A stretch of DNA of 64,000 nt from Mytilinidion resinicola (taxonomy: Eukaryota > Ascomycota > Dothideomycetes > Mytilinidiales > Mytilinidiaceae), in assembly GCF_010093595.1 (NCBI RefSeq), contig NW_022985439.1, positions 2,334,088 through 2,398,087 of the forward strand, written 5' to 3'. Every line of letters starts with the position of its first letter. Positions within the stretch are counted from its first letter, which is position 1. A program made the translations under genes and the position numbers. Shown here one piece after another: positions 1 to 64,000 of the stretch. The notes beneath the pieces were generated by a model, which was given only the letters and a program-made list of their open reading frames with translations, was not told the origin of the DNA and ran no database searches.

Positions 1-1429
1 GAAACGGGATGTAATACTTATCCTTCGCTACATCAATCTTTCCCGCAGCATCAAGCCATCTCTCAGGCTTGAACGCGTGGGGGTCTGGGTATATAGACGG
101 GTCGTGGAGCGTGTGGCGCAGGGACATTCCCACGGCGGTACCAGGGTGGATAACCCAGTCTTTGTACCGAAGCACCTCGCTTGGACACACGACTTCGAGG
201 CGGCTTGTTGAGATGGCTTGGAGCCGCAGGGACTCTTTCACTACTGCGTTGAGGTACGGCAGCTCCTCGACTTGTTGCACTCTGAGGCGTTTTGAAGGAT
301 CGGGCGTAGCCGTATCGAGCTCTTGCTGCAGTCTTTGCAGAACTGAAGGATTCGTGAGGAGCCAGAACGTGCAATTTGTCATGGTCCGAGCTGCGGGATC
401 GCTACCGCCAAAGATGGCGGTAAAGGCGTCGTGGTCCAATCGACCGGGCGTCTTCTCTGCAAGCGGCAGGTTGGTTTGAAGGATGGCTTCGAAGACGGTT
501 TGTGGACGCGTTTCCGGGGTACCGTCCCAGATAGTGACTTTCTCATCCGAGGCAACCTTTTTGCAGGCTTCGACGGCTTCGCGCTGCATTTTCTTTGAAG
601 GTATGTTAGTGTTCGTCTCACGCTGATCAAGTCAAGGAGTACTCACGCCATGTAACCTGATCGAAGGAGCAAACACGGGGTACAGAACCTTGACAAGCCA
701 TTCAGGGCATGGCAAAAGCCATTCGGCGACATACGGGAACTGCTTGAAAAACGGAGACACAGCTGCAATAGCTTTGACAGTAAGAAGCCAGTCCACGGCT
801 TCGTGAGGTGAGTCATGGAGGCCAATAGGATGGCCAAAAGCGTAACGGGAGACAATCTCAGTCGCGGTGGAGAGGAAGTCCACGCGGACATCTGTCACTT
901 TTCCTGAAATCTGACGGTTGCGCAGGCGATCTGAGAAGTCCTCAATTTGAGATTGGAAAATAGGCTCCGCTGTCCGATAAACGCGCTTAGAGAAATAGGC
1001 GGCCAGTGGTGCTTTTCGTGCGCGGTGGGGTTCGTGTTTTACGGTGCCAAAGACTCCAAGCGGCGTGCCAGCGAAAAGACAGCTTGGGGGATACTTGTCT
1101 CTGACTGCGCTGCCGGCCCGATAGAGAGTATCGTAGAACTCGGGATCTTTGATGTGTAACTCGTCCGGATTTACTCTGACAATGGGGCCGTACTGCTCAT
1201 GCATTCGATCGGTCTCAAACATGAATTGCCCGCCTGCGCCTTTGAGGACATCGAAGTAGAACTCGTACCATTTTGTAGCAGCAGCGAGTTTCGGCCCAGG
1301 GAATCTAGCGAGAGGGTGAAAATAAAGGCGATAGATGACGAGCCCAAAGGAGTATAGAGCAATAGCGAGGAAGAAAACGGCGAAAAAGCTGGTGATTGAA
1401 AATGACGAGAAAAACGACGAGAAACCCAT
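1..1429 (-). CDS. Cytochrome P450 monooxygenase (3' end outside window)
   Basis: Microsomal haem monooxygenase of the fungal trichodiene-oxygenase-like type; the substrate cannot be inferred. Start chosen at 1429 (MGFSS), which puts a hydrophobic anchor (about residues 5-30) first, followed by the usual RLYFHPLARFPGPKLAA hinge. A GT-AG intron runs 646 to 593 (donor GTGAGT), and the frame then continues to the window edge. Visible landmarks are the I-helix segment FGGSDPAART, the K-helix ExxR as KESLRLQ, and PERW just before KDKYYIPF. The haem-cysteine loop lies beyond base 1, so integrity of the last ~60-80 residues cannot be judged. It is divergent from the GMC oxidoreductase at 1898 across a 468-bp promoter, so the two may be co-regulated. 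Confidence 0.9.
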
Positions 1430-1522
1430 CTTGACGGTAATGCAAACAAACTGACAGAAGCACGGCAGATTTATTAGGGACGCGTTCAATCGCGACGCCT
1501 TCTTGTTGGAGCATAGTCCGGG

Positions 1523-1532
1523 ATCACGTGAT
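1523..1532. promoter_or_regulatory. Palindromic ATCACGTGAT (CACGTG E-box) between P450 and GMC genes
   Basis: A perfect 10-bp palindrome with a CACGTG core lies 94 bp upstream of the P450 start and 366 bp upstream of the GMC start. CACGTG is the core bound by bHLH factors. Extended versions recur at 35521-35532 and 36627-36638. Function is inferred from motif only. Confidence 0.3.
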
Positions 1533-1897
1533 AGAGTGCAGTGGGGGTTGATTCGAGAACCCGCCCACGGGGATCTCGATATTGGATGCAGGGGTCACTG
1601 CAGAGAGGTATTTCAGTCCCAAACGGCCTTCCCCGCTGGTGGGTATAGCTAACGGACTCCGACCATTCTGCGCCCCCCCAGGTTACTCCAACCGGCGACT
1701 AAATTAATTGCGGCACGGGCGATGTGGTGCGACCCAAGACCCGCTGACGGCCCATTTTAAATCCATCTGCAGGGGCACCGAGGCGGGGAGCTACGGCCAC
1801 CAACACCTTGAGGTTGTATTTTATAGAAATCCCATCAACGTACTGGAGAGGTTCATACAACGCCTCGCGGAGAACAGTCTTGCAACCAAAAATCAAC

Positions 1898-3593
1898 ATG
1901 GCGGATATCCTCATCGTCGGCGGCGGCACTGCTGGCGTCGTCCTAGCTTCTCGACTGCACCAGAACAAACCAGAGCTCTCCATTCTCCTCATAGAGGCAG
2001 GCCCCGATGTCACCAATCACGCGCATATCTCGAATCCTGCTGAAGCTGCGTTTTTGCATGGCTCAGACCTCGACTGGATGTACATGACCGCTCCCCAGAA
2101 ACATCTCAATGGCCTTCCCCGCTACAATTGCGCAATCAAGGGCTTGTCGGGCGGCACCATTATCAACACCGGCGGCTGGATTCGAGGTGATGCCCTCGAC
2201 TATGATGAGTGGGCGAAGCAAGTGAACGATCCGCGATGGAGCTACAATGGCCTTCTTCCATACTTCAAGCGTTCTGAGCACCATTTTGACCCCAACGCCG
2301 ATCCTGCCCAACATGGATTTGATGGCCCAATGCACACCGCATCTATCAGCTCTTCTGGCCGCAAGTTTCCCCTACGAGACACCATTCTCAAGCTCTGGTC
2401 TCATCTCGGCCTGAAATACGTACTCGATGCGAACAACGGTCATCCACAGGGCATTGCGGAATTAGTCGAGAACTGGCGAGATGGAAAGCGACAGATCGCC
2501 AGCTCCGTCTATCCACTTGATGGAGTCAAAGTCCTGACCGACACTCTCGTGCGTCGCATTCTCCTGGGCAGCGAGAATGTTGCTGAGGGCGTGGAGTTGG
2601 CCAATGGAGAGAAGCACATGATCAAACCAGATGGTCAAGTCATCGTCTCTGCTGGCGCCTATCGTACGCCGCAACTCCTCCAGCTTTCAGGCATCGGCGA
2701 CCCAGCACAGCTCTCCCAGCGTGGCATTGAAACATCCGTCAACCTCCCAGAAGTCGGCAAGAACCTGCACGACCATCTGATGCTCTTCAGATACTGGAAG
2801 CTTCGCCATCCAGAGAAAGGGCTTGCTCTCGGATCTCCATCATTTTCTGGTCCCAACTTTGAGAAAGGAGGACCAGTTGACTGGCTGGTCACAGCACCTA
2901 TTCCCACCGCACCTCTGAAAGCAGCCATCGAAAAAGATGAAGGCCCAGTTTCAGACGACCATGCCCTATTGAAAGGTCCACGAAGCCATCTAGAGATGAA
3001 CCTTCTCTACGCCGCTGTCGCCGCAGAGACGCAAGGGCTCCAAATCCCTCTGGACGGAAACTCTATAATGACCTACTATATGGGCTGCCTACCCACCTCC
3101 CGTGGCTCCATCACTCTCGCCTCAAGTGATCCAGCCGCCCAACCCGTCATCGACCCTAACTACTACGCCACGGAGACAGACAAGCACGTTATGCGTGAAG
3201 GATTCCGCATGCACACTCGACTCATGTACGATACGCCAGAAGGAAAAGAACTTGTGGTAGAAGAACATACTCCCCCCGGGCTACCGACCCTTGGATTAGA
3301 TGCTTCAGATGAGCAAATCGATGAACGGATCAAGTTCGGCGGGTCTACCGTATTTCATCCTGGCGGGACGGCTGCTATGGGAAGCGTTGTTGATGGTTCG
3401 CTCAAAGTCAAGGGCGTTCAGAGACTGAGGGTGGTTGATGCTAGTGTGGTAAGTTTTCGTTTCCATGGTTGAGCTGCCCATGAAGCTAATAAATGCATTC
3501 TAGATCCCTCAGCCGCTTGCTTCGCACTACCAGGTCGCGGTTTATGCTATCGCTGAGCAGGCTGCCGATATCATCCTGAGTGAGCTTGCTTGA
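1898..3593 (+). CDS. GMC family FAD-dependent oxidoreductase
   Basis: Flavin oxidase/dehydrogenase of the glucose-methanol-choline family, 546 aa. Start at 1898 (MADILIVGGGTAG) places the FAD-binding GGGTAG at residues 8-13; an upstream in-frame ATG at 1808 would add unrelated residues. One intron runs 3449-3503 (GTAAGT...TAG); exon 2 encodes the last 29 residues. GMC signatures seen are GGTIINTGGWIRG near residue 90, the catalytic His in FHPGGTAAMG (near residue 486), and the second active-site His in the exon-2 sequence PQPLASHYQ. No signal peptide is seen, so it is probably intracellular. It is divergently paired with the P450, an arrangement common in small oxidative metabolism clusters. 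The substrate is unknown. Confidence 0.93.
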
Positions 3594-4075
3594 GTGATAA
3601 GTATACTCTCCTGGTGAGATGTTGCCTAGTAGGACCAGCGTCTGGCCGAAAAGGTGCTCGGTTTATTCAGCTTGACGGCGCATTAGCCACTTTACATAAA
3701 GCCTTTCCGGTACCTCTTAGCGTGAACGTAGTTGCATTTGTCCAATGACGTAAAAAATATGACCTTGTTCGTGTGGCGTGCAAACCTGCAAGTCCCATTG
3801 ATCACGTGCATGTGCTCGCTTGAGTAACTCGCTTAGGATGTCTAGCAGCCGCGCTGGTAGTGGAGTTGAGTGATTCGCAAAGTTAAGACATGATTAAGAA
3901 GGTGAATAGTTGATCCAAGAAGAGAAGTACGGCACACTACACCAATCCTGGTTTATAGTACACCGTAGCCGAGGGGCGCTCTCCAACACCTCTCATGAAC
4001 TTCTACTTTAACAACACTTGTATTATTTCAAAGCACGTATGTACAAAGAGCGTCAAGCCTCCCACCTGATAGGTC
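3594..4075. other. Intergenic, GMC terminator / HET promoter
   Basis: No open frame or repeat recognised. It contains GATCACGTGC near 3800 and presumably the HET gene promoter. Confidence 0.5.
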
Positions 4076-6013
4076 ATGTCATATAGCAGCTTTTGCTACC
4101 TTGCTCTCAACCACCATGCTCACGAGATCCGTGTTCTCACTCTTTGGCCAGGCTGTCCAGACGATCCGCTCCAATGTGATCTTTCAACTGCGAGGCTCAC
4201 CACCAGGCCCGTCTTTAATGCGCTTTCTTATGTCTGGGGTGATCCTGTAAACCCAAACGATCCCGACACTGTCATAACTCTCGACGGCTGCAATTTTCCG
4301 GTAACGGCGAGCCTATTTTCCGCTCTACGGCACCTCCGTCCCCCGGTCGGAGGCCATCCATTGCGTCTCTGGGTAGATGCCGTGTGCATCAACCAAGCAG
4401 ACCTAGAAGAGCGGAGTCAGCAAGTTGCTATGATGCGGGATATATATGCATCTGCTGAACGAGTGGTCATATGGCTTGGAGATGAAGATGACGATAGCAA
4501 CGCTGTTTTTGATGCTCTAGGAGACATCGTTGCACCAAGCAGCCATCAATATGACGAGGAGCAAGCAGGGCACAGACAGATGTTGATGCGGCAATGTAGC
4601 GGTGCCTTCTACAGCCTCGCAGATCGTCGTCCGTGGTTCTCGCGCGTGTGGATTCTTCAAGAGCTGGCGATGGCGAAGCAAGATCCGTTGGTGGCGTGCG
4701 GGTGGAAGTCTGTGGCTTGGTCGGTCTTTATCGATGCTTGTAAGATCATTGCCAGAGCTTTGTTCACCGAGATAGGTATGGTCAGGCAAAAGGTGCAAGA
4801 TGGGGGTTATAAGAGACTGGATGGTACTATGCCTGATACTGATGCGAACGATGTAAGTGACGATAATACTGTCAAAGTTCTCGCCAAGTTGAAGATCGAT
4901 GTCCTGGAAGACCTCCACGACGCCGTGCGGACTCGGAACGGGGAAAGTTTGTGGAAACTACTCATAATTTCGAGGACCTCAGAGTCTACCGATCCAAGAG
5001 ATAGAGTCTACGGCCTTCTTGGCCTTCTAGAGCCCGACGCATTAGACCCGCAGAACAGCTTCGTCATCCCGATTGACTACCGGAAACCAACCGCCGCCGT
5101 CTACGCGGATGCCGTGTCCCACATCTTCTCTAGAGGAGAAGGTCCATACTTCCTCTCAGGTGCATTCCTCCCAGGTACTTCTGCGGCTGCTCCTCATATC
5201 AACTCCCTTCCATCAACAATAGCGCAGCCTAGCCTCCCAACTTGGGTTCCTGATCTCTCGCGTCAAGTGGCTGGAAAAGCGACACAGCCTTCCGGCATAC
5301 AATTCCATCCACCAGCGGGTATCAGCGTCTCAGGAGTCGGTACAGATTGTAACAATGGAAGAGTGTTAGAGGACGGTAGAACGCTCCAGGTCGAGGGACT
5401 CCTCGTTGACACGATCGAGCGGGTAATTCCACTTGGGACTTCTTTCGATTCGTTGGTCGAGAAGCTTCCAGATATAGAGTCGCGAGCGGCTGAAGCCAGA
5501 GAGCGACCTTTTCATTTTGGACCCTCTACCGCTGCTCTTATAGAGCAGTTCAAAAGAAAGGAGCCGCTCTGGCGAACCCTGATCTCGAATAAGCGGTTCA
5601 TGTCTGGATACGATGCTGCGCCTTCAACTTACGAAGAAGCTTATCTAAATCTCTTGAATCAGCGAGTATCACCACTTGGCGCCGACCGCAGCGAGGACGA
5701 CGCTCAGGGTAACGAGTATGAACTATGCTTAGAGCGGTGTATTAATAATCGGACATTCTTTCTAACGAAGGGCGGATTCTTTGGCATATGTGTCCCGGAT
5801 AGCCGCGAAGGTGACATTGTTTCCATTATATTTGGGTCACCAGTACCGTTCATACTTCGCCCAGCAGAGAGCGCTGTATCAGTATCTAGTTGCGAACGGG
5901 ATTATCACTTCTTAGTTGGTGCATCCTACGTTAGTGGCATCATGAGTGGCGAGTTAGTGGATGAATTATACTGCGAAGATTTGATGGATTCGACCACTTT
6001 CTTTATCCAGTAG
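4076..6013 (+). CDS. HET domain protein (heterokaryon incompatibility)
   Basis: Single-exon 645-aa protein with a complete HET domain in the first ~210 residues. In order it shows FNALSYVWGDP, LWVDAVCINQADLEER, QQVAMMRDIYASAERVVIWLG, and RPWFSRVWILQELAMAK. Downstream are the regions usual in stand-alone HET proteins: DPRDRVYGLLGLL, LPTWVPDLS, GFFGICVPDSREGD and ASYVSGIMSGEL. HET domains act in allorecognition and programmed cell death; no NACHT or repeat domain is fused here. No lesion is seen, so it is probably functional. A decayed relative lies convergently downstream (6666-8420), and a copy of this gene's last ~45 codons and 3' flank is found at 13283. Confidence 0.92.
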   Translation: MSYSSFCYLALNHHAHEIRVLTLWPGCPDDPLQCDLSTARLTTRPVFNALSYVWGDPVNPNDPDTVITLDGCNFPVTASLFSALRHLRPPVGGHPLRLWVDAVCINQADLEERSQQVAMMRDIYASAERVVIWLGDEDDDSNAVFDALGDIVAPSSHQYDEEQAGHRQMLMRQCSGAFYSLADRRPWFSRVWILQELAMAKQDPLVACGWKSVAWSVFIDACKIIARALFTEIGMVRQKVQDGGYKRLDGTMPDTDANDVSDDNTVKVLAKLKIDVLEDLHDAVRTRNGESLWKLLIISRTSESTDPRDRVYGLLGLLEPDALDPQNSFVIPIDYRKPTAAVYADAVSHIFSRGEGPYFLSGAFLPGTSAAAPHINSLPSTIAQPSLPTWVPDLSRQVAGKATQPSGIQFHPPAGISVSGVGTDCNNGRVLEDGRTLQVEGLLVDTIERVIPLGTSFDSLVEKLPDIESRAAEARERPFHFGPSTAALIEQFKRKEPLWRTLISNKRFMSGYDAAPSTYEEAYLNLLNQRVSPLGADRSEDDAQGNEYELCLERCINNRTFFLTKGGFFGICVPDSREGDIVSIIFGSPVPFILRPAESAVSVSSCERDYHFLVGASYVSGIMSGELVDELYCEDLMDSTTFFIQ

Positions 6014-6665
6014 GAAGATTTTTATACGATTATATCACAAGAACAATCTTTTATAACAGGCTTAGAAGATTAGGATATTGATTGTCTGTTCCTATCGAAA
6101 CCGCAAGGGAATATTTTGGAACCTTGAGGGGCTTCATTCCAGGAGTTGAATATGGCTAATCAGGTTGGGCAACACATTCTTCCGTGTTGTGGAATTTGAA
6201 ATCTACTATTGCGCTTTCTGATTTCGCGTCGGCTTTCCTTGTCTTCATCTTAAAATGATCGTGTATCCTGTGGCTACAGGCCATCCAAACCTAAGTGGCG
6301 CCTTTTCCGTCTTTTCCGAACCTACGCCAAAGCTGCCCGCTTAGCGTCAAAGTCTAGGCTTCTTTCATCCTTCACAGACCGCTTTCTTCATCACCAGCTC
6401 AGAAGATGGGCCTTCTGACTGCCTCGGAACCCCTTTGAGAAGCAAATCTAGAATCCGCGAGCCAGAGAAGCTCGTTCCAATCATCCAGCGCTCTCTTTTT
6501 CCTGTGTTGAAGAGCGTGTATTCGGTCAAAACCAAAAACCTAGCATATATTCAGCAATTGCACTCCCTTAGAGGAGCTTAAACTGTGTACAAATCTCGCT
6601 CGTTTCTCTTTCAGTAGCGCTATCTCGGCCAGTCGTTAAACGTCCAAGTACGCATTGTGTTGCTT
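6014..6665. other. Intergenic between convergent HET gene and HET relic
   Basis: Holds the 3' flank of the HET gene; its first ~90 bases are partly duplicated at 13.4 kb. No other coding signal seen. Confidence 0.5.
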
Positions 6666-8420
6666 TTATACCAAGGTGACTGGTTTGAAAGCAGGGGCCT
6701 GGTTTTCTCCCTCTCCATCACAGGCAGGTTTTGTATCGTTCCACAGCTCCCCTTGCATGATTCCATGAACGTAAGATTCTCCAATCGGCCTGAACTCCTC
6801 CTTCACCTCTGCCTTCCGTAACATGAATATCTCATCCAAAGGTTGCGTACGCATTGGGGCCAATCCCATATAACCTTTTGCGGTGACGAATAAGACCCTA
6901 CCACGCGCCTGAGTCTCGTTTATGCCGGGATTCCGTTAGCGATTTCCATGAAAGGGTAGTATACGGGAGGTATAAGGGTCTATAGCCACCTCGCCCACCT
7001 CTAGTCGAAAAAGAATAGTATAAAGGCTTTTAACATCCTCATCTTCCGCAATCGACTCCTTCCCATTGTAAGGTTCTAAATCTGGAAGACCTTCCGTTTG
7101 AGGACCAACATCCGCGTTTGGCCGACCGGAGAAGCAAGCAGATTCCAAGTTCCGTTGGTTGTGAGACGGAAAGCAAGTCATCCTCTCATCTTCGACTAAG
7201 AATTCCGAGACGGGAAACTGGTCGGCGCATAAAGTGCGCATGACGGCTGGCTCCACTGGTTCGCCAGTTGGCCAATTCTGAGGACTTATGAAAGGCGTCA
7301 GGCGTGCTATGTGTTTGATTGGTGTCATGCAGTTGTTTTCTCTTCTCCAAGCCTCATCCGTGATATTGCGTATAAGGGACTCTAGCGGGATGACCTTGAT
7401 GACCTCATCAATCCGACAACCGTGCAAGTGAAGCTTCATAGGGTCCACCATCATGTTTCGAAGGTTGGCGGCGTCGTAATCGGTCCTTCGATTCATACTG
7501 TCAAAACTTGAGCGAATCTGGCCTAACGAGTCTGGGCCGGCAAGAGACGACGTCAGCACGGTTTACCTCCAATCCGGAACCCAAGATGGGAGCTGGACGT
7601 CATGTACGTCGCGCTCGACACATGATAAGATGCTCAGGTCGTTGTCATCTATCAGCATCGCATAAGTGTATTCGATATATGTGACCAGGATCGACTCATC
7701 GCAGTTCGAACGCAACATCGATACAGCTGCGCCACTAGCGAGTCCCAGCAGCGCGTAGATTCTATCTGGGGGATTGGTGACCGTTCTTGTCTAAATCAAC
7801 CACGGCAAAGTTGAGAGACCGAATCCAGTACCCTGACCGGTCGGGGATTCGGAATTTTGGCAATCATGAACAAGCCGACAGTCGTAAAGCCTCCAGTAAA
7901 AATTTAAGAGGTCGTTGAGCCGTATTATTATTATTATTATTATTATTATTAGGTTCTATTAGGCCGATTTGGCTCCCGTTAGGGTCTATGCGTTGAGCCG
8001 TATATCCGTACGCACCGCAGGATACAAATCAGAAAACCTAATTAACTAAGTTCCACAGAACACTATGGTGTCTTTTGCAAGGCACACTGCTTGAAACGTC
8101 CATAGTCGGGAGAAACCCAGGGAAGCCCGAAAAAGAAGGCTAGGCATTCGCGACGATATTGAACCCGTTCAAGGTACACCTCTGACCCCTGGTCCCTGTC
8201 TTTGGGAAACAGCTGACCAGGTGCTTCAACACAGCGGACAAGTTCCTTGATGTTCGAAATCGCAGTCCTTGTCTGTCAAAATCCAGGGCCAAGCTAGACC
8301 AGTACGTGAGGAGCATCGGAGTAGATGTTTTGCATGAGCATGACCTGATGATCTTTCATCTAGGTCCGCCTGATTGATGCATACTGGGTCGGCCCGCCCT
8401 GCAAGAGTTGGGCGGCCTTT
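6666..8420 (-). pseudogene. Decayed HET domain gene
   Basis: On the minus strand, successive frames give pieces of a HET protein in the correct order. They are DPVCINQADLDERS (near 8385), a QVMLMQNIYSDAPHVLV segment ending in a stop where the family has Trp (WLG), a frameshifted match to the PWF-RLW-QE region (near 8130), NPPDRIYALLGLA and LPSWVPDW (7.58-7.82 kb). A 207-codon open stretch (7559-6936) and a last part with ESYVHGIMQGEL (near 6750) follow. At least one stop, several frameshifts and an insert at 7.91-8.00 kb make it non-functional. A possible first exon (MPSSLESPLLRDD, ATG at 8820, TATA-like run near 8850) may be its original start but shows no HET motif. Confidence 0.72.
7913..8003. 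repeat. (TTA)n microsatellite insert flanked by 13-bp direct repeats
   Basis: CGTTGAGCCGTAT occurs at 7913-7925 and again at 7991-8003. The segment between starts with about nine TTA units (7923-7951). The block interrupts the HET relic, so it is either an insertion with target duplication or slippage after a local duplication. Confidence 0.7.
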
Positions 8421-9118
8421 TCAGGTCCGGCTCATGGCTTCCCAGGTCCAGTTCATGGAAGATTTCTTGGCGTGCATGTTCTTGGGTTCTCGCTAGTCCC
8501 GCTTCTTTAACGTTAGTTAGCCCCTTGGTACTGACTAAACCAATAGAGAGGTAGGAGCGCTATAGCGTGGAAGCCAATCCTGCATGATCTTCTCCATCCT
8601 TCGATCCGACGACTGGTACCAATTTTCGACTCTGATACCGCAGAAAGCCCAATTAGATTAACAAAGTTACGTCTAGCGGCAAACAATACACATGACTAGA
8701 AATGTCTCTAGTTGGAAGGAGGAGACGAGAGGCACCATCAGCCGATGCAGGTGTAATTGGATCTTCAGTGCCTGGTGTCTCGTCATCTCGTAGCAGTGGA
8801 GACTCCAGTGAAGATGGCATATGTTGTATTGACTACGTACGGACTGTATATATAGTGGGAAGGAAATGAGAGTGGCGATGATTGGTAATATAGATATTGT
8901 ATGGAATCTTCCAGAGTATTCCAGCTATCATATACTAATGCATACTAACGTAGGCACCCAGTGCTAGCATAGGCTACCATCATCAGCTGCATCATCAACC
9001 ACAGCATGGTATCTATGTTCACTGACAACGGGTAGATACCGAGCGATCACCAGGGGGTGCACTTCAGTAACTCTTTACTTGGAGTGATTGGTGGGACCGT
9101 TGAAGTCGTGGCCCTTTC
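8421..9118. other. Intergenic, possible lost 5' end of HET relic
   Basis: A 48-codon minus-strand open frame starts at 8820 with a TATATATA run about 30 bp upstream, so it could be the first exon of the HET relic. Otherwise nothing is recognised. Confidence 0.35.
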
Positions 9119-9305
9119 TGAGGATGGTTGTGAAACAGGATATTGAACGGGTTAGGTAATGTCTGGAGTGGGGAACTATCTATCTATCTACATGCGCAGT
9201 ATATATACTCTTCCGTTGGTACTAGCCGGGCTAACTATCGGATACTGGGCTAGCCGAGTTGTCTGTACCATACTCCGTAGGCTAGCTGGAACACGTACTC
9301 CGTCA
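9119..9305 (-). mobile_element. Solo LTR (187 bp) with CTTTC target duplication
   Basis: Read on the minus strand the element begins TGACGGAGTACGTGTTC and ends CAACCATCCTCA, the TG...CA ends of an LTR. It is flanked by an exact 5-bp duplication CTTTC (9114-9118 and 9306-9310). Related copies lie at 9360 and 62556. There is no internal retrotransposon coding region. Confidence 0.85.
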
Positions 9306-9359
9306 CTTTCGGAGCCCAAGACTATCTGGGCATGTTTTTAAGGGAAGACCAACACCTTG

Positions 9360-9823
9360 TGACGGAGTACGTGTTCGTATCGTATAGTTAGCCCTCTTTG
9401 TAATAGCGTATGGCTTAGTAGAGCCGTACGAGAACCAACTATAATCAGCGATACGGCTTAAAAAGCCTACTCACACGCATTATATATCCTGCGCATTTAG
9501 ATTGATAGTTTCTCACTCAAGAAATTACCTAACACTTAGGATGTTGGCTAAAACTCACCAACTCTATACACGTCAGCCTGGACGCTTGTTTCTCCTTTTA
9601 GTACTACGTTCTCAGCTCCACAAGGGTCCTCTCCTTCCTTCACTCCAATTCTCAGCTGCACAGGGGTTATCATTCAGCTGCACAGGGGTTGTCATTCAGC
9701 TGGACTGACTCCGGCTCTCTCTCTATATATTCAGCCCCCATGGCTTCATCAATAGAAGCAGAGTTCTTATTCCAAACATCTCAAGTCTAACCCGTTCAAT
9801 ATTTTATTTCACAACCATTCTCA
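9360..9823 (+). mobile_element. Solo LTR, same family, with a nested insertion
   Basis: Begins TGACGGAGTACGTGTTC and ends CAACCATTCTCA, flanked by an exact 5-bp duplication CCTTG (9355-9359 and 9824-9828). It lies in the opposite orientation to the neighbouring LTR 55 bp away. Its continuity is broken by a 253-bp insert (9534-9786); without it the LTR is about 206 bp. Confidence 0.83.
9534..9786. mobile_element. Insertion nested in the LTR, flanked by CTAAC
   Basis: The insert is bracketed by CTAAC (9529-9533 and 9787-9791), a 5-bp target duplication. Its ends are loosely inverted (ACTTAGGATGTT at the left, ACTTGAGATGTT read from the right). The interior has repeated CAGCTGCACAGGGGTT units (9650-9695), a short pyrimidine tract and a TATATA run. 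No coding. A CAGCTG-rich segment with a similar plan is at 61.5-61.75 kb. Confidence 0.6.
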
Positions 9824-9828
9824 CCTTG

Positions 9829-11760
9829 TAAGAACGCCCGAGCGGCCTTTAAGATGAACCAAGTCTTTTGATTGTCAGGCAAGTGCCGATTTCGAAATCT
9901 GAACCTGAAAGTCCACATCAGTGAAATGGGGTTCAGCACCTATTTTAGCCTCTTGAGCGTTGCCAGGCATCGCGGAGCTTGTGTAAGTTGATGAGATCTC
10001 ACAAAAGTCGTTCCAAAATACCGCCCTTTCTCTTTGGTTCTCATTCCTGAGTGAAGAAAAGTCGTCTCCCCTTGTTGGCAACTCGCGAACTAAAGAATTA
10101 AGATCACGTGACTGCAAAAATACGACTGCCCATTGACGAGATTACTGGAAACATTTGGTGAAAGTCGAATGTATCCTGCTACTGGCACTTGGTTGAGCTG
10201 TCCAGTCCTACGGTACCTGGTCATCCGACCATTTCCTAATTCCAGGGTTTGGTGTTGCAACCTTAGCAACCTTCCTGAACAGGCTGTTGACGATAGGATT
10301 CAACAAGTCCTAAAGCACTCTCCACCGATATCTCCGCCGATCTCCCCACTCCACTGATACATTCGCGGACTCCAGATGCTATCATCTGGGCAGCACTGCG
10401 ATGCCACCTTCTCTCCAAAGCTTCAGATATATTAAACCAGGCGCACTGGTGGCACAACTCGAGTGCCGAAACTGCCGGCCCACACCACCGGAGGGATTAA
10501 GGCTAACGCCGAAGAGCCCGATGCTATCTTGATTTGGTTGCGCGCCCGTTGGAAAAGTGTCCTAGGTAACCGCCCGAAAGCTTATTCCACTAAGCAATGA
10601 GCCTCCCGTTTCCAATGCTACCTACGTTACAGTAGTGCGACATGCCCGCAAAGATCTTCGCCATCGCAGCGTTAGCATCCTATTAAGTCGCTCTCCCGTG
10701 GAGGTTCGGAGGGTGTTGCCGATACCGCACGGACGATTCTATTGTCGTAGGTACCATTTATACCCTATCTCGTCGGATCAGTCGCGAGATCTGAGCGTTA
10801 CAATTTTCCAGAAGCAGAATACTACAACAACTCAACGTCTAAAGGCCTACTCAACTGCGAGATCCCTAAGGTTACATTTGTTCTGTCACTTGCATCAGAA
10901 AGAATGTCATAATAATTGTCATGTCTGGCAAGCAATTGTCATGTATGGCAAGCAATTGTCATATATGGCAACTCCGTATGGTTGGCAAATCAGAAGCTTG
11001 AGACGATCGCTCCGCATTTATCCGGCACATCCCTTGGACATCAAGGGGATATTTGCAAGGGCTCATGCAGCATGTCTTTGCTGAGCGGGATGTTCCTCGC
11101 GGCTGGAAAGTCAGCAGGCTACAAACGCCGATCTTGACCTCAACATAGAAGGTCGGACCTAAGATCCAACAGAATGGTTCGACTATGGTATCCTCAGCCG
11201 GCTTTGAACTTCGTTCGATACCTGCAAGTCACTTCGGCGACATTCACTTCGGCGACATACCTAGGCGTTACGGAAGAGCTTCAGGCCACTAGAAAGACCT
11301 ATGGTTTTGCATGGAGCTGACTTCAATCTGGGACGGATCATAGACACCCACAACGATATCAAGAGCTACCTCGACGCGCGATCTACCCTTCTCATCTATA
11401 CGCCAGGAAGTTTAAGTAGATATAAGCTTTTGACGCTCCATGCGTGCAGCGCCACCTGTAGTCTGCGAGTCTCCCGTCGGTTCTTATCTTGTCTAGCGGA
11501 GCTACTATACCAGTTGTGGCATTTCAATATGCAGGTCAAGCAACTGAACGGACCTGTCACGGTGGCGTACATACCTGGAGAGCTTTCGCCAAGGGTGAAT
11601 ATCAAGCTTCCAATTTCGAAAGGCATACTCGATACTACTGGGCCACGACTGCGAGTCGACCGGACATGATGGTGGAAGAGGAAATAAAGCCCCGTCTTCA
11701 CTCAGAAGGCGAATACAGTACGCAATTTCCGCCCACAATGTCGCATGCAGAACTACACGG
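9829..11760. other. Gene-poor stretch without recognisable coding
   Basis: Only short unrelated open frames on both strands. A 20-bp tandem repeat lies at 10914-10970, and a 14-bp CACTTCGGCGACAT repeat occurs twice near 11228-11255. It may include old transposon debris, but no domain could be recognised. Confidence 0.4.
10914..10970 (+). repeat. 20-bp tandem repeat, about 2.9 copies
   Basis: Copies of AATTGTCATGTMTGGCAAGC begin at 10914, 10934 and 10954; the third is truncated and slightly diverged. Confidence 0.8.
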
Positions 11761-11768
11761 GTATAAAA
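11761..11768 (+). promoter_or_regulatory. TATA box of the G1 peptidase gene
   Basis: GTATAAAA lies about 120 bp before the ATG at 11885, followed by a C/T-rich leader with repeated cacttctcag units. Confidence 0.5.
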
Positions 11769-11884
11769 CTATATAAGATGCCAGAATTCTCCTCCAGGAG
11801 TTCAGAGCACTCCAGTCTTCAGTTGTCCAGAGCATTTCACAACTTCTCAGCACTTCTCAGAACTTATCAAGTCGTTTCTTCACT

Positions 11885-12688
11885 ATGAAGCTTTCTCTCT
11901 TCCTCGCTACGGTCCTTTTGGCCAGCGGCTCTCTTTCACGTCCGGCTCGTAATCGTCGAGCAGCACGAACATTCGGCTCTCAGCCCCTCATTCGTGTCCC
12001 TGGAAAGACTGATGCCACTGAAACCAATGGCACGGCAAACGTCTCATACTCCTCGAATTGGTCTGGTGCTGTCCTCGAAAGCCCACCATCCGGAGAGTCC
12101 TTCACGTCTGCCGTTGGTACCTTCACCGTACCTGCGGTCTCGGCCGGTACAGGCAGCGCGAGCTCGTGGTCCAGCAGTGCGTGGGTCGGCATCGACGGCG
12201 ACACGTACGGCAACGCCATTCTTCAAGCTGGTGTAGACTTTACTATCGACTCGTCAGGCAGTGTGACCTACGATTCCTGGTACGAGTGGTACCCGGACTA
12301 CGCGTACGACTTTGACAACTTTGACGTCTCGGAAGGAGATGTCATTACGATCTCTATCGCCTCGAGCAGCAGTTCCGAGGGCACCGTTACCCTGACCGAC
12401 GAGACTACTGGGCAGAGCGTTAGCCAAACGCTGAGTGCGCCAAGCAGCGATGCGACGCTCGCAGGCCAGAACGCGGAGTGGATTGTTGAGGACTTTGAGC
12501 AAAATGGCAGTCTCGTGCCGCTGAGCGACTTCAACACCGTCACTTTTACCGATGCATCGGCCACGACGGACTCTGGAGATTCCGTGGGCTTGAGTGGGGC
12601 TACGGTGATTGATCTTAAGCAAGACAATAGTGTTTTAACCTCAGTCACGATTGAGAGCGATTCCTCAGTAGAGATTACCTATGTCTAG
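11885..12688 (+). CDS. Secreted glutamic peptidase, family G1 (eqolisin)
   Basis: 267-aa acid endopeptidase of the scytalido-/aspergilloglutamic peptidase type, single exon. Residues 1-17 are a signal peptide. A short basic propeptide follows (cleavage likely near RRAAR, residues 24-28). The mature part has SNWSGAVL (57-64), SSAWVGIDGD (97-106) and the catalytic Gln114 in AILQAGVD. The catalytic Glu is 198, in AEWIVEDFE; the Gln-Glu spacing of 84 is close to the 83 of scytalidoglutamic peptidase. The mature chain is rich in Ser, Thr and Asp, fitting an extracellular acid-active protease. It stands alone among transposon relics and pseudogenes. No lesion is seen. Confidence 0.95.
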   Translation: MKLSLFLATVLLASGSLSRPARNRRAARTFGSQPLIRVPGKTDATETNGTANVSYSSNWSGAVLESPPSGESFTSAVGTFTVPAVSAGTGSASSWSSSAWVGIDGDTYGNAILQAGVDFTIDSSGSVTYDSWYEWYPDYAYDFDNFDVSEGDVITISIASSSSSEGTVTLTDETTGQSVSQTLSAPSSDATLAGQNAEWIVEDFEQNGSLVPLSDFNTVTFTDASATTDSGDSVGLSGATVIDLKQDNSVLTSVTIESDSSVEITYV

Positions 12689-12930
12689 GATTCTTTCAGG
12701 GAAATTCATAGCACAGGGGCAGAATTTGCAGAGATCTCTTCTTTTTTTTCATGTCTTGATGTTGTAACTAGATGACTTGCGGAGGAATTGGGGTTTCTTC
12801 TTTACGTCGGGGGGTGTTGGTGTTGGAAGTTACCGTGCTAGTCCCTTGATTATTTAACTTACACACGGACAAAGACAAAGGTCATAAAGTGTCATGAATC
12901 TAATCTCATTACACCCTCACCTATACGATC

Positions 12931-13282
12931 CTATTCATTCTCAACCACGCCACCGTTCGTATGAATAGTCTGTCCGCTAATCGCCGCGCTATCGGTGCTC
13001 GCCAGGAAAACCGGAGCACAGAGCGATCTTACTCGGCTGTGCTGGCCTGCCCGTCGGGCTCGTAAACTCCTTCTAAGCTTTCTTGTTTATCGTGGCCAGG
13101 ATTAGTGGTATCCACACCGGGTCAGGTGTGATAGTTACGTGGATGCCTTTACTGCCGTACTGATTTAAGAGGCCGCAAGTAAAGGAGATAATAGCGTCTT
13201 CAGTAGAGGCATAGTTAAAGAGGTCTAGCCGGCTAATATAGGCGTTTAAGTTATTCTAATCAAGGCAGATAGAGCTGTACTA
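12931..13282 (-). pseudogene. Short-chain dehydrogenase/reductase 3' relic
   Basis: On the minus strand, frames joined by small shifts give SDR landmarks in order. They are YASTEDAIISFTCGL (the YxxxK-like helix, Lys position degenerate), GIHVTITPDPVW (family GIRVNAVAPGPVW), TSPTGRPAQPS, and LASTDSAAISGQTIHTNGG ending at the stop 12931-12933. At least two in-frame stops and one frameshift occur, and the N-terminal nucleotide-binding half is missing. Its upstream end abuts the copied HET 3' end at 13283. Confidence 0.75.
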
Positions 13283-13438
13283 GTAGCCGGTTGCGAAAGA
13301 GAGTTTCACTTTTTAGTTGGTGCGTCCTAGGTATGTTATTGGCTTCATGAGTAGCGAGTTGGTGGCCGAATTATTCTGCGAAAATTTAACGGATGAAGTT
13401 TCATAACAGGTTTGAGAAGATCAGGATATTTATTATAT
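13283..13438 (+). pseudogene. Duplicated 3' end of the HET gene
   Basis: Bases from GGTTGCGAAAGAGAG onward align with the last ~120 coding bases of the HET gene at 4076-6013 (5888-5998) and, after a gap that removes its stop region, with the 3' flank around 6050-6085 (TTTTATAACAGGCTTAGAAG against TTTCATAACAGGTTTGAGAAG). Reading gives FLVGAS-like and MSSELVAELFCENL-like fragments. The copy is a fragment without promoter or HET domain. Confidence 0.8.
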
Positions 13439-13796
13439 TTTCAATTTAGTACTCATGGCGCGAAAGGGAAGAGTTAGCCGGGGGTGTGAGTAGAGCGCCT
13501 TATGACTACGCGTCTGCATATGACAGAACATTAGTCTAGGCATAGGGACAGAGTCTGAGAATGCAGGTCGGCATAAACAATCACTCGAAGATGGCAAACG
13601 TGTGGCGGCGCACCACGCAAGTGCGATTGCTTGTATACACAACTGTTGTATTGTGAGGATTTTCCACAAGGCGCACTTCTTCTGCTGCTGTCTAGAATTG
13701 TGAGACATATCAGTGATCTTGTTCGCCACAAATCTCCCAGTGAAACATTTCTATAAGACGAAGTGCCAGGCTCTAAAAGAATGCGAGGATATCGCA
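13439..13796. other. Intergenic
   Basis: No gene, repeat or domain recognised. Confidence 0.4.
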
Positions 13797-15211
13797 CTAC
13801 TCCAAATCGCGGAAGCACACATATCGTTCCAGCTTGCGAAACTTACGATGCTGCCGTACCCTCACCTCTGCCGCCGCGTTCTTCAGATTAGGAAAGCGCT
13901 TTCCGCCGTCTCGACCTAGGCGCGCCATCGGCTTCCCACTCCTCAGAGGCTCAATCAACAGCAGCTTGTCTAAAAACAGCCGTTGGGCGCAGAGCGTCGC
14001 GATGGAGTCCCAATCGTGGCGGAGACCAAGGACACGACTCGTAAATCCGGTCACAAGACTCGCATATCCAAGAGCGAGGCGACGGAGTATCGGCAACCTA
14101 CGCAGCGCTTCCACCATTTTCTCCCCGTCCATGAGGTCTGCGGTCGTGAAGGAGATGCGCAACTCCTCGAGATTCGCAAGTGATTCCGGAGAATCCGAGA
14201 CCTTGGTTCTCGGGTTGATCATCTGGGCTGCTAGAATGGTACACCAAATGTCTTTCGTCGGCTCCCACGGATCCTCATACGGCTTGGTGTTTGAGACGGC
14301 AAGCTCGAGGACACGGACATTATGGAGGTTTGTGAGAACGTTGCTCAGGTCCGGCGAGTCGACTTCGCCGTAGCTGAAGTTTATCGCCGAGGTATGTAAG
14401 TTGCGGAGCATGCCTGCGAGTGGCTGGACAGGACTAAAGAGGAGTAGGTTGGCATCTAGCAGTGCGTCTTTCTCTGGGTCCTTATTTCCCATGAAAGGAG
14501 TAGTAAAGGTTTCGATCTTCACATTGGCAAGAGCAAGGGCCTTGGCCACCCGGTTCAAAATCGACGGTTTTAAAGTCCATCGGGAGTGCCTTCCTCGTAT
14601 GGCTTGCCCTCGTCCGTGTAGAAGGCTTTGGGAGAGAGCATCGCAGCTCCCGACCAGCCTTTGAGATGGCCTTCAACCGTGCGCACGTAGCGGAGGTGTT
14701 TGAGTTTCGGAAACCGCGCCAGAATCCTCGCTAGATCCTGCTCGAACTCCGTGGTCTCAGGTTGTGGTCGTGCCATATAATACCCCTTCTGGCAACCTCC
14801 AGTAACGTAGAGAAACTGCTCCTCCTGTGCTGCTATATGCGACAAGATATCGGGGTCCTCTGCGTGTACAGCAACTTCTAGCTCGATCCAGTCGATCCGC
14901 TTCCTGAAGGCTTTTCCGAAGATCGTGAGAGTGTCGATCCACATGCAGAGCTCTGGGATTCGTGAAAGGTTCTCCAGCTCTTGTATGCTGGCCCTAGTTG
15001 GGTGGAATGGCGTCTGCCCGATGATCTTGGCGAATGAGCGCCAGGCGGCGAAGCGCCATCCAGAGCCCTGGAGCCGGGCGTTCAAGATGTTTTGGATGGA
15101 TTCGGGGGTGAGGAGATCGATACGCTCATGGGGAGTGTACTCTTCCAGGTTAACTATGACCTGCTCGGCTAATTCGATCGAGAGCTGGAGGCCCTGAGTT
15201 TCTGCCATCAT
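13797..15211 (-). pseudogene. F-box-like family member (copy A), frameshifted
   Basis: Member of a repeated family in this window of unknown function. Its N-terminus resembles an F-box-like module (YTPHERIDLLTPESI, NARLQGSGW, AAWRSFAKIIGQTPFHPTR), and the C-terminal ~250 residues carry irregular leucine-rich segments (LANLEELRISFTTADLMDG, LRRLALGYASL, DKLLLIEPL). It ends RYVCFRDLE. The N-terminal frame (to 14570) stops after EEGTPDGL, and the rest resumes two bases on as KPSILNRVAKALAL. Compared with copies B and C this is one missing T in a short T run, with no room for an intron. It is either a pseudogene or a single-base assembly error. ATG pair at 15206-15211; TATA-like CCTTTATAT (reverse) at 15335-15343. 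Confidence 0.75.
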
Positions 15212-16001
15212 TGGAGACTGGAATTTGACGATGACTGTAGTTTTGACAGATATGGGATTAAGGTGGGGATGGTGGTGGTGGTTGAAAGTGTCTGTGAGTT
15301 GATGAAAAAAGAACGGATGTTGGTGTGAGGCAGGCCTTTATATGCGGCGTATCGATTTCACTACGAGCAAGTCAAGGGGAATCCACGGCAGGAATATTTG
15401 GCGACAGACTGATGCTTTCACCTTCTAGTAAATGATGCCAAAACGAGCGTCCTCTGTCGACGAATAGGCCATGGAGGATCGTACCCAGAACGTTGCTGGC
15501 GGGTAAGACAGTGAACAATGAGCTAGAAACAATCTTACGAGGTCTGCAACAAACGGCATCATTCGCATAAAGCCAGATTATCCAAACATGCTTGCGGTAA
15601 GGGTCATGTTTGCTTACTTCCACTGGCGATGTGCCTACCATGCAAACTTAGCCGCTGTTACAACTCAAAGAAATCCACTCTTCGGCAGAAAGTTTTATCG
15701 TTTTGGAGCCACGGCGAAAATGTGGTAAGTGGTAATCAGCAAAAGTGATAGCTCGGGGAAGGGATTGATTTATGAAACGGTACTAAGAGCTCTGAAAGTT
15801 AGTTCATATTCACAAGTAGTCACTTCACATTATCACGTTTAAGTTGAAAAGGTTTAGGGTATTCAACGCAAATGGTGCGTTGGGTGTATTAGAAAATGTC
15901 TAAAAGCTAACAATCAAGCTAACTTATCAGGAAGAGGAAAATTTGAACCGGATGCGAATTTCGCAGAAAGGGTGACTATGAGATGGGCATGAATCTCACA
16001 C
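15212..16001. other. Intergenic, promoter of copy A
   Basis: Holds the TATA-like site at 15335-15343 (minus strand) upstream of copy A. No coding seen in the remaining ~650 bp. Confidence 0.45.
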
Positions 16002-17435
16002 TTACTCATAGTTACGGAAGCAGAGGTACTTCTGCTGGCCCGTTCTACCAACGAAGTCCGGATCCTGCACCACCTTCACCGCTTCAGCCGCCATTTGCGC
16101 TCTAGGGCCGGGCTCGTGCGGCTTTCCATCCTGGAGCGGCTGAAGCAGCAAGAAATGATCGAGATCTAGCTTCTCGGAGAGTAGTCCGAAGACTGCGTCC
16201 CAGTCCTGTCCATTAACAAGATCGGCGTAACCGATCGCGAGTCGGCGCAGGCGAGGCATCCGCTCCAAGGCCGCCACCATGTCGATTCCATTGACCTTCT
16301 GTGCGGTGTGGAACGAAATACGGAGATCTTCGACGTTCCAAGATTCGGGTACCCCCTGCATCATCCGCCGCCTCCATTCATCCTCTGTCATGAAAGCCAC
16401 ATCGGGCTCACCCAGGAAAAGCTTCCACAACCTTGAGCTACCATTTCCATGCCTAGTATCCGAGATAGCGAGATCGATCTTGCGGACTTTATCGAGGATG
16501 CAGAGGACTTGTTGGAAGTTCCACGGGTACGGGTCCTCGAAAGGGTCGTCAGGGAAGCGGTAATTAACCGCGAACGTGTCGAGGCCGTGCAGCATACCAT
16601 GAAGGGTGCCGAAACTCGGGAAGTTATCCATTTCGGTTATCGGCAGGCCATTGAAAGCGATCCGGTCGGCGGGGTCGTACCGGAAAATTTTCTCGGTCAA
16701 GAAATTGCGCCAGGGCCTCGTTCCGTCTAGGAAAGGGCTCGAGAAGCTCTCAAGCTTGATATTGGCAATCGCGAGCGCTCTGGCGATGTTCTCAAGGATG
16801 GAGTGTGGGTCTAGGGGGGATTGCGCAGACCACCCATCACCCTCGTTGTTGTAGATCCCGGACGGGATCTCGGTCTGGTTTTTTGGGTGTGGCCAGCCCT
16901 TCATATGCACTTCAACATCGCGAACGTACAGGATGTGCTTCAGATTTGGGAAGCGGCGGAAGATCCTCAAGAGATCTGCTTCGAACTCGCAACGAGTCTC
17001 TAATGGGCTAGGGCCAGGGCGGCCAAGACGGCGTGCAGACTCCCTGTAAATCCGCTGCGACTCGAGGCAGTTGCTCAGTCCGTTGCGGGCATCTGGTGAT
17101 CCTTGGAAGGTTGTAGGCTGTGTCTGGAACATCTTACAGCAAATTGTGATGGTCTCGAGATATTTGGCGACCTTCGTCTGAGAAATTTCATCCAGATCAT
17201 GGATGCTGTCGCGGGTAGCGAAGAACGGCGTATTAGCAACAACCTTGGCAAAAGACTTCCAAGCAACGTCATGCCAAGCAGAGGACACTAGACGGGCGTT
17301 CCTAATTGCAAGCATCGACTCCGGGGTCAGGATGTCGATACGTTCGTTTGGCATGTAGTTCTCCATGCCAATGATAATTCCTTCGTACAGCTCCGCGGGG
17401 ATCCATAGCATTTCCTTTCCGTCGGTAGCCGCCAT
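16002..17435 (-). CDS. F-box-like/leucine-rich family protein (copy B, intact)
   Basis: The only uninterrupted member of the six-locus family here, 477 aa, single exon. Start at 17435 (MAATDGKEM) matches the MAxT start of paralogs; upstream codons are leader. The N-terminal ~100 residues form the F-box-like block: IPAELYEGIII, MPNERIDILTPES, IRNARLVSSAW, AWKSFAKVVANTPFFATRDS. The middle has FPNLKHILYVRDVEVHMKGW. The C-terminal half has LRR-like units (VEDLRISFHTAQKVNG, LRRLAIGYADLV, HFLLLQPLQDGKP) and ends KYLCFRNYE. Known F-box proteins of this plan are SCF ubiquitin-ligase adaptors, but a direct F-box match is not certain. The other five loci carry stops, frameshifts or are split. Confidence 0.85.
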   Translation of the reverse strand: MAATDGKEMLWIPAELYEGIIIGMENYMPNERIDILTPESMLAIRNARLVSSAWHDVAWKSFAKVVANTPFFATRDSIHDLDEISQTKVAKYLETITICCKMFQTQPTTFQGSPDARNGLSNCLESQRIYRESARRLGRPGPSPLETRCEFEADLLRIFRRFPNLKHILYVRDVEVHMKGWPHPKNQTEIPSGIYNNEGDGWSAQSPLDPHSILENIARALAIANIKLESFSSPFLDGTRPWRNFLTEKIFRYDPADRIAFNGLPITEMDNFPSFGTLHGMLHGLDTFAVNYRFPDDPFEDPYPWNFQQVLCILDKVRKIDLAISDTRHGNGSSRLWKLFLGEPDVAFMTEDEWRRRMMQGVPESWNVEDLRISFHTAQKVNGIDMVAALERMPRLRRLAIGYADLVNGQDWDAVFGLLSEKLDLDHFLLLQPLQDGKPHEPGPRAQMAAEAVKVVQDPDFVGRTGQQKYLCFRNYE

Positions 17436-18178
17436 TGTGTAATGGTTGAAGGTGGTTGTAGAGTTAAAGTGAGGTATGAGTGGTTGGCGGGTTGAGTAAT
17501 TGTGGGTGTGTGGTTGTGTGAAAATGTATGGGGTTGGATGAAGGAGGAAGAAGTGATGTTGACGGGAGACTTTTATAGACGTGATTTGGTGCACTCTTTG
17601 TTAATTCACGAAGAAGCGCTGTTGTGAGTGAATGTGACTGAGCGTCCTCGCCAGAGTTGGATGTGGGCGTACTGTATATACAATGCACTTCTAATGGTGA
17701 GTAGTGAACGTAGATGAGCAACGCCACCAAAGATGAATATCCACGTACAATGTACTCTCTGGACAACTGACTTGCTCGAATTACACTGCCGGAAGGCATG
17801 ACAGGGACAGTGGTTTAGTACCACTTGACTGTGACGTGACTTGCCGTTTCTAGAAAGAATTGAACAAGCCGCAGCCTCCTCACGACGGGCACGTATAGCA
17901 TATAAGCAGCGAACAATATTGATAAGATGTAGAGATTTCGAGTAGAAGAGGATATAGAGAATGTAGCAAGTAGTGACTTGAAGAAGAAGTTGTTACTTTA
18001 GATTCCGGAGAATAGATGCAGGCCACGCGTCGATGACTCGTCAATCGTAATATACAGTTGTTCACTGCATGGTGACACTTGTCGCCAATTCTTCTTGCAT
18101 TTGATAGACCTACATGGATGAGTGAAAGCACGTCAGTCATCTTCTAATGAAAAAAAGCCTTTAACGAAGTGGGCACTA
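17436..18178. other. Intergenic, promoter of copy B
   Basis: Leader and TATA of copy B, then about 600 bp with no recognised gene up to the pogo-type element. Confidence 0.45.
17570..17577 (-). promoter_or_regulatory. TATA box of copy B
   Basis: TATAAAAG on the minus strand, 135 bp upstream of the ATG at 17435, at a spacing similar to that in copy A. Confidence 0.5.
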
Positions 18179-18917
18179 GAGTATTTGAGGGGGTTCTTGA
18201 AATCGACGGGGTATTTGAAATGGCTCGTGCGTACGCCTCACCGCCTATTTCTAATTGGTCAAGATCAACGATTCTGCTGTGAACACCAAAAATCAGCTCG
18301 CCCCTACGCCCCGTGGCCCCTTATTCCTAATACACCCACTTACCATGCTGCTATTGCACTGTGGACAAGCCAAAGAACAGATTATACAGGACGCCATCAG
18401 TGGACATCAATCTGGATATTACGGGAGCCCCTCAGCTAGCGCATTCGCCTATGGGATACACCCGGATACCATTCTCAAGCGCATCAACAGAAAACGCTAA
18501 TCTCACCAAGATGTACATAAATTCCAACAGAAGTTAAGCCCCAAATCAGAATTAGCAGTTGAAAGATACTGTATATTACTCCTAGAGCATAAATTCTTAT
18601 TAAAAAAGTTATATATCTATACTGTTGCCCTAGTATTAAGGGTGTTATTTAATGCAGCGTGATGGACGTGCAGTACAAAAAACAGCGTGGGGAGGCATTC
18701 TTACGTATTCTTAGCACTCCTGCAACCTTAACACTATGCTAGGACTTGACAATATACAAAATCAGTTGAGATACGGTGTGAGGAACATCAAAAATGCGAT
18801 AGAATGCTAATTTGTATGCGATTGCCCTTACAAGCGGCATTCTCCGTCATTTTTGATGTTCCTACGCACGAGCCATTTCAAATACCCCGTCGATTTCAAG
18901 AACCCCCTCAAATACTC
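18179..18917 (+). mobile_element. pogo-type DNA transposon remnant with 55-bp perfect TIRs
   Basis: The ends 18179-18233 and 18863-18917 are exact inverted repeats of 55 bp (starting GAGTATTTGAGGGGGTTC), each bordered by TA (18177-18178, 18918-18919), the Tc1/mariner/pogo target. At 18350-18600 the plus strand encodes the start of a pogo/CENP-B-like transposase in shifting frames. First comes EQIIQDAISGHQSG with FAYGIHPDTILKRINRKR (helix-turn-helix psq-like), then after a stop SHQDVHKFQQKLSPKSE. Most of the transposase, including the DDE domain, is missing, so the element is a non-autonomous internal-deletion derivative. A further internal inverted repeat (GGAACATCAAAAATG, 18782 and 18848) could fold. 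Confidence 0.88.
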
Positions 18918-19246
18918 TAATACCGCAATACTCGCACTTCCGAAAGCATAACCACCAGCTCAGCTGTCCAGTAGCAGTGAACCTCGACTTCCTTTTCCGC
19001 GTTCTCCAAGCTGTGGTAGTCGTCCCACGACATGATTCCCAGTCTCCAGTAGTTTGACCAGCAGGAGCATGTCAAGTTTCAGTTACTGGCTTATGGTTCT
19101 GGCCAACCTGTCCCAAGAGCGGCCATAGAACCTGCCGTGACCGATAGCTAGGCAGCTGAGCGAGGGCAGTTTTATATATGTGCACAGTGAAAGGTCGCGC
19201 GTCATGTCGTGACAATGGATGAGCATTGTAATAGTGTAGGGCACCC
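18918..19246. other. Intergenic
   Basis: 3' flank of the Zn2Cys6 regulator; nothing else recognised. Confidence 0.4.
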
Positions 19247-21617
19247 TCAGCAGCCGCGAGCATGCATCGGATTCCAATCCATTGTGGTCCAATCCAGCTG
19301 GTTCATATCTAAATCCATCGGAGCCTGGCCGGGTATGTCATAGTAGCCCTTGAGTACCGAACCTGCGGAGCACTGGGCGTCTAAGCCGTACATCAAGCCA
19401 TAGCCACCAAAGTCCATCGGTACAGGCATTGTGAGATTGTCGACATTTATACCGGGAGCATCGTGGGCCTGCTCTATGTTGCTATTTTGTGGATTTGACA
19501 ACATCTGTCTAGCTCTGCGTTGGATGCTCGACACGATCCGTGGTTGCTCCAGTGGTTGGCCGAGCGGGTGCTCCAATTGCCTGAAAGCTGCTTGGCGCGC
19601 CTCCCAGGCTTGAAGAACAGCCTTGGAGAAAACTTTGAAGATAGGGTTATCATCTTCCACATTTTTGAAGATAGGATTATCATTTTCAATCTTTTTGAAA
19701 CGAGCCTCATAGTTATCGCTCATAACTTCCCAAGCCTTTTCATTATGCTTCCCAATTGGTCGCTTTTTCATGTTTTGGAGAATGTGGAAATACGCGGGAG
19801 CTGGAAAGTACATGTGAACAAGCCAGAGGTATCCTTTGGTAAGAGGAGAAGTCATCAGCTTCGTGTCACACTCGAGCATGCTCAGCGCATGGGAAATGGC
19901 AGCGTCGCGATCCGTGTCCGTCTGCTGCACCGACGGCTCCGAGTATTTTGAATAATTCTGGATGAGACGAGCTTTTGCAAGGCATTCTCGCGTCGTCCAA
20001 AGGGTCATAAACTGAAGCGGATTTTCCAGATTGCAGCTTTGGAGATATTTATCCTCGATCATCTTTTCTAGTGTGTCTAGCTCGCCGTCCTCTGGAACAG
20101 ATCCGTGCTTTATGTTCTTAGCTATCGCCTTGAGAGCTGGATTTGTAAAGTCGAGATGGAAGGCGCTATGGCGAATAAATTCGTGCAGCTCACTCCGCAC
20201 GACAGCAAAAATCGCCTCGGTAGGCTTTCTGTGAACTGCTGGCGGCTTCTTCATGTCTGATCGTAGATCGAAATCATCCACATTGAGAGGGGTACTGCAG
20301 TCCCAGGCAGGGGTCAACACCGTGGCCTTAGAATCTGACATCTCGCAAATGCGATTATCGAAGACGATGAGTGACCACCAGAGCCTTCGGCGCATCTCTG
20401 CCTCGAGAGCTGTGGATTTGGAATAGGCCGATTCATTATGGATGCCCATGCGTTGTGCAATACGGATGGCTGCCCCAAGAATCGAGGACAAAGAGCGGGG
20501 GTCTGTGTCGGACCTAACGGAGATCTAGAGGCGTTAAATAGTTGTACAAGATAACAACCCGATAGGCTTACTAGGTAAAGATACAATGCTGTCAAGCAGT
20601 CTTGGTCGCTAGATCGTAGGAATTCACAGTTCAGTAAAGCTTGTTGACAGCCAAAACGAAAGCTTGCGAGAAGCTCTTTCCTTGTCGACCCAAATAGGGT
20701 CTGGCATTTATCCTCGACAAGGCTTATGACGGAGATGCAATAGATACTGAACATGAGTGCCTCCAAATTAGGATTAATGTTCGCCACATCGCTAGCGGCG
20801 TCGATTATGCGTGATTGTAGGGTGGGAGTATGAGTGACTTTGAGTAGGGGGTTGACGTTCTCCAGATAAACTTGCCAGAGTCTGAAGATCTGGACCTGTT
20901 TTGGGTGCAGGGTAGAGAGAGTGACGTTCGTCTTGCGTGAGCCAAACAGAAGGTAATCGTTGCCCTCAGACATGCGATCCCACACCTTCTTAACCACTGC
21001 CTCATGCATACCGTCCTGGGAGGAATCGCTCTCATCGCCATTATCGCTATCACCGGCCTGCGCTTTGAAATCTTGAGACTGTGTTCAGGTGTCAGTGCAA
21101 CCTCAAGTCGTGTGACACGCATTTTTGACATACCCTCTGGTTCATGGCATGCCAGAAATTCCTTGGGAAATGTTAGTCATTTAAGCCTATGCTTCTCAGG
21201 GGACGCGTACTTGGCCTCATATACTGTTTCAGACTTGATGATTGTTTTCTTCGGCCGATCCGCCGCCGCAGCTCGGCCTCCTGATAGCACGTCATCTGTA
21301 GAGTCATAGCTTCTACCGCCCAGGCTGGGAGATGCCTTCTCTTCTACGGGGGCATGCAGAGGCTCGAACTTGATGTTGTTCTGGCGGAGCAGGCCCTCGT
21401 AGTCACGGAGACGCTCTAGGAGCTCTCGCTCGGGAAATCTGCGGCGCCGATGGCGTGGGGCCAGCGTCGCGGGCACACATTGCGCGCCAGCCCTTTCGCA
21501 ATTCGTGCAAGGGAATTTGCGGTTGCACTTGACTTTGCGCTGCTGACAAAGCACACACGCAAGCACCCGCTGCGACTTTGCAGATGCTCGCGGGGACATG
21601 ACATTCGGATCCGCCAT
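19247..21617 (-). CDS. Zn2Cys6 (fungal-specific) transcription factor
   Basis: 739-aa nuclear regulator. Start at 21617 (MADPNVMSPRAS); just upstream CTTTTCTAG/GC looks like a 5'-UTR intron acceptor. Four exons: 21617-21211, 21161-21134 (28 nt), 21078-20572 and 20524-19247, all GT-AG and frame-consistent. The binuclear zinc cluster is Cys21, 24, 31, 37, 40, 47 (C-x2-C-x6-C-x5-C-x2-C-x6-C), followed by an Arg-rich linker and an ERELLERLRDYEGLLRQN coiled coil for dimerisation. The long C-terminal part has the fungal_trans middle homology region (LSSILGAAIRIAQRMGIH, EMRRRLWWSLIVFD). A small internal repeat (ENDNPIFK/EDDNPIFK) is present. It is divergent from the MFS exporter at 22509, its likely target. 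Confidence 0.92.
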
Positions 21618-22039
21618 GCCTAGAAAAGCGTAAGTTGATAGCTCAAAGTTCAATTCAGAGAAAGGAATGGAGTCTAGCATAGATATCATCTTTGATATAT
21701 CGTAACACTTGGGAAGGATGTCTCGCCATAAGAACACAAACGCCGCCATATTTACATGTCAAGACGATATTGCTGAGAAAGTGACCGGCCAAGCGTCGCA
21801 AATGATGAAGAAAGGAATGTGGAATGAATAGAGTTAGCTCGAAGCCTTGCACTCACCGCTATACTGGAATCGTGAACCCAGCCTACCAGTGATCGCTTTC
21901 GGGGGGGGGACACGCTGTCGCGGGCTTTTGAAGTGTCCGAGAGGAGGAGGATGCAGGGTTGGGCAAGTCTAAGTAGAAGAGCATCAGCCAAGGCGCTAAT
22001 GACTAAGCAGTATCAGGCCAATAAAGGGGCGTTGCACTG

Positions 22040-22388
22040 CTCGGGTTTTCTACTTCCCGAGCCCACCGCAAAGCTTCAAACATCGTCGCCTTCGTTTGTA
22101 GCATCGACATGTCTATAATGGCAGAGCTAACGCTGGCCAAAGCGGTCCTTCCACCTCGAACTATATGTACTCATCAGACGCAGTTGAAAGAATAAAGTCT
22201 CATTGCTCAGGCTTTATTACGTTCAAAGACACAGTAGAAAAAACAAAATTCGTCCCTCGGGTTCATACAAGTCTCCGCCCATGGATCGATATGGCTAAAG
22301 AGACCTACTATTAGCTCGGGCTTTTCTACCTCCCGGACGCAAGAGAGGGAAACTAGTCCAATGGCTCGGGTAGGTAGGACTTCCCGTT
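22040..22388. promoter_or_regulatory. Three CTCGGG...CCCG inverted half-site pairs (candidate operators)
   Basis: In the promoter shared by the Zn2Cys6 gene and the MFS gene: CTCGGG-N10-CCCGAG at 22040-22061, CTCGGG-N11-CCCGGA at 22315-22337, and CTCGGG-N12-CCCGTT at 22365-22388. The first two also share the spacer TTTTCTAC. Zn2Cys6 dimers commonly bind inverted CGG triplets, so these are plausible sites for the adjacent regulator. Binding is inferred, not shown. Confidence 0.5.
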
Positions 22389-22508
22389 GTCGAATCGTCA
22401 TGGCTTTAAAAGACGGCGCTCGCCGTTGGGCTTCATCCTACCCTGTGGTACCTCTGTAGCATCTCGCATATACATTTCATCGTCTCTCCTTCAATCCATT
22501 ATCATTCA

Positions 22509-24513
22509 ATGTCTTCTGCACACTCAGCGCCATCCGCGCAAGAAGCGGCCAAGCTACCACCACCCCTCCAAGAGGACGACGAGAACGCAGACAGCGAAAG
22601 AAACTTCCAGCCCAAGTCCCTCAAGTTCTGGGTGATCATAGGAGCCATATATGCAGCCATCTTCCTCGTTGCCCTAGACCGAATGATCATTGCGACGGCC
22701 ATCCCACACATCACGGATGAATTCCACTCCATCGAGGACATTGGCTGGTACGGCGGCGCCTACATGCTGACGTGCGCGATCTTCAACCCCCTCTCCGGCC
22801 GTGTCTATCAGCTCTACCCGACGAAAGGGGTGTTTCTCATCTCTATTGTCATCTTCGAGGTTGGCTCTACTGTGTGCGGCGCCGCTCCCAGTTCCATCGC
22901 GTTCATCATCGGGCGCGCCATCGCTGGTATGGGCGCTGCGGGCATCTTCAGCGGCGGCATCATGATCATGGTCCCAATGGTGCCGCTCCGCAAACGGCCA
23001 GTCTTCAATTCCTTCTTCGGCATGGCCTTTGGCGTCTCGTCGGTGCTAGGCCCTCTCGTTGGTGGCAGCTTTGCGGACAGCAGCAAACTTACATGGCGAT
23101 GGTGCTTCTACCTCAACCTCCCCATCGGCGGCTTCACCATCCTAGCCATGCTCCTCTTCCTGCACCTCGAATCCCCGCCCCGCGAGAAACTCTCCATCTT
23201 CGCTCAACTCAAGCTCCTCGACCCCCTCGGCCTCCTCTTCTTCGTCCCCTCCATGGTCTGCCTGATCCTCGCGTGCCAATGGGGTGGCACAACCTACCCC
23301 TGGTCTGCGCCCCGAATCATCGTCCTCCTCGTCATTTTCGCCCTCACCTTCATCCTCTTCCTCGCCGTCGAGGTGTTCACCCCAAAAACAGCCATGGCGC
23401 CCACCCGCGTCGTGCTCAACCGCTCCGTCGCCGGAAGCATGCTCTTCATGTTCCTCCTGTCCGGTGCCCTGATGGCCATCGTCTACTACCTCGCCATTTG
23501 GTTCCAAGCCGCACAGGGCCACTCGGCCATGGAAGCCGGCATCCGCACTACGCCACTCGTCCTCTCCCTCGTCGTCTTCGGTACGTAAGATCTTGACACA
23601 CATACCAACGTCCTCTGGTGTCATTGTTCCGGGAGCTGTGTTGAAGCACGACTCATGTCGTGTTCGAACACCCACTCAAGCGAATGCCCACTCAAGGCGC
23701 GTTTGAGCACCCGTCCTAGCTTCTTTCGCGCCGATAATGGTGTCTTAAACCCAATTTGAGTTGGCGCTCAAGGCTAACCAACACCAGAGGACCTAGCATC
23801 TGTCTCAACTCCCCCCCTCTTTTTATGAAACCCCACTAACACATGTATCGCGACCTCAAGGCATCGCCGCCGCCCTCGTCACCGAGAAGCTCGGCTACTA
23901 CGTCCCCGTCATGCTGTGCGCGCCCCTGCTGTGCGCCGTCGGCGCCGGCATGCTGTCCACGCTCACGCCGCGCGCCGGCAGCGCGCAGTGGATCGGCTAC
24001 CAGGTCATCTACGGCATGGGCATCGGGTGCGGGTTCTCGATCGCGAACCTCGGGCCGCAGGTCGCCCTGCCGCGCGCCGACGTGCCGCTCGGCATGGCGC
24101 TGATGTTCTTCATGCAGCAGCTCGGCGGCGCCGTGTTTCTCGCCGTCTCGCAGAACATGTTCTCGCATGAGCTGGTGAAGGCGCTGGATGGGATTGCGGG
24201 GCTGGATACGCAGGCGATTGTTAACACGGGCGCGACGGCGCTGAAGAATGTGGTGCCGCCGGGGGAGCTGGGGACGGTGGTGCGGGCGTATAACTATGCG
24301 TTGACGAGGGTGTTTATTTTGAGTGCGGGGCTGAGTGCGAGTATGATTGTTGGGGCGTTGATGGTGGAGTGGAAGAGTGTTAAGGCGGAAAAGAGCAGGG
24401 AGAAGAAGGAGAAGAAGGAGAAGGAGAATAAGGAGGCTGGGGAGGGAAAGAGGAGGGCTAGCATAGGAGAAGAAAAATCGGGAGGGACTGGAGAGAAGGA
24501 GGTGTCACAGTAG
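22509..24513 (+). CDS. MFS drug/metabolite exporter, DHA2 (14-TM) type
   Basis: 574-aa plasma-membrane proton antiporter of the DHA14-like family, related to fungal toxin and drug efflux pumps. Exon 1 is 22509-23580 and exon 2 23861-24513, joined in phase at VVFG. The N-terminus is cytosolic and acidic. TM1 begins FWVIIGAIYAAIFLVALDRMIIATAIP. The loop motif GRVYQLYPTKGVF and the antiporter motif C GMAFGVSSVLGPLVGG are visible. The tail is Lys/Glu-rich (AEKSREKKEKKEKENKE). The 280-bp intron is long for this contig because it contains a 183-bp inverted-repeat-bounded insert. Divergence from a Zn2Cys6 gene suggests regulated export of a metabolite or xenobiotic. Confidence 0.93.
23610..23792. 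repeat. 183-bp segment with 12-bp inverted ends inside the MFS intron
   Basis: GTCCTCTGGTGT at 23610-23621 is exactly inverted at 23781-23792. The segment contains a CACGACTCATGTCGTG palindrome and repeated CACTCAAG units. It accounts for most of the unusually long intron and looks like a small MITE, but no clear target duplication is seen. Confidence 0.5.
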
Positions 24514-25042
24514 TGGGAAATGAGGGTTTTTAGAGATTTGATATCATTCTGGCGATAGGTCGTTTTACAAGGGATAGAGATTGGAGTGTTAATAATGTAT
24601 TATACTGTACTGTATATAGAATTGCTTTGAAGCAATAAAAGACTGGGGAGCTTTACACAACTCATTCGCGGTGCTGTATTAGCAGAGGTGCCAACGAATC
24701 ACTTGCCCATGTTCGAATTGATTAAATCGGAGGCTAAGGTTGAATCTATTGATTAGGGACGAACGAATTGACACCCCTTCGTAAGATCAATATCAAGCTT
24801 CAATACGTACATTAGCGCACACCCATCAACCATTTAAAGCGAGCGGAGACCAACGCGAACTACCCACAAAATCTAGGACAATTCAGCGTAACAACAAGAA
24901 GCGGAAGAAACACTACACAGCGTTTTGAAATCATCTTATAAAAGTTCGAGAAACAGCGTCGCCTTTCAATCCCTCACACCTCTACCCTCCTCCTCACCAT
25001 CGATAAAAAACGTAATCCGCGCGCTACACTTCCTCAAAACTC
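24514..25042. other. Intergenic between MFS and copy C
   Basis: 3' flanks of two convergent loci; no gene recognised. Confidence 0.45.
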
Positions 25043-26338
25043 CTAAACCCCAACCCCTCCACCGGCGGCCACCCCAGCCGCCTCCTCCAAAGCCGGGTAC
25101 TCGTACCCCCGCCCCAGCGAGTTCCAGTTCATCTTCGACGGCGCGCCGAACTGAAGCGGCTCCACTAGCAGCAGCTTATCCAGCGCCAAGAATGCGTCGA
25201 AGAGCTCAAACACCTCGTCCCATTCCACTTCGTCGGCGAGATTGACGTAGCCGAGGGAGAGGCGACGCAGATTGGGCAGGGTGCGGAGGGCTGTGACCAT
25301 TAGCTCGCCGTCAACACGGTTGGTGGCGGTGAAGGAGATGCGGAGTTCTGATAGCGAGGCGAGAGGGATAGGGGCGGGAGTGGGGGACTCTGCGAGGTCG
25401 GCGATGCGGACGAGTTGGTCCCATAGAGGTTCGGCGTCCGAAGTGTTGGAGCAGGCTAGCTCAAGAACCTGCAAGTTATGGAGGCTCTGTAGGAGGTTTC
25501 CGATGTTAGAGGCCTCGAGGCCGGCATGAGAAGAGTCTTCGTCCTCAAGGCGGAGATTGATAGCCAGCGATTGCACGCTGTTCAACATGCGGGCGAGAGG
25601 CTGACCTGGTGCGTAGAAAGCGAAGAGGGAAGCGGGAAGTGCGTCGCGAAGCGGGTTGATTTTCCCTTTGAAAGGGCTGGAAAAGGACTCGAGCCGGACG
25701 TTGTTATGGAGAAGCACCTTAGCGATTCGATCCAGAATCAACGGTTGGTAGTCCTCCGTACCCTCGGGGATGTAGAGGCCTTGTGACGACACTCTTCTTG
25801 ACCTTGCCCACCTGTAGCCTCTCAAGTGGCCCTCGACGGTAGGGATATATCGGAGGTTCTTGAGGTTTGAGAAGCGAGGCAAAATCTGCGCCAGATCTTC
25901 CTCGAACTTGGACGTCAAATTGAGGGCCGAGAAAGAGTATGGTCGATTACCGGTGATATAAGTAATTTGTTTGGCATGGCACACCATAAAATCCTTGGTT
26001 GGTGGGTCGTCCAGATCTAGAACGGGGTTCATGAAGTGTAAATTTCTGAATCATATTCCACAGATTGTCAGCGTAGTTAGTCGCCCGCTGACATCTGGAA
26101 TCTTTGACAGGTTTTCCAGCTTCGCCATGCTGATCTTGGTAGCAAAGAAAGGTACCTGCCCCACGAGCCTAGCGAACGTTCTCCATGCTGCCTGGCTCCA
26201 GAATTGGCATTGGAGGCGAGCGTTCTTGATTGCTTGGACGGATTCTGCCGTCAAGATATCGATTCGCTCGTTTGGTACGTGTTCCTCCATAGAGCGAAAG
26301 ACCTCTTCGACCAACTCAGCAGGCAATGTGTCCGCCAT
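25043..26338 (-). pseudogene. F-box-like family member (copy C), nonsense and 3' frameshift
   Basis: Starts MADTLPAELVEEVF with the family block VPNERIDILTAES, IKNARLQCQFW, AAWRTFARLVGQVPFFATK. An in-frame TGA at 26051-26053 (after LTICGI) splits it; the same frame resumes with FRNLHFMNPVLDLDD and continues for 330 codons of normal family sequence (FSNLKNLRYIPTVEGHLRGY, LSELRISFTATNRVDG, LRRLSLGYVNLADE). At the 3' end the frame ends in an artificial GVAAGGGVGV. The family ending (WPPVEG, FRSFE) is found one base out of frame, after loss of about ten codons. Two independent lesions indicate a pseudogene. Confidence 0.78.
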
Positions 26339-26949
26339 TCTGGGCTTGAGGGCTGGAGGATTTCTTTGTCGAATAACGTAGACGGCGGATGTCTTCTAGG
26401 GGACGGTGGTGTAGCAGAGCGAGAAACTTTGATGACACAGGAACCATCTCCAGGGACTGGCATTTATGCTCGTTTTGCGCTATAGTGAAAGTGGTTCCTC
26501 CTGAATGTGATTCTTCGTGAAAGTGACTCTTCATGAAAGTGAATGTGAACCAACCTCTTTGCATCGCCATGCGCAAACGGTAAATGGCGACGTTGCCATC
26601 ACTACTCTACAAAATAGTGTAGTGATACGATCCTTCGTGTGGTCATGTTAGGCGAGTTATCTGGCAAAAGAATATGTATTGAAAAGTGTAATATAGTAGT
26701 TCCTGAGCGGACTCACCATGCATGAAGACATCGTTGCACTATCAAATTCGAGGGATAAAAGCGAGGATGATCAACGCAACCAGGGTGCTATAATGTATAA
26801 GATTCTGTTATGTAGGCAGTCCAGAGGTGTGAGATTGAAGGATTCCTAGCCGCGCGAATATCGCACGTCGGACTGGCTCTGTGAGAAAAGAAAGGCAGCA
26901 GATGATACTGCAGCAAAGGAAAGAGATCAATGCAATTGAAATAGAGCAC
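26339..26949. other. Intergenic between copies C and D
   Basis: Promoter of copy C and 3' flank of copy D. Nothing else recognised. Confidence 0.4.
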
Positions 26950-27650
26950 TTACTCGAACTGTCGGAAGCACCTATACTCCGCCGGCGGCCAAGCAGCCTC
27001 GCGGTTCTGCACTACGCGTACCTTCTTCGCCGCCAATTGCAGATGCGGATAGTGGATCTCGATATCGGGACTATTCCAATCGATCTCCAACGGACAATGA
27101 TCTTCTAGTGGCTCGATTAGGAGCAGCTCATCCAACTCCAGGTAATTGGCGCACCACTCGAAAACCTAATCCCGAGGCATATCTTCATCGAGGTTGCAGT
27201 ATCCCAACGCTAGGCGCCGGAGCTTAGGTAGGGTTATAAGCGCCTTCCCTATCGACTCTCTATCTACGCTGTCGCTAGCGGTAAACGACAGTGAACTCTT
27301 CGAGTTCGGCGAGGGGGGAGGAGCCTGGCTTCTGGGCTTCTAGAATACCCCAGCCGAATTGATCCCAGAAGCTATTTGCGTTTCCAGTGTTGGAGCATGC
27401 GAGCTCCAGGATACGCACCTTATGCAAGCTACCAAGGAGGCGTGCGATGTTGTCGCCTTCGTCAGGCATTGCCTCGAGACTGGCAATCAGAGAGTCGACG
27501 AACCGGAAATTGAGAGCCACAGTCTGCACGGGATGGAGCAGACGGGTTAGCGGCTGATCGATCGAATGAAGGCCTAGGGCAGTGCTGGGCAGAGCATCTC
27601 GGGTTGGGTTGGTGTTTCCCCTGAAAGGACTCGTGAAACTGTCTAACGTC
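26950..27650 (-). pseudogene. F-box-like family gene, C-terminal half (copy D/E split by insertion)
   Basis: Family sequence begins abruptly at TLDSFTSPFRGN next to the inverted repeat at 27651. It runs through VRILELACSNTGN, a frameshift near 27290, FTASDSVDRES, LRRLALGYCNL, an in-frame TAG where a Trp or similar residue is expected (near 27167), DELLLIEPLEDH, and the family ending YRCFRQFE. The N-terminal half is absent here. The complementary piece, ending one codon before this one starts, is at 32438-33093 in the same orientation, so the two are halves of one gene separated by the NLR-carrying segment. Confidence 0.8.
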
Positions 27651-27762
27651 CATCCCTGCGTGCCGAGAATTATGAGGGGTACTTTGACTTCAAGCAACTC
27701 AGAATCTGTGCACACGTTGATATTCACCATAATACTATATAAGTCCTGTACTGTAGCTACTC
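27651..27762 (+). repeat. Left terminal inverted repeat of the NLR element
   Basis: Reads CATCCCTGCGTGCCGAG ... CTTCAAGCAACTC ... CTATATAAGTC ... GCTACTC. It matches the reverse complement of 32310-32437 over its whole length with scattered substitutions, many of them transitions. Confidence 0.75.
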
Positions 27763-28622
27763 ACAATCATCCAGAACCTCACCCACCTAAAAATTACGTT
27801 TGCATCATGGCCTCCACGTCTAATTTGCAAAGAGCCTTGTTTCGTAGCATAACAGTGTTCCTTCACTACAGCGCCACTCCCAAGCTCTTATCGCCTACGA
27901 TATTCGTAAAAGGGTGTTATCCGAGCCTTAGAGCCTCACTATAGTACTGGAATGTCATCAGCAGCCTTGTGTCTGCTGCGGCGTGCTAATTCATGCAGCG
28001 TCGCCACGCCGATCGCTACCTCTAAACGAAGCGATTGCCTATTACAGCTAGTGCAAAACAACTTCGAGCGTCTCACGTAATCATCCTGCTGTAATTTAAT
28101 TACAGTGGCTGTCAGACCCGTGGCTGTGCACAGTCTTGGCAAGCGGGCCGACCTCAGCGCCGAGAATTTGCCACCTCACAACCCTATGGCCAGAGCGGGT
28201 CAGCCGTCCTCCCTGCTAGCGTTATTAAGGCGTTTGTTGGCTCTCAAGACATAAGTATATTCGGTCTGGCCACTCGCAAATTCGCCTTCCGCTCATGTCT
28301 GACTATAGGAGGTAGCAGGTCCGCCTCTCTGCGCCGCCACACTGTGGGCTTAGTAATCCGCCGCACCCTCCAAGCTGAGCTTGCTTTCCCCTTACAAAAT
28401 CGATACTACCACATTCGACTTACAACACACTTACACTGTCTCGCACTCAGATACGTTTCTTGGGTATGGAATCGTAACCTTTCTATCTGTATGCTCGCTA
28501 ACCTCGATAGCTAGGACTGATATGCTGGATGAACGAGCGAGTTGCCCGGCTCGTCTCTTGAGCTAGGTTGCTGCGGTTTGAACCCGGCCGAACTCACCCT
28601 GTGTCCAACCCTATGCGAAATA

Positions 28623-32090
<3,468 letters not shown>

Positions 32091-32189
32091 AGAGTTAACT
32101 TATTATTCTTATTTTCTTTTTTATCTCTATTTCATAGAGGGGCCAGGGATCCAGGTGAATATATAGCTTCCTAATTGGCCACAGTAAAT

Positions 32190-32309
32190 CTTCGAGCATC
32201 TTCTAATCAGCTGCCTTATAGAAACACGTGTTAAAGTTTTGCTATAGCGAAGCTTCGAGCATCTTTCAATCAGCTAACTTATAGAAACAAGTGTTGAAGT
32301 TTTATTTAG
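32190..32309 (+). repeat. 63-bp direct tandem repeat (two copies) next to right TIR
   Basis: CTTCGAGCATCTT begins at 32190 and again at 32253. Both copies continue with AATCAGCT, CTTATAGAAACA and AAGTTTT. It lies between the NLR stop and the right inverted repeat, in subterminal position. Confidence 0.8.
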
Positions 32310-32437
32310 GAGTAGCCACAGCAGACGACTTATATAGAACTGTGGGAAATATTATTAGTGTGTGCATAGAGTTTGAGTTGCTTGAAGTTAATGTACCTAT
32401 TGATTTTCTCGCCACGCAGGGTTTCTACGCAGGGATG
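32310..32437 (-). repeat. Right terminal inverted repeat of the NLR element
   Basis: Inverted counterpart of 27651-27762. Read outward-in it starts CATCCCTGCGTAGAAA, then CCCTGCGTGGCGAG, CTTCAAGCAACTC, CTATATAAGTC and GCTACTC. The 13-bp tip duplication is the main difference from the left copy. Confidence 0.75.
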
Positions 32438-33093
32438 CACCTTAGCTGGATATTGTTCCACAGGAGAACCTCAGCAATATGGTCAAGTATCATCGGTTGA
32501 TAATCTACCGTGCCCTCGTGCGGGTATATACCCTCCGTAGAGGGTTTGTCAGCGGCCGACCAGCCTTTCAGGTGACCTTCGACCATTGGAGCGTATCGAA
32601 GATGCTTCAAATTTGGAAACCGGGGTAGGATTTTGTCAAGGTCCTCCTCAAACTCGGACTCGAGATATGGCACTGGCGAGGCTAAACGATACGCATAGCT
32701 AATCCCGGTAGTGTAAAGCATCTGATCGGTTCGAATTGCTTGATGTTCCTCAAACAGTGAATCTTCTGGGCCCAGACCGGGGTTTTGCTTAAATCCCATG
32801 CCGCAGAACGTTGGCGTACTGATCTAGCGACCAAGGTGCTGAATTTGTGAAATGGCATCTAAGTTCATCATGCTGGCACGTGTTCCAAAGAAAGGAGACT
32901 GTCCTACAACCTTCGCGAACGACTTCGAAGCTGCATAATGCCAGACTGATGATAATCCGCGGGCGTCCTTGATAGCCTGAACCAACGCGGAGGTCAGCAC
33001 ACCTGTACGCTCATTTGGTTCGTACTATTCTATGGAAAGAATTACTTTCTCGACGATTTCCGCCGGAATATGAAGTTCTTGGCTTCTTCTCAT
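32438..33093 (-). pseudogene. F-box-like family gene, N-terminal half (copy D/E split by insertion)
   Basis: Starts MRRSQELHIPAEIVEKV (ATG 33091-33093) and follows the family order: YEPNERTGVLTS, KSFAKVVGQSPFFGTRAS, FCGMGFKQNPG, FEEDLDKILPRFPNLKHL, EGHLKGWSAADK, ILDHIAEVLLWNNIQLR. It stops abruptly at the inverted repeat. TAG codons interrupt it after VILSIE (near 33027) and after QHLGR, the latter at a Trp codon in copy A (TGG to TAG). Its C-terminal complement is 26950-27650. Both halves lie on the minus strand in collinear order, as expected for a single gene split by insertion. Confidence 0.8.
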
Positions 33094-33749
33094 TTGGTAG
33101 TGGAGGTGGCTTTGGTTGGAAGTATTAATGGGGATCGTGAAGTGACTTTTGTTGAAAGTTTTGGTGAGGAGTGACTTGGAAATTGTCGCTGTGATGGAAC
33201 GTGTTTCCGGAGGGGTGAAGGAATATCATGGGCTGAAGCATGGTTCTAAACTTTCCGAGCGAGTCATTATAAGTATACAAGGTAGGTTAGCTGCCAAGAA
33301 ATTTGAGAAGTGAGGACCGCAAAGAGGAGTGTTAAGCTCAATGCTTAAGAATCCCGAGATAGAGCTGATTCAGCGAACGATTAGCTGGCAAGGCTCAACC
33401 TTAGAAAGACCATTCGAAGTCATATACGGAAAGGATGACTACTAATGAACAACGCAATCGAGTCCTGACGAGAGTTAGTACAAGAAATACAATGCGCCTA
33501 ATAACTTACCTGGCATCTTGAAAGCCCATTGTGTAACAACAATTGCTCACTACCCCGTCCATACCGTCTGCACTGTTCAAAACCAGAGTATATAGGGCTT
33601 CAAGCTTTGTATCAGCATCGGTATCCACTTAGTAGAAGAAGTCTAAACGCAAGCTTGGAACCCAAGAACAAAACAACGCTCCAACTTTCCGCAAACACTT
33701 ACCTCCAACGGAGTCAAGCAATCCACACCGAACTCCACAAACAACAATC
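33094..33749. other. Intergenic
   Basis: Upstream region of the split F-box-like gene and leader of the RING gene. No other coding recognised. Confidence 0.45.
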
Positions 33750-35045
33750 ATGGAGGTATCTTCACACATCCCGTCCGCTACGTCCTTCCCGGACGTGCTC
33801 TCTGCGTTCGAACAGCTAGCGAGCCCCGTCGAAATAGGTCGGCATGCCAAACCTATCGAAAGTTGGATCCAATGTGTCGCCTGGAAGTCAGACTCTGAAC
33901 CTTTTTACAGCCTGCTGCCGTTAGAAACTGGCCATCCGTACCTCATACGTCGAATGACCGAAATTGCCAAGAGGGATCTCGATGACATCAGGACCAAAGG
34001 TTTGATAACAGAGACAGTACACACGGCGCTCCGCGATAGTCCCGCACAAGTGGCACTCAGACTCGCCTGTCTGACTGGCAAACATCCCTCTGAGGACGGT
34101 CCACTGCCTGATTGGAGGTGGGGAGAGGGAGCAGAAACGATCGATCCATTCGTGACCGCCGCGGTGCGAGCGGCTGCGTATGACGTGTTGCCGAGTGCAG
34201 AGCAGCGGGCCCAATTCGACGTGGCTCGTGTGCGTTTTGGAGCGTTTCGAGATCTGCGTCTCCCGCTGGAAAGCCCTCCTGGCCAACCCGTACTTCCCGC
34301 CTTCCCAAGCGTGGTCGTGGCGTTGCACAGGCTGGGACCAAATCCCTTTAGGACGGCTAAGCAATTCCATGGGATTAAAGATTGGGTCGACCAGGTCGCC
34401 GCCGACCTTGCAAGCAGAGCCGTAAGGACCTATAGGCCTGAGCCACGAGCTAGCGATGAAGACTACCTCGAGGAATTGACAATAGAGGCCCATCTTCGTC
34501 TCCGACAATCCGTTTGCTACGGCAGGGTCCTCTTAAGAGTGCACGATGCCATCAATGTCAGAGAGGTGGTACTCGCTATTGCGCAGCTGATGGGCATGTA
34601 CCCGTCTGAAAACAGTGCGTTACCTGATTACCGCCCAAATGACGACGGGTGGGGTCCGATCGCAAAAGTGGCATGGGTGGCTTTGCTTGAGTCTGTCATA
34701 ATCGCTTTGCCGGACGAAGATGACCAGATACGGTTCTATGAGGCGCTACCCGACGATGAGCTGAATCTTGCTGTCTTACATGGCGATCCATATGCGCTGA
34801 CCGAGGAGAGGGGGTCAGAGACTAGTACTCTCGAAGATTACATCGTTCCGATCGAAGGTGCGCTACCTCAGGAGATCGACGACTGCCCCATATGCACACT
34901 CGCACTTGAAATGAGTGCGGACGATGACGATCGCCCGGTGAAGACTAGGTGCACGCACTTTTTCCATGTCGGGTGCTTAAGCAGTTAGCTTCAAAGCGGC
35001 ATGGGTAATAGTAAGAAATGCCCTATGTGCCGCGAGCTCCTATAG
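33750..35045 (+). pseudogene. RING-H2 protein with a stop codon inside the RING
   Basis: Opens at 33750 (ATCATGG context) and encodes 412 residues. The body has two related ~65-residue units, each with a short acidic/proline motif: HPSEDGPLPDW near 112 and YPSENSALPDY near 290. The C-terminus starts a RING-H2 finger, CPICTLALE then CTHFFHVGCLSS, but TAG at 34986-34988 ends the frame. The same frame continues LQSGMGNSKKCPMCRELL to a second stop at 35043-35045, giving the last Cys pair. Classical RING-H2 fingers have Trp at the stop position, so a TGG to TAG change is likely. Without the last two cysteines the RING could not fold. If TAG were read through, or is an assembly error, it would be an E3 ubiquitin ligase candidate. 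Confidence 0.75.
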
Positions 35046-35625
35046 ATCGCGCCCCTGCAGACAGTCTGCCGCGCGCCCTAGCCCATCAGGCGTCTTTCCG
35101 AGTCCTCTGACTTAGCGATACCTCAGCTGGCAGGCAAGAAAGTTGATGCTGTATGCCTGCTGGTCTCCATGAAAAAATCTTCCGATCTGCTCTCCGAATG
35201 AATCTAAAATGGAGGTATGAGGTAGATGATGCAGTAAGTCTGTCACGACCTTGGAATATATTATTCCATCTCTAGAACACCTGAATGAGAAATATTTCAA
35301 CCCGAAACTTGTTCTTTCAACATATGCGACAGTGAAAATTTTGAATGTGATAAGACGCGACGTGGAAAGATTGAGGTAAATATTAGAAAACATGGGTGCT
35401 TGCTGCTTAGTTTGAACAACTTCTTTGCCCATGGAAACCACAACGTTGAAAAGCTGATTGTTGTCTCGGACAGATAGTAGCAAACCTTTGTACGTGAATA
35501 GTGATCGATAGATTGGTTGTGATCACGTGATCTGGCGCCACCGCTACCACTTCCCACCCGCGTCGCCTACCAACCTTGAACTCACCTCTCCCCTCTCAAA
35601 CTCCTCCAACAACTCCAAAACAACC
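35046..35625. other. Intergenic with palindromic E-box
   Basis: AT-rich. A minus-strand open frame of 123 codons (35483-35112) has no recognisable domain and is judged accidental. A 12-bp palindrome lies at 35521-35532. Confidence 0.4.
35521..35532. promoter_or_regulatory. Palindrome GATCACGTGATC upstream of the ATL gene
   Basis: Perfect 12-bp palindrome with CACGTG core, 94 bp before the ATG at 35626, in promoter position. Confidence 0.4.
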
Positions 35626-36377
35626 ATGGCGCGCGGCGGCGAGCGCTCAGAAGAAGCAGCAGCATGGTTCGAAGCCGTGTACTCGGCGGTAGGGGAGATA
35701 CCCCGTGGAAGAGTCACGTCGTATGGTCATATAGCGCGACTGCTAGGCAAGCGTACGTGCTGAGAGTCATCCTGCCCAGCGCCACAACCTCACCACCCCA
35801 CGCTTTCATGTGGGCGCGTATCTGCACGCCTGAGGAGTCAAAGCTAACGGTTGACGTAGCTGAATGTCCACGGTGCGTTGGTATCTATTCCGTTAGTAGA
35901 GTGAGTATTGCGGACGAGAAGTGGCTGATGGGACTATGCGGACGTGAAGACAAGTCGGCGTCTGTCTCAAGCACCTCCCCTTGCCCAGTACCGACAGCAG
36001 TAGGCGCAGTGCGCGATGGCATAGTGGAAACGTGCCGTGGCAGCGCGTGATCAATGCCAAGGGGGGGATTAGTCCGAGGTATGACTGAAGTCCCAGAATA
36101 CCGCAAAGCGGACATATCTATTCAGATGTCTCGCGAACAAAGCCGGGATGCTCGCTAATGCTTCCAACAACAAAGAGGCCCAGGCAGCGCGGCGCGACAG
36201 GCTGCGTCTCTCAGACGAGAAGGCGTGCACGTGGAGGAGGACAGCATGGGCGTGTTCTCGGTGGACCTGGGGCGGTTCGGGTGGTTTCCGGACGTGCTAC
36301 CGAGCGAAGTGGGGGACGATGAAGAGGGATCGAGTGAGGATGAAGACAGCGAGGGCGTGGAGGACGAGGCCGAGTGA
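35626..36377 (+). CDS. Alkyltransferase-like (ATL) DNA repair protein
   Basis: Small protein of the MGMT DNA-binding-domain family that flags O6-alkylguanine for nucleotide excision repair. Exon 1 (35626-35752) encodes AVYSAVGEIPRGRVTSYGHIARLLGK. A short exon beginning at 35860 gives PECPR. An exon covering about 35980-36078 gives NVPWQRVINAKGGISPR, and the last exon (about 36171-36377) gives GVHVEEDSMGVFSVDLGRFGWFPD and an acidic tail. True methyltransferases have PCHR; here the Cys position is Trp (PWQR), the hallmark of non-enzymatic ATL proteins such as fission yeast Atl1. First donor GTACGT and last donor GTATGA are clear; the exact borders of the middle exons are uncertain. Confidence 0.82.
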
Positions 36378-37299
36378 CGAGAGCAATGAAGGGTGATGGT
36401 GGAGGGATGGGCGGCTGTGATAGGCTCTATCTTTAGATAGCATTTCGCGGGGTGCTTCGCGACAGCTGGAGCTCCCTTGCAGGCGCTTCAGCTGGAGCTT
36501 ACGGCGAGCATCGGTGGACTCCGGTTGCCAGTGTTGTGATTGCTGGAGGCATCGTCGATGAGTTGTGACGCCGAGAATACCATGCCTGCCTATATGCTGG
36601 GAGGAGTACTGCACAGACTGTATGGGAATCACGTGATTGCTTGTATCAGGTGTTTGAGGGATGCACCCCAGATCGGCGCTCGGACTCTCGTCCAGCCTGC
36701 TGCAACGATGATGCATGCCGGTGCGCCAGCAGGAACCCGCTGCCGCCAACAGGTCCACGTTCGGCGTGCCTGAGACGTGAGAGGCATGCTTGATGCTGTC
36801 ATCGGCGAGTGTCCGGGTGACAAGATGCAAACCATGGCAGCGCAGCCCCGCTGAGGACGCCTTCGGGGCGTCTCGGGCGTCCCGTGCCATGACCCAGCTC
36901 TTATCTACGTACCCGGAGCTTCGTAAGTCAACAAAGACGCGCCTTTGTCCGCTGCCTCGCCCGAGCTGACTGCCCTGCTCCTACCTCCTACGCTCCATAC
37001 TCTCCACACTGACGCTCGCATACAAAGCAGCAAACACCGTCTCGATCCGGCCTCTCCATACCAGCACAGCCACCACTTGCAGGTGCCTCCTTGACTCACC
37101 TCAGCACCCTCAGAGTCATCCGGCACAGCAACTGCTCCCGGCTACCTATTAGTACCACCCGACGTCTTCGGCATCTTCTCACCACGCTTCCTCTTCCTCA
37201 CAAGCACTCCGCCTAGCTACTCGACCTCCCGCGTCGTCCTCACACAGCCACTATCAACATCCATACGCTCCTCCACCTACCACCCCCCTGAGCACCATC
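36378..37299. other. Intergenic, includes AATCACGTGATT palindrome
   Basis: A palindromic E-box lies at 36627-36638, and a C/T-rich leader precedes 37300. A 197-codon minus-strand open frame here overlaps the ATL tail and has low-complexity composition, so it is not accepted as a gene. Confidence 0.4.
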
Positions 37300-37885
37300 A
37301 TGTCCGCCGACCAGAACACCTTCTCCACCGCCGACCTCCGCAGCAGCGCTATCGAATACAACCGTAGCAAGGGACAGAGGGTGAAGTGGGCTCACGGCCA
37401 GGCCCTCGGTCCAGGCCGACGGGCAGAAGACAACCACGCCCGACCAGCTCGCATGCCAGTCTACGCGAAGCCAAAGTAAGCATCTACAGTACCAGTATGC
37501 ACAGCATGTAGCGTGATGTCTGACCAGTACGCTTAGGGACATGGGCCCCGGAGACCCGCGCCAGAAGGCCCGCGTAGCCGTCAAGAACGACATCAACTAC
37601 GCCAGCGGCGACTCCTCCGCCGATGAGGGCTCCGTGGACGAGGCATCTGCAGCTCCTGTGCCAGATGCCGAGATCACATACTCGTATGACGCTGCTCGCG
37701 GCCCCAGCCAGGGTAGCCAGATCTTGGGCCTAGCTCTTGCAAAGGCCATCGAGCGGTTTGAGGTCCGCGAGACGGACAAGTTGATCAAGGAGGAGTACGA
37801 TGTCCTGGATGTCGCCGAGGCTGCTACTCCCGCACCGAAGGTCAACAAGGACGGTGTGGAGGAGGAGGACTACGAGTTCGTCTAA
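37300..37885 (+). CDS. Small conserved-looking protein of unknown function
   Basis: 174-aa, two-exon protein. Start ATCATGTCCGCC at 37300; intron 37476-37536 (GTAAGC...TTAG) joins in phase at KPKDMGPGD. The N-terminal half is basic and hydrophilic (SAIEYNRSKGQRVKWAHG); the C-terminal half is acidic (SGDSSADEGSVDEAS), with a predicted helix LGLALAKAIERFEVRETDKLIKEE and an EEEDYEFV end. No signal peptide, membrane segment or known domain is recognised. The frame-consistent intron, codon quality and long C/T-rich leader typical of well-expressed fungal genes argue that it is real. Confidence 0.8.
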
Positions 37886-38923
37886 GCCGCGCTTCCGGTG
37901 GCGTTCTCGTGGTTTGGCTTTCATACTTCACATCTCTACACCAGGATCCTCTGGTCTGTCATTCTGGTACGGCGTTTGAGTCTCGGGCGGCGTGATGCAC
38001 GCGCATGATCAGATCTATGCCTATAGCGACATCGGCGGTTGCTTTGTTTTTTCCTTCTTTCCTTTCCACAATCTTGGGCATGGCATGGGAACACGGCAGC
38101 ATCATGAGGACAGCGTCTGGCGCTTTCTGAGGACTTGAGCGGCTTTTTGAAGGGTACTGGGGTTCTTCTTGCTTGGGTTAGGCGGCGCATGCACACTGCT
38201 TACCGTGCGTTACTCCATCTTACCGTACGCGCGTATCGGTCCTGCGACACGGTCCGCCGGGAGGGGTGATGCTTGGGTAATGCGGTTTGTTTTGTACAGT
38301 ACTCCGAGTATTGCGCGCTTTGTTCGGCCGGGTGACGAGGCAAGATAACATGATAGGCTCGCGTGAATTCATGCGGCTGCAAACTCCTGAAACGGTGCTG
38401 GAGATGCGATGCGATTGGGTGATGGTGTGGTGATGTCTGCAGGGCGATGAGGTTGCATTCTGCGAAACTCGCAACACATGATATGTGCTCTGTCTTGCCG
38501 AGCTGGCGATGTGTGATGCCGTGCTTCTAGAAGGCGATATCTTCCCGCGAGTATTCCGCCCTACTGCAGAGCAACCTGGGCAGCATTCACTGGGTTGGCC
38601 CGCTTGCACTTGGCGCCGATCGATTTGGAACAGGTGGTTGCGTCATCAGCCAGGTCGCTCCCTTCTCCTGGCTTTCAAAACAACGACACAGCCCCGTTGC
38701 TGCGCTACGACTGCAGCATCGCACTCGTTGCCCAACAGTAACAGAAAAATAGTCCCCGCCGACTTTTCCGGTCTCTCCACTTTTCGCTGCATATATTCGC
38801 CCATCTATCCATGCGTTCGAGGCTATCTGCTCGCCCGTAACCTTATCAATTCCCCCTTACCCTCCACCCCCAAATTCTCCGCCCTACGAGGCTCTCCCCA
38901 CGCTGGCTCGCTCACAACAAGAC
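37886..38923. other. Intergenic, esterase promoter
   Basis: About 1 kb with overlapping short open frames on both strands but no domain or repeat. Presumed promoter and leader of the esterase gene. Confidence 0.45.
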
Positions 38924-40129
38924 ATGGCCCGTCCACGATGGATGCTCCATGTCCAGGCCCAATTCTGGCGAGTCCTTATGGGCATCGGCATGGTGCTGCA
39001 CCGGATGGCGTCGCCTCGACCTCCACGGCCCAATTTCAAGCGTCGTGTACATACCACCGTTTCCCCCACGAAGGGTCACTTCGACCTCGAGTTCTACGTG
39101 CCGAAATCATACCATATGCATAAGAAGCTGAAGGGCCAAACTTTCCCAGTGGTGGTAAACTTCCACGGAGGCGGATTCACGCTCGGCACCGCCCACGACG
39201 ACGCTCGGTGGGCAAAGACCGTCGTCGATGAGGTTGGCGCAGTCGTCGTGAGCGTCAACTATCGACTCGCGCCTGAGCACCCCTTCCCGACGGCTGTGGA
39301 AGATGGCGTAGATGCCATTCTCTACCTCGTCAAGCACGCCAACAGCCTGATGCTCGACCCAGACCGCTTCGCCGTCTCTGGCTTCTCCTCCGGCGCAAAC
39401 ATGTCTTTTACTGTCCCGCTCCGGCTGCAGTCCGAAGTCCTCGAGCACATTACCGGCATCGCCCCGCCCACTACCGCGGGCTCTGCCTCCTCTGCCTGGC
39501 TATCGGCCCCCACAGCCTACAACGTGAACGGCTCCACGAACCAGCTCTCAGTTCCCTTGTCCGAGATAACCACCAATACCTCCTCTACGCTCGCCCTCCC
39601 TGGCACCGTCTCCATGAACCCATCTTCTGCCTCTCTGCTCTCCACCCAGAAGGATGGTGCTACCGTTGATATCCGCCCAATCGCCCGCGAGCTTAACCTC
39701 CGCGGCATTGTCGCTTTCTACCCCTCCACGGATTATACCCAAACACGCGCCCAGCGCCGCATGACCTGCATCCGCGCTGACCAGGACCTCCCCGCCGTGT
39801 TCACCGAACTCTTCGACGAGTCCTACCTCCAACCGCCGACTCTCGATAAATCGTCCCCATACCTATCTCCTGGCGTAGCCCCAGCGCACATGCTCGCCGC
39901 TCTGCCGGACAACATCGCGCTGTTTACGTGCGAATGGGATATGCTACTCGCCGAGGGCGAGCGGCTACGAAAGAGGCTGGTTGACGAAATGGGGAAGAAC
40001 GTCATGTACCGCATGGTGCCGGGCGTGCCGCATGGATGGGACAAAGCGCCAAATCCGCTGCGAGAATCGCCTGGCGCGCGGGACGAGTACATGAAGGCAT
40101 GTGCGGAGTTGAAGAAGATGTTTGCTTGA
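38924..40129 (+). CDS. Alpha/beta hydrolase, hormone-sensitive-lipase (HGGG) type esterase
   Basis: 401-aa single-exon carboxylesterase. The oxyanion-hole motif HGGG is at 81-84 (VVVNFHGGGFTLG), followed by VSVNYRLAPEHPFP. The nucleophile is Ser155 in GFSSG. Catalytic Asp is likely in ALFTCEWDML and His in VPGVPHGWDKAP near the C-terminus. The first ~28 residues (FWRVLMGIGMVLHRM) are hydrophobic and could be a membrane anchor, with no clear cleavage site. A Ser/Thr-rich insert around 185-250 (STNQLSVPLSEITTNTSS) sits in the cap region. It resembles fungal alpha/beta hydrolase fold-3 enzymes acting on short-chain or sterol esters; the substrate is unknown. Confidence 0.92.
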   Translation: MARPRWMLHVQAQFWRVLMGIGMVLHRMASPRPPRPNFKRRVHTTVSPTKGHFDLEFYVPKSYHMHKKLKGQTFPVVVNFHGGGFTLGTAHDDARWAKTVVDEVGAVVVSVNYRLAPEHPFPTAVEDGVDAILYLVKHANSLMLDPDRFAVSGFSSGANMSFTVPLRLQSEVLEHITGIAPPTTAGSASSAWLSAPTAYNVNGSTNQLSVPLSEITTNTSSTLALPGTVSMNPSSASLLSTQKDGATVDIRPIARELNLRGIVAFYPSTDYTQTRAQRRMTCIRADQDLPAVFTELFDESYLQPPTLDKSSPYLSPGVAPAHMLAALPDNIALFTCEWDMLLAEGERLRKRLVDEMGKNVMYRMVPGVPHGWDKAPNPLRESPGARDEYMKACAELKKMFA

Positions 40130-40721
40130 GCGATTTGACTCCATTTCTTTTGGTTGTGGGGGAGTTTGGCATTTTGATTTTCATTTTTTCATTTTGGGAG
40201 CTTTGGGGGCGTTTTCAGTGCTGAAATGCGGCCATGTGGTGATTGACATGCCCTGGTGGTTTACATGGAGAGAGAGATGCTCATTTGAATTTCCTGTGCT
40301 GGGCTGGGATGGGGACATAGACACATTTATGGGTGTAAAAGTACGCTTGTAAGGGGGGCTGGGTCGCATGGTGTTATGATAGATGAATTGACTACACGAT
40401 TTAAATCAATGAACACCCCTTGATTAGTGGGATAGTCAACTAACAGCAGAACAGAGACACGTAAACAGTATATGCAGTAGCCATCCAAAGTTGATATGTA
40501 TCTTCCCATCCCTATCCCCGTGCCCCACGCCGTCCAATCACACGCGCCCAAAACAATTTCTCGACGTCCGAGCTCAGCTCCCCCAAACCTGCGCCATCCC
40601 ATCCATTCCATCTCCCAACACCTTCAACTCAAAACTCCACCTCCCTCCATTACTCTACCACGGCTCTCTCTCTTACTCAAACCCCACAATGCCCTCCTAA
40701 CCACCCCAGAAAATCCCGCCC
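40130..40721. other. Intergenic
   Basis: Esterase 3' flank and C/T-rich leader of the 1451-aa gene; nothing else recognised. Confidence 0.45.
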
Positions 40722-43700
40722 ATGCCACCCCCCTCCCTCCTCCGCCCGCGGCCCCTCGCTCCCGCCTGGAGCAGCACCCTCACCACCCTCTCCACCGCCC
40801 TTGCCGCGCCGCCGCGCAAACGCATCCGCCTTTGCGGGCCCAACCCGGACTTCGATCTAGTACCTGCATGGCGAAGACCCTACGCCACCGCGGGCCAGGC
40901 CGCGCGGGAAGACGCCGCGGACGCGTGGGCCGCGGGGGTGGACGCCGCGTCGCGGTACGAAGCTGCGTCGCCGCTTCGCGAGCCGCGGCCGCATGCGGAG
41001 CCCGCGCCTGCGTATGTCGGGAGGCGGTTTGTGGGGTTGCCGGCTGGGGAGGAGGGGGCGCGGGGGATGCCGAGACTAGAAGGAGCTGGAGCTGGGAGCG
41101 AGACGCTGGGAGAGGAGGATGCTGGCGCGCGAGGGGGCGGGAGGGTTGGGAGGGGCCCGCAGACGCAGACGCAGACGCAGACGCAGATGCAGCGGGAAGG
41201 GGATGGGCTCGGTAGACATACGGCGGCGCGGGGGCTGGAGGGGATGGAGCTTTTCCGGATACGGAAATATATTGGGAGGGACGTTGGTGGTGCGGGGAGG
41301 GGGAAGATGCGGGTTGGCGAGGGTAGGACGGCGCGGAGTTTGCTGGAAGGACGGGAGAGGGCCGCGGTCCCGCTGCGGAAACACACGTACGGACGGAAAT
41401 ACCTGGATTTTCCTAGTGTTGCTGCAGGTCCGCAAGGTCGTATCCAAACTCGAGAGAGGCGGGTGGAGGCGAGAGAGGCGGGGGCGCCGTTGGAGCAGGT
41501 GGGTGTTGAGGAGAGGATAGTTGATCGGACTAGGAGGGTTAAGAGGAGGGCGGGGTTGGAGGCGGATGGCGGGAGGAGAGGGAACGCTGCAGTTAAGAGG
41601 AGGTTAGACCGGCAAGATCGCAGCGAGCGGATGCATGCTAAGAAGATTCTCGCGGGTGCGATTGAAAGGGGCGCACGGGCGAAAGAGGAGCAACAGCGCG
41701 ATGTTGAGGATGCCGAACGAGACCGTTGGAAACCGCTGGTTTATTCTGGATCTACGACTGTTGAGGATCCCGAACGAGACCGTTGGAAACCACTGGCGCA
41801 TTCCGGATCTAGCACTGTTGATGACATCGTACACACTGGGACATCGACACCTGAGTTAGCAAAGCGAAGAACTGAGCCACGTCCAGCTCAGAAGCAATTT
41901 AAGTTTTCGGAAATCCTGCCCGAAAGTCACTCGTCCTTGAGGCACGCTATCCTGGCGTCTCTAAGAGTTCATCACTTGCATGAGAATTTTCTTAGAGAAA
42001 CTCGCGTTGCACTGCAACTTCTGAACGGCCCTGCCGCCAAATCCGACATGCTAAACCTATTTTCCGAGGCAGAATCCACCGTCAAAGAAACAAGGATACT
42101 TTGTGATGACTTCCGCAGCGTACAGGCAAACAATGCTCTAGTGAGAGAAGCGTCTCGACTGCCGCCTGCTGAAGCTGCTCTATTTTACGGTAAATGGTTG
42201 GTTGAGATTTTCAATTCGAGACTCGCAAGTTGGAAAAGGTATCTCGAGTATCTGTCAAAATCTGATAGTGAGAAGAAGATTATTCAAGAGAAGCGGAGAC
42301 TTCGCAGCAGTCAAAATGCCATAGATGCAGGCGAAGAAAGTCCACAGAAGATGCGTAGCCCAGTCATGTCGCCAAGTCACTCAACGACTCTGCCTGATTC
42401 CTCGCAGAGTCTATCACGGGACGACACCGCGTTGACGCACGCTATACGTAAGGCTAAGGGACGTTCCGAAGTGCAAGGGGAACTGCTCAGAGAGTGTTGC
42501 GAGTCGTTGAAGTCATTATCTGACTCGTCCGGCAAATTGGAGATACTACGAATCTGTTTCGAGGCACGTTCCAGTCTTTTGAAAGCCACCGGCCTCTGTG
42601 CATCTTTTTTAAGAGCGCGCCAGATAAGGAGTCGTAGAGAAGCGTGCTCAAGAACGTCGCCTGTGCAAGCCGTGATAGCTGAGGCCAATTTATTGTTTCG
42701 TTCGGTCTCTGTATCTCGGAGTCGCGGGAAGAAAGCGCTTGAACACTTCAAAAGGTCCCCTGGTGAAAGGGAGATTCGCGCTGTAGAAGACAAAATCTCT
42801 GTTCTTAAGCGTATTTGTGTCGAGCTTGAGCGACGGCTACGAGACATGCACGTCAGCGCACAGCGAGGCGACGCTTTGCAGCGGCTCCTAGAAATCGCAC
42901 CTTCGCTCAAGCCGGGCAAGAAGACGCGTAAAGCAGACGAAGGGCCTCCCCTCGTGAGAGCGGTACTTTCGACAGTACCCGAGATATCTCTTGCTGCCAA
43001 CTGGCCAGCTTCACGTCCGACCGATGACCTCGAACCCAACAAGCCTGTCCCACAACTTCCGAGAAGGCGTTTCAGCGAGACAGCATGGGAAGCCTTGACG
43101 GCTGACGAGAAACCGCTGGTCTCCTTCGTTGATGAACGGCCAATTTCACGTCTGAGAGATGAGCCTGAGCGCAACAAGTCTGTCCCACAAGCTCCGAAAA
43201 TGAGCAATGGGCTGCAGGTTAGCGAGCCAGCATCGGAAGTTTTACCGGGTGAAGGGCAAGGGCTAGTCAGGAAAACGACTTCGAAAGATCCATTGGCGGC
43301 ACAAGATACGTTGGCTTTGGTCGAAGAGCTGGTGAGAAGGCTGACGAAGGTGGAGATTGACCGGTATTTGAAGGAGGAATTGCATGTACAGATTCCCCAG
43401 TTGGTCCAGAGTGCTGCGGTCTCGGATTCGTCGCAACAATCGCGCCAGGGAGGCAACGCGACTGGGAAGGGGGAGGGTGGTCGACAAGAATCGCGGAGGC
43501 TACTCAACGTAGAACCAGAGGACGACTCGACGTCCGCAAAGACTGGCGCGCAGATCCAATCAGATTCGCTTTATTCCCAGGCGAGATCCGCAAATGGGGG
43601 CGTCATACGACAGCCCATCGAAGAATGGACTCGCCAGGTCGGTCATGAATCTAACGACTCGCGAGTATTATCTCAATTAGACGTACGGAGGGATTCAGAA

Positions 43701-45077
43701 AGCATGGAGTCTGCCTCGGGCCAGTCCCCACCATCAGACGAAACTCCTAATGTCTCCCTCCTCGAAGAGCTCTTCCCCGAAACTGTGAAGCAGGGACAAC
43801 TTACTCTCCTCGACTCCCGCGAAGTACCGAAACTCAACTCACCCGCGACCTTGAAGTCATCCCAGCGTAATCCCAAATCCGGCCTCATTCGCCATCTCGC
43901 AGTATCCTCTCCCTCCGATCCAACTCCGGCGCCATCGCCATCTCAAGTTTATGCCGCGAAACTCGAATCCTCAGCTGCTAACCGCAACATCTTCCCCGGC
44001 GGCAACTCCACCACGGTCCTCCACCTCACCAACGCCTCAACGACCCTCACTGAAGCCGACTTCCACCGCCTCGTCCCGCACGGCGCCCACATCCCGCAGT
44101 GGAGCACTCCCACAACCGGCGGCATCGCCCGCATCGTCCCCGGCCGCGACACGGCAAGCCTCCAGCGCCAAAACCACTACTACCTCTTCTTCTCCTCCCC
44201 CGGTGCTGCCTACGCCTACCAGAACAACGCCGCCCGCATCCACAAGCTGGCGTCGATGCACACCGCCGGATCCATCTCCGACGCCATCCCCCCGCCGCCG
44301 GGCTTCTGCGAGGACGGCGAGGACATCGACGAGCTCATCAAGAGCTACGCGCTCGCGGTCCCGGGCCTCTCCCTGCACTTGAATCTCGAACCACCCCCCT
44401 TCAACCCCTTGCTCGCTGCCCTCGTCCACCACGGCGGCTACCGCGGCGTCGTGGGCCAGAACGGCGAGGTCGGCCGCCGCGTGCTGCTTGAGGTCGCGGG
44501 CCGCAATCTCGGGCGACGCATACTGTATAACGCGATTAAGCATGACGGCTTCCGTCGCGGGATGCTGTGGCCCATCTCTGGTGGGCTGGGGGGCGTGCTC
44601 AACCTCGGCGATATCGTGGGACTCGAGAGTCTTGTTCGGCGGAAAGCGGGCGCGGGGTATTACGCCCTCGGCGTGGGCGAGGCGGGTACGCTGTTCCGCG
44701 ATATCAATCTAGAGAGCGGCAGCGAGGCGGAGTTCCAGCCGACGTTTGGCGTGGAGCTGGACGCCGCGCCGCAGTTTGGCGGCGAGCGGGGCGTCGCGCG
44801 GTTTAAGGGCGAGCTTGGCGCGGGGAGTGGGAGTGGGAGGGGCGTGGGGCCCGAGTCAGAGGAGGCGCGGTTGAGGCAGAGTGTATACGTGCTGAAGAAG
44901 AAGGTGCATGGGCGGTATGTGGTCGAGTTTGAGGACGAGGGGGCGGCGAAGAGGTTTGCGCGGGTTTGGAGGGGGAGGGTTATTTCGGAACATTGGATGA
45001 ACATGAGTGGTGGGAAGGAGGGGCAGGAGAGGAGGGTGGAGGAGGGGAGGGTGGTGCATACGGAGGTTTTGTGGTAG
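40722..45077 (+). CDS. Large protein of unknown function with possible RNA-binding-like C-terminus
   Basis: 1451-aa single-exon protein. The N-terminus is Pro/Arg/Ala-rich without acidic residues (about 1-60), as in mitochondrial presequences. Residues about 60-330 are low complexity, including a QTQTQTQ run; two 19-residue tandem units follow at about 329-366. The middle (380-750) is helical with coiled-coil character. The C-terminal ~370 residues look globular: TTVLHLTNASTTLTEADFHR, NHYYLFFSSPGAAYAYQNNA and GRYVVEFEDEGAAKRFARVW recall the strand-helix pattern of an RRM-like fold. This is a weak resemblance. The frame is open for 4.3 kb with no intron, so the gene is real. A mitochondrial RNA-related role is only a guess. 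Confidence 0.8.
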   Translation: MPPPSLLRPRPLAPAWSSTLTTLSTALAAPPRKRIRLCGPNPDFDLVPAWRRPYATAGQAAREDAADAWAAGVDAASRYEAASPLREPRPHAEPAPAYVGRRFVGLPAGEEGARGMPRLEGAGAGSETLGEEDAGARGGGRVGRGPQTQTQTQTQMQREGDGLGRHTAARGLEGMELFRIRKYIGRDVGGAGRGKMRVGEGRTARSLLEGRERAAVPLRKHTYGRKYLDFPSVAAGPQGRIQTRERRVEAREAGAPLEQVGVEERIVDRTRRVKRRAGLEADGGRRGNAAVKRRLDRQDRSERMHAKKILAGAIERGARAKEEQQRDVEDAERDRWKPLVYSGSTTVEDPERDRWKPLAHSGSSTVDDIVHTGTSTPELAKRRTEPRPAQKQFKFSEILPESHSSLRHAILASLRVHHLHENFLRETRVALQLLNGPAAKSDMLNLFSEAESTVKETRILCDDFRSVQANNALVREASRLPPAEAALFYGKWLVEIFNSRLASWKRYLEYLSKSDSEKKIIQEKRRLRSSQNAIDAGEESPQKMRSPVMSPSHSTTLPDSSQSLSRDDTALTHAIRKAKGRSEVQGELLRECCESLKSLSDSSGKLEILRICFEARSSLLKATGLCASFLRARQIRSRREACSRTSPVQAVIAEANLLFRSVSVSRSRGKKALEHFKRSPGEREIRAVEDKISVLKRICVELERRLRDMHVSAQRGDALQRLLEIAPSLKPGKKTRKADEGPPLVRAVLSTVPEISLAANWPASRPTDDLEPNKPVPQLPRRRFSETAWEALTADEKPLVSFVDERPISRLRDEPERNKSVPQAPKMSNGLQVSEPASEVLPGEGQGLVRKTTSKDPLAAQDTLALVEELVRRLTKVEIDRYLKEELHVQIPQLVQSAAVSDSSQQSRQGGNATGKGEGGRQESRRLLNVEPEDDSTSAKTGAQIQSDSLYSQARSANGGVIRQPIEEWTRQVGHESNDSRVLSQLDVRRDSESMESASGQSPPSDETPNVSLLEELFPETVKQGQLTLLDSREVPKLNSPATLKSSQRNPKSGLIRHLAVSSPSDPTPAPSPSQVYAAKLESSAANRNIFPGGNSTTVLHLTNASTTLTEADFHRLVPHGAHIPQWSTPTTGGIARIVPGRDTASLQRQNHYYLFFSSPGAAYAYQNNAARIHKLASMHTAGSISDAIPPPPGFCEDGEDIDELIKSYALAVPGLSLHLNLEPPPFNPLLAALVHHGGYRGVVGQNGEVGRRVLLEVAGRNLGRRILYNAIKHDGFRRGMLWPISGGLGGVLNLGDIVGLESLVRRKAGAGYYALGVGEAGTLFRDINLESGSEAEFQPTFGVELDAAPQFGGERGVARFKGELGAGSGSGRGVGPESEEARLRQSVYVLKKKVHGRYVVEFEDEGAAKRFARVWRGRVISEHWMNMSGGKEGQERRVEEGRVVHTEVLW
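41159..41192 (+). repeat. (CAGACG)n microsatellite in coding sequence
   Basis: About five hexamer units encode the QTQTQTQTQMQ run of the 1451-aa protein. Hexamers keep the frame when they slip. Confidence 0.85.
41706..41819 (+). repeat. 57-bp in-frame tandem duplication
   Basis: GAGGATGCCGAACGAGACC (41706) and GAGGATCCCGAACGAGACC (41763) begin two 57-bp units, encoding ERDRWKPLVYSGSTT and ERDRWKPLAHSGSST. Confidence 0.85.
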
Positions 45078-45972
45078 GGGATGTATTTGTATGTGTGGGT
45101 GGGATGGGGGTTGCTGCATTGCGGAGCGGTGTTTCTTGTGTATATGGTGCATTTGTAGTATATAAATGTGATCTCCTGATTGGCTTCAGACTGCTGGGAA
45201 CGGTGCTTTTCGATTGGTGCCATATCTGCATTTCCTCTTCTGTCAGAACCACCAGCGTCATTCAACATGTGGTGTCTCGAGAAGGTAGCTTTTGACAACG
45301 AGAAAGCGTGGAGTCACGACCTCAGGAGTGTGCCATGCAGTGTTTCAAGTCTTCAAGATCCTATCTTGTTTGTATCCTTTAGATCAGAGTGCAATCCAGA
45401 CTGTCTTCCCGCCTCCAATTCCAAGTGCTCCCAAATCAGCCCCCCTCGGCTCTCCCTCTGAGCTTCGCCACAACCTCAGACCGCCCTCCACCTTCTCTCT
45501 CACCATCAAAACTCACCCATCAAAACCAACCCAAAATCTATGCGAGATTCATCCCGAGCTTCACACCCCAGACTTCACTGTCAGCAACCTAGGCAAAACT
45601 ACACACTTTGTCGGCAATCATGGTCTTTTTATCCCAGATCTTCCCGGTGCTGCCGCCAACCCCGCAAACCGACTCCACACGATGACGACGGCGCACCGTA
45701 CCTGCGGTACAACGGTAACCCCAACGGTCACGGCCGCGCCTTGAATTTTCAACGTAGAGCTTTTTGGCAGCGGCTCATCGTGCTCCCTTTTGCTGCTAGC
45801 CTCTCGAGCTGCTGGGTCGCCGTGTCGCGAGTATGGAGTCCAGTGAGCGCGGAGGGTATAAAACCCACCGCCATGCCCAGCTTCATGAGCTGCAACTTTC
45901 GACGATCTAAAATTGCTCTAAATATACACAAATTTCCCCGCGAACACCACCCCCAGGCCCCAGTTCGCCCAA
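45078..45972. other. Intergenic, alpha-galactosidase promoter
   Basis: Contains the TATA box at 45857-45863. Open frames of up to ~200 codons here run through the promoter in C-rich sequence and show no domain. Confidence 0.5.
45857..45863 (+). promoter_or_regulatory. TATA box of the alpha-galactosidase gene
   Basis: GGGTATAAAACCC centred about 115 bp before the ATG at 45973. Confidence 0.55.
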
Positions 45973-47929
45973 ATGCATCTCCTTTCCCGCCGTCGAGTCC
46001 CCCTCATCTCTCTCGTCTCCCTCCTCTCCCTCGCCCTCGCCCTCGTCCGCCCAGTCGCGTCGTATGTCTCGGCCGACGGCACCGTCGTCATCCCCGGCGC
46101 GTCGTCGTACAACGGGCTCAACTTGGTCCCGCAGATGGGGTGGGATAACTGGAATGCGTTTGGGTGCGATGTGAATGAGACGTTGGTGCTGAGGACGGCG
46201 GAGAGGATGGTGCGGTATGGGCTGAGGGATTTGGGGTATCGGTATGTGGTGTTGGATGATTGTTGGAGTGTTGGGAGGAATGAGACGGGGTTTTTGGTTG
46301 AGAATCGTGAGTGCGGTGGTTCTCACTGTGTTGAAGAGTTTGGGGCGTTTGGGGCGTTTGGGGTTGGTTTGGATAGGTGGGCTAATTTGATGCAGCGAAG
46401 ACGTTTCCGCATGTGAGTTTTCAGGCCTTGAGATGAAGCGGGGTTTTTAGAGTTGAAGGTGGGCATGTGATGCTGATGGTCCTAGGGAATGAAATACGTC
46501 GCTGATACGATCCACTCCCTTGGCCTTAAATTCGGGATGTATTCCTCCGCTGGCGTGTTCACCTGTGGTCGCTACCCTGGCTCTTTGGGTAACGAGCAGA
46601 AAGATGCCGATTACTTCGCCTCCGTGGGCGCAGACTATTTGAAATACGATAATTGCTTTAATCAAGGCCAATCTGGGACGGCGCAGATCTCGTTTAATAG
46701 GTACAACGTCATGTCACAAGCGTTGAATAGAACGGGACGACCGATTGTGTATTCATTGGTACGTTGAAAGATATCTAGTGAAAAACGGGAGATGGGAAAA
46801 CCAGATTAGGGCTAACGATCCCATAGTGCAATTGGGGCGATGACAATCCATATGATTGGGCATACACGATTTCCAACTCAGGGCGTATGTCTGGGGATGT
46901 GTATGATTCGTTCAATCGACCGGATAGTCGCTGCCCGTGTACGGAGGCGATTGGGTGCGCGTGGCCAGGTTTTCATTGCTCCGTTATGAATATCTTGAAT
47001 AAGGTGCGTGACCAAAATAATGTATCTGTTGGCGATGAAGGCTGATAAGACTGTGTAGATGGCGTCAATTCAGTCCCGGACGATGTCTGGGTACTTCAAT
47101 GACATGGATATGTTAGAAGTCGGGAACGGAGGTCAGAGCGGTAAGCAACCTTTTCTCCATAGCTCAGTACAGAGTCAAGCTAATGAGTTTACAGACAACG
47201 AGTACGTCGTCCACTTCTCCATGTGGGCAATGAATGCTTCTCCACTGCTAATAGGCACCAACGTACTCACTCTCTCTCCCGCCAATCTCGCAATCTACTC
47301 CAACCCAGCCGTCATCGCACTCAACCAAGACCCTTCCGCGACCGCTGCAGTCCGCAAATGGCGGTATTTCGTGGACCCAGACGAGACCGGTGAGGGCGAA
47401 ATAGCGCTCTGGACCCGCAGTCTCAATAACACCGACCAGGTGGTTGCGCTGCTGAACGCTGCAAATACGAGTATGATGATGAACGCCACCATGAATGATA
47501 TCTTCCTGGATCCTAGGACAGCAGGCGCGTATCAGGCGCCTCCGCAGTTGAGTGAGACGTGGGATGTGTAAGTTTTGAGGACTCTCGGATAGACTGACCA
47601 TCGAGTTTGCCTACCAAGTATGAGGCTAACAAAGCCGCAGCTATGATCTCTGGGCCAACCGAATGAGCAATGCTGAAGCTGGAGCTATCATCAACGGCAC
47701 CGCGATGAATTTGACCGCCAATACGAATAGTACGCTTACGCGGTATAACGCCACTGCAACGAGTTATGCGCAGGGTCTATTGAATAACGACACCGCTCTG
47801 CTTGGGTTGAAGGTGGGAAGTATTGCGCCAGGAGGGACGTGGTCGGCTATGATCCCGAGACATTCGGTTGGGCTGTATAGGCTGAGGCAGAGGGAGAGTA
47901 AGGTAGTAAGAAGGAAGGATGAGTTGTAG
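45973..47929 (+). CDS. Alpha-galactosidase, glycoside hydrolase family 27, with C-terminal KDEL
   Basis: 514-aa retaining glycosidase cleaving terminal alpha-1,6-galactose from raffinose-type sugars or galactomannan. Signal peptide about 1-29 ([20 protein letters not shown]). Seven exons: 45973-46306, a 17-nt exon 46396-46412, 46486-46758, 46827-47003, 47059-47140, 47195-47567, 47641-47929. All introns are GT-AG and in phase. GH27 landmarks are [36 protein letters not shown], nucleophile Asp172 in YLKYDNC, and acid/base Asp241 in FNRPDSRC; also [15 protein letters not shown]. The chain ends [12 protein letters not shown] is an ER-retrieval signal, unexpected for an enzyme normally secreted. 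Several N-glycosylation sites (NGT, NLT, NST, NAT) occur near the C-terminus. Confidence 0.94.
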
Positions 47930-48290
47930 GTGAACCTCAAGCTAAGAGAAAAGTTTGATTTCATTAGCTTCAACATCAGGTACACCACGCTTCACCGTTC
48001 TAGCGAGCCTACAACGTTATATCACGGGCATCAAAATAAGAGCACTGTGAATCTTTCCGCAGATTTACATCTTTACGAAATGATCGCGTGGCTGGCAACC
48101 TGCGAGCCTTCAACCGTGGGAAATGGATATTCTCAATACACTATTATGCACAGGTGCGTTGACTGCCCAAACCTCTTTCCTTTGCGCCTAGGTAGGACCC
48201 ACTCAAACACGTGACTGGCGCGTGCGGACTGCGCCAGAAATGGGTTATTTTGCATTGTGAGGCTGTCTAATTCTAAATGCTTGTTTCCCG
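47930..48290. other. Convergent intergenic region
   Basis: 3' flanks of the galactosidase and the flavin monooxygenase. No other signal. Confidence 0.5.
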
Positions 48291-49959
48291 TTATAGCCGT
48301 GCGCGTTCTACGTATGTATCAGCCGGTTTCGCTGACTCTACTCCTTTGAGTTGCTTCTCGACAAGCGCAGCGGTATCTTTCCAGTTCTGGATTCGATTCT
48401 GCATCGTCTTCTCCGCAATCGCTAGCCACGCTGGATCCCATTTCAGCAACCGCCTTCCTGGAACACCAGGTGCTGGCTCGCCAGCCAACTTCCGAAGAGC
48501 CTCGAAGTACTCCTCAAAGTCGGGAGCCACCTTGAAGAATGGCTGTCCATCCCCTCGCTTCCTGAGTCTGTCTTCTTCCCATTCTTTTTGGCCTTCTTTT
48601 GAGGGTAATTGGGCACGCCCAGCCAGGTACCGCGCCACGGCAACGGCTTGCCATTCGAAGACCAGAAAAGTGAACCCTGCCGAGACCTATTTTTTGTTAG
48701 CTAGTTCTGTCCTGGGAACGGAAAGGTCTGAGCTCACCCCTCCCACAAAGCTCAATGTCGGGTCATCCTGCATGAAAATGTGTTCATACGTCCCCAGAAT
48801 TCGGCGATTCGCAATCTTAACAGATGGAAGGAATGGCAAGCTGAAGTCGTAGCCAGTGCCAAAGATGATATGATCCACATTATCGACCTTGGTACCGTCT
48901 GAGAAGTAAACTGTTCGGCTGTTTGGGGACGTAGAAACGTGCGATATGGTAGGCTTCAGTGCTATCTGAGGATGCTCGAACGGGACTGTGCCGTATACCC
49001 GATGAGGTTCTCGTATCGACGAGTACACTGGAGACTTTGCTACGGCTGCGATCTGTCGAGCGATATCCGTTGCGGACACTGAAGCTCCGATGGTGACGAC
49101 AGTCTATTAAAATTCAAGTCAGTACTCGATATCTTCTTTTATGAGAATTGCTCAATCTTACCTTGCCACGATACCGTTCCGGCCCACGGTAGATCTTGCT
49201 ATGCTCCACAACACCCGGGTGATTCTCACTGAACTCCGCGAGTCCCTTCACCTCCGAAAATCTAGGGATACTATAATGCCCGCTCGCAACCACCAGCGCA
49301 TCAAAGGTCTCTTGCCACCAGTAATTGTGCTTCCCGCCGGGCAAGGCTTTCCTCAGAGTCAGCACCCACTCCTTCCCAACCTTCTCCGCTTTCTCCACCG
49401 ACGTGTTGTATTCCACTAGCTGGCGGTACCCATTCCGATCAATCAGGTTCTCGACCCATCCTCGAATGATTTCGCTCTTGTGGAACGCGGCATCGGGATC
49501 AATGACCCCGTTGGCGTCTGGTTCCTGGTTCTTTGGGAACTTCTCTTTCGAGAAGGCCATTATGCGGCCGTCGATGTTGCTGATCATCCCAGGATACACA
49601 GGGGTGTATGTATACCGATATTCTCTCCCATTAATCTTCTCTTCTTGGGTAGTAAGAGCCGGAAACGTTTCAGGCACCGGAATGGGCTGGTCGGCTGTCT
49701 GATCAATGAGTGCTCGGAGTGATGGTATCCGGGGCTGGTTATTATTGTCCTCGATCCTAGAATCCGGTGATTAGAATTGTGTATTGAGGTTATTGAGAAT
49801 CGTCGTTTTGGCTGGTTCTTACCATATCCCGCCAGCTTTCTCTCGTCTCTCGAAGACGCGGATGACGTCGAATGTCTTCTCTTCGGTCAACGCATCAATG
49901 GTGATGGCTCCAGCCGGCCCCGCGCCAATAACGGCTACTCTTTTGATATTCGAAGCCAT
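48291..49959 (-). CDS. Flavin-containing monooxygenase-like protein
   Basis: 497-aa FAD/NADPH monooxygenase of the FMO type. Start at 49959 (MASNIKRVAVIGAGPAG); the FAD Rossmann motif GAGPAG is at residues 12-17. Four exons: 49959-49823, 49756-49162, 49103-48738, 48686-48291, all GT-AG and in phase. FVHSK-like GVVEHSKIYRGPERYRGK precedes the second (NADPH) Rossmann motif TVVTIGASVSATD. FGTGYDFSLPFLPS is the conserved late FMO segment. FMOs oxidise soft nucleophiles such as sulphur and nitrogen. It lies next to a Dal5/Soa1-type permease and two TauD-type dioxygenases, so an organosulfur substrate is plausible. No lesions seen. Confidence 0.9.
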
Positions 49960-50729
49960 TCTTGCTGCTGCAAAAACCAAAAGTACGAAAAATGAAAGTT
50001 TGCTGGCCGCGGTTTCGAGGCAGAAAGAACCTAGTTCACGATCATATTATCAAGCATCGCCCAAGCTACTGCCACGACTAAAGATCGCCGGTACCGCTAC
50101 AAAAATTGAGCAGGGCTGAAAGCTAGCACTCCCGGTGGGAAAGCCGCACCCGGACTGAGGGTCCACGGTCTTAACTAAAAGCTAGTCCGCGAACTACGCG
50201 ATTCACGCTTGAGTTAGCGAATATTAAGCATTCCTGGGGTGCTATGGCGAATATTTCTATGGAGCGGCGTTAGCGGTGGTAGTTAAGCGATCTGCAGATA
50301 GCTACGCCCGATGCGACGAGCACGCCATGATGCTTATTCGGGGGATGCCGCGAATGGAGAAGCTGATGGGGGCCTTGGATAACTGTTATCTCGGATCGCT
50401 ATGCCGAAGGATGCGAGGGGAGAAAGGCATCCGTTGAGTCCCGCGATATGGCATTTTTTCGAAAAATTAAGAGTTCCTTTTTCATACTCATTAAGAAACT
50501 ATCAACACGATTTGGTTTAAACATCTTTGGTTGCTTGATTTCGAAGAGTGGTTCGCTATGTAGCTGAACCCTCTACGAATATAACTGTTCCTTGATTTTG
50601 ATAGCTAGCCCCTCTGCGAATGCAATCCCTAACGTCCCTTTCCTCCCTTCTCCAACACCTCACTAAGTCGCAACTATATCTCAACGAAATGTTTCCTTGA
50701 TCAATAGAGCGCTTGGTCGAGGTAATCGA
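49960..50729. other. Intergenic, FMO promoter
   Basis: No coding recognised. Several GCGATC and TTAGCG-like short words recur (50.16-50.42 kb) without a clear repeat. Confidence 0.4.
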
Positions 50730-53125
50730 TCATGCCTCCAAGACCCGTGACTTGACATCGACCTTCTTATCTCGCCCACCAACGTTCTCAAGGCTGGCGT
50801 GGGCACTGACGGGCCCAGTCGCCACGGCAGCCGGGAAACTCTCAATCCCGCGTTCCTGCTTGAAGTGCAGGATATACGCCAACGCAGACGCACAGATGAT
50901 TTGGACAATCCAGAACCCGGCCGCGGTGAAGTTGCCAGACCGGACGGCGGGCTGATCAACTGTCTGGAATACGGCGAGCGGACTGTGAAATCGCTGTTAG
51001 AGAAAATGCCACTTCCGAGTCTTTTTAGAAACTTACATCGTCGCAGCGAAGACCTGTGACCAGACTTGGAGCCCAGCGCCTGCAAAAGCACGCGTAGCAG
51101 GGTCTCCAGAGAGCATCTCGTTTGTCCACGCCCAGAACATGCTACGCGGTGTTAGAGGAGCTCGGGGACTTGGATGGACGACTTACCAATTCGAGGCCTC
51201 TCCCCAGCCGGTTTGGTAGTATAAGAACCACCGGAAGGCCTTGTTCTTAGGGAATACCGGGGTGGTGGCGAGGAGGATGCAGACTATGAAATTGACGGTT
51301 GCGCCTAAGATGAGCATAGGCCAGCGGCGACCTTTGAAAATGGTGTCGCCTGGGGAGCTGCGTTAGTACCGGTTTAAAATTACAATGTGAACGTTTCTAA
51401 CTTACTCGCCCAAGCCATCAGGGTGGTGACTGTGATGGTGACTGCGTAAAGAGGCGTGGTGTAGTTGTCTAATTGCTGATTAGGAAAGCTCGCGGGGACT
51501 GTCGGTGAAGAGACGTACTGATCTGCGGAACGGTGTAGGACCCCTTCTTTATCTTGTTCCAGGCTTTGAACCAAAAGGCCATCGATTGGTTTGGCAGGTA
51601 TCCGATGTTTTGAGAGCTGTGAATTGTTAGTGGTAGATGAGAGCGAAGGAATAGGAGAATATTTACGCGGCGATCAACCATAGGATCCAGATCTCAGGAG
51701 TCGTAAACCATCGTATAACCTGGGTACGGGTAAATGCCCCTTGCCTGACCCGACCTTCTTTCGGTTGTCGATCTCTGGCCAACTCGATTTCCTAGGGGGC
51801 TATGAGCTACAGAAAACCAGACGGAGGAACATGATCATACCTCCGCAGAGAACATGAAATTCGGCTTCAAACGCGATGGTATGTCGGGGAGCAGGAAAAG
51901 TTGCGGGACGATGACACCGAGAGATATGATACCGTCGATAATGAAGAGCTGCCGAATAATTAACATCAATGGTGTATTTGCAATGGAGAACTTACCCATT
52001 GCCAACCAGCTAGACCATGGACACCGTTTAATCCCTTATACGCTGCCGCTTGAAGATACGCGCTGAACATCGGACCCGCTTGCGCTGCCATGTTGACAAT
52101 TGCCAGTCGCTATTCAGGAGTTAGTAACGGATCCCTCTGAGCCACTTTAGAGAAACCTACTCGAGCGAGTTCGCCTTTTTGGTACCAAGATCCGCAGAGA
52201 AACATGACTGTTCTGGAGTCAGATCGGAATTTCCGATTTCAAGAATTAGATATACTGACTGGCTGAATAGTGGCCTCTGCAAGGATTTAATTAATATCGA
52301 TAAGTTGGACAATTTAGATTTGCAGACTTACGTTTCAAACACTGCAAGAAGCGCCCGCAAGACGTACATCTGGGTCGGCGATCTCATTTGTGACTGTCCA
52401 AAGGTGCTGTGTCTTCGTCAGCTCTATTTAATGCAGCTCTTCTAGATAAGAGGAGACCCACCATATCGTCCATCCAATCTCGAGAAACGGAATGAAGTAT
52501 TTGGGATTGGTCCGAGTGAGCAGTAAGTTGGTGGGGACGAGGGCAAGAATCTGAGGAAAATCAGCAGCTGATAATGAACTTTATGAGTGTCAAGACCTAC
52601 AGAAGCGACGCTGTAAGAAGTCTGTTCTTTAACATTAGTTTTGTTTTCAAATGGGGATTTGGTGCGAACTTGCGTTTGCATAGTTGAGTTGCTGCGAAAA
52701 TTAGTGGGTTTCAACATCTAGGATGGACGACTAACATTTCCAAAAAGATCGAGGTCTTCTTTCATTCCAGAAACAAAGGCGGTGTTCAGGTTGGCTCTGC
52801 ACGAGGTCAATGGTGGCTCGGCGAATTGATTCCTAGCGGGTATTACCTGTCGAGGAACTTGATGAAAGTTCCCAAACATCCGAAGGTTACGAGTGTGATA
52901 TCGACTTTGAAAAGCAGTTTCCGCTCCTAGAAAAGTTAGCATTCAATCCAGGACCCATTCCTCGAGTTGTGCCATTACCTCTGGGCTTTTGTCCCAGGTA
53001 TCCCACAGATAGCTTCTCCAAGACCTGTTCTTCGCAGAGACATCGACGCCGTTTTCGATTCCGATGGGTTTGACATGATCGATGTCCAGCCGAGGGACGT
53101 TCTCTGCCAACCGAGGAAGCGCCAT
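50730..53125 (-). CDS. MFS anion:cation symporter (Dal5/Tna1/Soa1-type permease)
   Basis: 12-TM plasma-membrane permease of the allantoate-permease (ACS) family. Start at 53125 ([13 protein letters not shown]); stop TGA at 50730-50732 after VKSRVLEA. The coding order can be followed through about 17 exons separated by short GT-AG introns: [20 protein letters not shown] (TM1), [132 protein letters not shown], and a cytosolic tail. Some exons encode only five to eight residues. Family members carry allantoate, nicotinate, vitamins or sulfonates (yeast Soa1). Divergent from TauD-type gene 1 at 54074. Confidence 0.87.
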
Positions 53126-54073
53126 TTCTGATGTAGTCCGGAGAGAGCTCAGTTGGGCTTTTCAAGTGAAGCCCTTAACTGAAACTCTGCTCATTATCAA
53201 ATCTCAAGATCCCAACGCTAGCGATCAGCAAGAACACCCCCGAATGAGGTGCGATGCTGTCTAACTCCTCCTGCCATAGACTCCGCCCCATGGTGCGCGG
53301 CGGTGACGAACGCATCCGAGTCCAGATGATCTGTTCTCGAAATGGCGACACATGTACTCCAGATGGCAGAATATCCAAGACTCAGAGTCCCACGCTCAAC
53401 GGTGCTTCGTCGGCCTCGCTATGTTTCTACCAGATTTCCTGCGAATCGGATTGAAAGTTCCCTTATCTTATGGCTCTAGGGGACCGCCCGAGTCAAGAGA
53501 TATGCTTTTACTTAGAACACCTGACAGCGTGGTCTTGAGAGTGGAATGCTAGTCGTGTTTAGGCTTGACGTGTGCATAAGCGAATATCACGTTTAGAATC
53601 CCTGTCAGCACGTATTTTGTGGAGAACGTCTCCCCGCGTGACGGTAGCGAGAAAGAGCCACATTGTAGGGATAGGACGACCACTCGCGGGAATTAGAGCG
53701 TCATCAGAGACCTTGCTAGCACTATGTATGATAATGGATATGCTGGTTCCACGATCGCAACAGGCGGCTAAATCCGAGCTTGAGTCAGGGATAGATTTCC
53801 ACCAATCACGGAGCACATACAAAAGCAGAGGACTTATGACTATGGTTTGGCTTGCACTCACCACGACACTCGGGCATAAGGCCGAGTCTTGAGCCCACTT
53901 TTGACCAGAGTGGACACCCACGGTATCTCCGTGAGTTCTAGCAGCTGGCCTCCGATCTCGCAATGGGACAAGAATTTGTGGAAGGACCTGTTCCGTGGCA
54001 GACGTTGTTCCTTTGCTTGTAAGGCATCTTTTTGCGAAGTTCTTTCTTGTGAAGTTTAGAGCGACGACAACCA
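53126..54073. other. Shared promoter with degraded coding remnants
   Basis: Between the divergent permease and TauD genes. The minus strand at 53.56-54.07 kb has an open frame containing GGQLLELTEIPWVSTLVKSG (in one frame) and SPLLLYVLRDWWKSIPD (in another), joined by a plausible GTGAGT intron. It may be a decayed gene. No family could be assigned with confidence. Confidence 0.3.
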
Positions 54074-55716
54074 TGGCCCAAGTGATCTCGAACAGTAGTG
54101 CGCCGATTCGCAGGGCTCACGCGAATTCAAAAGCAGTGAAGGAGACACCAAGAGTCCCCTTGAAATATTCGGGCTCGTTGGATAGCTACAAGTCTTTTGA
54201 CATTACTCCAATCATTGGGAGAGAGTTTCCAGATGTGCAATTGAGCACTCTGCTTTCTGATGACAGAAAACTTCGCGATCTGGCAATTTTGGGTATGGTT
54301 CACCGTGATCTTTTTGCATCAAGAGTTGAAAAGTCATGGAAGATCTAATAGCAATGGGCAGTTTCTCAACGCGGCGTGGTGTTCTTTCGCAATCAAGATC
54401 TAGAGATCGATCAGCAAAGGGTTCTTGGGGAGAAGCTCGGTAGGCTTTCGGGAAAGCCAGAAACTTCAAAGGTACGCCACGCTCCTCATTAGGAAGGCCA
54501 GTAGTTGCTGAACGATTGTTATGCAGTTGCATCGTCATGCTATGACGGATAAGAAAGCGAAACGAGTAGTTGATGGGGAACCGAAACCTGATGAGGAGGT
54601 GATGGTAATTTCATCAGAGGTCAGCCGCCCAAACATTCGCCACAAGCCTCAAGGACAAACTGATGTTAACGAGACATCTTCTAGAACGCCAAACTAGCCC
54701 ACCAGGGACACGTCTCACCGTTGAAACCTCTAGCGAGCACACTGTGGCATTCCGAGTATGTATATCATATAAGGAAGTATCAATCCTTCCTAATCGGCTA
54801 ACTCCGCGTATTTTAGCATCACCTTCGAGCATGTGCCATCGGACTACGCAGTCTTGAAAATGACGATAGTTCCGGAGACGGGTGGCGATACGATATGGGC
54901 ATCTGGCTATGAGGCATACGACCGTTTGTCGCCGGCGTGGAAACGATTCGCGGAAAGCTTGACAGCAACACATCACAATGTCCGTATACCTTCTTACTCT
55001 ACCGCCAAGTTCAAAGCTGAAACTGCGCTCATAGGCTACCTTAAAGAAGGCGGCCCAGGAAGGAGGCGAGGACTTGATCTCAGGCGATCGAGGCTCGCCG
55101 GACAACGGAGGTCTTGACTTTGAAGCTTCACAGTATGCACGCCACATGCTCTAAGATTGAACTTTGCTAATAACTCAAGCCCTGTGGTTCGAACCAACCC
55201 AGTGACTGGGTAGGAATACTGCTTTCATCATTGTAATCTTCGCTAACCCCTCTCAGGTGGAAGAGTCTCATGGCTGCCGGGCATCAGGTGCATGACGGAA
55301 AATTCAATAATGTAACGCCACGCGAAGATGAGATCCTCAAGTCTTACTGTAAGGACTTCTCAAGCATCTGGACGCCAAATTTTCAATTCTGACTTACGCT
55401 TGCCGCAGTCCTTCAGCTCATTGCAGAGAACCATGATCTTCAAGTGCGATTTAAATGGCGAACGAACGACATAGCGATTTGGGATAAGTATGTATTGTCT
55501 AACCTCACCAAAGAGCTTCAGCTGACATCTAGTAGTCGATCATGCTTCCATACAGCAACTTTGTAAGTAAAATAGCTAAAGAGACTATCTCTTATCTAAC
55601 AATGTTGCAGTGACTACGACGCGAACCGCTCTGGGAACCGCATCGTTTCGATTGGGGAAAAGCCGTACTTGGACCCAAATTCTACAGGCCGACGTTTCGC
55701 GCTTGCTAAGTTGTAG
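54074..55716 (+). CDS. TauD/TfdA-type Fe(II)/2-oxoglutarate dioxygenase, copy 1
   Basis: Sulfonate/taurine-dioxygenase-like enzyme. It is split into about 11 small exons, all bounded by GT-AG and restoring one frame. Exon 1 (from ATG 54074) gives SFDITPIIGREFPDVQL; then VSQRGVVFFRNQDLE, KLGRLSGKPETSK and LHRHAMTDKK. An intron 54620-54684 leads to NAKLAHQGH and the metal motif WHSD; then ITFEHVPSDYAVLKM, SGYEAYDRLSP, GEDLISGDRGSPDN, PVVRTNPVTGWKS, ENHDLQVRFKW and IAIWDN. FHTATF holds the distal His, and GEKPYLDPN leads to the stop at 55714-55716. Single frames look broken, but spliced it appears intact. One donor (GTCCGT near 54980) is unusual. Confidence 0.78.
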
Positions 55717-56248
55717 AAGGATCGTTCCGCTGGAGACCTCGTAGGGCATGTTACAAAAGTGGAATTTACTCATTTTTGAACTTGAGACTTGATGCTCTTA
55801 GCCATTCGGTGCAAGGGACCCAGTGAAATCAATTTGAAGTCGACGAAGCGTGACCAAAGTGACATCACAGAGAGTATGCAATCCTCTATTCCTCTGTGGG
55901 ACAATTCATAGAATCCCGACTTCGGAGTTTGGATATCTTTTTCCATATGCCTTTCTAAGCGCTTCTTCGGGCCTGCGTTTGGCGAGAACGACGGCGTGCA
56001 AGCATGCAAAAGAGTGGATACATGGATATCAGACCAACATTTTTAGCGCACAAGGTTGCTACATACGAAATATAGGGCAGTTATTGCGACATCGTCGCGA
56101 GGTCGGCCTTCTTCGCGTGAACCATGCGACACGCTTGAACCTTGTATGAACGACTTGAGCAAATGGAAATAATATACGCTTGAATACTTGCCTCAACTTC
56201 CTTCACAATCATCAAGGATAACGGAATTGCCCCTCTAACTCAACCAAA
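55717..56248. other. Intergenic between the two TauD-type genes
   Basis: Promoter of copy 2; no other coding recognised. Confidence 0.5.
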
Positions 56249-57551
56249 ATGGCCCCTTCACTCGAGACCCCAGAATCCACACCAGTGTCCAAAACCCAGC
56301 AGCAACGAACACCACTAAAACCAACCGGAATCCTCGATCAATTCAAGCAAAGAGACCTCACAGCCGTAGTCGGCACCGAATTCCACGACATCAATCTTGT
56401 AGACTGGCTACACGCACCAAACTCCGACGAGCTCCTTCGCGACCTCGCTATCAAAAGTAAATTGACCCCTCCCCCACCCCTCCCCCACCTCCCAATCCAT
56501 ACACCAAACTAACAACCAAAGTCTCCCAACGCAACGTCGTCGTCTTCCGCAAGCAAGACGCCCTCAACAATGACCTCCAAAAAGAACTAGTCCAACGTCT
56601 AGGCGAGCTATCCGGAAAACCGAGCACATCTAAACTTCACATCCACCCAACCGTGAACATCGGCGCCTCAGACGGCGCAACCAAAGACAAAGAAATCAGC
56701 GTCATCGACTCAACCCGTGGCCGCATCATTTTCAAAGGCGTCCAGGACCGCGAGACCATCAAGGCGAGTAACACGGACCAATGGCACTCTGATATCACGT
56801 TCGAGCCCGTGCCGAGCGATTATGCGGTGCTGAGGCTGACGAAGCTGCCGAGAACTGGGGGAGGTAGAATAATCCACTTTTCTAGATCTGAGATTAAGTG
56901 AAATGCTGATATAAGCAGACACCATGTTCGCCTCCGGCTACGACGTCTTCGACCGCATCTCACCTCCCTACCAAAAGTTCCTCGAGTCCCTCACTGCGAC
57001 GTATGGCCAGCCGAAATTCGGCAAAGCAGCCGCGATAAACGGCTACAAGCTCTTCACCGAAGAGCGCGGGGCTCCGGAAAACGTGGGCGATGATCTCAGC
57101 GCTATCCATCCCGTGATCCGCACCAATCCCGTGACCGGTTGGAAGTCGGTGTTTTCGGTTGGGCATCACGTGCAGCATATTAACGGCGTTACGGAGCAGG
57201 AGTCGCAGGCCTTGCTGGATTGGTTCTTGAGGTTGATTGTAGAGAACCATGATTTGCAGGTCAGAGTACATTGGGACAACGAGAATGATGTTGTTATTTG
57301 GGATAAGTAAGTCGTCACGTGAGCTATAGAAATATGGATGGGATGAGGACTGACCCGGTAATAGCCGTTCTACGTACCATGCAGCCACTCCGGATTATCA
57401 GGGACTTGGGACAAGGACTGGACAGCGTGCAGTGAGCTTAGGGGAGAGGCCGTACTTAGATCCGGAGAGCGTTTCGAGGAGACACGACCTTTTGAATCAA
57501 GGGACTGAGGTTGCGCTTTTGAAGACAACGGTGGCTGGCGGAGAAGTGTAA
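56249..57551 (+). CDS. TauD/TfdA-type Fe(II)/2-oxoglutarate dioxygenase, copy 2
   Basis: Same family as copy 1 and the more typical member. Start at 56249 in CAAAATGGCC context. Four exons: 56249-56457, about 56522-56870, about 56919-57306 and about 57364-57551, all GT-AG. In order: FHDINLVDWLHAP, VVVFRKQDALN, RLGELSGKPSTSKLHIHP, metal ligands in QWHSDITFE, SGYDVFDRISPPYQKF, ERGAPENVGDDLSAIHPVIR, NPVTGWKSVFSVGHHVQ, ENHDLQVRVHWDN, then the distal His in STYHAATPDY and GERPYLDPES. The His-x-Asp...His facial triad is complete. Yeast Jlp1 of this family releases sulfite from sulfonates. It likely arose from an old duplication with copy 1, given its low identity and lower intron number. Confidence 0.9.
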
Positions 57552-58180
57552 GGTAGCTCTGTGAAACTAGGGGAATATATCTGTGATTGATCCCGATTCG
57601 CGAACTCTGAAATGAAACAAACCCAGTAGACAAACCCTTTCAGCGTATATCAAGCTATCAAGTCCTCATAAGCTTCGCATCCGGAAGTTGTCCGTGGAAC
57701 ACCGTCGATACGAGATCCAGGCCAGATGCTATAGTGTGCGCCTAATGTCGCCATATCGGAAGACCTCTTACTGTACACCGTATAGAAGTCCACCTTTTAC
57801 CATGTCGGCCTAGAGCGGCCTCCCTGGCGACGAGAAAGAGCTACTATGACGACATGATCGAGAACACTACCGTTCATGGTGAATGAAGATAGATAAAAGA
57901 CTGCCCGTCCGTGCATGATGGAAGGCAAAGGAAGACGGTAGCAGTGTTGAAGGCGCCGCCGGGCAGCGAGCGAGCGCGCGCGCGATGTCATTACATTCGC
58001 CTCCTTTCAGCAATCCACACCTCCAGCAAGCGTATATAAAACCCCTCTTCTTTGCCTCGACAGCCTCTTCTCTCCATCACACAACACACACCTTCCTCAA
58101 ACCACCACACCAACTGCCACCTCAATAAAACCATCATACCCGCACACTCAAACCTAAACCTTCCTCACTCCACCACAACC
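57552..58180. other. Intergenic with TATA box
   Basis: Contains a (GC)n-rich stretch GCGAGCGAGCGCGCGCGCG near 57965-57983 and the TATA box at 58033-58040. No gene recognised. Confidence 0.5.
58033..58040 (+). promoter_or_regulatory. TATA box of the gene at 58181
   Basis: TATATAAA 148 bp before the ATG, followed by a strongly C/A-rich leader typical of highly expressed fungal genes. Confidence 0.55.
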
Positions 58181-59062
58181 ATGTCCACCAACAACACCAT
58201 CTTCGCCGGCAGCAAGCCCAAGCCCGAAGAAAAGAAGTCCGAGGAGTATAAGCCAGCCCTCGCGTCCTATAAGCCCATTCTTTACAAGATCAAGCTCCGC
58301 GCGGCCTTGGACTCCTCCGACGCCCCTCACCTGGACCCTTCTTCTTCGATCTGGAAGGACCTCCACTCCCTCGTCGATCAGGACGTCCTGAACGACGCGT
58401 ACGCTCTCACCCTCCAGGTCAAAGACCTCATCCACTCCGCCGACCCCGACCTGGTCCTCGAAACCCGCCGCGAGCCGAAGGTCTTCGGCCGCTTCCAAGT
58501 CAAGGCGTCGTACGGCGGTTATGATAAGCATGGCAACGCGTCCTTCTCCAAGTTCAAGGCGGTGAGTGACTTCATCTCCTTCCGTATCCCGACCGGCGTG
58601 CCATGGATGCTCTCGAATATCCAGCGTCTCGTGGCCGCGATCACGAAGTTGGACGGGAAGTACTACATCAAGCCCGACAAGAACGGGGGACAGGTGGAGA
58701 TCCTGGACAGGCACGTGGTGAGGGAGACCATGCCCAAAGACCTCTGCTGCTTCGTATATGCCTATCTCCCGGGTATCGGCCACGTCATCGAGTTCCAGGT
58801 GAACCACCCATTCGCGTCGTTCGCCTTCGGCCGGGACTCGTACCTTCGCGATCACCCGGAAGAGAACGCCAAGCTGGTTGATCTCTGGCGGGAGAAGTTC
58901 TACCCGACTATGCGGGATATTTTAATGAAAGAGGTGCAGCCGACGGAGGAGGAGAAGGACCTAATCAAAGCGAAGTTCCTGAAGCTGTACAAAGGCAAGC
59001 AGTCGGATCCTGACCTGATCGACATTTTGGAGGGAGAGGGATTCTTGGCCCAGATGGCCTAG
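58181..59062 (+). CDS. Protein of unknown function, possible RelA/SpoT-like fold
   Basis: 293-aa single-exon protein; start at 58181 (ACCATGTCC) preferred over an upstream in-frame ATG within the leader. Soluble, no signal peptide. The order of motifs recalls RelA/SpoT nucleotidyltransferases: GR-x-Q-V-K-x-S-x3-Y-x-K at 103-116, D-F-I-S-F-R-I at 130-136 (family D-x4-RI), YYIKPDKNGG at 161-170, and HVIEFQVNHPFASFAF at 201-216 (family VEIQIRT...W). The GYRSIH motif is not evident. If the fold is right it could make or bind nucleotides; otherwise unknown. Codon use is strongly biased to C-ending codons, suggesting high expression. Confidence 0.75.
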   Translation: MSTNNTIFAGSKPKPEEKKSEEYKPALASYKPILYKIKLRAALDSSDAPHLDPSSSIWKDLHSLVDQDVLNDAYALTLQVKDLIHSADPDLVLETRREPKVFGRFQVKASYGGYDKHGNASFSKFKAVSDFISFRIPTGVPWMLSNIQRLVAAITKLDGKYYIKPDKNGGQVEILDRHVVRETMPKDLCCFVYAYLPGIGHVIEFQVNHPFASFAFGRDSYLRDHPEENAKLVDLWREKFYPTMRDILMKEVQPTEEEKDLIKAKFLKLYKGKQSDPDLIDILEGEGFLAQMA

Positions 59063-59655
59063 CTAATGAAGGCTTGCGGCAATTGGGGGCTCAGAGCCTG
59101 GTGCGGTTGATTCGTCATTTCTTGATTTTTCTTTTTCCGGGAGGCGGCGTCTAGACCGAAGGGGAGTTAGGTGTTCGATATGGTTCGATATCCATCTCGT
59201 TTCATTCTCATTCTGGGCGATGAGATTTTCTTGGTGGTAGATACCCCGACGGCATAGATCTGGAGTTCTAGGTGCAGCTCATTGGGGGCAGGCTTTACGT
59301 ACCAGAAGTCTTCAAGCGCGAAATTCTGGCTCTTTCTATTCGATGAATGTGATATAAGAGTTACGAAAACTAATTTAGGTAAGAGCGATAGTAGGAGAAT
59401 GTATCACTGCTTGACTCACCTACTTCGTATGCAGTTGTCGAATAGAAAAGCCGCACATTAAGACAAAGAAATCCGCACCGAAGTTTTACACCACTAGTAC
59501 GACAAAATCACCACTTGACACGCCCATGAAATCCGCAAATAACTAGTCTGGAGACCCTTTGGGCCTCCCAGATAGCGTTTCGGTAGACTGACTGCTACTT
59601 ACTGTACCCCAAGCGTGCTCCGAGGCCTACATCATGAGCCCGATATACACCAAAC
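59063..59655. other. Intergenic
   Basis: No gene or repeat recognised between two convergent loci. Confidence 0.45.
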
Positions 59656-61310
59656 CTACCCAAAATTCCCAAAACAAATCGCCCTCGGCGCCCTTCCCGC
59701 TTGAACCTCACTATCGCCTACCACCTGTACCACCTTAGCATCTGTCTTCAACATCCAATAATCGCTTCTCACAGCTTCGTTACCCGAAAGAATTTGTTCA
59801 AAAGTCCAAGTCCATGAGCACCTCTGTTGGCCACAGCTCAGCGGCTCAATCAGATACAGCTCTTCCAGTTTCATTCGGATTCCCAGCTCAGCGAAGAGCT
59901 GCCTCCAATTGATTGGGTAGCCGACGTTCAGATAGGCGAGACCTAGGCGGCGGAGAGTGGGAATATTCACGAGCGCATGGACCAGGCAATCAAGGTGTAT
60001 GACATCCGTGAACGGGAAGCAAAACTTGATTTCTTCGAGACAAGGGAGATTTTCGGAGGTGAATGCGGGCCAGAGCTGATTACATAGGTAGATATAGTTT
60101 GCGTCGACGCCGGAGAAGGCGATATCGAGAGTCCGGAGGTTCTTGAGGCGCTCTAACACACAAGGGAGAGAGCGCATGCGCAGCCAGGTGTGAGGGCGAA
60201 AGCTCCAGTTGATGGAGAGGTGCTTGAGTGACGCAATCGGAAATAACTAGAGGTTGATTAGTTTGTGTATCTGGATCTCGAATTGGTCTATTTGCTCTCT
60301 AGTGTGATCGATCATCTTGCCCGACTCCCCACTACGCGCCGTGAGAGACTTGATCTTTGAGTTCGTATTACCGACCGGAGGTAGCATGAAGGCGTCTGGG
60401 TCTGGTGCTGCGTGCCCTGGGAACAGCCAGTCCAGATTTAGCGTCCTAAGGTCGAATCTAACAATGGTAAAATCTAGGCTCAATTCGTTCAAGGCGTTGC
60501 GATCTGTATCTCGATTGCCCAGGAATGGGGTGGAGAAACTCTCTAGTTGGATTTCTAACTTTCCCAGGACCTTGAAGATGCTGTATAAGACTGACGGTGG
60601 CTGCTTATCGACCTTGAATTCCTCGTCGGTAGCTAGATGCGCCTGTCCGTCTTGATATTCGCTCTCCTCGGTAGAGTAACAGCACTTTGGACGAAAGTGC
60701 TTTGACGCAATCCACTCTTTAATGTGGCCGTTGGTGGCTCGATAGTACCGTAGATGCTTTAGCTTAGCAAAGCGAGGTAGGATTGCCGCGAGGTCTTTCT
60801 CGAAGTCGCATGATATGTGAGTTCGGTTCTGGGCCGTCTTGTATGCGATTTGATCGTTGCGGCACACCTGACGTTCGAGCAGAGGTTCGCGCAGCCAAGG
60901 TGCAACTTATGCAGCGGGACTCGGAGTTTCGCAAACACCATCCCGGAGAACGTCAGAGTTGTGACCCATGTATTTAGCGCGGTGATTTTCGAGAGTCTGG
61001 CAAGGTCGTTCATGCTCGAGCGGGTCGCGAAGAACGTAGTCTGTCCTAGGACCTTCGCGAAAGAACGCCAAGAACAGGCGCAGAACTGCCGAGATAAGAG
61101 GCGAGCGTTCTTGATTTGCTGTATGGATGTGGTGGTGAGGATATCAAACCGCTCGTTCGGCTCAAGGGCTTCCATGCCCTGTAGAATTGCTTCAGTAAGC
61201 TCATCAGGTACATCTTTTAGTCGGGATACTCGGGTCGATCGGTGGTCAACTTCCACGTCCACGGGTTGGCCATCGGCAAAAACTAATGATGTGTTATGCG
61301 GTGTATTCAC
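59656..61310 (-). pseudogene. F-box-like family member (copy F), frameshifted and interrupted
   Basis: Diverged member with an N-terminal extension before the family block: DVPDELTEAILQGME, EPNERFDILTTTS, IKNARLLSRQF, SWRSFAKVLGQTTFFATRSS. After TLTFSGMVFAK the frame is lost near 60890-60910, and the family sequence resumes in another frame (CDFEKDLAAILPRFAKLKHL, ESFSTPFLGNRDTD). An in-frame TAG at 60247-60249 follows KLINL, and the same frame resumes as LFPIASLKHLSINW. It then runs to LRRLGLAYLNVGY, EELYLIEPL and a family-like end (ICFGNFG). No intron of normal size fits the frame change, so it is probably a pseudogene. Confidence 0.65.
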
Positions 61311-62555
61311 ATCGTTTGGCGCTATGGTGGGCTATTGACACAGTTGTAGCCCTGTGTGTAGCGATGGGTAATAGAAAAGTGGGTGTTGTCACTTAAGAGA
61401 GAGAGTAGACGTTGTATGTGTTGTGTTCGATGAAGATGATGAGGATGTCGAGGAGAGAGAGAGAGAGGTCTGAAGGAAGGTGAAGCTATATACACGTACC
61501 TGCCGTACTCAGGTTGCAGCACTACAACCTAGGATCAACAACTCATATGCTAGAAGGCTACTCCGAACATCAGCTGTAGAGAACACAGCTGAGATCTCAG
61601 CTGTGGAGAGCCCAGCTGAAAACTCAGCTGTGCAGTGTTCAGCTGAACTTACTAGCGCGCCACCCAGGGGTGGCCCCCCTTCCTTCCCCTAGTATATATA
61701 CAACTAGCTAGACGTCTATAGAAATCAGAGTTCACATCAATTTAACCTAAGTGCCGTGGCCCTCACCGCTCCTCCCTAACAGGTGTTGTGGGAAAGCAAA
61801 GCGTCGGGGCATTTTAGTTCTACCTTTGCTGTGTCCGTTGTGAGTGTGCGTCGCGATCGATGTCGTTCACATTGGCATCCGCTTGTTCAACACTGCGAGA
61901 TAGCTTGAAAGGTTTCCTTAAGCGTCACGGCAGATTTGATTGCTGGATCCTGCGACTGTGCATCATGTCGGCCGTAGCGTTCGTCTAGATGGCTCGGATT
62001 TCGGCTTCCTCGTGATTTCTTCATTTCGGTAGGATGGGGACGCAAGTATAAACTTTTCAAGGCTCTCAGCTTTTATGATACCCATCTCTGAGGTCGGACT
62101 GGCTGGGCCTCAACATGAAATTTGATGCGAGTTCCCTAGGTTGAAAGCTGAGGCAAGGCCTACGACCGGGGGCCTTTTCTGGCTCCAGCCTCTGATTCCA
62201 AATACAGGACGAGGCATAAATCCCTGTTTCGAAGTAATCAATCGACTTTTCGTGCAAACTCTGTGCTCTCAGAATCAGGCCATAGACTAAAACCAGGGAA
62301 GCTAGGAAGATCGAGATCAAAGAGGATGAATTATGACACGTGAAAATGTAGGTTGACACCGACAAAATTGATAACCAGTAGAGCCCACTACCTGCAGCAG
62401 ATTCGGGAAAAGAGATGTACCTCAAACAAAATAGACGATCTCATCGAAGATTGACATCAAAGATTGTCTCGCTTTCTTTTCATCGTGTTTCAGAAGTAAT
62501 CAAGCTCTCAATGATGGCGCTAGAGGCATTGACCACGGAAGTTCAAGATGTATAG
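61311..62555. other. Intergenic with CAGCTG-rich repeat block
   Basis: 61.58-61.66 kb contains at least six CAGCTG words, followed by a TATATATA run and AATCAGAGTTC. This plan resembles the insert at 9534-9786. A 119-codon minus-strand frame (62425-62066) with two hydrophobic stretches and a 45-codon frame near 62.0 kb may be debris of a membrane protein gene, not assignable. Confidence 0.35.
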
Positions 62556-62784
62556 TGACGGAGTACGTATTCTTAGCCAGCTAGCCTACGGAGTATGGTA
62601 CGGTTAGCTCGGCTACCTTGATATAGAACACGGTTCCTGTACTTAGCCCTCACAGTTCTACGGGACGGCTACGTAAGCCTCCACACACACAGAGTATATA
62701 TACGGCGTACGTAGCCTAGATAGATGCTCATCCAATACATCACTTAACTACCTCGTTCAATGCATTGTTTCACCTCCATCCTCA
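62556..62784 (+). mobile_element. Solo LTR, third copy of the family
   Basis: Begins TGACGGAGTACGTATTC and ends CACCTCCATCCTCA, with inner blocks shared with 9119-9305 (CAGCTAGCCTACGGAGTATGG). Flanks are TATAG and TTTAG, a 4/5 match consistent with an eroded target duplication. Confidence 0.78.
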
Positions 62785-62988
62785 TTTAGTCGTGCAGAAT
62801 TCTCCTGTACCGCATTTTAGGCGACTGTAATTTTCACATTGAAAATAAAAGCGAAGTAGTCGGTGGCCGATGAAGGATTTGTATAGGTAAGCCCGACGTC
62901 GATTTTGCCGTTTTCTTGGGCCTCGTAGCCTGGTCCGAGCGTGTGGTCCGCTCTGCCTCCGGCTCTCCACCATTGCAATCTCTTCCTA

Positions 62989-63805
62989 CAGTACGGAGTA
63001 AAACCTCGTTATAACGAAACACTTATTTCAGGATTATTTTCGTTGTAAGGAGGTTTCGTCAAAGGGTAATCTGATCAAGCGTCCTAGAGGTCCGAGATAG
63101 TTAACTACCTAAATAAGACCATTTGTTAGCAAGTAGGGGTGAAAGTTCCACCCCCGAAGGTCCGACCCACCTAAAATCCGCCCAAATTCGAGGGTTCTGG
63201 GGCCCAAATGAGGGGTTTCCCATACAAACGAATCCTGCCTAATCCTTACGAAGTTCGGAGTAGCGCGAATTCGTTATTTCCCCATACAAAAAATCCGGGA
63301 TTAAGGTTTTGTTCGTTGTAACGTAGTCTGCGGGTGAGTGGGCCATGCGGGCGAGTGGGCCACCCCATTATTGGTGCGATTTGGACGTTTTAGCACCCCA
63401 GCTATCTTAACGACCACCAAATATTTCAAGCTGTAACTTGGAATAGTAATATAAGTGACTATTCTAATATCATATGTTCATTGTTCAGATTTCTCAATAG
63501 CCCTATTTAGCCGTAGTAAAGTTTTGGTTAGTTTTGGCCGTCGAAATCAGGTATTACTTACAATACAATCGAATTATGCCTCTATATTGCTCCAAACTTT
63601 CTCTTAGCTATTAGAAAGAGCTAGACAGTATATAGCATCTTAAATTGTACTTTATATTTTGCGGTTATTAAGATTGCTGGGGTGCTAAAACGTCCCAAAT
63701 CGCACCAATAATGGGGTGGCCCACTCACCCGCATGGCCCACTTACCCGCAGACTACGTTACTGCGAATTCGTTATATAACGGTTTATTATAGCGAAGCTT
63801 TACTG
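62989..63805. mobile_element. pogo/Tigger-like miniature element (outer), TA-flanked
   Basis: Left end TA-CAGTACGGAGTAAAACCTCG; right end inverted TA-CAGTAAAGCTTCGCTATAA. CAGT...ACCTCGTTATAACG is typical of pogo/Tigger-type inverted ends. No transposase. It is interrupted by a second element at 63326-63753. Confidence 0.6.
63326..63753. mobile_element. 428-bp MITE with ~90-bp inverted repeats, nested in the outer element
   Basis: Ends GTCTGCGGGTGAGTGGGCC and, inverted, GTCTGCGGGTAAGTGGGCC, flanked by TA (63324-63325 and 63754-63755). The inverted similarity extends about 90 bp through CCCCATTATTGGTGCGATTT and GCACCCCAGC with few mismatches. The AT-rich interior has no coding. It would fold into a long hairpin. 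Confidence 0.85.
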
Positions 63806-63879
63806 TACCAACTCTCGTCGCGCAATGCTCCCAATGCGGCACGGCTCAGGCATCGTTCCGAGCCGCACATGTGACAAAT

Positions 63880-64000
63880 ATGTCCTCTGCATCGGAGTTG
63901 CAGCCTCAGGATGCAGCCGATAACTGGCGATCGGAAGAGCCCCAGCCTCCACCAATGACTGACTTCAAAGCTGTCCCCGCCTACACCGGTTTCGCTGAGT
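63880..64000 (+). CDS. Possible start of a gene truncated by the window end
   Basis: Open from an ATG at 63880 to the edge (40 codons, hydrophilic, Pro/Gln-rich: EEPQPPPMTDFKAVPAYTGF). It is too short to assign and could equally be an internal exon or chance. Confidence 0.25.
   Translation, partial: MSSASELQPQDAADNWRSEEPQPPPMTDFKAVPAYTGFAE

Follow-up and report, generated by a model that had tools for sequence, protein, structure and literature searches.

The window, a 64,000-nucleotide stretch of the Mytilinidion resinicola genome that runs from position 2334088 to 2398087 of contig C3, contains a 4.8 kb element (27646–32442; 4797 nt between flanking TA dinucleotides) that interrupts a gene on the minus strand and carries a receptor gene on the plus strand. 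Its left terminal inverted repeat (TIR; 27646–27762, plus strand; outer end ACGTCCATCCCTGCGT) is defined by an inverted-repeat and BLAST match and by a family of termini, and its right TIR (32310–32442, minus strand; outer end AGGTGCATCCCTGCGT) by the inverted-repeat match and the TA border. The flanking TAs (27644–27645 and 32443–32444) are the left and right copies of a target-site duplication, as the frame of the interrupted gene closes with a single TA. Inward of the left TIR is a subterminal leader, P5 (27763–28620, plus strand), parts of which (70–390 bp, closest to the terminus) are found again at 19 of the 20 loci L009–L028 in a BLAST of window positions 27771–28620. The 3′ region includes two 63-bp tandem copies found by repeat detection (32175–32300, plus strand), and parts of this region are found elsewhere in the genome at 84–94% identity. 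The only long frames within the element are those of the receptor. MITEs are short non-coding elements, and the window element, with 4.8 kb and a coding gene, is not one of them.

The two TIRs (∼112 bp; 75–79% alike overall) each consist of an arm of 69 nt (27654–27722 and 32353–32421; 77%) and a second of 43 nt (27720–27762 and 32310–32352; 79%) that adjoins the first in register. BLAST of one end against the other yields E = 8.5e-16, so the repeats are not due to chance. The ∼110-bp inverted repeats that an earlier note on this DNA placed at 27651–27762 and 32310–32437 are thus real, with borders slightly wider than it had drawn them, at the TA on either side.

The receptor frame, read from the ATG preceding the HET domain (28623–30926, plus strand), encodes HET and NACHT (NPHP3_N) domains. 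In a scan of 28536–30926, HET (E 1.1e-14) is over the cut-off and is joined by NPHP3_N (6.1e-37) and NACHT (1.6e-16). A tail of WD40-type repeats (31130–32090, plus strand), recognized from the repeat families D1 and D2, open frames, and PF00400 in a public protein, is broken by a run of 338 N (31322–31659). The public M. resinicola protein is 100% identical to the receptor frame (98% of the query) and bears PF00400; the nearest protein under another species' name, among the matches listed, is from Cenococcum geophilum (87% identical). Having a HET domain, a NACHT NTPase, and WD40 repeats, the window receptor is of the HNWD (HET-NACHT-WD40) type, the kind of gene that the earlier note had seen bracketed by the repeats.

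Flanking the element are the two halves of a single minus-strand gene, identified by comparison with relatives. The N-terminal half (32445–33093) has in-frame stops and is matched from 33093 to 32443, and the C-terminal half (26950–27643) is degenerate, with a frame break, and is matched from 27646 to 27290. When the TA is counted once, the flanks fuse into one frame (...NNIQ-LDSFTSPF...). The alignment of the joined protein is free of gaps across the join, both with a neighboring paralog that runs across the insertion point (26326–25331, minus strand; 45% identity; one in-frame stop elsewhere) and with a 431-aa Lophium mytilinum protein (47% identity, 91% coverage). No other protein among the 2785 candidates reaches E ≤ 0.001; the window's own paralogs are unlisted in this search, so its count is not a gauge of how narrow the family is. 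Three more relatives of the joined protein are in the window, two of them matching in two pieces; in all, five same-strand paralogs including the interrupted gene (14148–17408, 25331–27643/32445–33093, and 60469–61232) are present, several with stops or broken matches.

The in-frame join and the gap-free alignments to both relatives indicate that the halves belong to one gene and not to different paralogs. Of the residues that the earlier note placed at the join, QLR and TLDSF, the R of QLR belongs to the element. Its description of the interrupted gene as F-box-like holds for the interruption and is weak as a label. LRR-like is the safer term because the joined protein has no Pfam family at E ≤ 1 and the Lophium homolog has only sub-threshold LRR matches, the best being to the LRRs of an F-box protein (E 0.0039). 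Since the flanks join in frame, the 4.8 kb came as one piece or grew within its own borders, and the TA duplication together with the match of the join to an uninterrupted paralog and to the Lophium protein bears out the proposal that the segment inserted as a unit. The comparison is with relatives of the target gene that span the insertion point, rather than with an empty site in another strain. Judged from sequence, the window element is an insertion with TA duplication into an LRR-like gene, and it provides our one firm reconstruction of an empty site.

The ends of the element are termini of a family dispersed across the M. resinicola genome (47.1 Mb, 44 contigs) and not part of a larger local inverted duplication. 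BLAST searches with the left and the right end scored 40 of 52 and of 60 candidates, respectively, and each end has at least 43 match rows, its own match included. The outer terminus has the consensus TA-ACGTCC(A/G/C)(T/C)CCCT..GT..CG..AAACCC(A/C)C.GTGCCG. A 35-place terminus pattern, with three or fewer mismatches allowed, has 93 matches in the genome and its reversed form has 0. To these 93 ends we added the 15 that were new among 17 BLAST-listed termini, the window's own ends among them, for 108 ends, the outer positions of some being extrapolated. Partial BLAST matches lacking an outer end (e.g., C4:295.9k, C11:403.9k, and C27:154.5k) and matches to the 3′ region only were excluded. The 108 ends form 17 adjacent convergent pairs that are 2.0–13.5 kb apart; the earlier note had proposed a search for pairs separated by 3–8 kb.

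Sequences of NOD-like receptors (NLRs) are concentrated on the inner side of these ends. With matches to NPHP3_N, NB-ARC, and TPR_12 as markers, 39 of the 108 ends have an NLR marker within 8 kb on the inner side and four have one within that distance on the outer side, compared to a mean of 4.0 and a maximum of 13 in 1000 trials of random placement. The searches for HET, DDE_1, and TPR_12 scored part of their candidates, and the resulting counts are lower bounds. An NLR marker (NOD or TPR_12) is inside 10 of the 17 convergent pairs. The other seven include one with a HET match (C13), two with parts of HNWD genes (C28, locus L016, and C31), one with a DDE_1 match (C14), two without NLR (L022 and L029), and one that was not read (C32). 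Two further pairs, in C20 and C29, were located through transposase matches and are outside the 17-pair test; with them included, these markers are present in 11 of 19 pairs, against an expected 0.44.

Thirteen elements were traced end to end: that of the window, L010, L011, L012, L022, L026, L027, L028, L029, C4 (L034), C20 (L033 + L035 + L036), C29 (L040 + L017), and C30 (L039). Four contain N (window, 338; L012, 1085; L027, 10; C20, 1733), and L021 was kept out because its right end is partial. TA is present at both ends in all 13. TA is built into the terminus models, so this outcome is in part a product of the method, and it is the window element that firmly proves duplication. NLR-type genes or remnants are found in 11 of the 13, in diverse architectures. 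Like the window element with its HET-NACHT gene and WD40-type tail, C20 has HET-NACHT, accompanied by a WD40 piece below cut-off. L011 encodes HET and NB-ARC-TPR, L012 PNP_UDP and NACHT, and L026 has frames for PNP_UDP, NACHT, and ankyrin. L010 has PigL_N and TPR with sub-threshold NB-ARC; C29 has TPR with DUF7779, sub-threshold NB-ARC, and a broken HET-like stretch; and C30 has DUF7779-TPR. TPR frames are present in L027 and L028, the latter also with a DUF6601 frame, and C4 retains a TPR fragment. Three partly read units contain HET and DUF7779-TPR (L019), PNP_UDP and NACHT (L023), and SesA (L021). The two whole elements without NLR, L022 and L029, count against reading NLRs as the cargo of the family. 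L029, with matching ends and long TIRs that are 85% alike, was considered as an autonomous element and set aside, as neither transposase nor NLR was seen in a check made without a Pfam scan.

A second possible empty site is suggested by L012, whose flanks, with a single TA, give a frame that is open over 216 aa and weakly matches SesA across the join (E 9e-5; 23.0 bits, cut-off 26.3). We treat it as suggestive because other frames are open there too and the joins of L010, L011, L022, and L026 also give open frames (93–115 aa).

The window copy lacks a transposase of its own, as the earlier note stated: the C20 transposase has no significant match in the window element (best E 0.78) and none in the window at E ≤ 1. 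The element with the same TIRs and a transposase, for which the earlier note proposed a search, exists in other members of the family. Four elements (C20, C29, C30, and C4) combine, within a single pair of TIRs, a pogo/Fot-type transposase (DDE_1), intact or broken, with NLR sequence. In C20 (8.5 kb; ∼268-bp TIRs, 78% alike), transposase frames (DDE_1 1.4e-32; HTH 0.014, below cut-off) adjoin a frame with HET (1.3e-13) and NACHT (NPHP3_N 1.8e-35). In tblastn, relatives of this transposase turn up between the two termini of C29 (9.2 kb), of C30 (6.1 kb), where the gene is decayed, and of C4 (5.4 kb), where an N-terminal fragment is left; relatives are also beside one end in L030 and L024. In L024, HTH_Tnp_Tc5 and DDE_1 are both over cut-off. 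The extrapolated start of the transposase is 428–547 bp from the end and reads inward in C29, C30, C4, and L030. The transposase in C20 is oriented opposite to these, which counts against the explanation we favor. An inner inverted pair around the receptor of C29 counts against reading that element as a single unit, since C29 could consist of a transposase unit with a smaller NLR unit next to it. A 0.44-kb foldback (joined L040 + L017, 4805–5246; 95-bp arms, 97% alike) is situated between the C29 transposase and receptor.

Starting at the first base of the terminus, the leader in front of the transposase is also found at one end of NLR elements without a detected transposase (L026, 451 bp, 87%; L011, 448 bp, 76%; L027, 463 bp, 72%; L028, 136 bp, 78%), as well as at one end of the NLR-free L022 (479 bp, 91%). 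NLR-only and transposase-bearing units therefore represent one family. Relatives of the transposase number 1781 proteins at E ≤ 0.001, and several fungal genera are named among the 120 listed. Within M. resinicola, we compared a clade of 28 loci (merged from 31 rows at a cut of 46% identity chosen after the hits were seen, further rows at the same loci being left out) to 101 lower-identity pogo-type rows (two left out, and rows unmerged into loci). An NLR marker is within 8 kb of 11 of the 28 clade loci versus seven of the 101 control rows (Fisher p 9e-5). A listed terminus is within 4 kb of only six of the 28 versus seven of 101 (p 0.035), which counts against the favored explanation; C20 is among the 22 clade loci without a listed terminus, and its termini were found later.

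Other transposons and candidate units were seen around these genes. The DDE_1 gene of L009 was rejected as a family transposase, as it is in a nested Fot-type transposon (L009:1937–3787) with separate TIRs, perfect over 50 bp, and a transposase frame open for 576 aa. This transposon is just inside a family end and, like the family, starts with TA-ACGT. A 576-aa frame at C29:3803 scores equal to that of L009. A Tc1-type element (HTH_Tnp_Tc3_2) is inside a family member at L024:1718–3079, and, by eye, a frame from position 5161 of the C20 element (joined L033 + L035) resembles it. At C22:367600–376600 (L037, L032, and L038), a HET and NB-ARC frame with TPR matches adjoins a clade transposase, and inverted 117-bp arms surround the receptor. 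This region was left out of the whole elements, as it has no termini recognized by the terminus models.

At the level of sequence, three features are established: insertion, with TA duplication, of a TIR unit with NLR cargo; a family-wide association of such termini with NLRs; and co-residence of NLR sequence with a pogo-type transposase in four units. We are confident, short of certainty, that the window segment belongs to a family of DNA transposons in M. resinicola that are of pogo/Fot type (Tc1-mariner group), are specific for TA, and have members with NLR cargo, and we call the segment non-autonomous because its sequence has no transposase match. The window copy may have derived from a fuller element that lost its transposase segment. 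Fuller members would supply the transposase, which would bind the shared termini and mobilize the NLR-only deletion derivatives in trans through a cut-and-paste process. Every insertion would then found a new dispersed receptor locus, with an empty TA site as its null allele. We also lean, by a little, toward a broader reading in which a pogo-type lineage adopted NLRs as resident cargo, with transposase and receptor in one TIR unit. Receptor domains (NACHT and NB-ARC; HET, PNP_UDP, and SesA/PigL_N; WD40, TPR, and ankyrin) would have been exchanged or re-captured within it, and transposition would seed allorecognition loci that have the empty site as null allele.

Other readings can be set against these data. 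The TIRs could be ordinary MITE-like elements that land in pairs near receptor-rich, repeat-rich regions, so that the receptor is not cargo, and some regions are indeed one-ended (e.g., L018, with ordinary-enzyme-like frames near), while the L022 and L029 pairs enclose no NLR. But local richness predicts no bias of markers toward the inner side of ends such as the 39 versus four observed, and NLR-type sequence in 11 of 13 whole elements, together with window flanks whose in-frame join requires that the 4.8 kb came whole or grew inside its borders, makes this reading very improbable. Inheritance of promoter and 3′ sequences within a duplicated receptor family, by segmental duplication and without transposition, is the least probable of the readings weighed. 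The P5 leader is 5′ of several receptor genes (L011, L019, and that of the window) and a promoter role is possible, but the same ends border unrelated architectures (NACHT, NB-ARC/TPR, PNP_UDP-NACHT-ankyrin, and PigL_N), in L026 and L028 the long end is located 3′ of the receptor frames, and similarity between loci ends at the terminus in the rows read. For the window copy, the TA duplication at a disrupted gene refutes this account.

A different objection accepts the TIR family and its NLR genes and assigns mobilization to another transposase, the pogo-type gene in the four elements being a nested passenger. Nested transposons are common here, as L009 illustrates, and most loci of the transposase clade are without a listed terminus. 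Yet in C20, C30, C4, and L030 the transposase is not enclosed by an inverted pair (E ≤ 0.01) of its own; the transposase is at a similar distance from the end and in the same orientation in four loci; and the leader in front of it is common, from the terminus inward, to NLR elements that lack it. We consider a passenger origin unlikely and favor mobilization by the pogo-type transposase.

Typical pogo/Fot elements are ∼2 kb and have only a transposase. The M. resinicola family resembles the fungal pogo/Fot1 elements of the Tc1-mariner group in its TA target duplication, TIRs, DDE_1 transposase, and, in some members, Tc5-type HTH, and is unlike typical elements in that its NLR-bearing units are 4.8–9.2 kb. 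Comparison also extends to Starships, reportedly the subject of work by Gluck-Thaler in 2022 as told in citing papers, and to Pack-TIRs, which hold captured copies of many unrelated genes. Starships are giant fungal transposons of up to ∼700 kb with a DUF3435 tyrosine recombinase and many genes, NLRs being among their cargo (PMC12134995, PMC9594970). Starships and the M. resinicola family are alike as fungal mobile DNA bearing NLR/HET genes and differ in that the latter has one receptor in a small DDE/TIR element with TA duplication; with 4.8 kb, the window element is too small to be a Starship. Pack-TIR and Pack-MULE are likewise gene-carrying TIR elements (PMC8277862), from which the M. resinicola family differs by its strong bias to NLR genes. 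Fungal DNA transposons that encode a TET/JBP dioxygenase (PMC12730594) similarly have a host-type gene alongside the transposase, with other cargo. The HNWD genes het-d, het-e, and het-r of Podospora anserina share with the window receptor the HET-NACHT-WD40 architecture, a multi-copy family, and repeated WD40 units (PMC1805685, PMC2873952, PMC12222747). The words "inverted" and "flank" are absent from these three texts, and the one link to a transposon shown there is a relic in front of the pseudogene NWDp3. By analogy of domains, the window receptor would act like Podospora HNWD proteins, with WD40 sensing and HET-driven cell death, and may have a role in non-self recognition.

NLRs as Starship cargo and fungal DNA transposons with a TET/JBP gene are already in print. 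Among the best literature matches, which cover few subscription papers, no title or abstract reports NLRs as the cargo of a small TIR family in fungi. The M. resinicola family appears to have carried receptor genes to many chromosomal sites and suggests a route by which receptors spread: a family of small transposons that target TA, are present in many copies, and have NLRs as cargo is a concrete means of dispersal. It would explain why unrelated NLR architectures have the same flanks and predicts clean presence/absence polymorphism of incompatibility loci at TA sites. If NLRs are resident cargo, some of the NLRs of fungi would make up a family of mobile elements and not just one of genes.

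The termini themselves have further features. Comparison of termini gave no sign of recent movement, the TIR arms of the window element being 75–79% alike and the closest terminal segments between loci 86–94% alike among the 45 rows listed. A 251-bp stretch beside the L024 transposase frame (L024:3841–4090) is 99.6% identical to L022:311–561, which is outside the L022 element, and points to recent copying of something there. Tandem termini at L024:1391 and 1444 are arranged as though an element of the family had landed at the terminus of a second one. TATATAA, TATATAG, or TATATAT is present in 16 of 21 aligned termini, and the TIR might therefore act as a promoter of the cargo.
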